Shown here: positions 1 to 64,000 of the stretch, one piece after another
Position numbering within the stretch: position 1 is the stretch's first letter
Layout: each line of letters opens with the position of its first letter
From: Candidatus Saccharimonadota bacterium
Lineage (GTDB): Bacteria > Patescibacteriota > Saccharimonadia > Saccharimonadales > Saccharimonadaceae
Assembly: GCA_017519305.1 (NCBI GenBank)
Contig: JAFWSN010000001.1
Location: 308,296-372,295 of the forward strand
Length of the DNA stretch: 64,000 nucleotides
Direction: 5' to 3'
Notes under the pieces: generated by a model
Told to the model about the DNA's origin: nothing
Seen by the model: only the letters and a program-made list of their open reading frames with translations
The model's database searches: none
Position numbers and translations under genes: made by a program

Positions 1-27
1 CAGTACGCTTAGACGAAAGGGAGGACT

Positions 28-684
28 ATGCTTAGAACTATTTCGGTCGTACCAACAATTTTGGCCGGAGATAAAGACACTTACCGTGCCCAAGTTGAAA
101 GGTGCAACACTATCGCGCGCCGCGTTCAAATCGACGTCACAGATGGTGAATTTGCCCCTGGTACCACCATTGGCGTAACCAGTATTTGGTGGCCAAAAAC
201 CTGGACCGTCGACGTACACTATATGGCGGCCAAACCATCTGCCCAAATCGACACTATCATCAAACTTCATCCGTCACTTTGTATTTTGCATGCCGAAGCT
301 AACGAAGATTTGATTCCGATTTTCAGAAAACTCAAAGACGCCGGCATCAAAGTCGGAGTTGCCTTGCTTCGTACTACTTACCCAGGCGACGTCCGCGCTT
401 ATATCGAAATGGCTGACCATGTAATGATTTTTGCTGGCGAACTCGGCGCTCAGGGTTCCCGTGCTGACATGATGCAAACCGAAAAAGTTGCCCTCATTCA
501 CGAAATTAATCCAGACGCCGAAATTGGTTGGGATGGCGGCGCCAATATCAATAATATTCGCGCTTTGGCTCATGCCGGTATCGACGTTATTAACGTTGGC
601 AGTGCTTTGTCGCGCGCCGAAAACCCAGCTGGTATTTACCAAGCCCTCGTCGCAGAAATTGATAAAAATGGAGTGGTAATCTAA
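28..684 (+). CDS. Ribulose-phosphate 3-epimerase family protein
   Basis: TIM-barrel epimerase that would interconvert ribulose 5-phosphate and xylulose 5-phosphate in the cytosol; xylulose 5-phosphate is the substrate of the phosphoketolase at 22382-24509. The 218 residues fit the family. Seen: VPTILAGD near residue 8, QIDVTDGEFAPG (34-45), DVHYM (62-66) and WDGGAN (168-173). Known catalytic acids map to Asp36 and Asp169 and one metal-ligand His to His64, but the first ligand His is Gln34 here. The ATG follows GGGAGG at 19-24. First gene of a three-gene operon; its stop overlaps the next start by one base. A related ketose-phosphate epimerase is the alternative. Confidence 0.8.
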   Translation: MLRTISVVPTILAGDKDTYRAQVERCNTIARRVQIDVTDGEFAPGTTIGVTSIWWPKTWTVDVHYMAAKPSAQIDTIIKLHPSLCILHAEANEDLIPIFRKLKDAGIKVGVALLRTTYPGDVRAYIEMADHVMIFAGELGAQGSRADMMQTEKVALIHEINPDAEIGWDGGANINNIRALAHAGIDVINVGSALSRAENPAGIYQALVAEIDKNGVVI

Positions 685-1646
685 TGGCCAGAATTCTTTC
701 TATCGGTACTGCTTTGCAAAATGTTTTTCTCGTCGATCACGATGATTTATCGCCAACCGACATCGGCAGGGAATCAATTCTCGGCAAAATCTTAGTTGGT
801 TCCGAAATCGACATCGACAGAATCACCTACGGAGTTGGCGGTGGTGGCGTTAACTCAGCCGTAACTTTTGCCAGACACGGTCACGAAACCATTCTTTCTA
901 GCCGTATCGCAAGAGACGCTGCCGGCGACGCCGTACTCAGATTACTCGACAAAGAAAATATCGACAGTAGCTACGTCGACTGTGCCTCACGCGAAGCTAC
1001 GGGCACATCAGTTATTTTGCTCGACTCCAAATCCAGCGCCAAAACCACACTTACCTCACTTGGCGCAGCTAAAAGTTTTGATTATTTCGACGTTTCTGAT
1101 ATCGACTTGGCTCAACCAGATTGGATTTATGTCACAACCATGAACGGCGACTTCAATACACTAGATCGCATCTTCAGTAAAGCCAAAGATTCTGGCGTCA
1201 ACATCATGTTTAGCCCAGGACCAAAAGAACTTGCCGAGCCGAAAAAGCTAACCAACTTGTTTAGATATATCGATATTATTATCGTTAATAAAGGCGAAGC
1301 CTCTAAATTAATTCCTGGCACCGTCCTCGCCGAAATGATTTCGCATCTAAATAATTATGTCGAAACTGCCATCATTACCGATGGTCCGATGGGCGGCATC
1401 GCTAGCAACCGCAACGAGACCTACCGCTTTGGCATCTATGAAGATCTCAAAGTCAAAGACGCCACTGGCGCTGGCGACGCCTTTGGTGCAGGATTCCTCG
1501 CCCACTACGCCGCCGGAAAATCCTTCCGTTCTTCGCTCATTTTCGCTTCCGCTAATGCGACTTCAGTCATGTTAAAAATCAGTGCTAATGCCGGCGCATT
1601 AAAAGGCACCGAGCCTCTGCATCCAATGCCAATTCAAAAAATATAA
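684..1646 (+). CDS. PfkB-family carbohydrate kinase
   Basis: ATP-dependent sugar kinase of the ribokinase/PfkB superfamily, cytosolic. Seen: the glycine-rich substrate segment GVGGGGVNSAV (50-60) and the second PfkB signature DATGAGDAFGAG (259-270), whose last Asp (265) is the catalytic base in the family. Length 320 is typical. The start codon shares an A with the stop of the epimerase gene, so the two are translationally coupled, suggesting a phosphorylated pentose or related sugar as shared intermediate. The exact substrate (ribose, fructose 6-phosphate, adenosine or another) cannot be read from the sequence. Confidence 0.85.
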   Translation: MARILSIGTALQNVFLVDHDDLSPTDIGRESILGKILVGSEIDIDRITYGVGGGGVNSAVTFARHGHETILSSRIARDAAGDAVLRLLDKENIDSSYVDCASREATGTSVILLDSKSSAKTTLTSLGAAKSFDYFDVSDIDLAQPDWIYVTTMNGDFNTLDRIFSKAKDSGVNIMFSPGPKELAEPKKLTNLFRYIDIIIVNKGEASKLIPGTVLAEMISHLNNYVETAIITDGPMGGIASNRNETYRFGIYEDLKVKDATGAGDAFGAGFLAHYAAGKSFRSSLIFASANATSVMLKISANAGALKGTEPLHPMPIQKI

Positions 1647-1654
1647 GGAGTAAT

Positions 1655-3677
<2,023 letters not shown>

Positions 3678-3715
3678 CTAAACGCTTATGCTTTTTATAT
3701 TTTCAAAATTTATGC

Positions 3716-3721
3716 TACAAT
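3716..3721 (+). promoter_or_regulatory. Extended -10 box for the gene at 3761
   Basis: TGC-TACAAT sits about 40 bases before the ATG at 3761, leaving a short leader that carries a GCGAGGA ribosome-binding site. It is divergent from the eno promoter. Confidence 0.5.
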
Positions 3722-3760
3722 AAACGTAATAATATAAAACTAAAGCGAGGAATTTTTCTC

Positions 3761-4978
3761 ATGGCAAAAGCAGAATCAGCTCCAGCAGCCGCACCGGCCG
3801 CCGCTCCAGCTAAAGCTCCAGCCGCTGCACCAGCAGCCGCCCCAGCCGCCGCTCCAGCCGCCCCAGCAGCCGCTCCAGCCAAGAAGAAGAAAACTGGCCT
3901 CATCATCGGTATCATTATTGCCGTCTTGGCACTTGCTGGTGGTGGCATCGCAGCATTCTTCCTTCTTAACAACAAAAAAGACCCAGTTGACGCAGTTCTT
4001 GATGCAACCAAGAACACCTACAAGTCATTTGAGGGTATCAGTCTCGACAAAAAATCAACCACTGACGTAGTTGCTAGCGAAGGCATGGATCTTACCGTCA
4101 ACGGTACCGTCTCACTTCGTGGCCAATTCAACGGAGATTTTGATCTTGTTACCAAAATCTCAAAAGATAAAGACGTTGAAGCACAAATCGGCATCAAGGT
4201 CGATGGTAAAGACTGTAATGTTGCAGCAATTTTGAAAGGTGACACTGTCTACTTTAAGCAAGATAATCTTGCCACTGTTGCCCCAGCACTCGCTTCAAGC
4301 TTCGGCGCAACCATTCCAAGCGACACGGTCTCCGCTTTCAGTATGATTGATGGCGTATGGCTCAAGATGGAAAACACCGCCGCTAAAAGCAGCATGCCAA
4401 TCAACTTCAACTTCTCAGCCTACACTTCAGGTTCCGAAAGTGACATTGAAAAACTCAAAGACTATGTCAACATCGAAGCTTACAATGGTAGCGAAGTTCA
4501 AAAGAAAGTCGGCGATCTTTACAAGATTACTGCCAAAGAAGCTACAGGTAGCCAATACGCTAACACCCCAGTATACGTCGAAGTCAAAGATGACAAAATC
4601 GTACGTGTCTATGTAAAAGCAGCTGTTCCGGAATCATCTCTTGAAGTAGTTCTCGACTTTGTCCTAAATTACGACAAGGTTGAAATCAACGAACCAGCTG
4701 GCGCAATCGACATCAACAAACTCAACGGTGGTAAAAACTACGATTGGGATGATGATGACGACGATGACGATTGGGACGATGATTGGGACTGGGATGATGA
4801 CGACTGGGATTGGGACGATGACGACTACGATTTCGATCTCGACATGGACGACATCAGCGGTGACGATCTCAAAACCATGATGGAACTATACGAAAAATAT
4901 AGCGACAACGACGACATCGAGACTTGGGATGCAGCAGATCTTCAGAAAATGATCGAACTCATGAACAAGTACAACTAA
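3761..4978 (+). CDS. Membrane-anchored protein with Ala/Pro head and Asp/Trp-rich tail
   Basis: No recognised family. Architecture seen: an Ala/Pro-rich head (residues 7-40) made of near-perfect APAAA repeats, four lysines, one membrane segment (45-69), an extracellular-type domain (about 75-325) of alternating beta strands with a single Cys, then an acidic stretch (about 327-366) of Asp runs punctuated by Trp, and a helical C-terminus. The lysines before the membrane segment suggest the Ala/Pro head is cytoplasmic and the large domain outside. The Asp-rich tail could bind divalent metal (inference). It is monocistronic: its own extended -10 box lies upstream and a strong terminator follows at 4989-5019. 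Confidence 0.8.
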   Translation: MAKAESAPAAAPAAAPAKAPAAAPAAAPAAAPAAPAAAPAKKKKTGLIIGIIIAVLALAGGGIAAFFLLNNKKDPVDAVLDATKNTYKSFEGISLDKKSTTDVVASEGMDLTVNGTVSLRGQFNGDFDLVTKISKDKDVEAQIGIKVDGKDCNVAAILKGDTVYFKQDNLATVAPALASSFGATIPSDTVSAFSMIDGVWLKMENTAAKSSMPINFNFSAYTSGSESDIEKLKDYVNIEAYNGSEVQKKVGDLYKITAKEATGSQYANTPVYVEVKDDKIVRVYVKAAVPESSLEVVLDFVLNYDKVEINEPAGAIDINKLNGGKNYDWDDDDDDDDWDDDWDWDDDDWDWDDDDYDFDLDMDDISGDDLKTMMELYEKYSDNDDIETWDAADLQKMIELMNKYN

Positions 4979-4988
4979 AATAAAACCA

Positions 4989-5020
4989 AAAAGTAGCCTC
5001 ATTTACTGAGGCTACTTTTT
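4989..5020 (+). terminator. Rho-independent terminator
   Basis: Perfect 12-bp stem AAAAGTAGCCTC/GAGGCTACTTTT with a 7-base loop, ending in a T run. It closes the gene at 3761 and directly abuts the uvrC promoter. Confidence 0.9.
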
Positions 5021-5024
5021 ATTG

Positions 5025-5030
5025 TATAAT
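5025..5030 (+). promoter_or_regulatory. Leaderless-type -10 box of uvrC
   Basis: TATAAT ends exactly six bases before the ATG at 5037. The preceding terminator stem occupies the place of a -35 box. Confidence 0.6.
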
Positions 5031-5036
5031 ATTTTT

Positions 5037-6293
5037 ATGAATAATCACCTCAAGGAAAAATTGAAAACTTTACCATCCGCACCGGGTGTTTATTTTCATA
5101 AAAACAACTTGGGCGAAATCATTTATGTTGGCAAAGCTGCCGTACTCAAAAACCGCGTACGCCAATATTTTCAGAACTCCAAAAAAGACGTTAAAACCGC
5201 TGCGCTAGTGCAAGAAATCTACGACACCGATTGGATCGTGGTCGACACCGAAATGGATGCGCTTTTCTTAGAATCCGAAATGATTAAACGCTACATGCCG
5301 AAATGGAATATTTTACTCCGTGACGACAAAACCGTATCTTACGTACATATCAATATGGATGCCGAAGTGCCCTATATTTCTTTCACCCGTACTCCAGCCG
5401 ACGATAAGGCTACCTATGTCGGGCCATTTTATGGCAAAACTTCTATCGAAAAAGCTCTTAGAATCTTGCGCCATGTTTTCCCGTATTATGACAAACCATA
5501 CGACGGCAAGAAGACCTTAAATACCGACCTCGGCCTCACGCCCGGCATCGAAATCGGTAAATGTGAACCAAAAGATTACAAACGCAACCTTAAAAAACTC
5601 ATCCGTTATCTCGAAGGCGATCGCGAAAAACTCTTAAAAGAACTCGAAAAAACCATGCTCGACGCTGCCGCTAAAGAAGAATACGAACTAGCCGCCGAAG
5701 CCAGAAACCAATTGCTCGGGCTTAAAGAACTCCGCAAAAAAATCGTCTTTTCCGATAAAGAATTTGCCGATATTTCAAACGATCAGGCTCTGAAACAGCT
5801 TCAACAGATTTTGAGCTTAAGTGAACCACCACGCCGCATCGAAGGTTATGATATTTCTCACCAATCCGGCACCAACACGGTTGCGTCAATGATTGTCTTT
5901 ATCAATGGTGTCTCCGCCCGTGATAAGTATCGTAAATTCAAAATTCGCACTAGCACCAACGATGATTTGAAGAGCCTCGAGGAAACTCTTACTCGCCGAT
6001 TCAAACATGACGAATGGGAAATGCCAGATCTTATCATTTTGGATGGTGGAATTAACCAAGTAAAAACCATCGCCAAGCTAACCAACATTCCGGTAATTGG
6101 CCGTAATAAATCCGGTGACCACACCAGGAACGCCAGCGTCAAAATTGTTTATCTCGAAAACGGGAACGTCATCGAAAAAGAACTTTCGTCCGCCTCGCAT
6201 GTCGCCAAACTAATTGCCCGCGTCGACGAAGAGGCTCACCGTTTTGCGGTCACCTACCACTCACTTTTGAAGCAAAAAGGCTTATATAAATAA
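5037..6293 (+). CDS. uvrC: Excinuclease ABC subunit C, short form lacking HhH
   Basis: Nuclease that makes the two incisions flanking DNA damage after UvrA/UvrB recognition (uvrB is at 20355). Seen in this 418-residue protein: an N-terminal GIY-YIG nuclease (GVYF 17-20, IIYVGKA 28-34, Arg40, Glu79), a UVR helical pair (about 196-233) for UvrB contact, and the RNase H-like 5' nuclease with GYDISH (Asp272), LDGG (Asp336) and a late His (408). The family is usually about 600 residues. The C-terminal helix-hairpin-helix pair is absent because the frame stops right after the RNase H fold, and the middle Cys cluster is reduced to one Cys (176). ATG 5037 was chosen over TTG 5022 because the -10 box overlaps the latter. 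Confidence 0.9.
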   Translation: MNNHLKEKLKTLPSAPGVYFHKNNLGEIIYVGKAAVLKNRVRQYFQNSKKDVKTAALVQEIYDTDWIVVDTEMDALFLESEMIKRYMPKWNILLRDDKTVSYVHINMDAEVPYISFTRTPADDKATYVGPFYGKTSIEKALRILRHVFPYYDKPYDGKKTLNTDLGLTPGIEIGKCEPKDYKRNLKKLIRYLEGDREKLLKELEKTMLDAAAKEEYELAAEARNQLLGLKELRKKIVFSDKEFADISNDQALKQLQQILSLSEPPRRIEGYDISHQSGTNTVASMIVFINGVSARDKYRKFKIRTSTNDDLKSLEETLTRRFKHDEWEMPDLIILDGGINQVKTIAKLTNIPVIGRNKSGDHTRNASVKIVYLENGNVIEKELSSASHVAKLIARVDEEAHRFAVTYHSLLKQKGLYK

Positions 6294-6294
6294 C

Positions 6295-6323
6295 TTGAAT
6301 TTTTGCGCCAACCGCTCTATAAT
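6295..6323 (+). promoter_or_regulatory. Promoter of secG
   Basis: TTGAAT, 17-base spacer, TATAAT. The leader carries AAGGAG seven bases before the ATG. Confidence 0.6.
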
Positions 6324-6344
6324 AAATGTAGTTAAGGAGTTATT

Positions 6345-6566
6345 ATGGGAAATACCCTAGAAATTGTCACCCTAGTTTCAGCTATTCTTGTCATCCTATT
6401 AATTTTGATTCAGCAACGTGGCGCTTCTCTTGGCTCTGGTTCCGGTAGCTCCAGTGAACTCTACACCACTCGCCGTGGTCTCGAGAAATCACTCTTTGTT
6501 ACAACTGTTATCTTTGTGTGCGTATTCGTTTTATCAATCTTAGGATTATTAATCATACCAGCATAA
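6345..6566 (+). CDS. secG: Preprotein translocase subunit SecG
   Basis: Small accessory subunit of the SecYEG channel in the cytoplasmic membrane, assisting SecA-driven export. At 73 residues it shows the family pattern: a first membrane helix (about 5-23), the loop with QQRGASLGSGSGSS (24-37) matching the conserved Q-[RK]-G-x-G-x-[GS] type segment, and a second helix (about 50-71). The ATG follows AAGGAG. It is joined by a one-base gap to the solute-binding protein gene, so both are probably cotranscribed. Confidence 0.9.
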   Translation: MGNTLEIVTLVSAILVILLILIQQRGASLGSGSGSSSELYTTRRGLEKSLFVTTVIFVCVFVLSILGLLIIPA

Positions 6567-6567
6567 T

Positions 6568-8301
6568 ATGAAGAACAACATCAAAAAGCGTGGGCAAAAA
6601 ATCTTCAAACGTTTTTCGCGCTTCGGACAAAAAGCCGAGCAGGAAGGCAAAGAGCATATCAAGGCAAACTTTTTTGGCCGCCTTTCTCATATTAAGAACA
6701 TCAAACTTCTGATTGCTGAATGGTGTCTTTTAATCTTGGCTCTTATTTTACTCGCTGTCACCCAAGCAGTCTGGTTCGGCAATTCATATTCTAGCAACTC
6801 TTTTGTCGCTGGCGGCACCTACATCGAAGGTACGCTCGGCAAAGTCAATTCTATGAACCCACTTTTTGCTGTTAATGACAGCGAGAAAGCCCTTAGCCGT
6901 CTCATGTTCTCGACTCTTGCCACGATCGATTATTCTGGCCATATCGCACCAGGCCTCGCCAAAAGCATCAGTAAAGACGACAACGGCAAAACTTGGAAGA
7001 TCAAACTCCGCGACGATCTCAAGTGGTCTGACGGAGAACCAATCACCAACGAAGACGTCTTGTTTACTGCGTCATTAATCAAAAATTCAGCCATCAGCTC
7101 AATCTATAGCACTAATCTCATCAACGTGAAAGTCTCTGAAAACGAAGCGGGCGAAATCGTCTTTAATTTGCCTACCGTCTACGCAGATTTTGATTCTGCA
7201 TTAGTTTTTCCAATCTTGCCAAAACACATTCTAGGCGACGCCGATCCACGTACTTTGATTGAGCATTCATTCTCATCAACCCCAGTCACTTCCGGCGCCT
7301 TCAGCTTTAATGCTTCCCAAACCCCATCCGACGACGAAAAAATTTTCTACCTCTCACCAAATTCACATTATTATAAAGGCGAACCAATGCTAAACAGCTT
7401 CGCTATTCACGCCTACGAGGACAAAGAAGATTTGGTTAAAGATCTCAATTCCGGCAAAATTACTGCCACCGCCGCGTTATCCCCGGCCGAAGGCGGACTC
7501 GTAACTTCGTCCTCAATTTACGAAAAACAGACCGGTATTAACTCTGGTGTCTACGCCTTCCTTAATACGTCACGCGACCATGTTAAAAGTAAAGAATTCC
7601 GCCGTGCCATTAAAAAAGCACTCAACCTGGACGAAATTTTGAAACTCGTCGACAACAAACAGGAACTCAATTATCCATTGCTTGCTTCGCAAATCAAACT
7701 CAAAAACTACCCTGGCGTTATTAAATATAATGCAGAAGAAGCCAAAGCTACCTTCGACGCCGAAAAAGGCGACGGAACACTTACGCTCTCACTCGCAACC
7801 GTTAGCTCTGGTTATTTGCCAATTGTGGCCGAATTTGTCGCCAATAATTTGCGCGAGCTCGGCATTAACGTAGAAGTAAATGTCTACAGCGAAAACCAAG
7901 ATTTCCTAAGTTCTGTCGTTGCCAAAAGAAACTACGACATCCTGATTTACGAAATCGAACTTGGCGCCGACCCAGATCTCTTTGCTTATTATCATTCATC
8001 GCAAGCTTCCAAGTCCGGCCTCAACCTTTCGAATTACAAAGACTCTCTCATCGACGATTTAATTCTCGGCGCTCGCGAAACCACCGACGAATCACTCCGC
8101 GTCGCCAAATATGAAGCCTTCCTGGAGCGCTGGGTGAGCGATGTACCAGCCATCGGCCTATACCGCACCAATATCTCTTATTTCTACAACAAAAACGTCC
8201 GCACCTTCTCCGATGACAGTCATATGGTAACCGCCCTCGACCGCTTCGTAAACGTCGAAACTTGGGCCTCCGAAAAAACCATCAAAAATCGCACTCCATA
8301 A
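6568..8301 (+). CDS. Peptide/nickel-type ABC solute-binding protein (SBP_bac_5), membrane anchored
   Basis: Extracytoplasmic substrate-binding protein of the oligopeptide/dipeptide ABC importer class. Seen: a Lys/Arg-rich cytoplasmic start (1-45), one membrane helix (about 47-67) in place of a lipoprotein signal, then the SBP family pattern (SMNPLF near 95, LAKSISKDDNGKTWKIKLRDDLKWSDGEP split over about 128-158, and TNEDVLF). The total of 577 residues fits the family. No permease or ATPase genes lie nearby, so its partners must be elsewhere. Uptake of host-derived peptides would suit an amino-acid auxotroph (inference). Confidence 0.88.
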   Translation: MKNNIKKRGQKIFKRFSRFGQKAEQEGKEHIKANFFGRLSHIKNIKLLIAEWCLLILALILLAVTQAVWFGNSYSSNSFVAGGTYIEGTLGKVNSMNPLFAVNDSEKALSRLMFSTLATIDYSGHIAPGLAKSISKDDNGKTWKIKLRDDLKWSDGEPITNEDVLFTASLIKNSAISSIYSTNLINVKVSENEAGEIVFNLPTVYADFDSALVFPILPKHILGDADPRTLIEHSFSSTPVTSGAFSFNASQTPSDDEKIFYLSPNSHYYKGEPMLNSFAIHAYEDKEDLVKDLNSGKITATAALSPAEGGLVTSSSIYEKQTGINSGVYAFLNTSRDHVKSKEFRRAIKKALNLDEILKLVDNKQELNYPLLASQIKLKNYPGVIKYNAEEAKATFDAEKGDGTLTLSLATVSSGYLPIVAEFVANNLRELGINVEVNVYSENQDFLSSVVAKRNYDILIYEIELGADPDLFAYYHSSQASKSGLNLSNYKDSLIDDLILGARETTDESLRVAKYEAFLERWVSDVPAIGLYRTNISYFYNKNVRTFSDDSHMVTALDRFVNVETWASEKTIKNRTP

Positions 8302-8316
8302 TTTTTAAAAGTATGT

Positions 8317-8322
8317 TATAAT
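8317..8322 (+). promoter_or_regulatory. -10 box of the tRNA-Leu gene
   Basis: TATAAT ends eight bases before the mature tRNA 5' end, so the primary transcript would have almost no 5' leader to trim. Confidence 0.5.
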
Positions 8323-8330
8323 ATATCCAT

Positions 8331-8421
8331 GCGCCTGTGGTGGAATTGGTAGACACGCTACCTTGAGGTGGTAGTGGCCAGATTCACGGCTGTGCTAGTT
8401 CGAGTCTAGTCAGGCGCACCA
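8331..8421 (+). tRNA. tRNA-Leu (anticodon GAG)
   Basis: Class II tRNA with a 7-bp acceptor stem GCGCCTG/CAGGCGC (8331-8337 with 8411-8417), anticodon stem CTACC/GGTAG around loop TTGAGGT (8363-8369; anticodon 8365-8367), a long variable arm, T arm with GTTCGAGTC, discriminator A and an encoded CCA (8419-8421). It reads CUC/CUU codons; CTC is common in the neighbouring genes. Confidence 0.96.
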
Positions 8422-8422
8422 T

Positions 8423-8461
8423 AAAAATAAAAGAAGACCCGCAGGGTCTTATTTTATTTTT
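8423..8461 (+). terminator. Terminator after tRNA-Leu
   Basis: Stem with AAGACCC/GGGTCTT at its top, extended by an A-rich arm against TTATTTTATTTT. It ends the tRNA transcript. Confidence 0.8.
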
Positions 8462-8472
8462 ATGACACCTAG

Positions 8473-8592
8473 CTAGACGCGAACGTCAGTTCGGACGCCG
8501 TAGGAGCCGAATAAAAATCCCAAACCTAAGTTCGGGATTTTTTGAGGCGACGCCCGGCGTAGTGGCTTCGCACCGCGAAGCCACGCGTCTAG
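8473..8592. other. Folded 120-base element predicted to form a branched, four-way-type junction
   Basis: Closed by a perfect 8-bp inverted repeat, CTAGACGC (8473-8480) with GCGTCTAG (8585-8592). Inside are a GAAC/GTTC hairpin (8481-8492), a stem ACGCCG/CGGCGT (8495-8500 with 8555-8560) capped by an AAAAATCCC/GGGATTTTT hairpin (8513-8542), and a perfect 10-bp hairpin GTGGCTTCGC/GCGAAGCCAC (8562-8584). It is GC-rich relative to the flanks and contains no ORF. It may be a structured RNA or a small mobile inverted-repeat element; only one copy is seen here. Confidence 0.6.
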
Positions 8593-8616
8593 TCATTTAC
8601 AAATGAATCTAAGCTC

Positions 8617-8644
8617 TTGACTTTTTATTCTGCTTATGTATAAT
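8617..8644 (+). promoter_or_regulatory. Sigma70-type promoter of the WxL-like gene
   Basis: TTGACT, 16-base spacer ending in TGCTTATG, TATAAT. The leader is about 50 bases long. Confidence 0.75.
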
Positions 8645-8701
8645 AAAAGCAGAAATAGATTAAAAAACAAAAATTTAAAAACTCAAAGAAAGGTCATACA
8701 G

Positions 8702-9241
8702 ATGAAAAAAATAAACAAATTATTTGTTGCGGCCGGCGTCGCTGCGATTGGTTTGTCCGTATTACCAGCGGCATCCTCATTCGCTGATATTACCGGCACC
8801 AAAAACTCTCAAGTAACAGCATATGTTGGCTCAGCCATCACGATTAGTGCGGGTAGCTTTACAATTGCTAGCTCCAGTAGCCCACTCACCCCTGGCTTAG
8901 CCAGCACTAGCCCGAACGTACAAATCACCGTAAAATCAAACACCACTAAAGGCTTTACTCTCACCGCAACCGGTGGTAGCCTCACCAGCACCGGCGGTTC
9001 TATCGCCGCCAATACTTCGGCCGCTCAAGGCGTTGAAGGCTGGTACCTATCAGACGCCACCAGCAACAAATATGCATTAAACTCAACCGCACAAACCATT
9101 TGGGATTACACCGCAGATGTCAATAGCACATCTACAATCAACCAGCAACAAAACTTTACCGCCACGGTTGGTACCACCGAAGACACCGCACCTGGCACCT
9201 ACAGCGGAACCATCTACTTTACAGCAACCGCCAAAGAGTAA
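8702..9241 (+). CDS. Small exported WxL-like surface protein
   Basis: Predicted secreted protein of 179 residues: a signal peptide with Lys start and hydrophobic core ending near ASSFA-DI (about 1-27), then a Thr/Ser-rich beta domain. Features resembling the WxL wall-binding domain are GWYLSD (with W-Y-L, about 119-124) and the C-terminal PGTYSGTIYFTAT strand. WxL domains attach non-covalently to peptidoglycan in Firmicutes (established). The match here is by motif only. The ATG at 8702 was chosen because AAAGG lies nine bases before it; an in-frame upstream ATG overlaps the promoter. It heads a surface locus with a DUF916-like and a sortase-type protein. Confidence 0.72.
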   Translation: MKKINKLFVAAGVAAIGLSVLPAASSFADITGTKNSQVTAYVGSAITISAGSFTIASSSSPLTPGLASTSPNVQITVKSNTTKGFTLTATGGSLTSTGGSIAANTSAAQGVEGWYLSDATSNKYALNSTAQTIWDYTADVNSTSTINQQQNFTATVGTTEDTAPGTYSGTIYFTATAKE

Positions 9242-9249
9242 TCTAAAAA

Positions 9250-9281
9250 CAAAAAATATACCAGATAATGGTATATTTTTT
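9250..9281 (+). terminator. Terminator after the WxL-like gene
   Basis: AAAAAATATACC/GGTATATTTTTT stem with a 7-base loop, ending in T residues. Confidence 0.8.
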
Positions 9282-9285
9282 GTGT

Positions 9286-9291
9286 TAAAAT
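9286..9291 (+). promoter_or_regulatory. Leaderless-type -10 box of the gene at 9298
   Basis: TGT-TAAAAT ends six bases before the ATG. Confidence 0.55.
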
Positions 9292-9297
9292 AATCTT

Positions 9298-10212
9298 ATG
9301 AATAAACGAAAACTTTTCCTCATTATCACCCTACTACTAGCCAGTTTTACTATTTTCGGCTCCGCCAGCGTATCGGCAGAAGGCAACGACCAAATAGAGA
9401 TTTCCATATCGCCAGTTAGCCACAAACTAGAACTCGAACAAGGTGAAACGTACACCGGCAACGTCATAGTTGCCAACACGGGCAAGAAAGAATTCGACTA
9501 CGAAATATCCGTTAGGCCTTATGGCGTGGCGGATTCTTCTTACTCCAACGTCACCTTTGAGGCAAACAAGTATACAGACATCGTCAACTGGATTACTTTC
9601 GATCAAGAATCTGGCCACCTACTGCCTAACGAAAGCAACACTATCAAGTTTACTATCGCTGTTCCAGAAAAAGCTGTTTCTATTGGCCAATATCTCGTCA
9701 TTGCCGCTTCGGCCGTCGACCAAGTACCGGAAGAGCAAAGCGGTCTTAATGTCACCGGTAGTGTTGGTTCAGTTGTTTATGCCACAATCGCTGGCGATGC
9801 CAAAAACTCCGGCGAAATTACCGAAAACGATTTCCCGAGTTTTTATTTTAACGGCCCAGTCACTTTTAATTCGACCGTCAAAAACACCGGCGATGTCCAC
9901 AACACCGCAACTTACACGATTGAAATTCGCAATTTCTTTAACAATAACGTAGTTTTTGAAAACGCCGAAGAGCCAATCACCCACATTATTTTGCCAGATA
10001 CTGAGCGTTTCGAATCGAACACATGGGAAGCGCCAATGCTCGGCGTTTTCCGCGCCAAACAAACCATTGAATACGCTGGCCAGACCTCAATCAAAGAGGG
10101 AATCATTATCGTTTGCCCAGCCTGGTTTATCTTCGTTTCTATCTTCGTAATTATCTCAATTACCCTTAGAATTATCCTCGCAATCAAGAAATATCGCGAA
10201 AATAAACTCTAA
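9298..10212 (+). CDS. DUF916/WxL-associated-like Ig-fold membrane protein
   Basis: Surface protein of 304 residues: signal peptide (about 1-28, ending VSA-EG), a first Ig-like domain opening with EISISPVSHKLELEQGE (a pattern of DUF916 domains, which begin with an SPxxxxxxxxPG-type strand), a second Ig-like domain (about 140-260), one membrane helix (about 273-296) and a short basic tail. In Firmicutes, DUF916/DUF3324 proteins are encoded beside WxL proteins and share this topology. It is paralogous to the gene at 50655: both have a W-x-x-P/A-M-LG-[VL]-F segment and a VCP motif just before the membrane helix. No Shine-Dalgarno is visible; the start is leaderless-type. Confidence 0.78.
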   Translation: MNKRKLFLIITLLLASFTIFGSASVSAEGNDQIEISISPVSHKLELEQGETYTGNVIVANTGKKEFDYEISVRPYGVADSSYSNVTFEANKYTDIVNWITFDQESGHLLPNESNTIKFTIAVPEKAVSIGQYLVIAASAVDQVPEEQSGLNVTGSVGSVVYATIAGDAKNSGEITENDFPSFYFNGPVTFNSTVKNTGDVHNTATYTIEIRNFFNNNVVFENAEEPITHIILPDTERFESNTWEAPMLGVFRAKQTIEYAGQTSIKEGIIIVCPAWFIFVSIFVIISITLRIILAIKKYRENKL

Positions 10213-10215
10213 AAC

Positions 10216-10244
10216 TTGACATTTTTTAAACATTAGCATATTAT
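10216..10244 (+). promoter_or_regulatory. Sigma70-type promoter of the VPDTG protein gene
   Basis: TTGACA, 17-base spacer containing AAACATTAGCA (also found in the promoter at 28019), TATTAT. A 7-bp leader hairpin ATCTTAC/GTAAGAT follows at 10257-10277. Confidence 0.7.
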
Positions 10245-10305
10245 TATATAGAATAAATCTTACTTTTAGTGTAAGATAAAATAAACAGTAAAAAAGAAAA
10301 CGAGT

Positions 10306-11178
10306 ATGAATAGAAAAAAATTTTTAAGTATTCTTGGGCTCATCGTTGTAATCGCCTTAACGGTGGCAGCTTATTTTGTCCCGGACGCAAACGCTGAAAA
10401 CGGACAAACCACTATTACAGTTACCGTAGCTAACGAAAAGCATCCGTCAGTTGAAATTACTAGCCCAATAAGCGACGCAGAATTCTTGCCTTCCGAACTC
10501 GTTTTCAGTGTTAATTACGAAGAGACCGATACTCTTGAACTCGTTCTCGAAAAAGGCACCGAATCAGCCAGCTTCTTGCCGACCATCACCGATCCGTCAG
10601 GCACTTTCAGTGAAGATGACATTGATCTAAGCAACGTTTTTACCAATATTTATGGTGATTATACCTTTACTGTTAATGCTTCCGGAGACGGAAACACCGC
10701 TGATGCATCTATCGCCTTCACCGTAACCCCACTCCGCGTCACGAAAAACGGCCACGACGACAACGGTGACCCAATTATCAAAATTGTCGTCGCTGACGAT
10801 GTTGAAAAAATCCGCATTGCAGTAGCCAACCCAGAAACCGGCGAACCAATGTTCCAGGTAATCGAAATTGACACCGCCGATCTTGGCGACGGCACCGTAA
10901 CCTTACCATTCGCTGCCAACGGAATGACCTCCGACAATTACACTGTCGACGTCACTGCACTTGGCGCCAACGACACCGAACTTGGCACCAAAAACGTCGA
11001 CTGTAACTACGAAGAACCAAAAGACGAAGACGCTCCAGCCGTTCCAGATACCGGTTCATTTGCCGGCAGTCTCAACGTTTCTAAATCCGATTACATCCTA
11101 GCTGGCTCAATTGGCCTCGGCGTAACCATTGCAATCATTATCCTCTACGCCACCAAACGTTCAAACAAACGCAAATAA
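10306..11178 (+). CDS. Sortase-anchored surface protein with VPDTG signal
   Basis: 290 residues: signal peptide (about 1-30, ending ANA-EN), two Ig-like beta domains (about 35-140 and 143-232), an acidic Pro-rich linker, the sorting-type signal VPDTG (246-250), a membrane helix (about 264-283) and an RSNKRK tail. This layout is that of covalently wall-anchored proteins, with VPDTG in place of LPXTG; the same pentapeptide ends the adhesin at 42925. The class B sortase at 28744 is the only candidate enzyme in the window. It completes the surface locus begun at 8702 and is followed by a strong terminator. Confidence 0.82.
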   Translation: MNRKKFLSILGLIVVIALTVAAYFVPDANAENGQTTITVTVANEKHPSVEITSPISDAEFLPSELVFSVNYEETDTLELVLEKGTESASFLPTITDPSGTFSEDDIDLSNVFTNIYGDYTFTVNASGDGNTADASIAFTVTPLRVTKNGHDDNGDPIIKIVVADDVEKIRIAVANPETGEPMFQVIEIDTADLGDGTVTLPFAANGMTSDNYTVDVTALGANDTELGTKNVDCNYEEPKDEDAPAVPDTGSFAGSLNVSKSDYILAGSIGLGVTIAIIILYATKRSNKRK

Positions 11179-11190
11179 ACCAAATCGTTA

Positions 11191-11231
11191 AAAATGGGCG
11201 CACCAAAAAACTGCGAGGGCGCCCATTTTTA
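11191..11231 (+). terminator. Terminator after the VPDTG protein gene
   Basis: AAAATGGGCGC (11191-11201) pairs with GCGCCCATTTT (11219-11229), followed by T residues. Confidence 0.85.
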
Positions 11232-11248
11232 TATCTCAAAACAAATAA

Positions 11249-11274
11249 AAAATAGCCCCTAAAGGGGCTATTTT
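11249..11274 (-). terminator. Terminator of rpmE (near-symmetrical)
   Basis: AAAATAGCCCC/GGGGCTATTTT with loop TAAA. It lies immediately past the L31 stop codon on the minus strand and can also work in plus orientation. Confidence 0.85.
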
Positions 11275-11276
11275 AA

Positions 11277-11609
11277 TTATTTATTGTCGGCTTTGGCTTT
11301 TTTCTCGGCTGACTTCTGAGCTTTTTTAGCTTTGTTTTCAAGCGCATTTTTCATAGCTTGAGACTTAGCAATACGAGCTTTGAAGCGGTCGACGCGACCC
11401 TCGGTATCGATAATCTTCTCTTCACCGGTAAAGAATGGGTGAGAGGCGGAAGAAATTTGCACCTTTACCAAAGGATATTCGTTGCCATCGGTCCACTTAA
11501 TCGTTTCTTCGCTTTGAGCCGTAGACTTAGTCAAGAATGAAAAGTTAGCAGCTTCATCAGAAAAGACGACGTAGCGGTATTCTTTAGGATGTAATTCTTT
11601 TTTACTCAT
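11277..11609 (-). CDS. rpmE: 50S ribosomal protein L31 (type B-like, extended)
   Basis: Large-subunit ribosomal protein. The core shows [12 protein letters not shown] and the characteristic [15 protein letters not shown] with [10 protein letters not shown] (residues about 55-80). It has no CxxC zinc pair, so it belongs to the zinc-free class. At 110 residues it carries a Lys/Ala-rich C-terminal extension of about 30 residues beyond the usual end. It is a single gene on the minus strand, closed by its own terminator. Confidence 0.95.
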
Positions 11610-11701
11610 GATTCAGCTAATTATACCAGAGAGCAAAGAAAATGTAAAGAAAAAAATGGGGAGTGACTAATTTGTGGGCACTCCCCGGATGGAAGAAATT
11701 C

Positions 11702-11875
11702 TTACTCTATACGATCGCCATACAGCGATATACGACCAAGAGTATACGAAATGCCATCATCAATGAAGGCGCTTTCTTTCTTCTCTTCCTGTGCCACCGG
11801 CTGCGGCTGCGACTGCAATTCCGGATCCGGATGGTCACTTATTATGATTGTAACGTACTGTTTTTCCTCTGCCAT
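11702..11875 (-). CDS. Small acidic protein of unknown function (57 residues)
   Basis: Not recognised. The reading frame from ATG 11875 has GAAAGGATG about nine bases upstream and a textbook promoter (11919-11947), so it is probably expressed. The product starts MAEEKQYVTIIISDHPDPE, has a Gln/Pro-rich middle and ends in a short helical or strand segment, with no membrane helix or Cys. A longer upstream start would place the start codon within the leader and is rejected. Like the gene at 13548 it is a small, singly transcribed gene beside the rpsB-tsf operon. Confidence 0.6.
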   Translation of the reverse strand: MAEEKQYVTIIISDHPDPELQSQPQPVAQEEKKESAFIDDGISYTLGRISLYGDRIE

Positions 11876-11918
11876 ATTATCACATCCTTTCGGGCAGAAT
11901 TTTGTGTTTGTTCTTATA

Positions 11919-11947
11919 ATTATACACCAAATAAGCATAACTGTCAA
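11919..11947 (-). promoter_or_regulatory. Consensus promoter of the small gene at 11702
   Basis: On the minus strand TTGACA, 17-base spacer containing ATGCTTAT, TATAAT. The leader is about 40 bases. Confidence 0.8.
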
Positions 11948-11976
11948 GACCCTAACAGGGGTAGAACAGATAAGGC

Positions 11977-12005
11977 TTGCTTTTTCTGGGGAGGTATAGT
12001 ATAAT
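11977..12005 (+). promoter_or_regulatory. Promoter of rpsB-tsf
   Basis: TTGCTT, 17-base spacer, TATAAT; divergent from the promoter at 11919-11947. Confidence 0.7.
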
Positions 12006-12031
12006 TACAGAGTTATCAAATAAATGAAACA

Positions 12032-12075
12032 GCCTTTGGGGGATTTCCTGGCAAACTAGGCACGGGCCCAGAGGC
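12032..12075 (+). promoter_or_regulatory. Structured rpsB leader hairpin
   Basis: GCCTTTGGG (12032-12040) pairs with CCCAGAGGC (12067-12075), with an inner CCTGG/CTAGG stem (12047-12060). It sits between the promoter and the Shine-Dalgarno. This is a plausible S2 autoregulatory site, by analogy with ribosomal-protein leaders. Confidence 0.5.
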
Positions 12076-12095
12076 AAAGAGAAAGGAAATCATAT

Positions 12096-12782
12096 ATGAC
12101 CGTAGATGTCGATATGAAGGCATTGCTCGAAAGTGGCGCTCATTTTGGTCACAAAACCAGCCGCTGGCACCCAAAAATGGCCCCATACATTCACAGCAAA
12201 CGCCAAGATGCTCACATTATCAACCTTGAGAAGACCGTTGAAGGCCTCGAAGTAGCCCTTCCAAAGATCACCGAGATTGTTAAAAGTGGCAAAAAGGTAC
12301 TTTTTGTTGGTACCAAGAAACAAATGAAAGACGCCGTTAAGGAAGCTGCAGCATCTGTAGATATGCCCTACGTTACTGTCCGTTGGGTTGGTGGTACTTT
12401 GACCAACGTCGAAACCGTCAATCGCCAAATCAAAAAACTCAAAGATTTGGAACGCCGCATGGCTTCTGGCGAACTTGAAAATCGCTATTCCAAACTCGAA
12501 GTTCAACGTTTCCAAGAGGAAATCGACCTCCTCAACGAACGCTATGGTGGCATCAAAGATATGACCGAGCAACCAGCCGCAATCATTGTCGTTGACGCTA
12601 TCGAAGACAAAAACGCTGTGAAAGAAGCTAACGGTCTTCACATCCCAGTCTTCGCTATTACCGATACCAACGTCGACCCAACCAACATCGACTATGTTAT
12701 CCCAGCCAACGATGATGCGATCAAAGCTACCAAGCTTATTCTTGATTACTTCGTCGAAGCTATCAAAGAAGGTAAAAAATAA
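12096..12782 (+). CDS. rpsB: 30S ribosomal protein S2
   Basis: Small-subunit protein needed for S1 binding and initiation. Seen: LLESGAHFGHKTSRWHPKMAPYI-type start (residues 9-30), FVGTKKQ (69-75), RWVGGTLTN (96-104), DLLNERYGGIKDM and the C-terminal VFAITDTNVDPTNIDYVIPANDDA signature (split about 186-209). At 228 residues it is close to the family length. Followed at 12 bases by tsf, the conserved rpsB-tsf order. AAAGGAAA precedes the ATG. Confidence 0.98.
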   Translation: MTVDVDMKALLESGAHFGHKTSRWHPKMAPYIHSKRQDAHIINLEKTVEGLEVALPKITEIVKSGKKVLFVGTKKQMKDAVKEAAASVDMPYVTVRWVGGTLTNVETVNRQIKKLKDLERRMASGELENRYSKLEVQRFQEEIDLLNERYGGIKDMTEQPAAIIVVDAIEDKNAVKEANGLHIPVFAITDTNVDPTNIDYVIPANDDAIKATKLILDYFVEAIKEGKK

Positions 12783-12794
12783 TTAGGAGGCAAA

Positions 12795-13385
12795 ATGGCA
12801 GAAATTTCCATTGAACAAATCAAAAAACTTAAAGAGCTCTCTGGCGTTGGCCTTACCGATGCTAAAAAAGCTCTCGTCGAAGCCGACGGTGATTTCGACA
12901 AAGCCCTCGATGCTATGCGCAAAAAAGGTCTTACCAAAGCTGAAAAACGTGGTGATCGTGAAACCCGCGAAGGCCTCATCGATTCTTACATCCACGATGG
13001 TCGCCTTGGTGCTATCGTTGAAGTCAACTGTGAAACTTCCTTCGTTGCCAAAACTGATGAGTTCAAGACTTTGGCTCACCAAATCGCAATGCAAGTTGCT
13101 TCCATGAACCCACTTTACGTCTCCGAAGAAGATATTCCAGAAGATGTCAAAGCTGCTAAGATAAAAGAACTTGAAGAAAACTTCAAGGGTCCAGAAAACA
13201 TGAAAGAGCAAATCCTTGCCGGCCAAGCCAAAAAGGCTTTCTCCGACAAAGTTCTCATGAACCAACCATTCATCTTGGACGACACCAAAACTGTCGAACA
13301 ATTCATCAAGGAAGCTATCGCTAAAACCGGTGAAAACATCACTGTTCGCCAATTTAAGCGTATCGAGCTTGGTGTAACCGAGTAA
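12795..13385 (+). CDS. tsf: Elongation factor Ts
   Basis: Guanine-nucleotide exchange factor for EF-Tu (tuf at 49408). The N-terminal UBA-like domain is seen (IKKLKELSGVGLTDAKKAL, 9-27), then the signature EAVGDFDKA-like EADGDFDKALDAMRKKG, then RGDRETREGLIDSYIHDGRLGAIVEVNCETSFVAK spread over residues 56-90, where TSFVA contacts EF-Tu. At 196 residues it is a short form with a single core repeat, as in many small genomes. AGGAGG precedes the ATG; terminator at 13399-13428. Confidence 0.97.
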   Translation: MAEISIEQIKKLKELSGVGLTDAKKALVEADGDFDKALDAMRKKGLTKAEKRGDRETREGLIDSYIHDGRLGAIVEVNCETSFVAKTDEFKTLAHQIAMQVASMNPLYVSEEDIPEDVKAAKIKELEENFKGPENMKEQILAGQAKKAFSDKVLMNQPFILDDTKTVEQFIKEAIAKTGENITVRQFKRIELGVTE

Positions 13386-13398
13386 TCAAAAAGCAAAG

Positions 13399-13428
13399 AA
13401 TCACCCCGAAAACAGGGGTGATTTTTTG
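13399..13428 (+). terminator. Terminator after tsf
   Basis: AATCACCCC/GGGGTGATT stem followed by a T run. Confidence 0.9.
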
Positions 13429-13448
13429 TTCTAGCAGATTACCGCTTT

Positions 13449-13477
13449 TTGACTTTTAACATAAAGAGTGTTATAAT
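13449..13477 (+). promoter_or_regulatory. Consensus promoter of the small gene at 13548
   Basis: TTGACT, 17-base spacer, TATAAT. The 65-base leader contains a GGTGT/ACACC hairpin. Confidence 0.75.
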
Positions 13478-13547
13478 TATAGTATATGGTGTGTCGATTT
13501 TTACACCCATAAATCCATGCCGGCGGGCTTACGCGGAGGGCATGTCT

Positions 13548-13700
13548 ATGAGCGACATGTACGAAAAAATAACAGCAAAAGAGCCCAATCCACAACCTGC
13601 TATTCCGCCTGAGGATACTGACAATAAAGAAGTCTGTTGTCATAAAACCATTCGTGGGGATACAATCGGAGATTGGAGCAATGGCAAATTCTTCGATTAA
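13548..13700 (+). CDS. Small protein of unknown function (50 residues)
   Basis: Not recognised. The start was chosen at ATG 13548 because GGAGGG (13535-13540) lies seven bases upstream; ATG 13542 is too close to it. The product is hydrophilic, Pro-rich in the middle and has a CC pair (VCCHKT), ending in WSNGKFFD. It has its own consensus promoter and a perfect-stem terminator, so it is a dedicated transcription unit, probably real despite its size. Role unknown. Confidence 0.6.
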   Translation: MSDMYEKITAKEPNPQPAIPPEDTDNKEVCCHKTIRGDTIGDWSNGKFFD

Positions 13701-13708
13701 GCACTCAA

Positions 13709-13736
13709 GGGTACGCAAACTAGCGTACCCATTTTT
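13709..13736 (+). terminator. Terminator after the small gene
   Basis: Perfect GGGTACGC/GCGTACCC stem with a 6-base loop and ATTTTT. Confidence 0.9.
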
Positions 13737-13820
13737 CTATCTTTTGACATTAGAATCTCTGAGACAAAAATTAAAACCGCACGAACGAAGCATGTATTTT
13801 TATTCCAGATGATTCAATGT

Positions 13821-13826
13821 TATAAT
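13821..13826 (+). promoter_or_regulatory. -10 box of frr
   Basis: TATAAT 18 bases before the start codon; the short leader carries AAAGGAG. Confidence 0.55.
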
Positions 13827-13844
13827 ACAGGAAAGGAGTTATTT

Positions 13845-14390
13845 ATGTTCGATATTAATGAAGATAGAAACAAAATGAACGCCGTAATTGAGCGTTTCAA
13901 AGATGAGATGAAAAAAGTCCGCACCGGCCGTGCTCACCCAGACATGCTCGCCAGTATTAAAGTTGAGGCCTATGGCCAAATGATGCCATTAAACCAAGTC
14001 GCCAACGTCACCGCTGCCGATGCTACCATGCTCGTCATTACCCCGTTTGATCCAGCCAACATTCAAAGCATCGCTACGGCCATCCGCATCGACCAAACCC
14101 TCGGTCTTAATCCAGCCGACGACGGCCGCATCGTGCGCGTGCCAATTCCACCACTTACCGAAGAGCGCCGCAAAGAAATTGTTAAGAACGCTTCCGAAAA
14201 AGTTGAAAACGCCAAGGTGGCTATCCGCAACGTACGCGAAGACGCCAGAAAAGCCATCAAGGCTGCTGCCGACCTCTCTGAAGACGTTAGAAAACGTGCC
14301 GAAAAAGAAATCGACGATCTCACCAAAGAATTCAACGACAAAATCGACGCCGAATTCAAAATCAAATCCGAAGAAATCATGAAAATTTAG
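13845..14390 (+). CDS. frr: Ribosome recycling factor
   Basis: Splits post-termination ribosomes together with EF-G. At 181 residues it is full length with the long three-helix bundle. Seen: VRTGRAHPDML (27-37), the hinge-domain run LNQVANVTAADATMLVITPFD (split over about 46-66) and the conserved RIPIPPLTEERRKE-like VRVPIPPLTEERRKE. The ATG at 13845, eight bases after AAAGGAG, is preferred to an upstream in-frame start that overlaps the -10 box. The next gene, uppS, starts three bases after the stop, the conserved frr-uppS order. Confidence 0.97.
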   Translation: MFDINEDRNKMNAVIERFKDEMKKVRTGRAHPDMLASIKVEAYGQMMPLNQVANVTAADATMLVITPFDPANIQSIATAIRIDQTLGLNPADDGRIVRVPIPPLTEERRKEIVKNASEKVENAKVAIRNVREDARKAIKAAADLSEDVRKRAEKEIDDLTKEFNDKIDAEFKIKSEEIMKI

Positions 14391-14392
14391 TT

Positions 14393-15067
14393 ATGGAAAA
14401 GTTACATCTCGGATTTATCGTTGACGGGAATCGCCGTTGGGCTCGCGAAAAAAATCTCCCAACTTTAATTGGCCACCAAAAAGGCTTTGACAAAGTTGAG
14501 ATGGTCATCGAAGAGCTCGCCAAGCACGACGAAGTTGGTTACGCCAGTTTCTACCTTTTTAGTACCGAAAACTGGAATCGTACCAAAGAAGAAGTCGACT
14601 ATTTGATGAAGTTGGCGCAGAAAAAAATCTCCAGCATCACCAAGAAACTTGTCAAAAACAATCTACGCTGCGTCATCCTAGGTTCCGAAACTCACGTTCC
14701 ACCAGCCCTACTTAAGGCCCTCAGAAACTGTGAAGAAGAAACCAAAAACTGCACTGGCATGACGGTCTGCATCTGCTTCAATTACGGCGGCAAACAAGAA
14801 ATTTCCGACGCCGTTAATGCTGCTATCGAAAAAGGCGAAGAAATCACTCCTGAAACTATCGAACAGAATCTCTACCATCCAGAAGTCCCAGCTTGCGACA
14901 TGATCATCCGCACTAGCGGGGAAGAGCGCATCTCTGGCTTTATGCTTTGGCGCGCTGCTTATTCTGAATTCTTATTCCTCAAAAAATATTTCCCAGACAT
15001 TGAGAAGGAAGATATTGCAGAAATTCTCGCAGAATATAAAAACCGTAATCGCCGCTTCGGCAAATAG
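14393..15067 (+). CDS. uppS: Undecaprenyl diphosphate synthase
   Basis: Cis-prenyltransferase that builds the C55 lipid carrier for peptidoglycan. Seen: FIVDGNRRWA (9-18) with the catalytic Asp, GHQKG (27-31), FSTENWNR-type YLFSTENWNRT (about 54-64), CICFNYGGKQEI (about 124-135) and the C-terminal RTSGEERISGFMLWRAAYSEFLF segment with the Arg and Ser that bind isopentenyl diphosphate. At 224 residues it is near the usual length. Part of the frr-uppS-protease series. Confidence 0.97.
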   Translation: MEKLHLGFIVDGNRRWAREKNLPTLIGHQKGFDKVEMVIEELAKHDEVGYASFYLFSTENWNRTKEEVDYLMKLAQKKISSITKKLVKNNLRCVILGSETHVPPALLKALRNCEEETKNCTGMTVCICFNYGGKQEISDAVNAAIEKGEEITPETIEQNLYHPEVPACDMIIRTSGEERISGFMLWRAAYSEFLFLKKYFPDIEKEDIAEILAEYKNRNRRFGK

Positions 15068-15070
15068 TGA

Positions 15071-15076
15071 TATAAT
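15071..15076 (+). promoter_or_regulatory. Leaderless-type -10 box of the site-2 protease gene
   Basis: TGA-TATAAT ends six bases before the ATG at 15083. Confidence 0.6.
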
Positions 15077-15082
15077 GAGCTT

Positions 15083-16339
15083 ATGGATATTGTAGTTGGA
15101 GTTATTGTTGGTCTATTAGTTTTAATGGCACTCGTCACCGCACACGAGTTCGGACATTTTATTGCCGCACGCCGAAATGGCGTAAAGGTGCTCGAGTTTG
15201 GTATTGGCTTCCCGCCACGCGCCGTTGCCTGGGTCAAAGATCCTAAAACCAAAAAATGGTCCCGCATCAAAAAAGAAGATTGGAAAAAACCACAAAACGG
15301 CCTCGTTTTTAGTCTCAACTTTTTACCAATCGGTGGCTTCTGCCAAATGGATGGCGAGTCGGCCAACGATAGTCGAAAGGGAACCTTTGGTCATGCTAGA
15401 TTCCTATCTAAAACCAAGATTCTATTTGCTGGCGTCTTAATGAACTGGCTAGCCGCCTTCCTAATTCTTACTGTGCTCGCCTGGACCGGCATGCCAAAAT
15501 TCCTTGAAAACCAATTCAGCGTTAAATACGACGAAACCTACACTAAGACTCCAGTTCTTATTTCCGAAGTCATTGCAGAGTCTCCAGCCGAAATCGCTGG
15601 TCTAAGAGCCGGCGATCGCCTGATTGCCGTGGGTGGCAATGAGGTCGAAATCGCTACCGACGTCACCAAATACAACGCCGAACACGCTGGTCAAACCGTT
15701 GACTACACCATCGAAAGAGACGAAGAAGTCCATGCCGATTGCGACTGCCCAGCTGAAGAAGAATGTGATTGCCCAACCTCTGTCATGGCCGTCGAAAAAA
15801 TCATTCCTGTCAAACTCAACGAAAAAGACGCTGAATACTTAGCTGGCATCGCCATGAAGTCGGACCAAACGCTCTATCACTATACCTGGTCAGCACCAGT
15901 CGTTGGCCTTGGTCTTACCGCACAAATCACCGGCGAAACCTTCAAGGGCCTCGGCGATCTAGTTTGGAACGTTGTTTCTGGTATCGCTAAACAATTTAAT
16001 CCGGACACCCGCGAAGAAGGTCGCGCTGCACTCGACTCTGCCAGCGATTCGGTCTCTGGTCCAGTCGGTATCATTGGCGTTATTTTCCCAGCCTTCACCT
16101 CCGCCGGTCCAGCCAACCTCGCCTTCCTCGCTGCGTTAATATCCATCTCGCTCGCTTGCATGAACGTCTTACCAATTCCAGCCCTCGACGGTGGTCGCTG
16201 GCTACTTATCCTCTTCTTTAAGCTTCGCAAAAAAGAACTCACCAAAGAAAAAGAAGAAAAAATCGTTTCACGTGCATTCTTAGTACTTCTGATTCTGGTT
16301 GCGCTCATCACAATCTTAGATATTAGAAGGTTCTTCTAA
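15083..16339 (+). CDS. rseP: Site-2 zinc metalloprotease, RseP/RasP family
   Basis: Intramembrane protease (M50B) that cleaves membrane-anchored regulators or signal peptides. Seen: first membrane helix carrying HEFGH (21-25) with the zinc ligands and Glu, a PDZ domain (about 155-250, ISEVIAESPAEIAGLRAGDRL), a membrane helix with NVLPIPALDGGRW (about 352-364) giving the third ligand Asp, and a terminal helix. Oddity: the PDZ domain holds an acidic insert with four cysteines in two C-x-C pairs (about 215-227). The gene order uppS-rseP-proS is seen in many bacteria; here cdsA and dxr are missing from between. Confidence 0.93.
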   Translation: MDIVVGVIVGLLVLMALVTAHEFGHFIAARRNGVKVLEFGIGFPPRAVAWVKDPKTKKWSRIKKEDWKKPQNGLVFSLNFLPIGGFCQMDGESANDSRKGTFGHARFLSKTKILFAGVLMNWLAAFLILTVLAWTGMPKFLENQFSVKYDETYTKTPVLISEVIAESPAEIAGLRAGDRLIAVGGNEVEIATDVTKYNAEHAGQTVDYTIERDEEVHADCDCPAEEECDCPTSVMAVEKIIPVKLNEKDAEYLAGIAMKSDQTLYHYTWSAPVVGLGLTAQITGETFKGLGDLVWNVVSGIAKQFNPDTREEGRAALDSASDSVSGPVGIIGVIFPAFTSAGPANLAFLAALISISLACMNVLPIPALDGGRWLLILFFKLRKKELTKEKEEKIVSRAFLVLLILVALITILDIRRFF

Positions 16340-17065
16340 ATGAAAAAGGACGTCAAAGAGATCCTTAAACTCACCGGCTTCTGCCTAGCTTTGCCGGCCT
16401 GGGTTTTCTTGGCGGTTTTCGGCGCTGGATATATCGTATCTTATCCGCTTTTCTGGTGCTTCGGCAAAACCTGGCTTACTTCACCACTCGGCACCCTAAT
16501 TTGCACCGCCCTCGTTTACGTCGTAGCTCTCGGCTTAATTCTATTACCACAATTATTCTTCAAAAAGCTCAAAACTTCTCGCGACGAACTTGGCCTTACT
16601 GAATTACCAACCTGGACCGACATCGGCCTCGCACCAATCGGCTATATTGTTGCCACTATCGCTGCTATCGCCGTCATTGCTGCCGTGAGCGCCATTTTTC
16701 CAGGCTTTGATGCCAACGAAACTCAACAGCTTGGGTTCCAATACTATTTGTCTGGCGGGGACCGTGTACTGGCGTTTATTGCGCTTGTCGTCGTTGCGCC
16801 AATCGCCGAAGAAATCATCTTCCGCGGCTGGCTCTACGGCAAACTCCGTTCCAAAACCGTCATGCCAGTAGCCATCTTCATCGTTTCATTACTCTTTGGC
16901 ATAGTTCATGGGCAATGGAATATCGGTATCAATGTCTTTGTTATGTCAATCGTGCTCTGTGGCCTCCGCGAAATCACTGGCACCGTCTACGCCGGAATCT
17001 TAATGCACATGATCAAAAACGCCGTTGCTTTTATCTTGCTTTTTATTTTGCATATCGGCGTATAA
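16340..17065 (+). CDS. CPBP family intramembrane glutamic endopeptidase
   Basis: Polytopic membrane protein of 241 residues with about six hydrophobic segments. It carries the Abi/CaaX-protease motifs EEIIFRGWLYG (about 155-165; the EExxxR motif), a following FGIVHG-type segment with the metal- or substrate-binding His (about 191-196), and a third LMHMIKNAV segment with His. Starts directly after the stop of the site-2 protease gene, so the two proteases are cotranscribed. Members process prenylated or bacteriocin-type substrates; the substrate here is unknown. Confidence 0.9.
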   Translation: MKKDVKEILKLTGFCLALPAWVFLAVFGAGYIVSYPLFWCFGKTWLTSPLGTLICTALVYVVALGLILLPQLFFKKLKTSRDELGLTELPTWTDIGLAPIGYIVATIAAIAVIAAVSAIFPGFDANETQQLGFQYYLSGGDRVLAFIALVVVAPIAEEIIFRGWLYGKLRSKTVMPVAIFIVSLLFGIVHGQWNIGINVFVMSIVLCGLREITGTVYAGILMHMIKNAVAFILLFILHIGV

Positions 17066-17083
17066 AAAATTCTACCCCTGTGA

Positions 17084-17089
17084 TATAAT
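17084..17089 (+). promoter_or_regulatory. Leaderless-type -10 box of proS
   Basis: TGA-TATAAT ends six bases before the ATG at 17096. Confidence 0.6.
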
Positions 17090-17095
17090 ACAGGC

Positions 17096-18331
17096 ATGAG
17101 ACTATCGCAATCTTTTATCAAAACTCTTCGCGATGCGCCAAAAGACGAAACCGCGAGAAGCGCCGGCTATTTAATTCGTGCTGGCTATATTTATAAAGAA
17201 ATGGCCGGGATTTATGATTATCTACCCCTTGGCCTTAAAGTAATCGAAAATATCAAAGGCATTATCCGCGAAGAACTCAACAAAATCGGCGGACAAGAAA
17301 TTTTAATGTCATCCCTCCAGAATCCCGAACTCTGGAAAAAGACCGACCGTTGGGATGATACCAAAGTTGATATTTGGTTCAAAACTGAGCTTTCGGCTGG
17401 CGGGGAATTAGGCCTTGCTCCAACCCACGAAGAGCCAATCACTAACATGCTTAAGACCTACGTCAAAAGCTACAAAGATTTACCGCTTGCCGTTTATCAA
17501 TTCCAAACCAAATTCAGGAACGAGCTTCGTGCCAAATCCGGCATCCTTCGTACCCGTGAATTTTTGATGAAAGATCTCTATAGTTTCCATACCTCAGAAG
17601 AAGACCTTGACCGCTTCTATCACGAAGCCGAGGGTGCCTACGCCAAAATTTATGAGCGTCTCGGTCTTGGTGACGACACTTTCGAAACCTTTGCCTCGGG
17701 CGGCGTCTTCTCTAAATATTCTCACGAATATCAAACCATTATTCCAGTCGGCGAAGATACCGTTTATTACAACAAAGACAAATCCGTCGTCCTTAATGAA
17801 GAGGTTTTACTCGACGAAGTACTCGATGATCTCAAAGTTAAGCGCGAGGATCTCGAAAGCACTCGTGCTGCCGAAGTTGGCAATATCTTCAAACTTAAAT
17901 TCAAATACTCCGAGCCTCTTGGTCTCAAAATTTCCGACGAAAATAATGCTGTTCAAAACGTTTACATGGGCTGCTACGGCATCGGTGTCTCCCGCGTAAT
18001 GGGCGTTATTGCCGAAAAATTCTGCGACGACAAAGGTCTTGTCTGGCCAGAGAATATTGCCCCATTCAAATACTATCTCGCTCCAATTGGCGAAGCTGCC
18101 AACAAGCTTGCCGACGAACTCTATGCTGGCAACGAAGAAACTATCTTGCTTGATGATCGCGACCTTCGTCCGGGCGAAAAGTTCACCGACGCCGAGCTCA
18201 TGGGTATCCCTTATCGTATCGTGATTTCCGACAAGACTTTGGCTGAAAATTCCGTCGAAATTGCCACTCGCAAGACCGGCGAATCCAAGCTAATTAGTCT
18301 CGACGAATTTAAAAAGATGCTCGCGGTCTAA
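17096..18331 (+). CDS. proS: Prolyl-tRNA synthetase (short, without the INS editing domain)
   Basis: Class II synthetase charging tRNA-Pro. Motif 1 is near AGIYDYLPLGLKV (37-49), motif 2 is TKFRNELRAKSGILRTREFLMKD (split about 138-160) and motif 3 is GCYGIGVSRVMG (293-304). The C-terminal anticodon-binding domain contains DDRDLRPGEKFTDAELMGIP. At 411 residues it is much shorter than the E. coli enzyme (about 570) because the editing insertion between motifs 2 and 3 is replaced by a short segment. Confidence 0.95.
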   Translation: MRLSQSFIKTLRDAPKDETARSAGYLIRAGYIYKEMAGIYDYLPLGLKVIENIKGIIREELNKIGGQEILMSSLQNPELWKKTDRWDDTKVDIWFKTELSAGGELGLAPTHEEPITNMLKTYVKSYKDLPLAVYQFQTKFRNELRAKSGILRTREFLMKDLYSFHTSEEDLDRFYHEAEGAYAKIYERLGLGDDTFETFASGGVFSKYSHEYQTIIPVGEDTVYYNKDKSVVLNEEVLLDEVLDDLKVKREDLESTRAAEVGNIFKLKFKYSEPLGLKISDENNAVQNVYMGCYGIGVSRVMGVIAEKFCDDKGLVWPENIAPFKYYLAPIGEAANKLADELYAGNEETILLDDRDLRPGEKFTDAELMGIPYRIVISDKTLAENSVEIATRKTGESKLISLDEFKKMLAV

Positions 18332-18336
18332 AACCC

Positions 18337-18365
18337 TTGACATCTACCCGAGATTCTCATAAACT
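18337..18365 (+). promoter_or_regulatory. Promoter of greA
   Basis: TTGACA, 17-base spacer, TAAACT. The leader is about 25 bases, with GGAG before the start. Confidence 0.65.
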
Positions 18366-18396
18366 TAGAACTGTTGTTTAAACGTGGAGTACTGAT

Positions 18397-18843
18397 ATGA
18401 TTAAGAAAAGTATCAGCCTTACCGCCGAAGGTAAGAAAGAATTAGAAAAAGAATTAGAGGAATTGATTGCTAACCGCCCAGCTATCACTGAGCGCATTGC
18501 CACCGCTCGCGCTTTTGGTGATTTGTCCGAAAACGAAGAATATAGCTCAGCCAGAAACGAACAAAAAGTTGCTGAAAGCCGCATTCTTGAGATTCAAGAT
18601 ATCCTAAAAAGCGCCAAAATCATCCGTGGTGGTTCGAAGAATCAAGCTAGCCTTGGTGCCACTCTCGATATCGATCTCGGTGGCAAAAAGGTAACCTACA
18701 CGCTCGTTGGCCCAACCGAAGCCAACCCACTCGAAGGCAAAATTTCCAACGAATCGCCAATTGGCAAGCTCCTCATGGGCAGAAAAACCGGCGAAAGCTT
18801 TGACTTCAATAACAAGAAAGTCAAAATCCTTGATATTAAATAA
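18397..18843 (+). CDS. greA: Transcription elongation factor GreA
   Basis: Rescues backtracked RNA polymerase by stimulating transcript cleavage. At 148 residues it has the N-terminal coiled coil (about 1-70) with RAFGDLSENEEYSSARNEQ, holding the Asp and Glu tip acids, and the C-terminal FKBP-like domain (ISNESPIGKLLMGRKTGE, about 110-127). It lies between proS and lysS, each apparently with its own promoter, and is closed by a G/C-rich terminator. Confidence 0.97.
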   Translation: MIKKSISLTAEGKKELEKELEELIANRPAITERIATARAFGDLSENEEYSSARNEQKVAESRILEIQDILKSAKIIRGGSKNQASLGATLDIDLGGKKVTYTLVGPTEANPLEGKISNESPIGKLLMGRKTGESFDFNNKKVKILDIK

Positions 18844-18845
18844 AA

Positions 18846-18874
18846 AAGACCCCCTTTCGAGGGGGGCTTTTTTA
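18846..18874 (+). terminator. Terminator after greA
   Basis: CCCCC/GGGGG stem with loop TTTCGA, flanked by an A run and a T run; the lysS -10 box follows within ten bases. Confidence 0.9.
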
Positions 18875-18877
18875 TGG

Positions 18878-18883
18878 TAAAAT
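18878..18883 (+). promoter_or_regulatory. Leaderless-type -10 box of lysS
   Basis: TGG-TAAAAT ends six bases before the ATG at 18890. Confidence 0.55.
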
Positions 18884-18889
18884 ATTCTT

Positions 18890-20338
18890 ATGTTACTCGA
18901 AGATTATCGCAATGAGCGTTTAAAAAAGCTCGAAGAAATTAAGACTCGCGGAATTGATCCATATCCAGCGAAGTCTTTTCGCAATACCAAAATCGCTGAC
19001 GTCGTCAATCATTTTGACGAAAAGCAAGGTCAAGAAGTTATCGTAGCTGGCCGCATCAAAGCAATTCGTTCATTCGGTAAGTTAGTCTTCCTTAAGATCG
19101 CCGATTATACTGGCGAAGTCCAGATTTTCATGAAAGCCGAAGACGAAGAGCAACCAGGTCTCTTTGGTGCTAAAGATGTTCGTTTGCTTGATACTGGCGA
19201 CTTCATCGAAGCCAAAGGCCTAATCGATAAATCCCAAACCGGCGAAATTTCAGTTTTTGCTAACTTCGTCAGGTTACTCACTAAATCACTTCGTCCGCTC
19301 CCAGAACAATTCACCAACAAAGAAGAACGCTACCGTCGCCGTTATGTTGATATGAACGTAAATCCTGAGGTCCGCGAACGTTTGGTGCGCCGCTCCAAAT
19401 TCTGGCAAGCCACCCGCGACTTTATGAATGCGCACGGCTTTATCGAAGTCAATGTTCCAGTTCTCGAGCACACCACTGGTGGTGCCGATGCTACACCATT
19501 TACTACCCATATCAACGCCTACGACGAAGATCTTTATCTCCGCATATCCCACGAATTACCACTCAAACGTTTGCTCGGTGGTGGTTTTGAAAAAGTCTAC
19601 GACATTGGTGTTCGCTTCCGCAACGAAGGTGTCGACGATGAACATTTACCAGAACATATTGCTTTTGAGTCTTACGCCGCTTACGAAAACTACGAAGATG
19701 GTATCAAACTCTACGAAGAAATGATTAAATACGTCGCCAAAGAAACTTGGGGCACTCTCAAATTCCACGTTGGTGATTTCGATATCGACCTCGAAGGTGA
19801 ATGGCCGCGTGTCAAATATTCCGATCTGCTCAAAGAAAAATTTGGCGTTGATGTGTTTAACCCAAACCGCGAACAGCTTCTCAATATTTTGAAAGAAAAC
19901 AATGTTGAAGTTGCCGACGGCACCACTACGAACCACCTTATCGACAATGTTTGGAAACTAATTCGCAAAACCTCTGCCGGTCCATACTGGCTCATCGAAG
20001 AACCACTCAGCCTAAGCCCACTAGCTAAAACTGTTCCAGGCAACCCACTAGTTACCGAACGCTTCCATCCAATTATTGCCGGTACCGAAATGGGGAACGG
20101 CTATTCCGAGCTCAACGATCCACTAGACCAATTAGAACGCTTCAAAGAACAACAAGCCGCTCGCGATGCTGGCGATGAAGAAGCTCAGATGCTCGACCAA
20201 GACTTCGTCGAAATGCTCGAATACGGTATGCCACCAGCTTGCGGTTGGGGCAATTCGGAACGCAATTTCTGGCTACTCGAAGGTGTACCTGGCCGCGAAG
20301 CCGTACCATTCCCAATCATGAAACAAAAAGAGGAATAA
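18890..20338 (+). CDS. lysS: Lysyl-tRNA synthetase, class II
   Basis: Charges tRNA-Lys. At 482 residues it is full length: N-terminal OB-fold anticodon domain (about 45-145, [21 protein letters not shown]), motif 1 around [16 protein letters not shown], motif 2 [15 protein letters not shown] (about 230-244), and the C-terminal motif 3 region ending in [14 protein letters not shown]. The usual motif 3 text (GIGIDRL in many species) reads [11 protein letters not shown] here, an unusual but recognisable variant. It is leaderless-type at its start and followed within 16 bases by uvrB. Confidence 0.95.
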
Positions 20339-20354
20339 TCCTGGCGGGGTGGTC

Positions 20355-22373
20355 ATGTTTAAACTTCACGCACCATACAAACCAACTGGCGATCAGCCGC
20401 AGGCCATCAAACAGCTTACTGACGGCCTAAATTCTGGTACGCGTGAACAAACTTTACTCGGTGTAACTGGTTCTGGTAAGACTTTTACTATGGCCAACAT
20501 TATTCAGAATGTCCAAAAACCAACCCTGATTCTCGCCCACAACAAAACCCTTGCCGCCCAGCTTTATTCTGAATTTCGTGAATTCTTCCCAGAAAACGAA
20601 GTTCATTATTTCGTATCATACTTCGACTACTACCAACCAGAAGCCTACATCGCTTCAACCGATACTTATATTGAAAAAGACTCTGCTATTAACGATGAAA
20701 TTGACCGCCTACGTCATGCCGCTACTGAAGCCCTGCTCACGCGCCGCGATGTCATCGTAATTGCATCCGTATCGTGTATTTATGGTATTGGTGCGCCAGA
20801 ATACTATCTCAAAATGTCTTTGCCACTCTGGAAAAATGCTGCCGGTTGGGTTAACGAAGACAAAAAACATGTTAGCCAAGCCGACTTTATTCGCCAACTC
20901 GTCAAAATTCAATATCATCGCAATGATTTAGCCTTCGAACGTGGAAACTTCCGCGTCATGGGTGACACCATCGATCTTTTCCCAGCCAACGGCGAATATG
21001 CCTATCGTTTCGAGTTCGGCTTTGATACTCTCGAGACCGTTAAAATCGTCGACCCGCTCACTTTTGATATACGTGAAAAACCAGACCACATTCATATCTT
21101 CCCGAACACTCACTATGCCACACCAGAAGACCAGCTCGAAAAAGCTCTTGTTGCTATCGAAAAAGAATTTAACGAACGCCTTAGCTATTTTGAAAAACAT
21201 GAAAAATATTTGGAAGCCCAACGCCTTTCGCAACGCACTAAATACGACCTTGAAATGCTACGCGAAACCGGTTTCGTAAAGGGAATCGAAAACTATTCTC
21301 GTCATCTCGAAGGCCGCAAAGCCGGCGAACCACCAGCCACCTTGCTCGATTTCTTCCCGAAAGATTTTCTTCTTATTGTTGATGAGTCACATATGACGCT
21401 ACCACAAGTTCGCGGTATGTATAATGGCGATCATGCCCGCAAAGAAACTCTTGTTGAATATGGTTTCCGTTTGCCATCCGCTCTCGATAACCGCCCACTC
21501 ACCTACGCAGAATTCAACAAAAAAGTTAACCAAGCAATCTATGTTTCTGCCACGCCAGGCGAATATGAACTCGAACATTCACCGGCTCCAGCCGAACAAG
21601 TAATTCGTCCTACTGGCTTGCTCGATCCAGAAATTGAAATCAGAAGCTCAATCGGACAAATCGATGATATTATTCTTGAGGTCGAAGACCGCATCAAAAA
21701 GAAACAACGCACTTTGATTACCACACTTACCAAGCGCATGGCCGAAGACCTCACTGATCATCTCAAAGAACACGGCATCAAAACAGCTTATATTCATTCC
21801 GATATCGATACCTTGGAGCGCGGCGACATTCTGCGCGACCTCCGCTCTGGCGTTTATGACGTCCTCGTCGGCATTAACTTATTGAGGGAAGGTCTAGATC
21901 TTCCAGAAGTATCGCTCGTTGCAATTCTCGACGCCGACAAAGAAGGCTTCCTTCGCTCCGATTCTGCGCTCATTCAAACCATCGGTCGTGCCGCTCGTCA
22001 TGTCGAAGGTAAAGTTATCATGTATGCCGACAACATTACCAAATCAATGGAAGTTGCCATCACCGAAACCAACCGTCGCCGCGAAATTCAGCATGAATAC
22101 AACGAGAAAAATCACATCACTCCACATTCGGTAGAAAAGGAAATCAGTGCCGGACTTCGTGCTATCATCCCAGAAAAGCTCAAAGAAGATAAGCTCGACA
22201 TTCGTAAAATTCCAAAAGACGAATTACCAAGCCTCGTCAAAGATCTTACTACCAAGATGAAGCTCGCCGCTGCTAACCTCGAATTCGAAAAAGCCGCCGC
22301 TCTTCGCGACGAAATCACCCGCATTAATGAATTCATTGAATTTGGCGGTCATCGCAAGAAAACTATGCTATAA
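20355..22373 (+). CDS. uvrB: Excinuclease ABC subunit B
   Basis: Damage-verifying helicase-like core of nucleotide excision repair. At 672 residues it is full length: Walker [11 protein letters not shown] (38-47), the beta-hairpin region with [18 protein letters not shown]-type VDESHMT, the [10 protein letters not shown] segment, motif V-VI with [14 protein letters not shown] and QTIGRAARH, and a C-terminal UVR domain (about 630-665) that docks UvrC. ATG 20355 preceded by GGCGGGG was chosen over GTG 20349. The partner uvrC lies at 5037; uvrA is not in the window. Confidence 0.98.
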
Positions 22374-22374
22374 T
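22369..22374 (+). promoter_or_regulatory. Leaderless-type -10 box of the phosphoketolase N gene
   Basis: TGC-TATAAT overlaps the uvrB stop codon and ends seven bases before the ATG at 22382. Confidence 0.55.
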
Positions 22375-22381
22375 TAATAGC

Positions 22382-23329
22382 ATGAGCGGGTTGGGCAACT
22401 CTAGTATTGAATCTGTTGAAAAAATCAAAAAGCGCATCCGTGCCTGCGATTATCTTTCTGTTGCGCAACTCTTTTTAAAAGATAATTTCTTGCTAAAAAA
22501 ATCTCTTAGTTTTGATGATATTAAACCACGCCTACTTGGTCACTGGGGCACCTGCCACGGCATTAACGTTGCTTATGCGAACCTCAAGGCATTCTATTCT
22601 GACGACGAAAACTTTTCATTTGTGCTTGGCCCAGGCCACGGCTTTCCAGCCTTGCAAGCTAATTTATTCTTAGACGGCGAACTCCTCAAAGTCGACGAAA
22701 AAGCCACTATTGATGAATCTGGCATTGCTTATCTTTGCAAAAATTTCTCTTGGCCAAATGGTTTTCCTTCCCATGCTAGCCCGTTCACTCCGGGCGTCAT
22801 TACTGAAGGTGGCGAACTTGGCTACGCTCTCGCTAACGCTTACGGCGTAGCGCTCGGCCATCCAGAAAAAACTATTGCAGTATTAATTGGCGACGGCGAA
22901 CTCGAAACTGCCACTGCACTTGCATCACTCAATCTCAAAAATCTTCTTACCGGATCTAAAAATGGTCAAGTAATCCCAATCCTTCATCTCAATGGGTACA
23001 AAATTTCCGCCCCATCAATCTATGCTCGCAAATCCGAGAGAGAATTAAACGAATTGATTCGCGGCTTCGGCTATACGCCAGTCTTAATTGACGGCGACGA
23101 GCCAGAAACCTTCCAGATTGCCCTAGAAAATGGCACTAAAAACCCATTCTATATCCTAAAAACCGAAAAGGGCGCAACCGGTCCAAACCGTCACCAAATG
23201 GCGCACCAGATCCCGCTAAAAGCCGTCAAGACCGACAAAAAAGAGCTAGATACCCTAGAAGAATGGCTGAAGTCATATCGCTTCGATAAGATTCTTAAAG
23301 AAGGATTGGAGGAGGTTCGTTATGCCTAA
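22382..23329 (+). CDS. Phosphoketolase, N-terminal (ThDP pyrophosphate-binding) subunit
   Basis: First half of a split xylulose-5-phosphate/fructose-6-phosphate phosphoketolase, which cleaves the sugar phosphate with inorganic phosphate to acetyl phosphate plus glyceraldehyde 3-phosphate (or erythrose 4-phosphate). Seen: GHWGTCHG (53-60), GPGHGFPALQAN (83-94), the WPNGFPSHASP segment, EGGELGYALANAYG (142-155) and the ThDP-metal motif GDGELETA (170-177). At 315 residues it ends where single-chain enzymes (about 800 residues) continue. The last 8 bases overlap the next gene, which carries the remaining domains. Confidence 0.92.
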   Translation: MSGLGNSSIESVEKIKKRIRACDYLSVAQLFLKDNFLLKKSLSFDDIKPRLLGHWGTCHGINVAYANLKAFYSDDENFSFVLGPGHGFPALQANLFLDGELLKVDEKATIDESGIAYLCKNFSWPNGFPSHASPFTPGVITEGGELGYALANAYGVALGHPEKTIAVLIGDGELETATALASLNLKNLLTGSKNGQVIPILHLNGYKISAPSIYARKSERELNELIRGFGYTPVLIDGDEPETFQIALENGTKNPFYILKTEKGATGPNRHQMAHQIPLKAVKTDKKELDTLEEWLKSYRFDKILKEGLEEVRYA

Positions 23330-24509
23330 TTTGATCGATGGCTTCATGAAATACCGCCCAGTTGCACCAGAATTGCATTCGCCAGCCAAAAAAATTGGCG
23401 AACTCCTAGCTTTTGAACTTGCCAAAAACAGTCATTTCTATTTCTTCTCACCAGACGAAACCACCTCAAATCGTTTTGAACAGATTTTTGAAGTTGAAAA
23501 ACGTGCTTGGGCTTTACCAAAAGAAGAGTGGGATTTACCAGAAAGCAAAAACGGCCGCATTATCGAAATGCTTTCCGAGAATGTCCTATTTTCCGTAATG
23601 ACTGGCCACTTAATGAATGGCGAACCAGCCATGATGGGTAGCTACGAAGCTTTCTTCAGCGTTGCTGCCTCACAAATTTTGCAACAAATTAAGTTTATTA
23701 AACAATGCAAAGAAGCCAATTGGCGTAAACCTTTACCGGCCGTCAACTTACTGTCAACTTCCACCTGCTGGCGCCAAGACCATAACGGCTTCACCCATCA
23801 ATCACCGGCTCTTATTTCAACCCTCCTCGCCGTACCATCAAACCTCGTCAACTGTCTATTCCCACTCGATGATATCGCTGCCGAAGCAGCCTTCAACTTT
23901 ATGACTTCATCTGAAAATGTTGTAAATCTTACAACATTTAATAAACACGACGAACCACGTTATCTTGCTAGGGAAGATGCCAGCAAACAGGCTAAAAATC
24001 ATGGCGCATTAGTCATGGAAAAATATTCTGATACCAATCCAGATCTTATCATGGTAGGCGCCGGCGACCTTGTTACCAACGAAGTTGTTGAAGCTATCAA
24101 AATTATTAACCGAGATATGCCGGACGTTCGCATTCGCTGTATTAATCTTAATGCCTTGTCATATCGAGCCATCGGCACCACCGACGACAAAATGACCAAA
24201 GAAGAATTTGCCGAACTCTTTACTCCAAATAAACCAATTCTTGCAAACTTTCACGGTTATCCAGAAACCTTAGCAACTATCCTTGGAAATTATGCAGCAA
24301 AAGGGCGCATTCGCATCCATGGCTTTATTGAGGAAGGATCCACTACTACGCCGATGGAAATGCTTCGCAGAAACAGTGCTTCGCGCTATAATCTTGCTAT
24401 CGACGTGGCTACACTTTATCGTAGGCCAGACCTAGTAGAAAATTATCAACAGAAATTAGCCGAGAACCACGCTCACGCCGTTGCCACTGGCGAAGATATC
24501 ATATCGTAG
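23322..24509 (+). CDS. Phosphoketolase, middle/C-terminal subunit
   Basis: Second half of the split phosphoketolase. Seen: PDETTSNR (44-51), MMGSYEAFF (104-112) with the cofactor-activating Glu, WRQDHNGFTHQSPAL (150-164) and the transketolase C-like domain (about 270-395). Starts inside the end of the N-terminal gene with GGAGGAGG just upstream, giving tight translational coupling and, presumably, equal amounts of both chains. Combined length is about 710 residues, shorter than single-chain enzymes. The catalytic residues visible in both parts are intact, so this looks like a working two-subunit enzyme rather than a broken gene. Confidence 0.92.
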   Translation: MPNLIDGFMKYRPVAPELHSPAKKIGELLAFELAKNSHFYFFSPDETTSNRFEQIFEVEKRAWALPKEEWDLPESKNGRIIEMLSENVLFSVMTGHLMNGEPAMMGSYEAFFSVAASQILQQIKFIKQCKEANWRKPLPAVNLLSTSTCWRQDHNGFTHQSPALISTLLAVPSNLVNCLFPLDDIAAEAAFNFMTSSENVVNLTTFNKHDEPRYLAREDASKQAKNHGALVMEKYSDTNPDLIMVGAGDLVTNEVVEAIKIINRDMPDVRIRCINLNALSYRAIGTTDDKMTKEEFAELFTPNKPILANFHGYPETLATILGNYAAKGRIRIHGFIEEGSTTTPMEMLRRNSASRYNLAIDVATLYRRPDLVENYQQKLAENHAHAVATGEDIIS

Positions 24510-24518
24510 CAAATATGC

Positions 24519-24524
24519 TATGAT
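24519..24524 (+). promoter_or_regulatory. Leaderless-type -10 box of the PIN-TRAM gene
   Basis: TGC-TATGAT ends six bases before the ATG at 24531. Confidence 0.5.
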
Positions 24525-24530
24525 AATGGC

Positions 24531-25289
24531 ATGGAATTATTTATTTTAATTATTACAATTTTGACTCTATCCGAAACTACTGTGCTTCTGATTAAGAATC
24601 ATAAACCAATTATCAGCTCTAATAAACAAAAAATTTACGTCGACACCTCGGCCCTCATCGACGGCCGTATCTTGAGCGTTGCGAAAACCGGGTTTTTAAA
24701 AGAAGACTTCGTAATTTTACGCAGCGTTTTAAAAGAACTTCAGCTACTCGCTGATAGTAAAGACTCCGAAAAACGCACTCGCGCTCGTGCCGGCCTCGAA
24801 GTAGCCAGCGAGCTCGAGCGTGTCATCTATTTTAACACCGAGATCATCGATGACGGCGAAGGAAACAAAAAAGTTGACGAAGAACTTTTGAAATTCGCCA
24901 AAGCCAATCATGGCACCATTTTGACCCTTGATTACAACCTAATCAAACGTGCCGCCGCTGAAAAAATCGAAACCCTAAATCTTAACGATTTGGTCCTGGC
25001 TCTTCGTAACGATTTTCTTCCAGGCGAAAAATTCTCCGTCAAAATCCTCACCAGCGGTTCAAACCCAGGCCAAGGAGTTGGTCATCTCAAAGACGGTACC
25101 ATGGTGGTTGTTGATAAAGCCGCTAATAAAATTGGCGAAACTCTAGAAGTAGAGTTCGCCAAAATTTATGAAACTTCTGCCGGAAAAATGATTTTTGCAA
25201 AAATCGTTAACCCCCCTAAAACAACTAGCCCAAAGGCGTCAATTACTCGCCGCCGCCAGTATCCTTCTCGAAGGTCAGCTCGTCAGTAA
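24531..25289 (+). CDS. PIN-TRAM domain protein (YacL-like)
   Basis: Putative membrane-tethered nuclease: one hydrophobic N-terminal segment (2-22) instead of the four helices of Bacillus YacL, a PIN domain (about 33-155) with acidic metal residues in VDTSALIDGR (Asp38, Asp44) and LTLDYN, and a C-terminal TRAM RNA-binding domain (about 165-235). PIN domains of this group are RNases or structure-specific nucleases; the substrate is unknown. The basic C-terminal tail overlaps the convergent PBP gene by 47 bases. Confidence 0.88.
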   Translation: MELFILIITILTLSETTVLLIKNHKPIISSNKQKIYVDTSALIDGRILSVAKTGFLKEDFVILRSVLKELQLLADSKDSEKRTRARAGLEVASELERVIYFNTEIIDDGEGNKKVDEELLKFAKANHGTILTLDYNLIKRAAAEKIETLNLNDLVLALRNDFLPGEKFSVKILTSGSNPGQGVGHLKDGTMVVVDKAANKIGETLEVEFAKIYETSAGKMIFAKIVNPPKTTSPKASITRRRQYPSRRSARQ

Positions 25290-27978
25290 CGGTATAGCCA
25301 GCAGTATCGGTGACCATAATCTTTACTGAGGTTTCTTTGCCAGTCAGAGTGTAGCCGTTAACGGTACCATCGGCACCTACCGAGACACTCTTTTCTTGGC
25401 CATCCACATACAAAGCATAATTTGGCGCATCGTAAGTCCCACGTACAATATTTGCCATCAACTTATTACCACTATAGCTCAAAGTAACCGTAGGTGGCGT
25501 GTAATCGCAGGTATCCGGAGTATCCTTGTCATAAGATTCATCAGAAACCGTCCAAGTTTCTTTCTTGCTGACCGGATCGACAAACTTAGTTGCTTCGATA
25601 GCAATCTTAAAATCTTCACGCGTACATTCGGTAGCGAGCAACTTGTTGTAACGGTTAAAGGTCAAAGTCTCTTTAGAATTACCAGAACTCTTTTCTGCAT
25701 CGTACCAGCTTGGCCAAATATCAGTGCGACCATTGACGGTCAAGGTCTTAATGCCGGCTGGACGAGCTGGTTGATCGCCCTCAGACCATTTGCCTTCGCT
25801 CGACAAAACTTCTTTGTGGGCGCGTTCCATATAGTTACCCATCCATTCACGCAAAATTCTTGAATCGGCCAAGTTCATACCAGAACCATCGTGGTTGCCG
25901 TTCCAGACAGCCGTTGAAATTGCGGATGAATAGCTTACGAGCCAAGAGTCCTTAGCGGTCAAGTTAACGGCCGTAGTTGTAGTACCAGTCTTACAGGCGG
26001 TCCAAACACCAGGGACATTGAAACCATATTCATAACCAGACCAACCCATCACGCGACGTGCGGTAGGATCGCTCAAGATATCTGAAACCATGTAAGCAAC
26101 TTGTGGGTCGACAACTTGTTTGGCCGGTTTGTCTTCCCATTTTTCAATCACATCACCAGAAGAGTTCTTGACCTCAAGCACATATGACAAATCTTTGTAG
26201 GCGCCGCCACGAGCAAGGGAAGCGTAGGTATTAGCATGCTCCACCATTCTCACACGACAGCCAGAACCGATTGCCATCGAAAGACCGGCAGTCTCGCCGT
26301 ATGAACAATAAGAAACGTCACCGAGTTGATGTAGGATATCGAGAGAGTTTTCGATACCGTTAATATACAGAGCTTTTACAGCTGGAATGTTAAGTGAGCT
26401 ACCGAGGGACTGACGAATATAAGCGCTTGGGTAGAAGATGCCGGTCGCGTTACGCAAACGACAGCCACCGTTAGTGTAGCCATTACAATAAATCGCATCA
26501 ATATTCTCATCCTTGAGATAAGTACCAGGGCCATAGTTCATACCTTCACGCTCCATAAAGAGCGGGGCATAATCGAGTACTGGCTTAATCGAAGAACCTG
26601 GCTCTAGCAGCTGCGTAGTAGCGTTGAGCTCACCGTATTCTGAGTTATTGAAGTCAATTGAACCAATCATAGCTACAACTTGGCTAGTTTCTACATCGAC
26701 CGATACTAAGGCCAAGTTATCACCATCAGTCAAATACTTCCATTGCATGCCATAATCCATCGATTCCTCAGCCACCTTTTGCAAATCATAGTCAAGAGTA
26801 GTAGTAATCGTCCAACCGCCAGCACGCATTGTGGAAATACCATATTTATCTTCAAGCTGAGACTTTACCTCGAGCACAAAGTGTGGAGCAAGCATGTCGG
26901 AATATTGGCTAGATTCTGGTTTAATCGTGTCAAGAATCGGCACAGCTTTAGCTGCCTCAGCATCTTCCGCAGTAATATAGCCCATTTCAACCATGTTATC
27001 GAGAGTCTTGTGTTGGCGCTCAATCAATTCTTCATTACCATATTCGTTATATGGATTGTATCTACCTGGGTTGTTTGGGATAGCCGCAAGTAAAGCAGCT
27101 TCAGCCAAAGTCAAATCGGCACACGTCTTGCCGAAATAAGTCTGCGCAGCAGATTCTACACCGTTACGGCGACCACCGTAAGGAGACTGATTGAGATACA
27201 TCGTCAAAATCTCTTCTTTTGAGTACATACGTTCGAGCTCGACCGCAAGAATCAACTCTTTAATCTTACGGGTAAGGCCGCCACGGTTTTCGCTTTGAGC
27301 CTCATCAGAGAAGTAAACTTGCTTAATAAGCTGCTGAGTTAAAGTAGAACCACCCTGAACTTGGTGACCAAACACCGTTGACCAAGCTGCACGAATCAAA
27401 GCTTTGAAGTCCACACCGCTGTGTTCATAGAAGCTCTTATCCTCGATAGCGATTGTAGCTTGTTTGACATACTCACTCATTTCGGAGCCATCAATCACGA
27501 GACGATAGTCTTCATTACCGGTATCTTTCCAGAGTACTTTGCCATTACGGTCTAGATAAGTATTAACGGTCTCGGAAATTTGCATTTCATTAAGTTTGAT
27601 CTCTTGAAGATCCTTTTTATAATAAAGGAAAAGGCCACCGATGAAGATAATGAAGAGCAAAATACATGCCGCGCAGAATTTAAGAATGGCTTTTTGACCA
27701 CGCCAAGAGAACCACCATTTAAATACGCGTTTTGGTGCAAGTCTAGCAAAGAAGCGCTTCCATGGTTCTTTCGGAAGCTTGGCTAATTCCTCGGCGCGCT
27801 TACGCTGAGCGGCTTCTTTCTTAACTTTTTTCTTGTAACTCAAATTTGAGTACAAATTCATCTTTTTCTTTGGCTTTACAGCCTCTTTAAGAGATTTTTT
27901 AGGTTTTTTAATCTCTTCTTTCTTGACCTCTACCTTCTTGGTTTTGGCCGGCAAAATAACTTCACTCTTTTTCTTCAT
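25243..27978 (-). CDS. Class A penicillin-binding protein (PBP1A-like)
   Basis: Bifunctional peptidoglycan synthase. Seen in 911 residues: a Lys-rich cytoplasmic tail (1-90), one membrane helix (about 100-125), a GT51 glycosyltransferase with EDKSFYEHSGVD (near 178) and GGSTLTQQLIKQ (near 208), and a transpeptidase with the active Ser in SSIK (462-465), an SLN-type second motif and KTGT (663-666). An Ig-like domain follows (about 825-905). Three Cys pairs in the extracellular part (for example YCNGYTNGGC) may form disulfides. Convergent with the PIN-TRAM gene. Upstream TATAAT is 10 bases from the ATG. Confidence 0.95.
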   Translation of the reverse strand: MKKKSEVILPAKTKKVEVKKEEIKKPKKSLKEAVKPKKKMNLYSNLSYKKKVKKEAAQRKRAEELAKLPKEPWKRFFARLAPKRVFKWWFSWRGQKAILKFCAACILLFIIFIGGLFLYYKKDLQEIKLNEMQISETVNTYLDRNGKVLWKDTGNEDYRLVIDGSEMSEYVKQATIAIEDKSFYEHSGVDFKALIRAAWSTVFGHQVQGGSTLTQQLIKQVYFSDEAQSENRGGLTRKIKELILAVELERMYSKEEILTMYLNQSPYGGRRNGVESAAQTYFGKTCADLTLAEAALLAAIPNNPGRYNPYNEYGNEELIERQHKTLDNMVEMGYITAEDAEAAKAVPILDTIKPESSQYSDMLAPHFVLEVKSQLEDKYGISTMRAGGWTITTTLDYDLQKVAEESMDYGMQWKYLTDGDNLALVSVDVETSQVVAMIGSIDFNNSEYGELNATTQLLEPGSSIKPVLDYAPLFMEREGMNYGPGTYLKDENIDAIYCNGYTNGGCRLRNATGIFYPSAYIRQSLGSSLNIPAVKALYINGIENSLDILHQLGDVSYCSYGETAGLSMAIGSGCRVRMVEHANTYASLARGGAYKDLSYVLEVKNSSGDVIEKWEDKPAKQVVDPQVAYMVSDILSDPTARRVMGWSGYEYGFNVPGVWTACKTGTTTTAVNLTAKDSWLVSYSSAISTAVWNGNHDGSGMNLADSRILREWMGNYMERAHKEVLSSEGKWSEGDQPARPAGIKTLTVNGRTDIWPSWYDAEKSSGNSKETLTFNRYNKLLATECTREDFKIAIEATKFVDPVSKKETWTVSDESYDKDTPDTCDYTPPTVTLSYSGNKLMANIVRGTYDAPNYALYVDGQEKSVSVGADGTVNGYTLTGKETSVKIMVTDTAGYTVTDELTFEKDTGGGE

Positions 27979-28018
27979 ATGTATATATATTATAGCATTA
28001 TAATTTTAAAAAAAATCA

Positions 28019-28047
28019 TTGACTTTAAAAAACATTAGCAATATAAT
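28019..28047 (+). promoter_or_regulatory. Sigma70-type promoter of the sortase-substrate gene
   Basis: TTGACT, 17-base spacer with AACATTAGCA, TATAAT; the leader contains AAGGTCATAT (28059-28068). Confidence 0.75.
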
Positions 28048-28091
28048 AGAAACATAATAAGGTCATATTAATAATAAAAAGGGATAACTCC

Positions 28092-28775
28092 ATGAAACAA
28101 ATTTCTAAGGTTAAGTTAGGAATTGGCTTTGCTGTTGCAGCATTCTTCGCCATCCTTCCAACTAACGCATTTGCCGCAAGCGTCAAAGTCGGCACGGAAG
28201 AGATTTCTACTTCCGGTAAAAACGCAGCTAACACTGCCACCTACGCCGATGGCGTACTTACACTCAACGGTGTTACTGGCAACGTCACAATTGAAGGCGT
28301 AGCAGTCACAGTTAAGACTGGTTCCAAAACCAACTCTCTTACTCTTCTTAAGTCTGACAGCGCCCTCACCATCGATGGCAAACTCAAAGTTACCAACATC
28401 AGGGTCACTCCTGACAGCACAGTAACAACCGGCAGTGCCGCAACCCCTAAACTATCAATCACCGCCAATGCGGTCGTCGATCTCGTTGAAGAAATCACTG
28501 TAACCCATCGTGCTACTAGCCAAGAAACCGATGCTATCGAAATCGCATCTAAGCTTTGTGCCAAAAACGGTAGCGTAGAAATCACCAAACAGGCTCTTTC
28601 TAGTACTACCACCAACTACAAAGTCAAAGGCCCAGTCAACATTGCCGCCGCCAACTGTGACGGTAGCAAAACTCCTGGCACCCCAGACACTCTCGACGCA
28701 GTATATATTTATGTAGCGATTTTCGTGGCTTCGTCCGCCATCTTTGCTTATAGGCGCTACCTTGCGAAACGTTGA
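28092..28775 (+). CDS. Exported C-terminally anchored protein, likely sortase B partner
   Basis: 227 residues: signal peptide (about 1-29, ending AFA-AS), a Thr/Val-rich beta-solenoid-like body with short repeating strands, two Cys (about 157 and 198), then PGTPDTLD, a membrane helix (about 205-221) and RRYLAKR. The tail has the layout of a sorting signal, but the expected VPDTG reads TPDTL. The sortase gene begins 31 bases before its stop, so they are cotranscribed and this is its most likely dedicated substrate (inference). The ATG lies seven bases after GGGA. Confidence 0.8.
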   Translation: MKQISKVKLGIGFAVAAFFAILPTNAFAASVKVGTEEISTSGKNAANTATYADGVLTLNGVTGNVTIEGVAVTVKTGSKTNSLTLLKSDSALTIDGKLKVTNIRVTPDSTVTTGSAATPKLSITANAVVDLVEEITVTHRATSQETDAIEIASKLCAKNGSVEITKQALSSTTTNYKVKGPVNIAAANCDGSKTPGTPDTLDAVYIYVAIFVASSAIFAYRRYLAKR

Positions 28776-29703
28776 ATCATATAAACCAGATAAAAAAGTC
28801 GCGCGGGGAAACTCGCGCGGCTTTAATGGTGTCAAAAAAATTAAGGTCGAAAAACAATTCGATATTAAAAGTGATCCGCACGTTATAGCCAGAGGCCTAG
28901 TTTATGCTGGCGTTACGGCATTATTGCTTTTCTTGATATTATTTAGCGGATACAAAATTATTCGTTGGAAAGCAGAATCAGACATCACCAACGAAACTAT
29001 CGCCCAACTTCAAGCAGACACCACTATTACATCCATCAACGAAACCGATAAAGACAATAAGGTTAAATACGATGAAGCCACCGACGACTCTATCACCCTA
29101 TCATCTAGTGATTATCGCTATTTAGCTTTTAATCTTATCGATGCCGATTTGGACAATCTCAAAGCTACCAATGCTAATACGCGTGGCTGGATTTACGTAC
29201 CGGGTACCAATATCAATTATCCTTTTGTTCAAACCAACAATAATGATTTCTATTTGAACCACACTTTTGATGGACACTGGTCTGACGCCGGCTGGGTTTT
29301 CCTAGATTATCGCAATACACCAACCCTTTCCGATCGCAATCAAATCATCTATGCACATGGACGCGTCGACGGTTCAATGTTCGGGTCTTTACAAAACGTT
29401 TTAGGTGAAGATTGGCAAAGCAATCCAGATAACCATGTTGTAAAAATTACAACAGAAAAGAACAGTTCGCTTTGGCGCGTCTTTAGCGTCTACCGCATCC
29501 CAAAAACTAACGACTATATTACGACCAACTTTAATAACGATACCCACTTTATGGAATTTGCCGACATGATCAAAAAGCGCAGTGCCTATGACTTTAATAC
29601 CGAAATTGGACCACGCGACAAGATTTTGACCCTCTCCACATGTATCGGCACCAACGACCGCGCAGTTTTACACGCAAAGCTGATTAAACTCGTCGAAAAA
29701 TAA
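28744..29703 (+). CDS. Class B-type sortase
   Basis: Membrane transpeptidase attaching surface proteins to the wall. Seen: basic cytoplasmic start, one membrane helix (about 57-76), a stalk, then the sortase barrel with TNINYPFVQTNNNDFYLNH (about 154-172), typical of class B, catalytic His205 in YAHGR, Cys300 in LSTC and Arg306. The start is uncertain: TTG 28744 and TTG 28762 are in frame and there is no ATG before the membrane helix. It is translationally coupled to the preceding substrate gene. Candidate substrates elsewhere carry VPDTG (10306 and 42925). Confidence 0.92.
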   Translation: MLIGATLRNVESYKPDKKVARGNSRGFNGVKKIKVEKQFDIKSDPHVIARGLVYAGVTALLLFLILFSGYKIIRWKAESDITNETIAQLQADTTITSINETDKDNKVKYDEATDDSITLSSSDYRYLAFNLIDADLDNLKATNANTRGWIYVPGTNINYPFVQTNNNDFYLNHTFDGHWSDAGWVFLDYRNTPTLSDRNQIIYAHGRVDGSMFGSLQNVLGEDWQSNPDNHVVKITTEKNSSLWRVFSVYRIPKTNDYITTNFNNDTHFMEFADMIKKRSAYDFNTEIGPRDKILTLSTCIGTNDRAVLHAKLIKLVEK

Positions 29704-29713
29704 AATCGTAGTG

Positions 29714-29719
29714 TATAAT
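29714..29719 (+). promoter_or_regulatory. Near-leaderless -10 box of murJ
   Basis: TATAAT ends eight bases before the ATG at 29728. Confidence 0.5.
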
Positions 29720-29727
29720 AAAACATA

Positions 29728-30090
29728 ATGAAACGATTTAAATTCCGTTCTGTTGTTGCGCTCGCCAATATGCGTCTATCTGTTAAAACCGCCGCTGTCA
29801 TTTTGGCTAGCTCCACGCTTATTTCTGCTCTGCTTGGTCTTTTTCGCGATCGTTTACTTAACACTTATTATCTTGGTACTTACCCAACCGGCGTCGACGC
29901 TTACACGGCCGCTTTCACTATCCCAGACTTTATGTTCTTTATTTTGACCTCCGGCGCTCTGGCGGTTTCATTTATTCCAGTCTTCAACCAACGCCTCGCC
30001 TCTGGTAACAAGAAATCGGCTTGGGAACTTTCTTCTAGCTTACTTAATCTCATGGGTTCGTTACCCTTATCGCCAGCATTCTTATTATGA
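29728..30090 (+). CDS. murJ: Lipid II flippase MurJ, N-terminal part (frame broken)
   Basis: First 110 or so residues of a MurJ/MviN flippase, which moves lipid II across the membrane: first helices with ASTLISALLGLFRDRLL and the conserved AFTIPDFMFFILTSGALAVSFIPVF region, split over residues 28-85. After Met109-Gly110 the frame runs into ten unrelated residues and a TGA. The expected continuation (FVTLIASILIM) is read in another frame from 30057. Adding one base to the GGG at 30054-30056 would restore a continuous protein of about 545 residues. See the next entry. Confidence 0.85.
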   Translation: MKRFKFRSVVALANMRLSVKTAAVILASSTLISALLGLFRDRLLNTYYLGTYPTGVDAYTAAFTIPDFMFFILTSGALAVSFIPVFNQRLASGNKKSAWELSSSLLNLMGSLPLSPAFLL

Positions 30091-31367
30091 TTTTTGCCGA
30101 TCCTTTAATCCGCTATGTCGTCAGTCCAGGTCTCGACGAATCAGGTATGGCTCTTGCCATTAATATGACCCGCGTGATCGCCATCAACCCATTCTTGTTC
30201 TCAATCACTACAGTAATTACTTCTATCCAGCAAGCGGTAGGACGCTTCGTCTTCTATTCGTTCGCTCCGGCTATTTACAACGTTGGCATTATTCTTGGTA
30301 TCACAGTATTTACCAATGGCATTAATCTCTTTGGCATTCAATTATTCGACGGCGGTATCATGGGCGTTGCGATCGGCGTTATCTTTGGCGCAATTTTACA
30401 GCTCATTGTCAGCCTTATTGGTATGTTTGGTCTCGGCATGGATTATGAACGCAAAATTTACTGGAAAAACCAAGGTTTCCGTTCAATTTTGAAACTTCTT
30501 CCAGCCCGTTCTTTGGACCAGGGAATCGATTACGCTAACTCTATCGTCAGCACCAACCTCGCATCACGTATGGGCGCTGGCGCCATCCGCTCATTCAACC
30601 AGGCAACTTCCTTGCACCAAATGCCAGTTACATTAATTGGCGTAGCTATTTCTACCGCCTTCTTCCCGAAACTTACTGAAGAAATCGGTGCCGGAGACAA
30701 GCAAACTTATTACAACACTTTCCGTACGGCCCTGCGTACGATTATTTGGATTTCTTTACCAGTTACCACCATCGCTTTCTTTGCTCGTGGCTACGTGGTC
30801 AGCTTTATTAGCAACCTTGGCAACGGCAGCAACAACTCAGTCATTGTTTCAGTGCTTGCATCGCTTGTCTTAGCCATTTTTGCACGTTCTGTCTTTCACA
30901 TCGCATCACGCGGCTTCTATGCCAATCAAGACACTAAAACCCCATTCATTGTTAGTATTTTTGCCATCGGCCTCACCATGGGTCTTTCTGCCGCTTTCTA
31001 CTTTATGGGCTTTGGCGTTGAAGGTCTCGGCTATGCCCAATCTATCGGCGCCGTCGTAGAAATTATTATTCTTTTGACCTTGCTCCATAAACGCTCCGGC
31101 TACCAACTCTTAAACAGGGGCTTCTGGCGCGCCTTCTCACGTATGTTGCTCGCTACATTAATCTGCGGTTGTGTATCTTATGCTTTGGTCAAGTTTATGC
31201 CACTCATGGCCTCTGATACCTCCCTCGTAATCACTGCACCAAAATTCCTCCTGATTGCCGTCGTCAGCATGATTGCTTATCTCATTGCTAGCTATTGTTT
31301 GAATCTTAAAGAAGCTACACCGATTATTGCTAAAATTAAGAAAACTCTCTTTAAAAATCTCAAATAG
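30087..31367 (+). CDS. murJ: Lipid II flippase MurJ, remaining part (frame broken)
   Basis: Residues corresponding to MurJ from the third helix to the end: about ten membrane helices and a cytosolic tail. MurJ-like segments include ITTVITSIQQAVGRF, GVAIGVIFGAILQL, LLPARSLDQGIDYANSIVSTNLASRMGAG and RGFYANQDTKTPF. Homologous codons begin at 30057, upstream of the nominal ATG 30087, which overlaps the first part's stop as ATGA. That upstream similarity makes a one-base loss (real or sequencing) more likely than two designed genes. MurJ is normally essential, so a functional product is expected. Confidence 0.88.
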   Translation: MIFADPLIRYVVSPGLDESGMALAINMTRVIAINPFLFSITTVITSIQQAVGRFVFYSFAPAIYNVGIILGITVFTNGINLFGIQLFDGGIMGVAIGVIFGAILQLIVSLIGMFGLGMDYERKIYWKNQGFRSILKLLPARSLDQGIDYANSIVSTNLASRMGAGAIRSFNQATSLHQMPVTLIGVAISTAFFPKLTEEIGAGDKQTYYNTFRTALRTIIWISLPVTTIAFFARGYVVSFISNLGNGSNNSVIVSVLASLVLAIFARSVFHIASRGFYANQDTKTPFIVSIFAIGLTMGLSAAFYFMGFGVEGLGYAQSIGAVVEIIILLTLLHKRSGYQLLNRGFWRAFSRMLLATLICGCVSYALVKFMPLMASDTSLVITAPKFLLIAVVSMIAYLIASYCLNLKEATPIIAKIKKTLFKNLK

Positions 31368-31371
31368 ATGG

Positions 31372-31377
31372 TATAAT
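31372..31377 (+). promoter_or_regulatory. Leaderless-type -10 box of gatC
   Basis: TGG-TATAAT ends seven bases before the ATG at 31385. Confidence 0.55.
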
Positions 31378-31384
31378 TTGTTTC

Positions 31385-31672
31385 ATGGATATTTCCCGCG
31401 AGGACTTAAAACATTTGGCTGCTTTGTCGGATTTTTCAATGAGCGACGAAGAGCTAGACTCTCTTGAAGGCGATCTTAAAGGTATCGTCAACTATATTTC
31501 TGAACTCAGCTCACTCAACACCGAAGGCATTGAGCCAACCTACCAAGTTTTTGAAATGGAAAACGTTTGGCGTGACGACGAAATTAAACCAATGGATGCC
31601 AACCGCGAAGAACTCCTCGCCCTCACTACCGAAGAAAAAAATAATCAAATTAAGGTTCCGAAAGTATTGTAA
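31385..31672 (+). CDS. gatC: Asp-tRNA(Asn)/Glu-tRNA(Gln) amidotransferase subunit C
   Basis: Small subunit that wraps around GatA and GatB. At 95 residues it shows the family pattern: ISREDLKHLAALSDFSMSDEELD (split 3-25), LKGIVNYISELSSLNTEGIEPTYQV (split 32-56) and a C-terminal PKVL (92-95). Heads the gat operon with a leaderless-type start. The last base of its stop is the first base of the gatA start. Confidence 0.94.
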   Translation: MDISREDLKHLAALSDFSMSDEELDSLEGDLKGIVNYISELSSLNTEGIEPTYQVFEMENVWRDDEIKPMDANREELLALTTEEKNNQIKVPKVL

Positions 31673-33042
31673 TGAAAACCGCAAACAAAACCATCACCGC
31701 TACCAGACTCGTCCAAGATGCTTTGACCAAAGCCGACTTTTTCAAAAGCTATAACATTTTTACTTCTATCTACGCCGACGAAGCTCTAGAAAAAGCTGCC
31801 GCCATTGACGCCAAAATCGAGAAGGGCGAACCAGTTGGCCGCCTCGCTGGCGTCCCATTTGTTGCCAAAGACAACTACTTGGTGAAGGGAACTAAAACTA
31901 CTGCATCGTCACACATTTTGGAACCATTCGTAGCCCCAGTCACTTCCACCGTCGTTGAACAACTCGAAGCCGAAGGCGCTATCTTGATCGGCAAAGTTAA
32001 CATGGACTCTTTTGCTCATGGCTCATCCACTGAGAACTCCTATTTCGGCCCAACCCTAAACGCTTACGATAACACCCGTGTTGCTGGCGGCTCATCCGGC
32101 GGTTCAGCCGTAGCCGTTGCGCTCGATATCGTCGAATTCGCAACTGGTTCTGATACTGGCGGCTCAATTCGCCAACCAGCTTCATTTAACGGCGTTTATG
32201 GCCTCAAACCAACCTACGGCGCTACTTCTAGATATGGTGTAGTTTCAATGGCTAGCTCACTTGATACTGATGGTTTCTTTACCAAAACTCCAGAAGACAT
32301 GGATTTACTCATGTCCATCTGCGCCAAACGCGACGAAAAAGATCTTACTACCTTGCCAGATTTCTATGACGAAACCCCAGCTAAAAAAGTTAAAAAAGTT
32401 GGCATCATCAAAGATTTTGATAACGATTCAGTCGACTCAGAAATTCGTGCCCACCTCAAAGAAGAATGTGAAAAATTGAAAGAAAAAGGTTTCGAAATTG
32501 TCGAGCTCGACATGCCAACCTTAAAACACGCTTTGGCCGTTTACTACATTATCTGCCCAGCCGAAATCGCCAGCAACCTCAGCCGCTACGACGGTATCCG
32601 TTATGGTCTCCGTTCAGGCAAAGCCCACTCGCTCGACGAAATCTATGGCGACACCAGAAACGAAGGCTTCATGAAGGAGAACAAACGCCGCATCATGATC
32701 GGCAACTTCGTGTTAAGCTCTGGCTTCTATGACGCCTATTTCTTGAAAGCTGCCAAAGCTCGCACGCTTATCATCAATGAATACAAAAAAGCTTTCGAAA
32801 AATGTGATGTCATTCTTACTCCGGTTGCCCCAAACCCAGCCTTCAAACTTGGTGAAAAAGTTAACGATCCGATTGCAATGTACCTCGAAGACGTCATGTC
32901 TGTGCCAATTAACCTTGCCGGTATCCCAGGCCTCGCCATTCCGGCCGGTAAAACCGAAACTGGTTTGCCGATCGGTCTTCAAATCCTCGGTCCACGCCGC
33001 AGCGATAAAACTCTAATTGAATTTGCAAAGGAGCTCGCTTAA
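31672..33042 (+). CDS. gatA: Asp-tRNA(Asn)/Glu-tRNA(Gln) amidotransferase subunit A
   Basis: Glutaminase subunit producing ammonia for amidation of misacylated tRNA. Amidase-signature residues are present: Lys66 in FVAKDNYLVKG, GGSSGGSAVAV (140-150) with the cis-Ser, and the nucleophile in GSDTGGSIRQPA (159-170). At 456 residues it is slightly short of the usual 480-490. Its presence, with gatB and gatC, implies an indirect route to Gln-tRNA and/or Asn-tRNA. Stop and next start overlap by one base. Confidence 0.97.
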   Translation: MKTANKTITATRLVQDALTKADFFKSYNIFTSIYADEALEKAAAIDAKIEKGEPVGRLAGVPFVAKDNYLVKGTKTTASSHILEPFVAPVTSTVVEQLEAEGAILIGKVNMDSFAHGSSTENSYFGPTLNAYDNTRVAGGSSGGSAVAVALDIVEFATGSDTGGSIRQPASFNGVYGLKPTYGATSRYGVVSMASSLDTDGFFTKTPEDMDLLMSICAKRDEKDLTTLPDFYDETPAKKVKKVGIIKDFDNDSVDSEIRAHLKEECEKLKEKGFEIVELDMPTLKHALAVYYIICPAEIASNLSRYDGIRYGLRSGKAHSLDEIYGDTRNEGFMKENKRRIMIGNFVLSSGFYDAYFLKAAKARTLIINEYKKAFEKCDVILTPVAPNPAFKLGEKVNDPIAMYLEDVMSVPINLAGIPGLAIPAGKTETGLPIGLQILGPRRSDKTLIEFAKELA

Positions 33043-33458
33043 TGGATTCTGTAATTCCTTTCATTTCCGCCATTATCATCATTGGCATTTTGATCTTCTT
33101 CGCTATTCTCTTAACTGGCAAACGCTCTCACCACTTTGATATCGAATATTATCAATCACGTTTTCTTGCTATTGAAAATAAATTAGTTAAAAACAACTCC
33201 GCAAGCTGTAGTCTTGCCGTAATCGAAGCCGACAAACTTCTTGACCGCGCTATGAACGAAGCCGGTATTCCGGGCAAAACTATGGGCGACCGCTTGAAGC
33301 GTTCTGGCCAAAGATTTTCTAATATCAATTCTGTCTGGAATGCTCACAAGCTTCGCAATACTATCGCACACGAACCAGATTTCGAAATCACTTACGAAAA
33401 AGCCAGCAACGCACTCGACGTCTATAAAAAAGCTTTAAAAGATCTAGGAGCCATCTAA
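33042..33458 (+). CDS. Membrane-tethered HEPN-like protein inside the gat operon
   Basis: Not a known Gat subunit. Seen: one N-terminal membrane helix (5-25), then an all-helical cytosolic domain of about 110 residues. Its last helices hold LRNTIAHEPDFEITYEKA (104-121), including an R-x4-H motif (Arg105, His110) as in HEPN domains, many of which are RNases. The frame overlaps gatA by one base and gatB by one base, so it is tightly coupled to both. Function unknown; a link to tRNA or to amidotransferase placement at the membrane is speculation. Confidence 0.75.
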   Translation: MDSVIPFISAIIIIGILIFFAILLTGKRSHHFDIEYYQSRFLAIENKLVKNNSASCSLAVIEADKLLDRAMNEAGIPGKTMGDRLKRSGQRFSNINSVWNAHKLRNTIAHEPDFEITYEKASNALDVYKKALKDLGAI

Positions 33459-34864
33459 TGAAATATATTCCAACCATCGGTATTGAATGCCACGTTCAGT
33501 TGTCCACCAAGACTAAGCTTTTTTCAGAAATTGATAATGATGCTCGCGGCAAAGAACCAAACTCCTGCGTCTCACCAGTTGATTACGCACTTCCTGGCAT
33601 GTTGCCAAGACTAAATGGGGAAGCAATCAAGCTCGCCATCCGTGCCGGCCGCGCTATGAACTGTAAAATCAATAATTATTCACGCTTCGATCGTAAACAT
33701 TATTTCTACCCAGATTCACCAAAAGGTTATCAAATTACTCAGTTCTATCATCCAATCATCGGCGAAGGTTATGTCGATCTACCAAGCGGCAATCGCGTTC
33801 GTATCGAGCATGCCCACCTTGAAGGTGATGCTGGTAAACTTACCCATTTTGACACTTATTCGCTCGTTGATCTAAACCGTGTCGATACGCCACTCATCGA
33901 AATCGTCTCTCAGCCAGATATTCACTCTGCCACCGACGCACACGACTATTGTAAAGAACTCTGGCGTTTAATGACTTTTGCCGGCGTTTCTTATGGTGAT
34001 CTTTACAATGGCAACATGCGTTTTGACGTGAACGTCTCGATTGCTCCAGAAGGCGAACTTGGCACTCGTACTGAAACCAAAAATCTAAACAGTTTCCGTT
34101 CGGTTGAGCGTGCCGTTGAATACGAAATCAAACGCCAAACCAAAGTACTCGAAGCTGGTGAAAAAGTTATTCAGGAAACCCGTGGCTGGAACGATGCTAC
34201 TGGCGAAACTACCGGCCAACGCAGTAAGGAAGAGGCCAAAGATTATCGTTATATGCCGGAGCCAGACTTACCACCAGTTAATTTGACCGATGAATTTATT
34301 GCTGAAGAAATCGCCAAATTGCCTTTGATGCCAGCTGATTACCGCGCCAAACTCGATGGCCGTTTACCAAACGATACACTCGAAATTTTACTTGATTATC
34401 CAAACCTCATTGCTAAACTCGCCGAAGTCGACGACTTTGCTACTAAGAAAGTTGCCAACTGGTTTACCTCCGTGCTTCTTGCTGAAGAAAATACCAGCCT
34501 TCTAAACGACGATTTACCTTCTAAAAATCAGCTTGAAGAGCTCGTCACTATGAATGATAAGAACGAGCTTAGCTCTACTGCCGCCAAGGAAGTCTTCCTT
34601 AAATTCTTTGATCCAGAAATGCATTTCAAAGATACTAAAACTATCGCCAAAGAACTCGGCGTTATCCAGGAAAACGACCTCGGCGCGCTCGAAGCTATCG
34701 TTGACACCGTTCTTGCAAAGCCAGAAACTAAAAAAGCCCAAGAAGACTACAAGAACGGGGAACAGAAAGTTATCGGCTTCCTCGTTGGCCAAGTCATGAA
34801 GGAATCCCACGGCAAAGCCAATCCATCCGCAGTGCAAGAAATTCTTAAGAAGAAATTAGCCTAA
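33458..34864 (+). CDS. gatB: Asp-tRNA(Asn)/Glu-tRNA(Gln) amidotransferase subunit B
   Basis: Kinase/transamidase subunit that activates the tRNA-bound Glu or Asp and recognises tRNA. Seen: IGIECHVQLSTKTKLFS (6-22), the invariant ALPGMLPRLN (about 45-54), HYFYPDSPKGYQITQ (split about 78-92), EGDAGKLTH (122-130), and the tail YqeY-like domain (about 320-468) ending KANPSAVQEILKKKL. Full length at 468. Last of the four-gene gat operon; the small exporter gene follows after one base. Confidence 0.97.
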   Translation: MKYIPTIGIECHVQLSTKTKLFSEIDNDARGKEPNSCVSPVDYALPGMLPRLNGEAIKLAIRAGRAMNCKINNYSRFDRKHYFYPDSPKGYQITQFYHPIIGEGYVDLPSGNRVRIEHAHLEGDAGKLTHFDTYSLVDLNRVDTPLIEIVSQPDIHSATDAHDYCKELWRLMTFAGVSYGDLYNGNMRFDVNVSIAPEGELGTRTETKNLNSFRSVERAVEYEIKRQTKVLEAGEKVIQETRGWNDATGETTGQRSKEEAKDYRYMPEPDLPPVNLTDEFIAEEIAKLPLMPADYRAKLDGRLPNDTLEILLDYPNLIAKLAEVDDFATKKVANWFTSVLLAEENTSLLNDDLPSKNQLEELVTMNDKNELSSTAAKEVFLKFFDPEMHFKDTKTIAKELGVIQENDLGALEAIVDTVLAKPETKKAQEDYKNGEQKVIGFLVGQVMKESHGKANPSAVQEILKKKLA

Positions 34865-34865
34865 A

Positions 34866-35318
34866 ATGGTCACTTCAATCATCCTCACACTTTTAATTGC
34901 CATGGTGCCAGTTATCGAGCTTCGCGGCGCCATTCCTTTTGGTGTCGCTAGGGGATTAGCGCCACTTTTGTCCGCCGGTCTCGCCGTCATTGGTAACCTT
35001 TTACCAATTCCGTTTTTGCTACTTTTAGTACCGAAAGTTTTTGATTTTCTGCGCGACAAAAAACACACCAAAAAACTCATCACCTGGCTCGAAGAAAAAG
35101 CCAACAAAAATCACACCAAAGTCGATAAATACGGTTGGCTTGGCTTGATTATCTTAGTCGCTATCCCACTTCCTGGTACCGGTGCTTGGACCGGCGCACT
35201 TGTCGCTAGCTGCTTTAAAATGAAATTTAAACCATCTATGCTTGCTATTATCGCTGGCGTGTTTATCGCTGGCGCCGTCGTCCTCGCTATCACTTACGGC
35301 GTCACAGCCTTAATTTAA
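34866..35318 (+). CDS. Small multidrug export family membrane protein (COG2426/PF06695-like)
   Basis: Polytopic protein of 150 residues with four hydrophobic segments. The pattern MVPVIELRGAIPFGVA (14-29), a basic cytoplasmic loop, and a VAIPLPGTGAWTGALVAS segment (about 98-115) matches the small multidrug exporter/COG2426 family, related to DedA-like folds. Function in this family is poorly established. It follows gatB by one base and is probably cotranscribed. Confidence 0.8.
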   Translation: MVTSIILTLLIAMVPVIELRGAIPFGVARGLAPLLSAGLAVIGNLLPIPFLLLLVPKVFDFLRDKKHTKKLITWLEEKANKNHTKVDKYGWLGLIILVAIPLPGTGAWTGALVASCFKMKFKPSMLAIIAGVFIAGAVVLAITYGVTALI

Positions 35319-35323
35319 TGTGC

Positions 35324-35329
35324 TAAAAT
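35324..35329 (+). promoter_or_regulatory. Leaderless-type -10 box of murT
   Basis: TGC-TAAAAT ends six bases before the ATG at 35336. Confidence 0.55.
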
Positions 35330-35335
35330 ATACTT

Positions 35336-36709
35336 ATGGATTTAAAAGCTAATTTTGCTGCCTTTTCTAGTCGACTTGTCAGTTCCGCTCTCCGTAAAAT
35401 GGGGCGCGGTGGCACGAATTTACCTGGCCGCATCGCCAAAAAAATCGATTCTAAAATCCTCACCAAATTATCCGAGGGTTTAACGATTATTATCGTTACC
35501 GGCACCAACGGCAAAACCACCACGACCAAAATGATTGGTCAAATTTTGGAAGACGCCGGCATTAAATTTTTTACGAACAAATCTGGAGCCAATATTCAAT
35601 CTGGTATTATTGCTACTTTTGCCGAATATGTCAGCATCAAAAACAAGCACGGTTATACCCATGCCCTGATCGAATGCGATGAAGCTGCTTTTCGCCAAAT
35701 TAGCACTTTAATTAAGACTGATTACGCAGTCGTAACCAATATCTTCCGTGACCAGCTCGACCGCTTCGGTGAAGTTTCAAACACCTTAAACGCTATCAAG
35801 ACCGCCGTCAAAAACCAGCCAGAAGCCAAACTTTGTCTTAACGCCGACTGCTCACTTACTTCATCTATCGTCACCGAATCTACCAAAAACGAGGTTATTT
35901 GGTTCGGTACTTCTGGTCCACTTTATAAGAAAACTGCCAATGAACTTTCTGATGCAACCTACTGCATCAATTGCCAACATCCGTATAAATACCACTATAA
36001 AACTTTTGCCCACCTTGGCGACTTCTATTGCAAAGAGTGTGGTTACAAACGTCAAACTCCAAACGTTAGACTAAGCAAAATTATTAAAGCCGACCTTGAA
36101 AGTTCCACCTTTGCTATTGATTCTACGACTAAATTCGACCTTAAAATCAACCTTCCAGGTGCCTACAATATCTATAACGCCTTAGCCGCTCTCGCCTTCG
36201 CCCGCGCTGCCGGCATCGACGATGAACTCGCCAAAAAATCCCTCGAGCAAACTTCCGCTAGCTTCGGTCGCACCGAGAACATCATGATGGGGAACACTCC
36301 ACTCAAAATGCTCCTTGTCAAAAACCCGGCCGGTTTCAACCAAGTTATCAATCTCGTTATTAATAACCCAAAAAAATCCCAGGCCATTTTCGCCTTAAAC
36401 GATCGCATCGCCGACGGCACCGATATCTCGTGGATTTGGGACGTTGATTTTGAAACTTTAGCCAAAGAATCCGGCAAACAATTCGAGAATATTTATCTTA
36501 CCGGCATCCGCGCCAATGAGCTTGCTATGCGTTTTGAATACGCTGGCTTCGACATGAAAAAAGTAACTGTCATTAAAGATTACGACGAACTGCTCGACCT
36601 CGTACAAAAATCCGAACTCGAAACTTTCGTCTTCCAGACCTACACCGCCATGTTTGAAATTCGCCGTAAAATCGCCGAGCGCGTCGAAATTAAGGAGTTC
36701 TATGACTAA
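35336..36709 (+). CDS. murT: Lipid II isoglutaminyl synthase, MurT subunit
   Basis: ATP-dependent Mur-ligase-like subunit that amidates the D-Glu of lipid II with ammonia from GatD. Seen: Walker-type TGTNGKTTTTKM (56-67), the central ligase domain with ECDEAAF, a zinc-ribbon insertion with four Cys (CINC near 203 and CKEC near 224), NIYNALAALAFA (about 281-292) and a C-terminal DUF1727-type domain (about 310-440). At 457 residues it fits the family. It overlaps gatD by 8 bases, the usual murT-gatD pairing. Confidence 0.95.
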   Translation: MDLKANFAAFSSRLVSSALRKMGRGGTNLPGRIAKKIDSKILTKLSEGLTIIIVTGTNGKTTTTKMIGQILEDAGIKFFTNKSGANIQSGIIATFAEYVSIKNKHGYTHALIECDEAAFRQISTLIKTDYAVVTNIFRDQLDRFGEVSNTLNAIKTAVKNQPEAKLCLNADCSLTSSIVTESTKNEVIWFGTSGPLYKKTANELSDATYCINCQHPYKYHYKTFAHLGDFYCKECGYKRQTPNVRLSKIIKADLESSTFAIDSTTKFDLKINLPGAYNIYNALAALAFARAAGIDDELAKKSLEQTSASFGRTENIMMGNTPLKMLLVKNPAGFNQVINLVINNPKKSQAIFALNDRIADGTDISWIWDVDFETLAKESGKQFENIYLTGIRANELAMRFEYAGFDMKKVTVIKDYDELLDLVQKSELETFVFQTYTAMFEIRRKIAERVEIKEFYD

Positions 36710-37460
36710 ATCAATTAAAATCTGCCACCTTTACCCAGACCTACTTAATTTGTATGGCGATCTTGGCAACATTAAAGCTATGGTCAAACATCTCGAGGCT
36801 AGCAACATCAAATGCAGTGTCGATAATATCGTGCTAGGCGACCGCCTGGATTGGAAAAAATACGATATCTTCTTTGTGGGCGGCGGACAAGATTTTGAGC
36901 AAGAAATTTTAAGTCGCGAACTTAAAGAAACCGGCAACGACGAATGTATTAAAGAAGCCATCGAGGCCGGCAAAACTTTTCTTGCTATTTGCGGCGGCTA
37001 CCAAATGCTCGGCCGCTACTACCAAACCTGGGACGGCAAGCGCTTAAATTACATCGGTGCCATTGATTTTTATACCGTTGGCGGCAAAGAGCGCAAAATC
37101 GGCAACTATGCTTTTAATGTTGACAAAGCTGGCGAGATTGTCGGCTTCGAAAATCACTCCGGCCGTACCTATCTTGGCTCAAAAGTCGAGCCACTCGGCA
37201 CTGTAATTTCTGGCAATGGCAACAACGGGGAAGATAAAACCGAAGGCGTGCACTATAAAAACGTTTTTGGCACCTACTCACACGGTCCAATCCTCCCAAA
37301 GAACCCGCTTTTTAATAACCTTATCTTAAATACCGCTCTTAAAACCAAGTACGGCGACGACGCTCCGGTCATCAAATACACCGACGAATACGAGATTAAG
37401 GCCCACGAGTACATGGAAAACCGCCTCGCATCAGGAAAACAGGCGTCAAACAACTTTTAA
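36702..37460 (+). CDS. gatD: Lipid II isoglutaminyl synthase, GatD glutaminase subunit
   Basis: Class I glutamine amidotransferase that supplies ammonia to MurT. Seen in 252 residues: YPDLLNLYGDLGN (10-22), GGGQDFEQE (about 60-68), the nucleophile Cys in FLAICGGYQMLG (about 89-100) and the His in GTYSHGPILPKNP (about 191-203). ATG 36702 with AAGGAG upstream was chosen; a longer start inside murT lacks a ribosome-binding site. D-iGlu amidation is associated with gram-positive type walls and efficient 4-3 crosslinking (established), consistent with the envelope genes around it. Confidence 0.95.
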   Translation: MTKSIKICHLYPDLLNLYGDLGNIKAMVKHLEASNIKCSVDNIVLGDRLDWKKYDIFFVGGGQDFEQEILSRELKETGNDECIKEAIEAGKTFLAICGGYQMLGRYYQTWDGKRLNYIGAIDFYTVGGKERKIGNYAFNVDKAGEIVGFENHSGRTYLGSKVEPLGTVISGNGNNGEDKTEGVHYKNVFGTYSHGPILPKNPLFNNLILNTALKTKYGDDAPVIKYTDEYEIKAHEYMENRLASGKQASNNF

Positions 37461-37487
37461 CCCCTTTTAAAATAGCGAAGATTATGA

Positions 37488-37524
37488 TAGAATGAGGGAA
37501 GTCTATATTTTTAATGTTAAAAAT
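37488..37524 (+). promoter_or_regulatory. fusA promoter and leader hairpin
   Basis: Extended -10 TGA-TAGAAT (37488-37493), then a TATTTTTAA/TTAAAAATA hairpin (about 37505-37524) in the leader, then AAGGA before the ATG. Confidence 0.5.
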
Positions 37525-37538
37525 AATTAAGGAAAACC

Positions 37539-39638
37539 ATGGCTAACGAAATTAAAGACCTTTCAATGCTCCGCAATATTGGTATTATTGCTCACATTGA
37601 CGCAGGCAAAACCACGACCTCTGAGGCTATTCTTTACCGCACAGGTCTCAAACACAAAATCGACCTAGTCAAGGGCGGCACCGGTGGTGCTGATACTGAC
37701 TGGATGGAACAGGAAAAGGAACGCGGTATTACCATTACTTCCGCTGCTGTTACCGTTTACTGGAAAGGTCACCAAATCAACATTATTGATACCCCGGGCC
37801 ACATCGACTTTACCGCCGAGGTGGAACGCTCTCTCCGCGTGCTCGACGGCGCCGTCGTCGTGTTCGATGGCAAGATGGGCGTCGAAGCTCAGTCTGAAAC
37901 TGTTTGGCGTCAAGCTACCAAGTACGGCGTGCCACGCATTTGTTTCGTCAACAAAATCAACCAAATCGGTGGCGATTTCTACAAATCTCTCGAATCTATC
38001 CACAAACGTTTGTCTAAGAATGCTGTAGCCATCCACCTTCCAATTGGTTTCGAAAAAGATATCTGCGGTGTTGTCGACCTTGTCGATATGAAAGCTTACA
38101 CCTACAAAGATTATGCTGACCACGAGCTTACCGTTGGTGAAATTCCAGCCGACATGGTTGAAAAAGCCAAAAATGCTCGTTCATTGCTCGTCGAAGAGGC
38201 TGTCCAAGCTGATGAAGCTCTCATGGATAAATACTTCTCTGAAGGTGAAGAATCTATTACTACCGAAGAACTTAAAGCTGCTCTCCGCAAGCGCGTACTT
38301 GATGGTGACTTCTTCCTAGTTACCGGTGGCGATGGTCGTGGTGTGATCGTCGAAAAAGTTCTCGACCTCATGACCGATTATCTTCCAAGCCCACTCGATC
38401 GTGACCAAGGTCAAACCGTTGGCACCGATCCAAAGTCTGGCGATAAGATTATCCGCAAAGCCGAAAACAAAGAGCCTCTTACCGCTCTTGCCTTCAAGAT
38501 TGCAACCGATCCATTCGTCGGTAAACTTATCTTCATCCGCGTCTACGCTGGTACTTTGAAGTCTGGTGATACTGTCCTTAACGCTTCTACTGGTGACAAG
38601 GAACGTATCGGCCGCCTCGTTCGTATGCACGCTAACGACCGTAAAGATATTTCTGAGATTGGCGCCGGTGATATTGCCGCTGTGGTAGGCCTTAAGAATG
38701 TTACTACTGGTACCACTCTTTGTGCCCCAAGCGCCCCAATCCTACTTGAGTCTATCGAATTCCCAGATCCACCAGTATCAATCGCTGTTGAGCCAAAGAC
38801 CAAAGCTGACCAAGAAAAAATGGGCATCGGTCTTTCCAAGATGGCCGAAGAAGATCCAACCTTCCGCGTCCACACCGACGAAGAAACTGGCCAAACCATT
38901 ATTTCTGGTATGGGTGAGCTTCATCTCGAGATTATTATCGACCGTCTCAAACGTGAGCATGGCGTTGAAGCTAACACTGGCGCTCCACAAGTTGCCTACC
39001 GTGAAACTATCCGTGGCACTGCCGAAGCTCAAGGCAAACACGTCAAACAGTCTGGTGGCCACGGTCAATATGGTGACGTCTGGATTAAGTTTGAGCCAAA
39101 CGAAACCGGTAAAGGCTTCGAGTTTATCGATATGATTAAAGGTGGTGTGGTTCCTCAGGAATACCGCAAACCAGTTCAACAAGGTGTTGAAGAAACCCTC
39201 GCTGGCGGCGTCATCGCTGGTTACCCAGTAGTCGATATCAAAGCTACCCTCTACGATGGTTCTTACCACGATGTCGACTCCTCCGAGCTCGCCTTCAAAC
39301 TCGCTGGTAGCCTTGCTACTCGCGAAGGTATCAAGCGCGCTAACCCAGTGCTCCTTGAGCCTGTTATGAAGATGGAAATTACTACCCCAGAAGAATTCAT
39401 GGGTGACGTCATTGGCGACATCAACTCTCGCCGTGGCCGCGTCGATGAAATGGAAGATTTGAACGGTGGCGCTAAGCTCATCAAAGCCTTCTGTCCACTC
39501 GCCAACCTCTTCGGTTACACCGGTGACCTCCGTGGTATGTCCCAAGGTCGTGCTGCTTCCTCAATGGAGCTCTACGGCTACGAGGAAGTTCCACCAAACG
39601 TAGCTCAAGAAGTTATCGAGAAACGCAATTCGAAATAA
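37539..39638 (+). CDS. fusA: Elongation factor G
   Basis: GTPase driving ribosomal translocation and, with RRF, recycling. At 699 residues it has all domains: G1 AHIDAGKTT (18-26), G2 region RGITITSAA (62-70), G3 DTPGH (84-88), then domains II-V with a normal LHLEIIIDRLKRE and RGRVDEME. Oddity: the G4 motif, NKxD in nearly all translational GTPases, reads NKIN (138-141), with Asn replacing the guanine-contacting Asp. The codon AAC at 37959-37961 is unambiguous in the sequence. The terminator at 39660 ends the unit; rpsL and rpsG are not upstream. Confidence 0.97.
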   Translation: MANEIKDLSMLRNIGIIAHIDAGKTTTSEAILYRTGLKHKIDLVKGGTGGADTDWMEQEKERGITITSAAVTVYWKGHQINIIDTPGHIDFTAEVERSLRVLDGAVVVFDGKMGVEAQSETVWRQATKYGVPRICFVNKINQIGGDFYKSLESIHKRLSKNAVAIHLPIGFEKDICGVVDLVDMKAYTYKDYADHELTVGEIPADMVEKAKNARSLLVEEAVQADEALMDKYFSEGEESITTEELKAALRKRVLDGDFFLVTGGDGRGVIVEKVLDLMTDYLPSPLDRDQGQTVGTDPKSGDKIIRKAENKEPLTALAFKIATDPFVGKLIFIRVYAGTLKSGDTVLNASTGDKERIGRLVRMHANDRKDISEIGAGDIAAVVGLKNVTTGTTLCAPSAPILLESIEFPDPPVSIAVEPKTKADQEKMGIGLSKMAEEDPTFRVHTDEETGQTIISGMGELHLEIIIDRLKREHGVEANTGAPQVAYRETIRGTAEAQGKHVKQSGGHGQYGDVWIKFEPNETGKGFEFIDMIKGGVVPQEYRKPVQQGVEETLAGGVIAGYPVVDIKATLYDGSYHDVDSSELAFKLAGSLATREGIKRANPVLLEPVMKMEITTPEEFMGDVIGDINSRRGRVDEMEDLNGGAKLIKAFCPLANLFGYTGDLRGMSQGRAASSMELYGYEEVPPNVAQEVIEKRNSK

Positions 39639-39659
39639 TTTCAACAAATAACAAAAAAT

Positions 39660-39686
39660 CGCTGACCTTTCGGTCAGCGGTTTTTT
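39660..39686. terminator. Bidirectional terminator between fusA and the minus-strand genes
   Basis: CGCTGACC/GGTCAGCG stem with loop TTTC, A run on the left and T run on the right. It serves fusA and, on the other strand, the gene ending at 39674. Confidence 0.9.
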
Positions 39687-40267
39687 AATGGTGATGAAGG
39701 ATACCACTTCTCAAGTCTCTGCTTGAGTATCTGGAAATCTTTATTGGCTTGGCGAGAATACCACACGTCGCCAGTGTCAAAATCAGTAAAAAAACATTCT
39801 CCGCTCGCAACATCGTCTTCGCCATCATCCCAATACTCCGAGATATCGTAGTTATCTCCTTTCTGAGTCTTGTAGATGTCAATAGTTGCAAATCTGTAGT
39901 AAATTGCCGTATCGAATCTAGCACTCCCACGATCATTGATGACGGAAAAACCAATCTTACTATCCTCGCAATAGGGAACAATCAAAACCGTTGCCGCATC
40001 GGCGGATTCCGATCTTTCTCTAAATGCATAGGCAATGAATTTGTCCGAATTCCTTTTTAGGAATCTCGCAAAAGATCTTGGCACAAACGGTCTCACCGAA
40101 GCATGGATCCATAATCCGGTAAACTCACTCTCGCTCGGATTTTCTTTGTCCGGATACAGCCTAATCATCCCACCGACTTTTTCAAGGTCTTTTCTTGAGA
40201 TAATAGGGTGCATACTCTCACTGACTAATAGCTCTGCGGTTCCGTTCCCGACAACAATGTTAGCCAT
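39674..40267 (-). CDS. Uncharacterised cytosolic protein, paralogous cluster member A
   Basis: Not recognised. 197 residues, no signal peptide or membrane helix, rich in aromatic and acidic residues. The segment RPFVPRSFARFLKRNSDKFIAYAF (split about 58-81) aligns with RPYVTAELAKYLEDHSEEIFVYAM in the protein at 41598, showing common ancestry. The start overlaps the end of the 40260 gene by 8 bases and follows GGGGGAGG, so the two are one operon transcribed from about 40998. Lies between fusA and tuf on the opposite strand. Confidence 0.72.
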   Translation of the reverse strand: MANIVVGNGTAELLVSESMHPIISRKDLEKVGGMIRLYPDKENPSESEFTGLWIHASVRPFVPRSFARFLKRNSDKFIAYAFRERSESADAATVLIVPYCEDSKIGFSVINDRGSARFDTAIYYRFATIDIYKTQKGDNYDISEYWDDGEDDVASGECFFTDFDTGDVWYSRQANKDFQILKQRLEKWYPSSPLKNR

Positions 40268-40949
40268 CTTGCTTTTCCTCCCCCTTCGATTCCTTGAACT
40301 CTTGTTCCATATTGCTGACCATCCTGTCGTACGCGATTTCTTCTTCTCCCTCCATAAAGTGCAGAATTCCCGCTATTACTACCGGCTCAGCAAGCACGAA
40401 AGAAAGACCTTCGTCTTCTCTAACTACGCAATGGAATTCTTTGACATAATTGCCAAAACCTAGCGACTTGTTATTGTCCGCACCAAGCATAAGTTGGCAC
40501 ATCCATTCTTCACGGTATTCAGAGTAGCAACATTTCAGTCTCAAGAAATCATCTTTGAACACAGAAGCAAAACATCTATGGTCAATCATGTTAAATATCG
40601 GGGCCTCGTCATCAAACTCTGATATAAAACCTATGGAATATTCTTCCGGTTCGCCATGGAAAAACCAAATTTCGTTGCTTACGCCAATAAATTCATCCTC
40701 GTCCAATGTCCACTTTCTAATCTCGATACAGTGCCACTCATTAAACCATTTCCGCGCATCCTTAAACTGAGCAAAGTTTCTTTCTATAAAATCCGGCCGG
40801 TTAACAATCGTATAAAAATCCTTACCAAACCGATGCCTTACCTCATAGCTAAGAGCTCCAAAATGCGTCAAGCAGCTGAGCGATACGAAAAAGCCACTCT
40901 TCCTCCTAGTAAAATCCACTATTCTAGCGATAGAACTTTTCTTACCCAT
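40260..40949 (-). CDS. Uncharacterised cytosolic protein, cluster member B
   Basis: Not recognised. 229 residues with a basic start, a Trp/Phe-rich centre (KWFNEWHCIEIRKW, about 67-80), several cysteines and a very acidic C-terminus. No signal peptide or membrane helix. AAAGGATGG precedes the ATG. Its 5' leader shares a 15-base block and a preceding hairpin with the leader of the gene at 41598, so these two transcription units look coregulated. First gene of a two-gene operon with the gene at 39674. Confidence 0.72.
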   Translation of the reverse strand: MGKKSSIARIVDFTRRKSGFFVSLSCLTHFGALSYEVRHRFGKDFYTIVNRPDFIERNFAQFKDARKWFNEWHCIEIRKWTLDEDEFIGVSNEIWFFHGEPEEYSIGFISEFDDEAPIFNMIDHRCFASVFKDDFLRLKCCYSEYREEWMCQLMLGADNNKSLGFGNYVKEFHCVVREDEGLSFVLAEPVVIAGILHFMEGEEEIAYDRMVSNMEQEFKESKGEEKQDG

Positions 40950-40964
40950 GTTTTCACCATCCTT

Positions 40965-41010
40965 TTAAAGAACAAATTTACGACGTATTCCGCCGCATAA
41001 GCATATTATA
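40965..41010 (-). promoter_or_regulatory. Shared promoter-leader element of gene B
   Basis: Minus strand: TATAAT (41005-41010), a 7-bp hairpin TGCGGCG/CGTCGTA (40979-40997 region) and the 15-base block AAATTTGTTCTTTAA (40965-40979) before the Shine-Dalgarno. The same layout precedes the gene at 41598. Confidence 0.6.
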
Positions 41011-41026
41011 ACATAAAACCCATGAA

Positions 41027-41054
41027 AAAGCCACCGACGAACCGGTGGCTTCTT
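41027..41054 (-). terminator. Terminator after the gene at 41055
   Basis: AAGCCACCG/CGGTGGCTT stem followed on the minus strand by a T run. Confidence 0.85.
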
Positions 41055-41585
41055 TTAGGTGATGTCTACGAATTGATGAAGCCACTGTTCTGCGACCACC
41101 GTCATTGCCCCATCCATCTGGCCATTTTCATATGACCTTCTAATGCCATAATCGCCCAACTTCAAGACCGCGGGCGGTTTAATGCAGACCCCACAGGACT
41201 CGAATTTGATCACGAAACAATCATCAACGAACGTCTTGTTTAAAATGGGGAAAGGGAATGACCGAAACCGCAGAGTGATGATAGCTTCGTCAATCTTGTG
41301 CAAAATGCATATTGAGTGTTCCTCCGAGAAAGATTTCCCCTCAACATACCACCACTTATTTGTAGTACTAATCAGCACTAATTCAGATGAGTGGTCTTCG
41401 ATGTACTTTTTTAGCATCTCTGGCAAACGACGTGAAATCCCGTCGCTCATGCCATATTCAATTTTGGCACTTGGAGCATATTCAGCATCCATGTCGCGCT
41501 TCATTTTGAACATAATTTCTTTTTCGGACTTCAATTCCGTTAGCGTTATTTCCAGAGAGCTGTTACTATCCAATTGCCTTAGCAT
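41055..41585 (-). CDS. Uncharacterised cytosolic protein, paralogous cluster member C
   Basis: Not recognised. 176 residues from ATG 41585, chosen because AAGGAGG lies seven bases before it and only one base before the ATG at 41591. LKKYIEDHSSELVLIST (about 59-75) aligns with LAKYLEDHSEEIFVYAM of the upstream gene, so C and D are diverged duplicates. Two nearby cysteines (ESCGVC) in the C-terminal half. No export signal. Cotranscribed with the gene at 41598. Confidence 0.7.
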   Translation of the reverse strand: MLRQLDSNSSLEITLTELKSEKEIMFKMKRDMDAEYAPSAKIEYGMSDGISRRLPEMLKKYIEDHSSELVLISTTNKWWYVEGKSFSEEHSICILHKIDEAIITLRFRSFPFPILNKTFVDDCFVIKFESCGVCIKPPAVLKLGDYGIRRSYENGQMDGAMTVVAEQWLHQFVDIT

Positions 41586-41597
41586 TTCCATACCTCC

Positions 41598-42119
41598 TTA
41601 CTTCATACATTCCTCCAGTTTCTTCAGCAACTGATCAAAACCATCTTTACTCTTTTCTCCAACCAGAACGATACCGTTATCGTCCAAGAAACCATGCTGT
41701 TCATAACAGTAAATTCCATCTCGATTGGAAAAAGTTGAATAGCCATCCCTCCAAATATGTATCTGGAGACAATTGCCATCGATGCTGTCGCGATCAATTA
41801 CCGGACCAAAGTCCTTGTCGATTTTTAGCCAAGTAGACTGCGCTCTTGGTAAAATCGTCACCTCTACGGACCTTCCTTCATTTTTGCTTTCTAGCACCAT
41901 AGCATAAACGAAGATCTCTTCTGAGTGGTCTTCGAGATATTTTGCTAGCTCTGCCGTCACATACGGACGCACATTCTGCACCACTTGTGAGTAGTAAACC
42001 CGATCTAAAAGAACCGTTGATTCACTTAAGTCTGGTTCAAGGTCATAAACCTCGTCCAGAATGAGCTTCTCCTTCCTTATCAGAACCTCTAGTCCTGGCC
42101 AAATTGTCATCGAATCCAT
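41598..42119 (-). CDS. Uncharacterised cytosolic protein, paralogous cluster member D
   Basis: Not recognised. 173 residues, acidic, without signal peptide or membrane helix. Core segment RPYVTAELAKYLEDHSEEIFVYAM (split about 51-74) is shared in diverged form with proteins at 39674 and 41055. The rest is alternating beta strands and ends in a helix with LLKKLEECMK. First gene of the D-C operon, preceded by the same leader hairpin and block as gene B. A stand-alone immunity or stress protein family is possible but unsupported by any recognised motif. Confidence 0.72.
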   Translation of the reverse strand: MDSMTIWPGLEVLIRKEKLILDEVYDLEPDLSESTVLLDRVYYSQVVQNVRPYVTAELAKYLEDHSEEIFVYAMVLESKNEGRSVEVTILPRAQSTWLKIDKDFGPVIDRDSIDGNCLQIHIWRDGYSTFSNRDGIYCYEQHGFLDDNGIVLVGEKSKDGFDQLLKKLEECMK

Positions 42120-42133
42120 TTTTTACCACCTTC

Positions 42134-42178
42134 TTAAAGAACAAATTTTGCGGCAAATACCGCAATATCTTTATTATA
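42134..42178 (-). promoter_or_regulatory. Shared promoter-leader element of gene D
   Basis: Minus strand: TATAAT (42173-42178), hairpin TTGCGG/CCGCAA (about 42149-42166), then AAATTTGTTCTTTAA (42134-42148), identical to the block at 40965-40979. Confidence 0.6.
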
Positions 42179-42203
42179 CCACAAATTAACATAAAAAGAA
42201 AGA

Positions 42204-42225
42204 GCCACCAGTCGAAACTGGTGGC
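42204..42225 (-). terminator. Terminator after the gene at 42255
   Basis: GCCACCAGT/ACTGGTGGC stem with a four-base loop, followed on the minus strand by T-rich sequence. Confidence 0.85.
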
Positions 42226-42254
42226 CGAAAGGAAAGTGCCGCATTGGGCTATTA

Positions 42255-42794
42255 TCAGATCCTGCGAACACTTGTAGTGTTCAGGGTACTGATAATTATC
42301 CCTGTGTCTTTGAATTCAAAACGGCAAATGCCGTCATCAATTATCCCCTCACGAACGGGGATGTAGTGCGTAGCGTCCCTGATCTGATCGCTAATACGAT
42401 CAGCATATGAGATCACCGACTGTAAGCCAGGATGATGAGCATTGTTCACATAGAACAGCCACAGCTTAACATGCTGTCCCATGAATTCAATTGCCCTATC
42501 TACCGGCACATCAGATTCCTCATACTGATACTTAATCTTCGTTTCACCTCGTTTGAGAAAAACGAAGACGCCGTACATACGTGCAGCCTCATCTTTACGA
42601 GGATATCTGAGATTCGCCGGACGCCAGAAAAAGACGCAATTTAACCCGTTTTCGTTACACGCGTGACGAATTCTTTTGGAAAGATATTTCTCCCCCCTTA
42701 CTACATAAAAGCTTGCCTCCGGTTTTTCGAAATGAGGCAACGGCTCACCGAAGCCCTGCTTCGGAATATCCTTTATCTTCAACTCACCATACAT
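42255..42794 (-). CDS. Uncharacterised cytosolic protein, cluster member E
   Basis: Not recognised. 179 residues from ATG 42794, which lies nine bases after a perfect AGGAGG (42804-42809); an upstream in-frame start would overlap the -10 box at 42843-42848. Aromatic and basic-rich, no export signal. KYLSKRIRHACNENGLNCVFFW (split about 31-52) faintly resembles the helix-strand core of members A, C and D, but homology is uncertain. Separate transcription unit with promoter and terminator. Neighbour of the giant adhesin gene on the same strand. Confidence 0.68.
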   Translation of the reverse strand: MYGELKIKDIPKQGFGEPLPHFEKPEASFYVVRGEKYLSKRIRHACNENGLNCVFFWRPANLRYPRKDEAARMYGVFVFLKRGETKIKYQYEESDVPVDRAIEFMGQHVKLWLFYVNNAHHPGLQSVISYADRISDQIRDATHYIPVREGIIDDGICRFEFKDTGIIISTLNTTSVRRI

Positions 42795-42872
42795 AGCAAT
42801 GTACCTCCTAATCAATGTATAGCGAAACACTTTCCTCTTTTTATTATAGCATAAAAAGTATAAAAAATCAAG

Positions 42873-42904
42873 AGCACCCCGGTGAGGCATACCGCCGGGG
42901 TGCT
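42873..42904 (-). terminator. Terminator after the adhesin gene
   Basis: AGCACCCCGG/CCGGGGTGCT stem, T run on the minus strand at about 42861-42867. Confidence 0.88.
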
Positions 42905-42924
42905 AGGTCATTTAGTAGGGTGTT

Positions 42925-45900
42925 TTACTTTTTAACTCCAATAATTGCTTTGCCGCAACTACGGACGATAATTACCACCACGGCGAACATCGCGCCAAGC
43001 AGTACGACGATCACTCTATCGCTCCTGCTGCCACCGGCATCATAGGTGTGCGCACCGGTGTCCGGAACCGACAAGATGACGGTTTCGTCTTGATTATTCA
43101 AATCGTGGTAGCCAAGGACCAAGTCGCCGTTTTCGTCAAAGACGTCGTCGACAATTACGATGATGAAGTCGCCAGCCGCAATCTTGCTTACATCAAAGGT
43201 GTAAGTTGCGATAAACGAGCCGCAGTCTTCTTCTGGGGTAAAGGTAGTCTTGTGTTCGACTGGTTTGCCATCGATAAGGATTGGTTCGCCAGTGTTTTTG
43301 TTCATCAGTCTACCAACAAAGGTGAACTTACGATTGGCCTTAAGGCAGTATTTAACCTCATCTTCAATTACGACTTCGCCTTTTTCGAGTTCGAGCTCTT
43401 TGCTATCTTTGCCTTTATAGGAAGCATAGGTTTCGTAACCAGCAATTACAACAGTCTGGCCCCAATCTTCAAGATCAGCGTGGGAGATGAGCTCATCGTC
43501 GCCCTCATAGACAGTTTCAAAGACCACGAATTCGCGACCAAGCATCTCGGTAGTGTCAAGTTTGAATTCTACACTTACTGTGCCACAATCAGTGTTAGAA
43601 CCAAAGGTTGCAGTTTGGGTCATCGGCTCACCGTCTTCGCCAAGTACTGGCTCTCCGGTAGCTTTGTCCATCAAGGTACCGACTAATCTATAAGTCGTAT
43701 CTTTGACGAGGCAGTATTCAACCTTATCGACAATCGTAGTTTCAGCATCAAATAAGATGTATTTATTGCCAGCCTTATCGGAAGCAGTCGTCTTGATATT
43801 AATAATCTTAACAGTCTGAGCCTCGTCATCAATATCTTCGTGAGTAATGATAAGCTTGTCATCGATTTTGACTGCTTCAAATACCACTAAGTCATGTCCG
43901 TAAAGTTCAGTAGAATCAACCGTGAATGACATCGTAGTAAAACCGCAGTTTTCATCTGGAGTAAGCTCTTTTTCGACTACTAGTAGCTCGCCGTCAGCAC
44001 CCTTTACCAACTCACCAGTTACCTTATCCATCAAGGCACCAATCAAGGTGTAGGTGCGGCCAGCTTTGAGGCAATAAGAAACCGTATCGATAATTTCCGA
44101 CTCGGTGTCCGCAATTACTAACTTGTCGCCATCAGCAGCGTCAACTGCAATAGTAGAAAGTGTAATCACCGTTACAGTCTGATCTTCATCGGTCAAATCG
44201 CTGTGATCAAGAATCTCAACGTCGTTTAAGTAGACTTTTTCAAATACGACAATATCGTGTCCGGCCAATTCGTTGGTGCTGATTTCGAACTCTAGGCTCG
44301 TCGTGCCACAATTTTGTTCTGGATTAACTTCAGTAGTCAAGACAATTGGATTGCCCTCATTGTCCACAATTAGATTGCCAGTATTCTTATCCATCAAAGT
44401 GCCTTCGATTACGAAAGTCATACCAGGCTTCAAGCAGTAGTGAATTTCATCTGTAATAGTAGCGGTATCGCCAGGGAAGAGATAGTGGTCACCGTCTTCT
44501 TTGTCAGTTGCAGTAGTCTTAACTTCAATAATAGTAACCGTTTGACCTTCATCATTAATGTCGGCGTGTTCAACTGCCAATTCATCGCGATCATCGTAGG
44601 CTCTTTCGAAGACTACCACATCATGGCCACCAAGAGCGGAAGTATCAACATCAAAGACAAGGGAAGTAGTGCCACAATTCGTGTCTGGAGTAAACGTCTT
44701 AGAAGCAGTGACCGATTCGCCCCTAGCATCCTTCACTGGTTCGCCAGTTTCTTTATCCATCAAAGTACCAACAATCGTAAACTCACGACCAGCCTTGAGA
44801 CAGTAAGAAATATCATCTTTGATTTGTGCATTTTCACCTGCAACAACCATCTTGTCGCCGTCAGCATTATCGGAAGCTGCGGTCGAAAGGTCAACAACCG
44901 TAAAGGTTTGTTCCTCATCGGCAATATCACGGTGCTTAAGCAATGATACATCACCGAATTCATCAAGATAGATATCCTCGTAAATTACAACGTCACGACC
45001 GACCATCTCGGTAGTATCAATCGTAAACTCCATTTCAACATCACCACAGTTTTCACCAACTGGCTCAATAAACTTTGAGCGCTCAATGCGGTAACCATCC
45101 GGGCTAACGAGAATGCGCCCGGTTTCAGCGTCCATCAAACGACCAACCGTATAGAAGGTCATGCCCGGCTTCAAGCAGTAATGAATAGTATCTTTGACCA
45201 CGGTGTTTTCGCCTGGCAAAACATATCTGTCGCCATCACTACTATCAGTTGCGGTTGTGCTAACCTTAACAGCCGTTACGGATTGGTCTTCGCTATTAAT
45301 ATCTTCTTCTGCGATAACTAAGTCACTGGTGCCAAAGTAAACCTTTTGATAGACGATGATGTCATGACCACCGAGACCAGTAGCGTCGAAGTCAAAGTCC
45401 ATCGTAGTTACGCCACAAGCCGTAGAAGGGGTAATAGTCTTGGTGCTGGTGACTGCTGAGCCGCCGTTCATAACCGGTTCGCCGGTTTGACGATCCATCA
45501 AGGTACCTTCAATCCTAAAGGCCTTGTTGGCACGAAGACAATAAGTAATCTCGTCTTCAACCGAAGCGTTAGGACCATCAACGATTAACTTATCATTATC
45601 AGCCTTATCATCGGCATAGGTGGACATACTGACCACCGTTACGGTCTGGTCTTCGTCAGTCAAAACATTGTGAGCAATCACTGGAGAATTTTGGTAATAG
45701 ATATTTTCATAAACCACCAAGTCGTGACCAGCAAGTTCAGAAGTGTCTATATCAAATTCCATCGTAGTCGTACCACAGTTTGTGGTCGGAGTAATGTTTG
45801 CAGATTTAGTGACCGGGCCACCATTACTCATTACGACTTGGCCAGTAGTCCTATCAAGAACAGAGCCAATAATACTATAGGTTTTACCGGCTTTAAGACA

Positions 45901-48234
45901 ATAGCTTAATGTATCGCGTACCGTCGTATTTGGACCAGCAACAATGAACTTGTTATTGTCTTCTTTGTCTACCGCGACAGTACTGAGGCTTACAACCGTT
46001 ACAGTCTGGCCTTCATCGTTCAAATTTTTATGCTCAATCGCCAAGACATTGTCGAAATATACTTCCTGGAAGGCCACAAGTTCGTGTCCTTTTAGTCCGG
46101 TAGTATTTACATTAAAGCTCATATATTCTACGCCCGTATTCGTGCTTGGCGTGATAGTCTTTGTGGCAGTAGACACCTGAGTGTTGGTGTTCTTGTCCAT
46201 CAAAATACCGTGAATCACATAGGTAAGGCCAGATTTCAAAGTATAGTTAATTTTATCCACCACCGCAACGTTGGTGCCTTCAGGAACAAACTTGTCACCA
46301 TCAGCCTGGTCGGTTGCGACAGTCGAAAGACTCAAAACCACGCAGTCGTTATACCAGTTACCAAGACTAACTACGGTATTGTCGGCATTGATCGTAAAGG
46401 TCTTGCTCGAAGTGTCGTTATTATAACAGAATTTGTTACCGAAACAGGTCATCTCGGTAATGGTGTAAGTATCGTACGGCAAAGCACCAAGGGAATTATT
46501 TGGGGTAGTATTGCCAAACCAAGTACCGTAACCAGCGTAAATATAGTGTTTTTGCTCGCCAATTACGGCGGTAAAGGTAAGACTATCATAGCCATTGGTG
46601 CGATAGGTATGCAAGTTGAAACTACTCGATGTATTAACCACACCATTCGAATCGGTCACGACGATGTGCGATTCACCAGTCGTGTTGGATCTGATCCTAA
46701 AGGCAACATTGGCCATTGGGGAATTACCATTGTTTTGGTCAATCTTTCTAAACGTCACGTCACCACGTTTGACCTGGTTAGGCTCGTCAATCGTAATAAC
46801 AGCATTATTATTTTGTGGAATAGTTACAGTTCTAACTGGAGCGGTACGATTATAGCCAGGACCAGCAACAGTTTCAGTTATTTCATAGGTACCATATGGC
46901 AAGTTGTTGAATGAAATACTACACTGACCAGCCGGAACCGTACCGGTAGTAAGCTGACCACCTACCGGGATAGTATTGCCACCATAAACCACTGGATATG
47001 TGGATCGGTTAACAATGCTAAAGGTACTGCTCGACAATGCTGCCGAACCAAGAGCAGTACAGCCACCAGTTTCTGAGTCAACCTTCCTGACGGTGATGGA
47101 GCCTTTCTTGACCGTGTCGTAGAAAACTAAGGAAGACATATCTCCTTCGTAATAAATCGTAGCCGTCTGCGGAACAGTAGCATCATAATAGGCGTTGCCG
47201 GAAGTCTCAACCACTTTATAAGTACCAATTGGTAAACCAGAGAATGAAAGTCTACCCTGCGCATCCGTATTACCAGAAGTTACTAAATCGTTGTCGTTAT
47301 AGAAGCCACCGGTATCTGGGCGATAAATCCTACCAACCGCACGTACTTCAAAATGGATGTTGGCAAAGTTACCATTACCTTGTGGATTAGTGCCAGTATT
47401 AGCATCTCTTTTTTCAATATTAATACCACCAAACTCGGCGCTTTCAATCCAGACAATATCTTGGAATTCATCCGGATCATAATTTGAAGAATCATAGCCG
47501 TCCGGATAGTCATTCTCGTCTGGATTCTCTCTATCCACACGATAAATACTGTATGATTGAGCAATTGAGTACGCATCGGTGTTGTTAGTCTTTTCCGCAC
47601 GCAACACAGCAATCATATTATCAACAAGTTGTCTATGATTCTTTAGGCCAGCATAATCGTTAGCATACAAGGCGCCAAGTATGGCATGGATATAAGCATA
47701 ACGCGTGTCCGCATTGTCAGTTAAACCTGCGTTGGCGAAATAAGTTGCCGCACCAGAATCAGTAAAAATCTTATTGTATAGCGCGTTAGCTACTGCCTGC
47801 ACCGCTGCTGGTGGGTTCACACCACCTCCGGTACCAGCAAAAATCGCCATCTTCATTAACTGATATTTTTCAGCGTTGTCGTTTAGCCTCAAAACTTGAT
47901 ATGTGCCATCAAGCGGTTTTAGGCTCGGGTTTGCACAATATGAAACATATCTAGTACTAGAGCTACTTGGGTTTGGCTGTGTCCAGAAATGATGCGTCGT
48001 GCCACGATTCGGATTGCCCTGGCTATCCCAACCTTCCATGTTTGGAGTCTCACCATAATGAATTTTATCGTCTGGGCTATAGATAATTTTGACCCATTGG
48101 CCCGTCTGCGAAATAGCAGTCGCTTCTTCGTCGACACGCTTAGTCGCAGCAAAAGCGACGAGACCGATTACCCCGATAATTAGCAGTGCAAAAAATGCTC
48201 TCCTAAAAAATCTCTTTTTTGTGTGCAAAATCAT
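42925..48234 (-). CDS. Giant wall-anchored adhesin: thioester-like domain, SpaA/Cna-B domains, nine VaFE repeats, VPDTG signal
   Basis: Surface protein of 1769 residues. In order: signal/membrane segment (about 10-30); an N-terminal domain (35-265) with YCANP (Cys100) and AAVQAVANALY (Gln146), the two short motifs that form a Cys-Gln thioester in gram-positive thioester adhesins; three Cna-B/SpaA-like domains (about 268-640); nine VaFE (Thr-Gln ester bond type) repeats of about 120 residues (about 645-1722); VPDTG (1723-1727); a membrane helix; basic end. Repeats 2-9 each hold two Cys (Y-C-L and C-G), both missing in repeat 1. A covalent host-attachment stalk is the likely role (inference). 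It has a consensus promoter and its own terminator. Confidence 0.9.
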   Translation of the reverse strand: MILHTKKRFFRRAFFALLIIGVIGLVAFAATKRVDEEATAISQTGQWVKIIYSPDDKIHYGETPNMEGWDSQGNPNRGTTHHFWTQPNPSSSSTRYVSYCANPSLKPLDGTYQVLRLNDNAEKYQLMKMAIFAGTGGGVNPPAAVQAVANALYNKIFTDSGAATYFANAGLTDNADTRYAYIHAILGALYANDYAGLKNHRQLVDNMIAVLRAEKTNNTDAYSIAQSYSIYRVDRENPDENDYPDGYDSSNYDPDEFQDIVWIESAEFGGINIEKRDANTGTNPQGNGNFANIHFEVRAVGRIYRPDTGGFYNDNDLVTSGNTDAQGRLSFSGLPIGTYKVVETSGNAYYDATVPQTATIYYEGDMSSLVFYDTVKKGSITVRKVDSETGGCTALGSAALSSSTFSIVNRSTYPVVYGGNTIPVGGQLTTGTVPAGQCSISFNNLPYGTYEITETVAGPGYNRTAPVRTVTIPQNNNAVITIDEPNQVKRGDVTFRKIDQNNGNSPMANVAFRIRSNTTGESHIVVTDSNGVVNTSSSFNLHTYRTNGYDSLTFTAVIGEQKHYIYAGYGTWFGNTTPNNSLGALPYDTYTITEMTCFGNKFCYNNDTSSKTFTINADNTVVSLGNWYNDCVVLSLSTVATDQADGDKFVPEGTNVAVVDKINYTLKSGLTYVIHGILMDKNTNTQVSTATKTITPSTNTGVEYMSFNVNTTGLKGHELVAFQEVYFDNVLAIEHKNLNDEGQTVTVVSLSTVAVDKEDNNKFIVAGPNTTVRDTLSYCLKAGKTYSIIGSVLDRTTGQVVMSNGGPVTKSANITPTTNCGTTTMEFDIDTSELAGHDLVVYENIYYQNSPVIAHNVLTDEDQTVTVVSMSTYADDKADNDKLIVDGPNASVEDEITYCLRANKAFRIEGTLMDRQTGEPVMNGGSAVTSTKTITPSTACGVTTMDFDFDATGLGGHDIIVYQKVYFGTSDLVIAEEDINSEDQSVTAVKVSTTATDSSDGDRYVLPGENTVVKDTIHYCLKPGMTFYTVGRLMDAETGRILVSPDGYRIERSKFIEPVGENCGDVEMEFTIDTTEMVGRDVVIYEDIYLDEFGDVSLLKHRDIADEEQTFTVVDLSTAASDNADGDKMVVAGENAQIKDDISYCLKAGREFTIVGTLMDKETGEPVKDARGESVTASKTFTPDTNCGTTSLVFDVDTSALGGHDVVVFERAYDDRDELAVEHADINDEGQTVTIIEVKTTATDKEDGDHYLFPGDTATITDEIHYCLKPGMTFVIEGTLMDKNTGNLIVDNEGNPIVLTTEVNPEQNCGTTSLEFEISTNELAGHDIVVFEKVYLNDVEILDHSDLTDEDQTVTVITLSTIAVDAADGDKLVIADTESEIIDTVSYCLKAGRTYTLIGALMDKVTGELVKGADGELLVVEKELTPDENCGFTTMSFTVDSTELYGHDLVVFEAVKIDDKLIITHEDIDDEAQTVKIINIKTTASDKAGNKYILFDAETTIVDKVEYCLVKDTTYRLVGTLMDKATGEPVLGEDGEPMTQTATFGSNTDCGTVSVEFKLDTTEMLGREFVVFETVYEGDDELISHADLEDWGQTVVIAGYETYASYKGKDSKELELEKGEVVIEDEVKYCLKANRKFTFVGRLMNKNTGEPILIDGKPVEHKTTFTPEEDCGSFIATYTFDVSKIAAGDFIIVIVDDVFDENGDLVLGYHDLNNQDETVILSVPDTGAHTYDAGGSRSDRVIVVLLGAMFAVVVIIVRSCGKAIIGVKK
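43069..46340 (-). repeat. Nine tandem VaFE-domain coding repeats (about 360 bases each)
   Basis: Each unit starts with a Thr-rich strand (for example STVATD), contains a LMDKxTGE-type loop and GHDxVVFE, and ends in DEGQTV or a variant. They are diverged at DNA level, so not recent copies. Repeats 1 and 3 have Gln for the VaFE Glu; repeat 9 lacks both that Glu and the usual Gln. Confidence 0.88.
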
Positions 48235-48280
48235 TTAAACAACACCTTTTTTATTTTTCTATATGACCTTTTATACCCCT

Positions 48281-48310
48281 ATTATATACATAAGCAATAT
48301 AGTTTGTCAA
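48281..48310 (-). promoter_or_regulatory. Consensus promoter of the adhesin gene
   Basis: Minus strand TTGACA, 18-base spacer with TTGCTTATG, TATAAT. The leader holds AAGGTCATAT (minus strand of 48261-48270). Confidence 0.8.
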
Positions 48311-48326
48311 GAGTTTTAAGGAAAGA

Positions 48327-48357
48327 AAAACACCGTTTATATAAACGGTGTTTTTTT
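48327..48357 (-). terminator. Terminator of the Pro/Thr stalk gene
   Basis: AAAACACCGTTTAT/ATAAACGGTGTTTT perfect stem with flanking T run; near-symmetrical, so it works in both directions. Confidence 0.88.
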
Positions 48358-48367
48358 AAAGCAACAG

Positions 48368-49171
48368 TCAATAGTACATCCACGCCGGATCAATTTCATT
48401 CAGCATTCCGACCGGGTCAAAACCGATATTACAATAACTATACGTTGCGTTCGGATCATTGCTATCTATCGGAAGATAAGAAATTTCCCACTCTCTTTCA
48501 CCTCTGCCTATAATAGCAGACCCCTTATACGTACCAGTCGCATTAGTGAATTTTATCTTATATTTTTCACTATTTTCGGACGTAATGGTATACCCGAGCG
48601 ATTTTATATGAGCCAATACGGTCTCATATTCAGATTTGAGATCTCTGCCCGGCGGGTCAGACGGCGTCGGTGTAGGATTAGACGGTGGCGTCGTAGGAGT
48701 CGGCGTAGCCGGCTCAGGCGTCGATGTTGGCGGCGGAGGTTCCGGTGCAACCGTCGGCTCGGTTGACTTTGTCGGCTTTGGCTTTGGCGTCGGTGTCGCC
48801 GTTGGCGTAGCCGTTGGCTCTGGGGTCGATGTCGGCTCCGGCGTAGGTGTCGGAGTTTCTGTCGGTTCCGGAGTCGGAGTCGGTGTAGCCGTTGGCTCTG
48901 GTGTTGCTGTAGGCGCTACCGTAGGCTCCGACGTTGATGTCGGCTCAGCCGTAGTTGTAGCTGTAGTTGACTCGGTCGGGAGTGCCTCGACAGTGCCCGA
49001 AGTCTCAGTCGACTTCTTATTGCAGCCAACGAGACTAATCGTCAGACCAGCAACCAAAGCCACAACGACAACCACAACACCTACCAGAATCCACCTAGCG
49101 CGTTCTGCGCGCTTGGCGTTTTTCCATTCTTCGTAACTGTTCCTTTTTGTAAGGTGCCTCTTCTTTCCCAT
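48368..49171 (-). CDS. Membrane-anchored Pro/Thr-rich stalk protein
   Basis: Not recognised by family. 267 residues: basic cytoplasmic start (1-26), one membrane helix (27-48) ending LVGC, a long linker (about 60-170) of imperfect TPTPEPT-type repeats like wall-spanning stalks, then a small C-terminal domain (about 177-267) with two-strand/helix character and a single Cys. The Cys in LVGC resembles a lipobox, but the basic start is long for a lipoprotein signal. The C-terminal domain would be displayed outside the wall. Upstream of the adhesin gene on the same strand, with its own promoter. Confidence 0.78.
   Translation of the reverse strand: MGKKRHLTKRNSYEEWKNAKRAERARWILVGVVVVVVALVAGLTISLVGCNKKSTETSGTVEALPTESTTATTTAEPTSTSEPTVAPTATPEPTATPTPTPEPTETPTPTPEPTSTPEPTATPTATPTPKPKPTKSTEPTVAPEPPPPTSTPEPATPTPTTPPSNPTPTPSDPPGRDLKSEYETVLAHIKSLGYTITSENSEKYKIKFTNATGTYKGSAIIGRGEREWEISYLPIDSNDPNATYSYCNIGFDPVGMLNEIDPAWMYY
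48660..48990 (-). repeat. Degenerate Pro/Thr/Glu codon repeats
   Basis: Low-complexity tandem array encoding alternating Pro and Thr with Glu/Ala/Ser. It also leaves a long Gly/Val open frame on the plus strand, which is an artefact of the repeat. Confidence 0.85.
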
Positions 49172-49223
49172 ATCAAGGCCCCCCTTCTGAAAGAGTAAGG
49201 GGCTTCAGCCCCTCCTACCTGTT

Positions 49224-49252
49224 ATTATATCATACTTTCGGTTATTTGACAA
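49224..49252 (-). promoter_or_regulatory. Promoter and leader hairpin of the stalk gene
   Basis: Minus strand TTGTCA, 17-base spacer, TATAAT; a leader hairpin AGGGGCT/AGCCCCT follows, then a G-rich ribosome-binding site. Confidence 0.7.
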
Positions 49253-49307
49253 GGCGAGCAAAAGATGGCATGCCTTTATTAACCGCTGATTTTATAAAAA
49301 TAATCTC

Positions 49308-49336
49308 TTTACAAGTGGGGCAAAATAGTCTAAAAT
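49308..49336 (+). promoter_or_regulatory. Promoter of tuf
   Basis: TTTACA, 17-base spacer, TAAAAT. A leader hairpin TTTGGAGC/GCTCCAAA (49350-49379) precedes AAAGGAG. Confidence 0.65.
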
Positions 49337-49407
49337 AATACCGTAGAGTTTTGGAGCTGGTTTTTATTAGCGCTCCAAACGTAATAAATAATATAAAAGG
49401 AGAATGA

Positions 49408-50592
49408 ATGGCAAATTTTGACCGTTCCAAGCCGCACATCAACGTCGGCACCATGGGTCACGTCGACCATGGTAAAACCACTTTAACTGCTGCGATTACT
49501 AACGTCCTCGCAAAGAAACTTCCTTCAGAAGTTAACAAAGCCGTTGCTTACGATCAGATCGATAACGCTCCAGAAGAGAAAGCTCGTGGTATCACCATCG
49601 CTACTTCTCACCAAGAGTATGAATCTGAAAAACGTCACTACGCCCACGTCGATATGCCGGGCCACGCTGACTACATTAAAAACATGATTACCGGTGCTGC
49701 CCAGGTTGATGGTGCTATCCTCGTAGTTGCTGCTAACGATGGTCCACTTCCACAGACCCGTGAGCACGTTCTCTTGGCTCACCAAGTTAACGTTCCAAAG
49801 ATCATCGTCTTCCTCAACAAGATGGACCTCGCTGATCCAGAACTCGTTGAGCTCGTTGAAATGGATGTTCGTGACCTTCTTAACAAATATGGTTTCGATG
49901 GTGACAACGCTCCAATCATCAAGGGTTCTGCTACCAAGGCTCTCGAAGGTGATCCAGAAAACGAACAAGCTATCATGGATCTCGTCCACGCTATGGATGA
50001 ATACTTCGATATCCCAGAACACGATCTCGACAAACCATTCCTCATGCCAATCGAAGACGTCTTCTCAATCAAAGGCCGTGGTACCGTTGCTACCGGTCGT
50101 ATCGAGCAAGGTGTTGTTAAATTGAACGACGAAGTTGAAATCGTTGGTCTTAAAGAAACTCAAAAATCAGTTGTTACTGGTATTGAGGCCTTCCACAAGA
50201 CTCTCGACCAAGGTCAAGCTGGCGATAACGCTGGTCTCTTGCTCCGTGGTATCGAGCGCGAACAAATTGAACGTGGTCAGGTTATTGCTGCTCCAGGTTC
50301 AATCACCCCACACACCGAATTTGAAGCACAAGTTTACATCTTGAAGAAAGAAGAAGGCGGCCGCCACACCCCATTCTCAAAGGGTTACAAGCCACAATTC
50401 TACTTCCGTACTACGGATGTTACCGGTGAAGTCGAACTTCCAGCTGACAAAGAAATCGTCATGCCTGGTGACCAAGTTACCTTCAACGTTAAACTTCTTG
50501 CTCCAGTCGCTATGAACAACAACGACCGCTTCGCTATCCGCGAAGGTGGCAAGACCGTTGGTTCTGGTGTTATCACCAAAGTTATCAAATAA
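49408..50592 (+). CDS. tuf: Elongation factor Tu
   Basis: GTPase delivering aminoacyl-tRNA to the ribosome. At 394 residues all domains are present: G1 GHVDHGKTT (18-26), [13 protein letters not shown] (about 58-70), DMPGHADY (80-87, with Met where most have Cys), G4 NKMD (135-138, canonical) and domains II-III ending [15 protein letters not shown]. It has a single promoter with structured leader and its own terminator, separated from fusA by about 9.7 kb of minus-strand genes. Confidence 0.98.
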
Positions 50593-50609
50593 TTGATACT
50601 TGAACTACA

Positions 50610-50640
50610 AAAAATCCGCCTCGAAAGGGGCGGATTTTTG
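50610..50640 (+). terminator. Terminator after tuf
   Basis: AAAAATCCGCC/GGCGGATTTTT stem. Its symmetry allows use by the convergent gene at 50655. Confidence 0.9.
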
Positions 50641-50654
50641 TTGTCTATTATTAT

Positions 50655-51599
50655 TTAGAATCCGTAACGCATCTTGCGAATACGGCGCTTTTTAATAGTC
50701 GTAATAATACCAATGATCACAATAACTACTAGAACCAACACCACAATTAGAAGCGGCAATGGACAGACGAAAACAAAACGCGTAATTGTCTGCGATTCAA
50801 CCCCGGTAGCATGTACCGTATAAATAACTTTGAATAGCCCTAACATTGGTACATCTTCCCACATAATTGTATTTTTATGCGAGGAATCCGGCAAAACCGC
50901 AATACTATTGCTGTCATGCCAAAGCTCTTGACCAAAGATATTTTCAATCTTCAGCTCGTTGGTCGTAGCAATATCAATATTGCCAGTGTTCTTGACTATC
51001 GACTGAGCATAGATTCCAGTTTTATTATCAAGCGTGCCGTTTTCAACTACCAAATCAACAACCTCGGCCTGCTCAATAGTTTCACCGTCAAGCGCCGAAC
51101 CAGAAACGATCATCCCAGCGCGAGAAACCGAGCTGATACCGCTACTTGGCTCGTCCTTGTAAGTTTCTACGAAAATCACCGCGTGCTGACTACCAGCCGG
51201 AACACTACTCGGCACATTTACTCTGTAGGAAACCTCTTTTTCGGTGCAAGCCGGAACGGAAACGATTATCTCGGTCAAATATCCATCCTCGCCTTCAAAC
51301 TCAATCCAATTGCTAATTTGCGTATGGTCGGTTGCGGTCGAAAAATCTTTTTCATTATCACTACTGCCCGCCGAATACGGCGCCGTATAGACTCGGTACT
51401 TAGCGTCATTTTCCGAACTTATATTCTTAACTTTGACCTTGCCCTCATGCACATCGCCAGAATGGAAACTAAAATCTTCCGAAACCGGCGCAATAGACAC
51501 TCCGCCAGCCCCAGTTTTACAATCAAGCGCCGAAACCGATACTGCCCCAAAAACAGTTACTAACATCGCAAAAGCCACCGCTGCAAAAATCTTTTTCAT
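50655..51599 (-). CDS. DUF916-like Ig-fold surface protein with C-terminal membrane helix
   Basis: About 314 residues: signal peptide (ending VSA-LD), a first Ig-like domain opening GGVSIAPVSEDFSFHSGDVHEG (split), a second Ig-like domain, VCP, a membrane helix and a basic KKRRIRK tail. Paralogous to the protein at 9298: same layout, the W-x-x-x-P-M-LG-x-F segment and the VCP before the helix. Differs in holding extra Cys (CKTG, PACTE). ATG 51599 follows AGGAGG; ATG 51611 is possible and would be leaderless, since TATAAT ends seven bases before it. No WxL partner adjoins it, so it may serve the one at 8702. Confidence 0.78.
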   Translation of the reverse strand: MKKIFAAVAFAMLVTVFGAVSVSALDCKTGAGGVSIAPVSEDFSFHSGDVHEGKVKVKNISSENDAKYRVYTAPYSAGSSDNEKDFSTATDHTQISNWIEFEGEDGYLTEIIVSVPACTEKEVSYRVNVPSSVPAGSQHAVIFVETYKDEPSSGISSVSRAGMIVSGSALDGETIEQAEVVDLVVENGTLDNKTGIYAQSIVKNTGNIDIATTNELKIENIFGQELWHDSNSIAVLPDSSHKNTIMWEDVPMLGLFKVIYTVHATGVESQTITRFVFVCPLPLLIVVLVLVVIVIIGIITTIKKRRIRKMRYGF

Positions 51600-51618
51600 A
51601 TTCCTCCTCATTGTATTT

Positions 51619-51624
51619 ATTATA
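51619..51624 (-). promoter_or_regulatory. -10 box of the DUF916-like gene
   Basis: Minus-strand TATAAT, seven bases before ATG 51611 and nineteen before ATG 51599. Confidence 0.5.
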
Positions 51625-51649
51625 TATCGTACCCGTACTCTAAAGAGGA

Positions 51650-51677
51650 TTGATTTTTTCTAAAAAATATGTATAAT
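51650..51677 (+). promoter_or_regulatory. Promoter and leader of rpsJ
   Basis: TTGATT, 16-base spacer, TATAAT. The 86-base leader can close CTCTA/TAGAG around AACC/GGTT, a possible regulatory fold. Confidence 0.55.
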
Positions 51678-51769
51678 TAGGAAACATATCAACATTAATT
51701 ATCCATCTCTAAAAACTCATCGACGAACCATCTAAGCGTTCATCTGAGGTTATAGAGAGAAGGGAACAC

Positions 51770-52120
51770 ATGGCAGAAGCCAAAAAACCAGCTGCAAAAA
51801 CCGCAGCAAAAAGCGAAGGGCTAAAAATTCGCATCCGCCTCAAAGCCTATGACCACCGCGTCATCGACCAGAGCGCAAAACAAATTATCGACACCGCTAT
51901 TCGTACCGGTGCCCAGGTTTCAGGTCCAGTACCTCTACCAACCAAACGTTCAACTTTCACCGTTGTTAAATCTCCACACGTCTACAAGACTGGTGGTGAA
52001 GCCTTCGAAATGAAAGTTCACAAACGTCTTATCGACATCCTTAATGCCACCCCAAAAACCATCGAGAGCCTCCAAAACCTCTCTTTGCCTGCTGGCGTTG
52101 ATGCCGAAATCAAGATGTAA
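51770..52120 (+). CDS. rpsJ: 30S ribosomal protein S10
   Basis: Ribosomal protein and, in many bacteria, antitermination partner NusE. Core seen: [21 protein letters not shown] (split about 19-39), [22 protein letters not shown] (split about 52-73) and the C-terminal [10 protein letters not shown]. At 116 residues, a 15-residue Lys/Ala N-terminal extension precedes the usual start. It does not lead an S10 operon here: the next gene is a Mur-ligase-like gene, separated by a structured hairpin. Confidence 0.97.
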
Positions 52121-52132
52121 TTTAAGAGAAAA

Positions 52133-52210
52133 ACATTAAAAGATGCCCTCCGAGGACCATAAGCTCGGCCGAACGGCCTTGAGTGTGTCCGAGGAGGGCA
52201 CTTTTAATGT
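52133..52210. ncRNA. Structured hairpin element, copy 1 (downstream of rpsJ)
   Basis: Long stem ACATTAAAAG..TGCCCTCC pairing with GGAGGGCA-CTTTTAATGT, a tandem GA/GA internal loop, GGAC/GTCC, then a 29-base apical part (52158-52186): CATAA, CTC/GAG, a GGCC/GGCC hairpin and TGT. The apical part matches that of the element at 59608-59679 although the outer stems differ in sequence. It ends nine bases before the next -10 box. Likely an RNA element or structured terminator; strand not certain. Confidence 0.65.
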
Positions 52211-52218
52211 TTATATGT

Positions 52219-52224
52219 TATAAT
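52219..52224 (+). promoter_or_regulatory. Leaderless-type -10 box of the Mur ligase-like gene
   Basis: TGT-TATAAT ends six bases before the ATG at 52231. Confidence 0.6.
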
Positions 52225-52230
52225 AGATAT

Positions 52231-53505
52231 ATGATATTCGTATCAAAATTCAAGAAGCGTTTTTATTTTACTGCCGCGAATTACTTCAAACACTTTGCTA
52301 ATCGCTCCCTAAAACGCTGGAAACCACGCATTATCGCTATTACCGGTTCGGCAGGTAAAACCACCATGCTCAACCTCATGGAACTTCAGATGGCCGACAA
52401 GGCCAACTTCTCCCACGACGCCAACTCGGCCTTCGGTATTGCTTTTGACATCTTAGGAATGAAAGGCGTCAAAGGCTCTAAACTCCACTGGATTCGTCTC
52501 TTTATTGAGGCCCCATTCCGCTCGCTATTCTATACGCACAAAAAACCATTCTATGTAGTCGAAATCGATGGCGAACGCCCACACGAAACCGAATTCCTCG
52601 CTACCTGGCTCAAGCCGGAAGTCACAATTTGGGTTTCGCTCGGCCTCTCACACGCCGCCAAATTTGAAAACGTTGTTAAATCAGGCGAGTTCGACTCTCT
52701 CGAAGAAGCTATCGCCAACGAGTTTGCCAAGCTTCCAGAAAATACCACCAAATTAGTTTATATCGATGCCAACGACCAACACATGAAGGATGCAGTTAAA
52801 GACATCAAAGCCAAGGTTGTCGCCATCAAGAAATCTGAGCTCAAAAAATATGTCGTCTACCCACAGTACACCGATTTTACCTATGGCAAAACCACTTTCC
52901 ACTTTAGTCACCCAGAGGTCCGCAATCTAGCCTTCCATCTCTTGGTTCTGCAAGACTTGATGAAATATCTCAAGCTCCCATTCAATCCAGATTTTTCAAA
53001 CGTCAAAGTACCGCCTAGCCGTAGTTCATATTTTGAGGGAATCAAAGGTATTGGCATTATAGATAGCAGCTACAACGCTCATCTCATTTCGATGACCTCG
53101 TTCCTCGAAATGGCCCGCCTCATGCACACCGATCATAAATGGCTAGTTATCGGTGATATTATCGACCAAGGTTCAATCGAAAAAGAAGAGCACGAAAAGC
53201 TCGCCAATCTCATCGCTGACGTCGAACCAGAAAACATTATTTTGGTCGGTGAACGCACCAAAAAATACACCGCGCCAAAGCTCAAAGAGCTCGGTTTCTC
53301 CGCTCACACTACCACCGATCCGCACCGCGCACTCGAATATATTGAAAAACATATCACCGGCAAAGAAACCCTCTTCTTTAAGGGTAGCCAATACCTTGAA
53401 TGGATTATTGAAAAACTACTCAAGAACCCAGAGGATGCCGACAAACTTTGTCGCCGTGAACCAGCCGCCGTTAAACGCCGCAAAAAACGAGGCCTAGATT
53501 CATGA
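52231..53505 (+). CDS. Mur ligase-like protein (MurF-related)
   Basis: ATP-dependent amino-acid or peptide ligase of the Mur family: basic start, P-loop ITGSAGKTTM (37-46), the central domain with VVEIDGERPHE (about 110-120) and GLSHAAKFENV, an ALD-type C-terminal domain with RSSYFEGIKGIGIIDSSYNAH (split about 268-288) and GDIIDQGS. At 424 residues it lacks most of the usual N-terminal UDP-binding domain. With the FemAB-like genes downstream it may add a residue to the stem or cross-bridge (inference). ATG 52231 fits the -10 box; longer starts would run into the hairpin. Overlaps the hydrolase gene by 4 bases. Confidence 0.85.
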   Translation: MIFVSKFKKRFYFTAANYFKHFANRSLKRWKPRIIAITGSAGKTTMLNLMELQMADKANFSHDANSAFGIAFDILGMKGVKGSKLHWIRLFIEAPFRSLFYTHKKPFYVVEIDGERPHETEFLATWLKPEVTIWVSLGLSHAAKFENVVKSGEFDSLEEAIANEFAKLPENTTKLVYIDANDQHMKDAVKDIKAKVVAIKKSELKKYVVYPQYTDFTYGKTTFHFSHPEVRNLAFHLLVLQDLMKYLKLPFNPDFSNVKVPPSRSSYFEGIKGIGIIDSSYNAHLISMTSFLEMARLMHTDHKWLVIGDIIDQGSIEKEEHEKLANLIADVEPENIILVGERTKKYTAPKLKELGFSAHTTTDPHRALEYIEKHITGKETLFFKGSQYLEWIIEKLLKNPEDADKLCRREPAAVKRRKKRGLDS

Positions 53506-54176
53506 AAGAGCTCTACATCATTCACGGGTGGACCTATGATGCAACGCGCTGGGACAAAACACTCGAACTACTAAAAAAACAGGGAATCAAGACTCACTTT
53601 TTGAACGTCCCTGGCCTTACTGCGCCTAGCAAAAAAATCTGGACTATTAAAGATTACATGGATTGGGCTAACGAAAATATCCCAGATGGCGCCGTTGCAC
53701 TTGGCCATTCTAATGGCGGCCGCATCCTACTTAATCTCTGCGCCAAAAACCCTGCTAAGCTCAAACATCTCATCTTGCTCGATGCCGCTGGCGTCTATGA
53801 ACCATCTGCCAAAAAAGTAATTGTCAAAGCAGTTGCCAAAATTGGCAAACCTTTCCGCAAAATCAAATTCATCGACAAAGTTTTTCATCGTCTCACCGGC
53901 TCTACAGACTACGGCAAAGCGCCAGAAAACATGAAGCGCACCCTTGAGAACATGCTAAATTCCGACAAAAAATTAGACATCACTAAAGTCACAACTAAAA
54001 CCTCTATCCTTTGGGGTAAAAAAGATACTATCACCCCACCACGCCAAGCCAATAAAATGAACGAAAGATTGCCAAACTCTACTCTTAAATTCTTTGACAA
54101 TTGGCCACATTCTGCCTATATTAATTATTCCGAAGAGCTTGCCGACGCAATCGTGGAGGAACTAAAAAATGTCTAA
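53502..54176 (+). CDS. Alpha/beta hydrolase
   Basis: Small serine hydrolase of 224 residues: oxyanion segment IHGWTYDATRW (6-16), nucleophile elbow GHSNGGR (about 68-74, Ser70), acid in WGKKDTITPP (about 168-177) and catalytic His in WPHSAYI (about 202-208). Substrate unknown. Overlaps the Mur ligase-like gene by ATGA and the next gene by 8 bases, so it belongs to the envelope operon; an esterase or peptidase step on wall precursors is a guess. Confidence 0.85.
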   Translation: MKELYIIHGWTYDATRWDKTLELLKKQGIKTHFLNVPGLTAPSKKIWTIKDYMDWANENIPDGAVALGHSNGGRILLNLCAKNPAKLKHLILLDAAGVYEPSAKKVIVKAVAKIGKPFRKIKFIDKVFHRLTGSTDYGKAPENMKRTLENMLNSDKKLDITKVTTKTSILWGKKDTITPPRQANKMNERLPNSTLKFFDNWPHSAYINYSEELADAIVEELKNV

Positions 54177-55275
54177 GCATTTCTTCTTGGGCCAAGCCGC
54201 CCATTTCTCAAGATCAGAACGATTAAAACATACTTTTTCGATTGGCCGCAAAAATGATTTTCGCAAACTACGCACTTTTCTGGCTGATAAATACGGTAGC
54301 AACGTTAGCCATGTTGCCATTACCAAAAATGGCCGCACTGCACTCGCTATTGCTCTTAAAGCCAACCTCGAAAAGGGCGCCAAAGTCGTCATTAATGGCT
54401 TTACTTGTTACGCCGTAATTGAGGCAGTCGAAGCCGCCGGTATGACACCAGTTTTTGCTGACATCGAAGAAAAAACTTTACATTATAACGCAAAAATTCT
54501 CGAAAAAGTCCTTGCTGCAAACGAAAATGTGCAAGGAATCATCGTCCAAAATACCCTCGGTATACCAGTAGATATTGCCGCAATCGAAGAAGTCGCCAAA
54601 GAACATGATCTCAAAATCTTTGAAGATATGGCTCACTGTACCGGCATCAAATATGCCGATGGTCGCGAAGCCGGCACCGTTGGCGTTGCTGCCGCTTTAT
54701 CGTTTGGCAAAGAAAAATCCATCGATGCCATTGTTGGTGGTGCTGTAATTTTGAGAGATTTATCATTACCGTCCGTCAAAAATCCACGCAAAAAACCAAC
54801 CTTCGCCGACACCTTCCGCGCTCGTTTCTACCCACTATTTGGCGCAATCTATCGTGGATTAGCCCGCATCAAACTTGAGAAATTCTGGATGGGATTTTTA
54901 ATCAAAACTCACCAAGTTGAACGTTCGGCTAATAGTAAATTAGATTTCGAACGTCGCCCAGCTTACTTTGTTGCAAAAACTGCGTTGAGACAACTTAAAA
55001 AACTCCCAGAAAACCGTCAACCAATCCGCAGATTTGCTTTGGTTAAAAGCCGCGACGAGCTTCTCGCTAAACTCAAAACTGCCGGCTATTATTTCGATGG
55101 GTTCTGGTTCGAAACACCAATTGCTCCGGCTCGCTTCTACAAAAAAGCTAATTTCGATGAAGATAGGTGTAAAACCGCCGTAGAAGTTGCTGCCGAGATC
55201 ATCAATCTTCCAACCCACTACGACGACAAAGCTTTGGAACCTGCATTAAAAATAATCGAGGAGTATAAAAAATGA
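54169..55275 (+). CDS. DegT/DnrJ/EryC1-type PLP-fold protein
   Basis: Fold-type I PLP enzyme family, usually sugar aminotransferases. Seen: TKNGRTALAIAL (near 47), VVINGFTCYAVIEAVEAAGMTPVFADI (about 74-100), QNTLGIP (about 125), EDMAHCTG (about 152-159) and LSFGKEKSIDAIVGGA (about 178-193), where the Lys of GKEKS takes the place of the cofactor-binding Lys. At 368 residues it is slightly short. Sits between the hydrolase and two FemAB-like genes in an overlapping series, so an amino-sugar or amino-acid supply for surface polymer is plausible. Confidence 0.85.
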   Translation: MSKHFFLGQAAHFSRSERLKHTFSIGRKNDFRKLRTFLADKYGSNVSHVAITKNGRTALAIALKANLEKGAKVVINGFTCYAVIEAVEAAGMTPVFADIEEKTLHYNAKILEKVLAANENVQGIIVQNTLGIPVDIAAIEEVAKEHDLKIFEDMAHCTGIKYADGREAGTVGVAAALSFGKEKSIDAIVGGAVILRDLSLPSVKNPRKKPTFADTFRARFYPLFGAIYRGLARIKLEKFWMGFLIKTHQVERSANSKLDFERRPAYFVAKTALRQLKKLPENRQPIRRFALVKSRDELLAKLKTAGYYFDGFWFETPIAPARFYKKANFDEDRCKTAVEVAAEIINLPTHYDDKALEPALKIIEEYKK

Positions 55276-56246
55276 GTTGGGCTGAAACTCTCGAAAAATA
55301 TCCAGAAGCAAACTTTTTGCAATCTCCAGAATGGAGAAAAGTTAACGAAATTATTGGCGAAAAAGTCATCGTTGAAGAATTCGAAGGCCGTGGACACGCC
55401 TTAATGATCGTGCGTAACGCCAAGCGTGGTCGTTACCTCGAAATACCATGCGGACCACTAATCGATTGGAAAAACCCAGAGGTCCTACGTATCGTCTTTA
55501 CGAGGATTCATAAAGTTGCCGTCGAAAACCGCTGCGCTTTCGTTCGCATTCGCCCACAACTTCGCCGCAATGCCGAAAACCTCGAAATCTTAAATAAACT
55601 TGGCCTCAAACCATCACCAATGCATCTTGCCGCTGAGCACACTGTAATCATCGACTTAACCAAGTCAGAAGAAGAGCTTCTTGCCAACATGCGTCGCCAA
55701 ACTCGTTACGACGTACGTCGCGCCGAAAAACTCGGCATCACCGTCGAAAAATACAACACTGGCGAAGCCTTCCTCGAATTCCATCACGTCCAAGACGAAA
55801 CCGCCAAGCGCCAACATTTTATTCCGCCAAAACTCCCAATCCTGCTTGCTGAGCACGACGCCTTTGGTGACAATGCCACAATTTATATTGCTAAATCCGC
55901 CGAAAACCAACCAATTGCTTATGGTCTTATTATCGTCAATGGTCGCGAGGCCGATTACTACGAAGCCGCTTCCACCGATCTCAACCGCAAACTACCTGGC
56001 GCCCACGCCTTGATTTGGCAAGCCATCAAAGATCTCAAAGCTGCTGGCGTCGAGCGCTTCAACCTCTGGGGCATCGCTCCGCCAAACCAACCGCATCACC
56101 GCTATGCTGGCGTCACTACCTTCAAAACTGGCTTTGGCGGCGAGATTGTTGAATATGTTCCAGCTCACGATTTAATTATCAGTAAATTCAAATACCTACC
56201 AAACTTAATTGTCGAACGCGCACGCAAGAAAAAGAGGCACCTATGA
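55272..56246 (+). CDS. FemAB/FemX-like aminoacyltransferase 1
   Basis: Two GNAT-fold domains as in Fem transferases, which add amino acids from tRNA to lipid II. Seen in 324 residues: FLQSPEWRKVN (14-24), RYLEIPCGPLIDWKNP (about 56-71), RIRPQLRR, LTKSEEELLANMRRQTRYDVRRAEKLGITVE (about 126-156), and a C-terminal WGIAPPNQPHHRYAGVTTFKTGFGGE (about 260-285) typical of the family. ATGA-type overlaps on both sides. Paralogous to the next gene. Confidence 0.92.
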   Translation: MSWAETLEKYPEANFLQSPEWRKVNEIIGEKVIVEEFEGRGHALMIVRNAKRGRYLEIPCGPLIDWKNPEVLRIVFTRIHKVAVENRCAFVRIRPQLRRNAENLEILNKLGLKPSPMHLAAEHTVIIDLTKSEEELLANMRRQTRYDVRRAEKLGITVEKYNTGEAFLEFHHVQDETAKRQHFIPPKLPILLAEHDAFGDNATIYIAKSAENQPIAYGLIIVNGREADYYEAASTDLNRKLPGAHALIWQAIKDLKAAGVERFNLWGIAPPNQPHHRYAGVTTFKTGFGGEIVEYVPAHDLIISKFKYLPNLIVERARKKKRHL

Positions 56247-57262
56247 TCGAAATAATTGACGCTACTTCCCGCGAAGAATGGGACAAATTTATCACTTCAT
56301 TTGAAGACACTAATTTTTTGCAATCCTGGGATTTTTACGAATTCCACACGAGCCGCGGCAAAAAAGTCGTTCGTCGTCTATTCAAAGATGCCGACAAAAT
56401 CGTCGCCGCCTACGCAGGTGTTGTTGAAACCGCTAAACGTGGTACTTATATGGCGATCGCCGGCGGCCCAATTCTCGACTGGAAGAACAATAAGCTAATA
56501 AAGACTGTTTTTGCCGACATCAAAGAGCAGGGAAAAGCTACTAGTTGCGTCTTTGTTCGCGTCCGCCCACAACTTGAACTTTCAGATAAATCCCTCAAGC
56601 TCATGCAAGAACTTGGCCTCAAAAAATCGCCAATGTATCTTTCTGTAGAATATGCCGGTGTTCTTAATCTCGAAAAATCCGAAGAAGAAATTTTGAGAGA
56701 CGCTTCACAAGGCTTCCGCCGTAAACTCCGCAAAGCCGAAAAAGAAGATATCACCGTCGAAACGTCCACCGATCCAAAATCCGTTAAAACTTTCTATCAG
56801 CTCGAAGTCGAGCACGCCAAACGTCAGGGCTTCGTGGCCTTTTCGGAAGAATTCCTCACCAAACAATTTGAAGCCTTTGCTAAAAACAACGAGGTCATTA
56901 TGTATATTGCCAAAAAAGATGGCGAAATCTTAGCTGAAAATTTCATGGTTTTCTATGGCAACGAAGCCAGCTACCATTATGGCGTCTCGTCGCCGCTTGG
57001 CAATAAATACTCTGCCGCGCCACTCCTTCATATGAAGGCTATGGAAGAAGCTAGAAACCGCGGCATCAAACGCTATAATCTTTGGGGTATCGTTGGCCTA
57101 GACGAAACTAAACACCGCTTCTATGGCGTTTCCGAATTCAAGCGTTCCTTCGGTTGCGAAGAACTTAAATATACCCCAGCCCACGATTTGATTCTGAGCA
57201 AACCAAAATACTTAATCAACAAGATTATCGAATCTATCCGCAAAAAAATTCGCCACGTCTAA
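56243..57262 (+). CDS. FemAB/FemX-like aminoacyltransferase 2
   Basis: Paralogue of the preceding gene, 339 residues: FLQSWDFYEFHTSRGKKVVRR (split 21-41), GGPILDWKNN, RVRPQLELSD, SEEEILRDASQGFRRKLRKAEKEDI (about 136-160) and LWGIVGLDETKHRFYGVSEFKRSFGCEE (about 273-300). Two transferases in one operon suggest a bridge of at least two steps or residues. No promoter is visible inside the operon, which starts at 52219 and ends here. Confidence 0.92.
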   Translation: MIEIIDATSREEWDKFITSFEDTNFLQSWDFYEFHTSRGKKVVRRLFKDADKIVAAYAGVVETAKRGTYMAIAGGPILDWKNNKLIKTVFADIKEQGKATSCVFVRVRPQLELSDKSLKLMQELGLKKSPMYLSVEYAGVLNLEKSEEEILRDASQGFRRKLRKAEKEDITVETSTDPKSVKTFYQLEVEHAKRQGFVAFSEEFLTKQFEAFAKNNEVIMYIAKKDGEILAENFMVFYGNEASYHYGVSSPLGNKYSAAPLLHMKAMEEARNRGIKRYNLWGIVGLDETKHRFYGVSEFKRSFGCEELKYTPAHDLILSKPKYLINKIIESIRKKIRHV

Positions 57263-57271
57263 TTTTTATGT

Positions 57272-57277
57272 TATAAT
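57272..57277 (+). promoter_or_regulatory. -10 box of the DUF308 gene
   Basis: TGT-TATAAT, about 30 bases before ATG 57307; the leader has AAAAAGGA. Confidence 0.5.
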
Positions 57278-57306
57278 AAGCATAAGTATTATAAAAAGGA
57301 TTTTTC

Positions 57307-57930
57307 ATGGCACATATTAATCGTAAATATATCGATAAACACTGGCTAACGTTCTGCGTTCGCGGCGGCCTAGCCCTTATCTTTGGCTTCTTCTGTCTAT
57401 CCGGACAAATTGGAAGCTTCTCGCAAACCGCATCACTACTTAGTATCTTCTTACTCACGATGGGTATAGTCGATGCTACCAGCGCACTCTATAACTCCAC
57501 TAAAAAACGCGGTTGGCTCAACTCCGTCATCGATTCGCTCGTTGATGTCATCGCTGCGCTCTGTTTGCTCAGCTTCGCCAATAACAACATCGCTTACTGC
57601 ACTATCACACTTGCTATCTATACTACCGTCTCCGGCCTGATCGACATCATCCATAGCTTCGTCACAACCGAAGACCAAACCGATCGTTTCATCCGTATCG
57701 CCGTTGGCGTTTGTGGCGCTATCATGGGCTTCATCATCTTGAACGCTGGTGATTTCGAAATCTCAACCTTCATTCGCTTCTTCGGCGCTTACATGTTAGT
57801 CGTTGGTATCGGTAGCTTCATCTATGGCATCCACAATTTCGACCAAAAACAAGAAGATCGTGTCGCCAGAAAAGAATCCGCAAAGAAAGCTATTGCCAAA
57901 AAATCCGCCAAAAAGACCAAAAAGAAATAA
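57307..57930 (+). CDS. DUF308/HdeD-like membrane protein
   Basis: 207 residues with six hydrophobic segments in three similar pairs (about 17-170), matching the DUF308 family of acid-resistance-type membrane proteins, followed by a long basic tail (about 180-207) rich in Lys/Ala. Function is not established for the family. Monocistronic; galU follows after its own promoter. Confidence 0.82.
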   Translation: MAHINRKYIDKHWLTFCVRGGLALIFGFFCLSGQIGSFSQTASLLSIFLLTMGIVDATSALYNSTKKRGWLNSVIDSLVDVIAALCLLSFANNNIAYCTITLAIYTTVSGLIDIIHSFVTTEDQTDRFIRIAVGVCGAIMGFIILNAGDFEISTFIRFFGAYMLVVGIGSFIYGIHNFDQKQEDRVARKESAKKAIAKKSAKKTKKK

Positions 57931-57935
57931 TATGC

Positions 57936-57941
57936 TATAAT
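57936..57941 (+). promoter_or_regulatory. -10 box of galU
   Basis: TGC-TATAAT; a 15-base leader follows with AAGGAG before ATG 57962. Confidence 0.55.
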
Positions 57942-57961
57942 GGAATCTCAAGGAGATTCTC

Positions 57962-58837
57962 ATGAATTATAAGACCCCGCGTAAAGCAATCATCACGGAC
58001 GCTGGCTTCGCTAGCCGCTACCTTCCTATTACCAAAACCATTCCAAAAGGCATGATGCCGATCGGGAACAAACCAGTTATGCAGCTCGTCGTCGAAGAAT
58101 GCGCTGCATCCGGAATCGAAGAGATTATTATTGTTGCCACACCAGATGGTAAACCAGTCTACGAAGATTATTTTGCCAATCAAGTTCCTCATATCGAAAA
58201 GCTACTTACCGCACAGGGAAAAGCTAGTCGTTTTGAGCCAGTCAAAGAACTTTTGAATTTACCAAAAATCACCGTCATCGTACAAGATCCAAAATATCCT
58301 TATGGCAACGGTTCACCTTTTGCTTCAGCTCGCGAATTCATCGACGACGATGAAGCCTTCCTAGCCGTATATTCAGACGACTTAGTGCTCGGTGCTCCAG
58401 CCGTCAAAGATCTCATGGAGTCCTTCAATGAACACCCTGATGCTGTCGCTATCATCGCTGGCCAACTTGTACCACACGAAGAAATCAAGAAGTACGCTTC
58501 AATCGATTTCGATTCATCAACCGGCGTTCTTAAAGGTCTCGTTGAAAAACCAAAACCAGAAGAAGCCGCTTCCGATCTTGCTTCATATGGTCGCTACTTG
58601 CTCACGCCTGAAATCTTCAAGTTCCTCGATCCGGCCAATACCGGTAAAGACGGCGAACTTTGGACGGCCGACGCTATCGCAGCCCTCATTCCAACCGAAA
58701 AAGTCTACGTTAAAGAGACTACTGGTAAGTGGGTAACCACCGGTGATCCAAAAAACTACTTCTTGGCTCATCTCGAATACGTTCTTAAAAACACTGACTA
58801 CGCCGACGACGTCCGTAAATTTGTCGCCGAAAACTAA
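57962..58837 (+). CDS. galU: UTP-glucose-1-phosphate uridylyltransferase
   Basis: Makes UDP-glucose for glycolipid and surface glycan synthesis. 291 residues: the nucleotide-binding signature reads DAGFASRYLPITKTIPKGMMPI (split 11-32) where most have AGxGTRxLPxTK, then PVMQLVVEE, PYGNGSPFASAREFI (about 120-134), YSDDLVLG (about 138-145), GLVEKPKPEEA (about 189-199) and GRYLLTPEIF. The Gly-to-Ala and Thr-to-Ser changes in the loop are conservative. AAGGAG precedes the ATG. Confidence 0.93.
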   Translation: MNYKTPRKAIITDAGFASRYLPITKTIPKGMMPIGNKPVMQLVVEECAASGIEEIIIVATPDGKPVYEDYFANQVPHIEKLLTAQGKASRFEPVKELLNLPKITVIVQDPKYPYGNGSPFASAREFIDDDEAFLAVYSDDLVLGAPAVKDLMESFNEHPDAVAIIAGQLVPHEEIKKYASIDFDSSTGVLKGLVEKPKPEEAASDLASYGRYLLTPEIFKFLDPANTGKDGELWTADAIAALIPTEKVYVKETTGKWVTTGDPKNYFLAHLEYVLKNTDYADDVRKFVAEN

Positions 58838-58843
58838 ATGTGT

Positions 58844-58849
58844 TATAGT
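58844..58849 (+). promoter_or_regulatory. -10 box of the DUF948-like gene
   Basis: TGT-TATAGT; the leader has AAGGAG before ATG 58870. Confidence 0.45.
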
Positions 58850-58869
58850 AGCCTTAAGGAGAATAAAAT

Positions 58870-59142
58870 ATGAACATAGCTGAATGGATTCTAGTCATCT
58901 TTCTATCAACCGCATTATTGGTTTTTCTAATTCTCGGCATCGTTTTGTTAGCCAAATTAATTAGTGTAACCAAAGAAGTTAAAAAAATTGTTCTAAAAGG
59001 CCAAGATATTGCTTCGAACGCCAATGATGTAGTTACTAACGTAAAAGGTATGACTTCTATCGGCGGTGTCGTTAAAACTTTCACTGATAAATATAAAAAT
59101 GAATCAAAGGAGAAAAGGGATGGCAAAAAAAGCAACAACTAA
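58870..59142 (+). CDS. Small DUF948-like membrane protein
   Basis: 90 residues: an N-terminal membrane helix (about 5-29) and an amphipathic helical part (about 33-80) with regularly spaced Val/Ile/Leu. This is the general layout of DUF948 proteins, which in Firmicutes lie beside YtxH genes as here. Role unknown. AAGGAG lies nine bases before the ATG. Overlaps the next gene by 23 bases. Confidence 0.75.
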   Translation: MNIAEWILVIFLSTALLVFLILGIVLLAKLISVTKEVKKIVLKGQDIASNANDVVTNVKGMTSIGGVVKTFTDKYKNESKEKRDGKKSNN

Positions 59143-59380
59143 AACCAACAAGAAGAGCGGAAACAAGTTCTTCCTCGGTGCCGCACTTGGTGCCGTAGCT
59201 GGTGCCGTGGCCGGTATCTTCGCTGCTAAAAACGAAGACAAGATCAAAGCTGGTGCTAAGAAGGCTAAAAGGGAAGTCGAAAAGAAAGCAAACGAAGTCA
59301 AAAAGACTGTTGCCAAAAAAGCTAGCACCGTTAAAAAATCTTCCAGCACCAAGAAAACATCTAGCGCCAAAAAGAAATAA
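59120..59380 (+). CDS. YtxH-like small membrane protein with Lys/Ala tail
   Basis: 86 residues from ATG 59120, chosen because AGGAGAAAAGGG lies just upstream; earlier in-frame starts lie inside the upstream gene. A Gly/Ala membrane segment (FFLGAALGAVAGAVAGIFAA, 15-34) as in YtxH proteins, then a long Lys/Ala/Ser-rich tail (about 40-86) resembling histone-H1-type tails that could bind nucleic acid or anionic polymers (inference). Cotranscribed with the DUF948-like gene and closed by a terminator. Confidence 0.8.
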   Translation: MAKKATTKTNKKSGNKFFLGAALGAVAGAVAGIFAAKNEDKIKAGAKKAKREVEKKANEVKKTVAKKASTVKKSSSTKKTSSAKKK

Positions 59381-59388
59381 GTTTGTCT

Positions 59389-59427
59389 GGAAAAGCGCCT
59401 TTTCGTTTGGAAAAGCGCTTTTTTTAT
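59389..59427 (+). terminator. Terminator after the YtxH-like gene
   Basis: AAAAGCGCCTTTTC pairs with GAAAAGCGCTTTT with one bulged base, followed by a T run. Confidence 0.88.
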
Positions 59428-59437
59428 TTTTTTATGC

Positions 59438-59466
59438 TTGACAACCAAAAATGCTTATGTTAATTT
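59438..59466 (+). promoter_or_regulatory. Promoter of the putative RNA upstream of dnaE
   Basis: TTGACA, 17-base spacer with TGCTTATG, TAATTT. No coding frame follows, so it should drive an untranslated RNA. Confidence 0.6.
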
Positions 59467-59472
59467 GAAATT

Positions 59473-59602
59473 AGAGTGTAAGGTTATGCGGCTCCAAAAC
59501 AAACATAACAAAGAGGGTCATATAAGTACTACAGCGAAAATAGTTTGAGGAATTAGTTAATCCTAAACATTTTGCGCTCTAAAACTTAGACCCTTTTTGT
59601 TA
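59473..59602 (+). ncRNA. Putative structured non-coding RNA upstream of dnaE
   Basis: Starts about seven bases after the promoter. Possible pairings: AGAGTG (59473-59478) with CGCTCT (59575-59580); GTTATG (59483-59488) with CATAAC (59504-59509); AACAAAGAGGGTC (59507-59519) with GACCCTTTTTGTT (59589-59601), one mismatch; and a small AGGATT/AATCCT-type hairpin (59548-59563). The second and third overlap and are mutually exclusive, as in switching RNAs. No ORF. Family not recognised; it does not match the SRP RNA or tmRNA signatures I know. Confidence 0.5.
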
Positions 59603-59607
59603 TATTG

Positions 59608-59679
59608 CCGAATGGTCTTTTGCGGACCATAAAGACTTGGCCAGAGCGGCCCGGAGCGTGTCCGCAAAAGACTATTCGG
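59608..59679. ncRNA. Structured hairpin element, copy 2 (upstream of dnaE)
   Basis: 20-bp stem (59608-59627 with 59660-59679) with a single G-T wobble, topped by a 32-base apical part: CATAA, CTT/GAG, GGCC/GGCC hairpin and CGT. Matches copy 1 at 52133-52210 in the apical part only; its stem has a different sequence that still pairs. It ends three bases before the dnaE -10 box. Confidence 0.65.
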
Positions 59680-59682
59680 TGA

Positions 59683-59688
59683 TATAAT
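59683..59688 (+). promoter_or_regulatory. Leaderless-type -10 box of dnaE
   Basis: TGA-TATAAT ends six bases before the ATG at 59695. Confidence 0.6.
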
Positions 59689-59694
59689 ATATAT

Positions 59695-62600
59695 ATGTCT
59701 AAAGGAGTTAAGTTAAAGCCAAGTGATTTTGTGCATCTGCACAACCACACGCATTACTCTCTTCTTGATGGTTTGACTAAAATCCCAGAGCTCGTCGATT
59801 ATGTTAAAGAGCAGGGAATGGAAGCCGTTGCTGTTACCGACCACGGCACTATGAGTGGTCTCGTTGAATTATATAAATGCTGCAATGATGCTGGCATTAA
59901 GCCAATCCTTGGTCTCGAATCCTATGTTGCTGCCCGCAAAATGACCGACAAAGACCCAGCTCACGATAAACAGCGCTTCCATATTACTTTGCTCGCCATG
60001 AACAACCAGGGTTTCGAAAACCTTTGCCGCATCATGTCCAACTCCGAAATCTACGGCAAATACTACAAACCGCGCACCGACCACGAAGAGCTTGAGAAAT
60101 ATAATGAAGGTATTATTTGTCTTTCTGGTTGTATGGGCTCCGAAATTTCTGAAGCCATCCGCGCCGACGACGACAAGCGCGCCTTAGAGCTCATTGATTG
60201 GTACCGCAACGTTTTCAAAGATCGTTTCTATCTTGAAATGCAAGATCACGGCCATCCAAAATCTTCTACCCATTCCGCCGAACAAAAGAAGGTTAATGAT
60301 TGGCTGATGGCTCACGCCGAAGAATTAGGACTTCCTCTTGTTGTCACTTGCGATGCCCACTATTTGAAGCATGAAGATCAAGACGCCCACGAAGTTCTGC
60401 TTTGTGTAGGTACCGCCGCTAATCTTTCCGATCAAAACCGCATGACCTTAAAAGACTTCGATCTTCACGTTATTTCTGCCGACGAAATTATTGAACACTG
60501 GCAAGATACCTGTCCAGAAGCCGTATTAAACAGCAGGCGCATCGCCGACCGTTGCAATGTAGATTTGCAACTTGGTCGCATTTTGATTCCAAAATTCCCA
60601 GTGCCAAAAGGCGAAGATGAAAAATCATACCTTGATAAGCTAGTCTTTCGCGGCCTTGTTTTTCGCTACTGTGGCAAAACCAAAGAGGAAACCGAGAAGC
60701 TCGATATTCCGGCCTGCCGCAAACTACTCGAAACCGCTGATAAAGACCGCGGCGAAACCACTAAGATTCTCCCACGCATCGATTACGAGCTTTCCGTGGT
60801 TGATAAAATGGGCTACAACGGCTATTTCTTGATCGTCCAAGACTTTATTATGTGGGGCAAGAACCAAGGAATCGTTTACGGACCAGGTCGTGGCTCCGCT
60901 GCTGGTTCGCTTCTAGCTTACGCCCTCCGTATTACCGAGCTTGACCCACTTAAATACGACTTGCTCTTTGAGCGTTTCCTTAATCCAGACCGTATCTCCA
61001 TGCCAGATATCGATACCGACATTCAGGATACTCGCCGCGACGAGGTTATTGAATACTGTACCGGCAAATACGGCGAAGCTCGTGTGTCAAACATCGCTAC
61101 CTTTGGTAAAATGATGGCCAAAAACGCCGTGCGCGACGTTGCTCGCGTGCTCGAAGTACCATATGCCGAAGCTGACCGCCTCGCCAAAATGGTGCCAGAT
61201 CCAGTAATGGGCCACCACGTTCATCTTGCCGACGCCATTAAAGAAGTCCCGGACCTCAAAGCCGAATACGAATCTAATCCAATTTCTAAAGAAGTAATCG
61301 ACTTTGCCTCACGCCTTGAAGGCACCATCAGAAACCACGGCGTACACGCTTGTGGCGTCGTGATTGCGCCAGACGATTTGGTTAAATTCCTTCCGCTCGA
61401 AGTTTCCGCCAAAGGCCCAATCGCCGCCCAATTTCCAATGGGTACCGTCGAAGAGCTTGGCCTTCTTAAAATGGACTTTCTTGGGTTGTCTAACCTTTCC
61501 GTGATTAACAATGCCTTGCGCATGATTCGCAAAGTCTACCACAACGACATCGATATGTATTCGGTGCCACTAGACGACGAAGAAACCTACAAGCTACTTC
61601 AGCGCGCAGATACCACTGGTGTATTTCAGCTTGAATCTGCCGGCATGAAACGCTATCTCAAAGATCTTAAAGCCTCGTCTTTCGAAGACATCATCGCTAT
61701 GGTGGCGCTTTATCGTCCAGGTCCAATGCAGTTTATCGACTCCTTCATTCGTCGTAAACACGGGGAAGAGCCAATCACTTATCTCCATCCAGGCCTCGAA
61801 AATTCACTCAAGAGTACCTATGGCATTATGATCTACCAGGAGCAATTCATGCAGATCTCCAAGGAGTGGTGTGGCTTTACTGGCGGCCAAGCAGATACTT
61901 TGCGTAAAGCTGTGGGTAAAAAGAAAATCGACCTCATGAAGAAGGTTAAACCACAGTTTATTGAAGGCGCCGTCAAAATCGGTGGCGCTACCGAAGAAAT
62001 TGCCGAAACCTTCTGGAGCCAGCTTCTCGACTTCGCTAACTATTGTTTCAACAAGTCCCACGCCGCATGTTACGCACTCGTGGCTTATTGGACCGCTTAC
62101 TTAAAAGCTCATTATCCGGACGCTTTCATGGCTGCACTTATGACCGCCGACATGCGCTGGACCGACCGTCTCGCCATTGAAATTGCTGAAAGCAAACGTA
62201 TTGGCCTCAAAGTCCTTGGGCCAGATATTAACGAGTCCTACGGCGATTTCGGTATCGTAGGCGGTAAGAAAACTATCCGCTTCGGCCTTTCTGGCGTCAA
62301 AAACATGGGTAAATCACTCATTGAAGATATCGTTATCCCAGAACGCGACAAAAACGGTCCATTCAAATCAGTCTTCGACTTCGCTAAACGCGTAGATTCT
62401 ACTAAATTTAATAAAAAATCTTGGGAAGCCGCCATCAAAACCGGAGCCTTCGATCGCTTTGGTTATTCACGTTCCGATTTGTTATTCAACCTCGAAAGTA
62501 TCCAGGCCTACGGTGCTAAAGTCCAAAAAGATGTCGGCTCCGGCCAAACCGATTTGTTCGGCGCAATGGGCGACGCTGGCGCCATCCCGGAACCAGAAAT

Positions 62601-63405
62601 CAAACCGGCTCCAACTCAGTATTCCGACAAGGAACAGCTCCTTTGGGAACGTGATTTGATGGGTCTTTATTTGTCCGCTCATCCACTTGATAAATACGAT
62701 TTGTATTTCGAAGAACAAACTCATCCGTTCTCCTGCGTTTCAGCTGAAAACAACGACAAAACCATCACTATCGGCGGCATTATTACCAACGTCCGTACTA
62801 TTCTTACTAAATCTAATACCAAGATGGCCTTCGTTAAAATCGAAAACAAGACCGGTGAAACCGAAGCTGTCGTCTTCCCGTCGGTCTTTGAATCATGCGG
62901 TGCTAAACTCGTTATCGACAACGTCGTTCGCATCTCCGGCCGCGTTAATGCTACCGACAAAGATGGCCGTCCAACTTCCGAAGTCAAAGTTCTTGCCGAA
63001 ACCGTAGAATTAATTTCGGATGAGCTTCTCGAAAACTATAAAGCTACCGGCGAAAAACTCGCTGCACCAATCGCCGCGCCAAAAAAGAAACGCGCCTATT
63101 CTAAAACTTCCGCCGAACGCGTTGCGCCAGTCATAGAAGAAGAGCCGCCAAAAATCACTACACCACCGAAAGACCCACGCAAAGAACGCCTTTTCATTCT
63201 TATCGAAAACTCCGATGATACCGACACTCTAACCGCGATTCGTCGTCTCTGCGATTTGAATCTTGGTTGTCAAGAAGTTATCTTAGTATTGAAAGATGGG
63301 GAAGAAAAGAAACCACTACGCATGCCGTTCCGCGTTGATGCTTCCGACGAATTGCTTACCAAACTCAAAGATCTCGTCGGGGAAGCAAACGTCAAAGTCT
63401 CCTAA
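59695..63405 (+). CDS. dnaE: DNA polymerase III subunit alpha
   Basis: Replicative polymerase, 1236 residues. Seen: N-terminal PHP domain with FVHLHNHTHYSLLDG (12-26) and VTDHGTMSG; the polymerase palm with GPGRGSAAGSLLAYAL (398-413) and PDIDTDIQD (439-447), giving two catalytic Asp, the third being in the DFLGLSNL-to-PGP region; fingers with RPGPMQFIDSFIRRKHG; a tandem HhH region; and an OB-fold (about 1020-1095, GGIITNVRTILTKSNTKMAFV). A basic linker and small C-terminal domain (about 1120-1236) follow. The PHP metal His/Asp residues appear largely kept, so proofreading by PHP is possible. Confidence 0.97.
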   Translation: MSKGVKLKPSDFVHLHNHTHYSLLDGLTKIPELVDYVKEQGMEAVAVTDHGTMSGLVELYKCCNDAGIKPILGLESYVAARKMTDKDPAHDKQRFHITLLAMNNQGFENLCRIMSNSEIYGKYYKPRTDHEELEKYNEGIICLSGCMGSEISEAIRADDDKRALELIDWYRNVFKDRFYLEMQDHGHPKSSTHSAEQKKVNDWLMAHAEELGLPLVVTCDAHYLKHEDQDAHEVLLCVGTAANLSDQNRMTLKDFDLHVISADEIIEHWQDTCPEAVLNSRRIADRCNVDLQLGRILIPKFPVPKGEDEKSYLDKLVFRGLVFRYCGKTKEETEKLDIPACRKLLETADKDRGETTKILPRIDYELSVVDKMGYNGYFLIVQDFIMWGKNQGIVYGPGRGSAAGSLLAYALRITELDPLKYDLLFERFLNPDRISMPDIDTDIQDTRRDEVIEYCTGKYGEARVSNIATFGKMMAKNAVRDVARVLEVPYAEADRLAKMVPDPVMGHHVHLADAIKEVPDLKAEYESNPISKEVIDFASRLEGTIRNHGVHACGVVIAPDDLVKFLPLEVSAKGPIAAQFPMGTVEELGLLKMDFLGLSNLSVINNALRMIRKVYHNDIDMYSVPLDDEETYKLLQRADTTGVFQLESAGMKRYLKDLKASSFEDIIAMVALYRPGPMQFIDSFIRRKHGEEPITYLHPGLENSLKSTYGIMIYQEQFMQISKEWCGFTGGQADTLRKAVGKKKIDLMKKVKPQFIEGAVKIGGATEEIAETFWSQLLDFANYCFNKSHAACYALVAYWTAYLKAHYPDAFMAALMTADMRWTDRLAIEIAESKRIGLKVLGPDINESYGDFGIVGGKKTIRFGLSGVKNMGKSLIEDIVIPERDKNGPFKSVFDFAKRVDSTKFNKKSWEAAIKTGAFDRFGYSRSDLLFNLESIQAYGAKVQKDVGSGQTDLFGAMGDAGAIPEPEIKPAPTQYSDKEQLLWERDLMGLYLSAHPLDKYDLYFEEQTHPFSCVSAENNDKTITIGGIITNVRTILTKSNTKMAFVKIENKTGETEAVVFPSVFESCGAKLVIDNVVRISGRVNATDKDGRPTSEVKVLAETVELISDELLENYKATGEKLAAPIAAPKKKRAYSKTSAERVAPVIEEEPPKITTPPKDPRKERLFILIENSDDTDTLTAIRRLCDLNLGCQEVILVLKDGEEKKPLRMPFRVDASDELLTKLKDLVGEANVKVS

Positions 63406-63415
63406 GAGAGTATGC

Positions 63416-63421
63416 TATAAT
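63416..63421 (+). promoter_or_regulatory. Leaderless-type -10 box of smpB
   Basis: TGC-TATAAT ends six bases before the ATG at 63428. Confidence 0.6.
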
Positions 63422-63427
63422 TAGCTT

Positions 63428-63838
63428 ATGAAAAAGAAGGCCGATAACTCAGTCGTAGTTAATCGTCGTGCGCATTATGATTATCAGCTCGGCGATGAGC
63501 TTTCTGTTGGCATGTGCCTAACCGGCCCCGAGGTCCGCAAAATCCGCGACCATCACGTACAGCTCAAAGGCTCTTTTGTAACTCTCAGAAATGGTGAACT
63601 TTGGCTCAACAACCTTACACTTGGCGCCGAAAACACTGAGAACATCAAGCTTCTCGCCACCAAAAGGCAAATCATCGGCCTCGAAAAAGCTCGCGCCGCC
63701 GGATTCTTACTTGTTCCAGTTAGATTAACAACCCAAAGTAGACACATTAAACTTATCATCGCTACTGGTAAAGGAAAAAAGAAATACGATAAACGCGAAA
63801 CCATCAAAAAACGCGATATCGAAAGGGGTCGCTACTAA
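63428..63838 (+). CDS. smpB: SsrA-binding protein SmpB
   Basis: Partner of tmRNA in rescuing stalled ribosomes. 136 residues: [40 protein letters not shown] spread over 11-50 follows the family pattern (A-x-H-[ED]-Y, LxGxEVKxxR, xLxxxYV), and the basic C-terminal tail ([22 protein letters not shown]) matches the part that folds in the mRNA channel. The tmRNA gene itself is not seen in this window. Stop and next start overlap by one base. Confidence 0.93.
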
Positions 63839-64000
63839 TGAAAATTTGTTCTTGGAACGTTAATGGATTACGTGCGGCTTTAAACAAGGGCGCCCTGCAA
63901 GCTTTCCTTAAAGCAGAGAATCCAGATATTATTTGTCTCCAGGAAACCAAAGCCAAACAAGGCCAAGCCGAAATTGACTTCCCAGAATACGAAGAGCTTT
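63838..64000 (+). CDS. xth: Exodeoxyribonuclease III (partial, runs off the window)
   Basis: First 54 residues of an AP endonuclease/exonuclease III for base-excision repair. Seen: [15 protein letters not shown] (1-15), with the conserved metal-coordinating Asn in WNVNG, and [12 protein letters not shown] (28-39) with the metal-ligand Glu. Start overlaps the smpB stop as TAATG. The 3' end lies beyond base 64000. Confidence 0.93.

Follow-up and report, generated by a model that had tools for sequence, protein, structure and literature searches.

Integron attC sites have variable arms that stay complementary, and they are presumed to function as folded single strands. The RPEs of Rickettsia are short palindromes found both in frame in conserved genes and in intergenic DNA, with no known dedicated transposase (PMC3733652). 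CGTC-tagged repeats carry a terminal CGTC tag next to an 8-9 bp stem with a loop of 4-5 nt (PMC3733652). Template switching between inverted repeats homogenises their arms and inverts their spacers (PMC8604942), and it has been proposed to underlie both the creation and the maintenance of RNA hairpins (PMC8794818).

We analysed a stretch of 64,000 nucleotides (hereafter the window) from the genome of a Candidatus Saccharimonadota bacterium. It contains two hairpins of a family with elements of about 75-82 nt, each consisting of a fixed asymmetric head of 37-40 nt and a variable pair of arms of about 20 bp. Each hairpin is probably a copy of a mobile DNA element, palindromic and non-coding, rather than a regulatory RNA of the gene that follows it. 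The element behaves like RPEs and REPs, yet is assigned to neither, because it has no CGTC end tag and no RAYT partner, and its GTAG-like tag is internal. As for RPEs, palindromic inserts were found that keep the frame of conserved but mutually unrelated protein genes, and genes for DNA synthesis and repair are among the hosts of both; no relation in sequence was apparent, and the CGTC tag of RPE-4 and RPE-6 (PMC3733652) is not present at the end of the head. The element differs from RPEs and CGTC-tagged repeats in that the head alone is conserved and contains a tertiary-type pair, the arms differing from site to site; the survey of those repeats (PMC3733652) mentions neither Patescibacteria nor Bifidobacterium, the two groups in which the element was found. 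Its site-specific ends and stems of more than 20 bp also separate it from the CGTC-tagged repeats. It resembles GTAG REP/REPIN sequences in the paired copies in Bifidobacterium and the strand-biased placement, and perhaps in its GTAG-like tag beside a bulged hairpin, but this tag lies inside a long outer stem, it has no RAYT association and in-frame insertion is common. The variable complementary arms, presumed to act in folded single-stranded DNA, would be analogous to those of attC sites, but here it is the head that is conserved and not the arms, and no integron gene-cassette structure was seen. Arm homogenisation and spacer inversion are shared with inverted repeats that evolved by template switching (PMC8604942, PMC8794818), which are host sequences, whereas the spacer is here a dispersed conserved unit.

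The features of the two loci are as follows.

52131..52212, + strand: copy 1 (type A), whole hairpin, 5' of the Mur-ligase-like gene
52152..52153, + strand: 5' half of the tandem GA/GA internal loop of copy 1 (partner 52191-52192)
52154..52190, + strand: conserved head of copy 1, 37 nt
52219..52224, + strand: TATAAT -10-like box adjoining copy 1, recognised from sequence
52231..53505, + strand: Mur-ligase-like gene, a neighbour outside the element (Pfam Mur_ligase_C 1.4e-07, murF subfamily 1.6e-26)
59601..59604, + strand: TATA to the left of the copy 2 insert, repeated at 59683-59686 (target-site duplication or microhomology)
59605..59682, + strand: copy 2 (type B), inserted unit of 78 nt 5' of dnaE, with bounds taken from the empty site of a relative (G063)
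59624..59663, + strand: conserved head of copy 2, type B, 40 nt
59683..59688, + strand: TATAAT -10 box of dnaE, native, as it is also present in the empty site
59695..63405, + strand: dnaE, a neighbour outside the element

The predicted folds of copy 1 (-48.1 kcal/mol) and of the region of copy 2 (59600-59687; -49.9 kcal/mol) were far more stable than those of shuffled sequences (z -9.0 and -9.1, respectively). An earlier note on this DNA, made from the sequence alone, had placed two hairpins here with a shared apex and with outer arms unlike in sequence yet complementary, and had seen a tandem GA/GA internal loop in one of them. All of this was borne out: the apex corresponds to the two heads listed above, the complementarity of the arms extends to strong covariation over 52 copies, and the tandem loop is that of copy 1, its AG/GA class occurring in 35 of 118 copies. 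The head of copy 1 reads GGACC ATAA GCTC GGCC GAAC GGCC TT GAG TGT GTCC, in which the tertiary-type pair that covaries joins the loop base A to the T of TGT. Four copies are present in the genome from which the window was taken, at ruvB, the Mur-ligase-like gene, dnaE and priA, and all four are followed directly on the 3' side by a TATAAT box of -10 type and then a leaderless ATG (at 52231 for the Mur-ligase-like gene and 59695 for dnaE), in agreement with the note's description of leaderless-type promoters. Its further statement that the hairpins follow a transcription unit held for some copies, but not for those at ruvB and priA, which lie between divergent genes. The ruvB copy adjoins CIRCE-like sequences of the divergent dnaK.

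The note had regarded the family as undescribed and had suggested a covariance-model search. A model (R1) was built from 52 copies, and copy 1 matched it with 80.8 bits (E 3.1e-19). No curated Rfam family was found above the gathering threshold for the hairpins (in the window, only a tRNA passed), the matches below threshold being generic microRNA or snoRNA hairpins, and no matching element in Saccharibacteria or Bifidobacterium was found in the open-access literature. The search yielded many further copies with covariation, and the note's view of an undescribed family was supported. R1 matches were obtained in 89 of the 147 sampled genomes of the same Saccharibacteria genus, with up to 26 copies per genome; this maximum was reached in two genomes (G045 and G141), which should be useful for the study of recent insertions. 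A pattern search matched 46 of these 147 genomes, and a reversed control pattern gave a single match. Across the phylum, 5/380 genomes had matches, including two single matches in other families. R1 also matched 70 of 111 Bifidobacterium genomes, and four Bifidobacterium genomes scanned with laxer filters each had 17-61 copies. A scan of GTDB contigs identified at least 119 stretches; the matches listed were from Saccharibacteria MAGs and Bifidobacterium, and there may be further carriers.

Three 37-nt head sequences are identical between Saccharibacteria and Bifidobacterium, and this identity points to a trace of DNA exchange between phyla. Exact head patterns had no match in 2.9 million viral contigs. 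A phage origin was rejected: none of the folds of 36 viral-contig stretches matched by a loose pattern resembled that of the element, and 13 matches in Klebsiella phages were only 22 nt long, at the level of chance. A full copy was found near the end of MT837054, an unannotated human-faecal "phage" contig that may be a bacterial fragment. The plasmids and E. coli sequences searched contained no copies. A related head, GACTTGGCCAAGCGGCCCGGAGCGGYGCC, was present in two other Patescibacteria families (L197, positions 1480-1580, where a partial second head adjoins it, and L196), so the family may extend beyond one genus. In the Bifidobacterium genomes G523-G526, copies were often paired 50-130 nt apart, always minus-then-plus, and these pairs often combined one type A and one type B copy, like REP dimers.

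The head is nearly invariant and has a GGAC/GTCC closing stem, an RTAR tag and a stem of CTY/GAG and GGCC/GGCC with a 2-nt bulge; a loop base pairs with the 3' internal loop. These two bases covary as A-U and G-C (33 and 19 of the 52 copies, respectively), indicating a compact tertiary fold. At this pair (R20-Y31), type A copies had A-T (93), G-C (33) or A-C (2), and G-C was present in all 15 type B/C copies. In the outer helix, both sides vary at 20 of 24 pairs. The 52 copies contained 428 cells changed on both sides, against a mean of 150 after shuffling, a value reached in none of 500 shuffles, and a shift of the pairing register by 1-3 columns abolished the signal. Even perfect covariation of a hairpin need not mean a functional RNA, nor does it prove that an RNA is under selection, since inverted repeats can gain and retain the same signal through template switching; the compensatory changes could also result from selection on structure. 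G.T mismatches outnumbered A.C mismatches in the arms (95 vs 39, p 1e-6), and in 90/118 copies the DNA of the hairpin strand was predicted to fold more stably than that of the complementary strand, which together argue that the given strand is the folding strand. The excess was also observed in the antisense in-gene copies of Saccharibacteria (36 G.T vs 8 A.C), opposite to the expectation for folding of the mRNA, and thus favours the hairpin strand over the mRNA, although the small class of sense in-gene copies ran against the overall trend (5 G.T to 10 A.C).

Both filled and empty states of orthologous sites, by which a mobile element is recognised, were found. In the closest relative identified (G063), near-identical DNA at the dnaE promoter lacks the element (L260 vs L261). 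The insert is a clean 78 nt (59605-59682) with TATA on each side, and both the -10 box and the ATG are kept. The TATA repeats are palindromic, so microhomology may account for them, and a target-site duplication can be resolved at this one site only. Among 60 dnaE and ruvB loci from relatives and from the genome itself, R1 matches were confined to this genome's own two loci. The commonest length differences between filled and empty orthologs, in the range of 60-100 nt, were 78 (nine cases), 69 (five), 81 (four) and 66 (four), all multiples of three; apart from dnaE, the identity between filled and empty sequences was 70-82%, which leaves the precise borders uncertain. Open-frame calling placed 72 of 131 copies within frames (52 antisense and 20 sense), a count that includes some probably spurious frames in GC-rich Bifidobacterium. 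More than half of the Saccharibacteria copies lie within genes, mostly antisense, and the hairpin strand is therefore usually not the mRNA strand. The translated head was recognised in conserved proteins as EDHKLGRTASSVS (sense) and as GHTQGRSAKPMV or SDTLKAVRPSLWS (antisense), and ten in-frame hosts were confirmed with NCBIfam: QueA, TypA, GyrA, ValRS, AlaRS, GatB, PcrA, LigA, PolA and LysRS. Through such insertions, a palindromic family alters essential proteins of gut Saccharibacteria, which are ultra-small epibionts. No transposition within a strain was seen.

Copies are strongly oriented along the chromosome. In Saccharibacteria, 81 of 91 copies (64 of 72 in a first count), including 38/38 antisense in-gene copies, lie on the negative-GC-skew strand, counts that contain related copies and therefore do not represent independent events. 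Neighbouring copies on one contig had the same orientation in 28 cases and the opposite orientation in five. In three orthologous pairs (L002/L185, L057/L178 and L080/L115), the head is inverted between retained arms, and a head flip was also found in one further Bifidobacterium cluster. The positive-skew member was the minority state in each of the three pairs, so flips after insertion plausibly explain many of the exceptions in orientation. Arms can correspond in part to the flanking DNA: in a filled copy of G063 (L230), the left arm, ATATCGCTAAAA, matches in inverted form the native flank to the right of the empty site (L320). The formation of arms de novo from a single target arm was rejected as the sole source, as the insert contains both arms. 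Template switching would account jointly for the covariation, the flips and the flank-matched arms.

The placement of new copies in one orientation relative to replication suggests that insertion takes place at the replication fork, with the unit in the form of a folded single strand of DNA. Copies would survive where they land between genes or, in frame, in protein loops that tolerate them, polymerase template switching between the arms during replication would keep them complementary, acquire flank sequence and flip heads, and the head would be recognised by a putative mobilising enzyme. No such enzyme was found; genes for Y1 transposases are rare in carriers and none adjoined a copy. That these features define a new class of mobile DNA, in which a folded strand enters the fork, stems derive from the target, essential genes receive in-frame insertions and an unrecognised mobiliser carries the element between Saccharibacteria and Bifidobacterium, perhaps where epibiont and host touch, is a tentative proposal that we hold to be somewhat doubtful. 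Given the empty sites, the flips and the bias in strand, the mechanism is open to direct testing in bifidobacteria in culture.

One alternative, a REP/REPIN family whose RAYT-type (Y1) transposase has since been lost or acts in trans, seems improbable. The RTAR tag would then correspond to GTAG, and the REP hairpin would be the inner GCTTGGCC..GGCCTTGAG. The most frequent tag of the Bifidobacterium copies is GTAG (34/45 of type A), ATAA or GTAA being present in most Saccharibacteria copies; the close divergent pairs of Bifidobacterium (23 in a by-eye count) were all minus-then-plus, as in REP dimers, and orientation-biased insertion of a single strand is compatible with a Y1 enzyme. However, Y1 transposases were detected in only 5/147 Saccharibacteria and 6/111 Bifidobacterium genomes, with no R1 copy beside any Y1 gene checked, the tag is internal to the palindrome rather than at its end, and the arms are at least 20 bp long, against 5-13 bp for REP stems (PMC3733652). 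The orientation bias relative to GC skew would also be expected of an orientation-coded chromosomal site for replication or segregation, such as KOPS or Chi, but a copy number of 0-26 within one genus and of just four in the present genome, the insertion of copies into proteins and the flipping of heads leave this reading with next to no plausibility.

The earlier note had favoured a new promoter-tied class of regulatory RNA. A cis-regulatory or small-RNA class, in which a hairpin RNA or a cruciform by the -10 box controls ruvB, priA and dnaE, would fit the position of all four copies of this genome before a -10 box and the role of three of the four genes in replication or repair. In the wider collection, TATAAT lies just 3' of 11 of the 36 intergenic copies and on the other side of 8/36, against 0-1/36 in control windows; the promoter location described in the note thus holds for a subset, and many copies are inside genes. 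Against regulation, the dnaE and ruvB copies were unique to this genome among the orthologs examined, copies elsewhere occur in both orientations within many unrelated genes, those in genes being mostly antisense, and a hairpin upstream of the presumed start site would be absent from the downstream mRNA. Loss of pairing at orthologous loci, set beforehand as the test, was observed at dnaE and ruvB and refutes the regulatory reading there; for the family as a whole, we consider that reading very unlikely. The promoter position of the subset is better read as a hot spot of insertion or tolerance, and at both sites of the window the mobile element is a passenger beside an intact -10 box.

Two further features of the window were recorded. 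Positions 59465-59602 form a conserved non-coding stretch with a strong fold (z -4.9), about 90% identical in the relative G063 and bounded by a TTGACA/TATGTT-like promoter and a terminator-like end (GGGTC...GACCCTTTTT). It had no Rfam match above threshold and may be a small RNA. On the minus strand, positions 42925-48234 encode a secreted-looking protein of 1769 amino acids with many similar repeats; its N terminus is signal-like, its C-terminal part has a hydrophobic stretch, and it looks like a surface adhesin.
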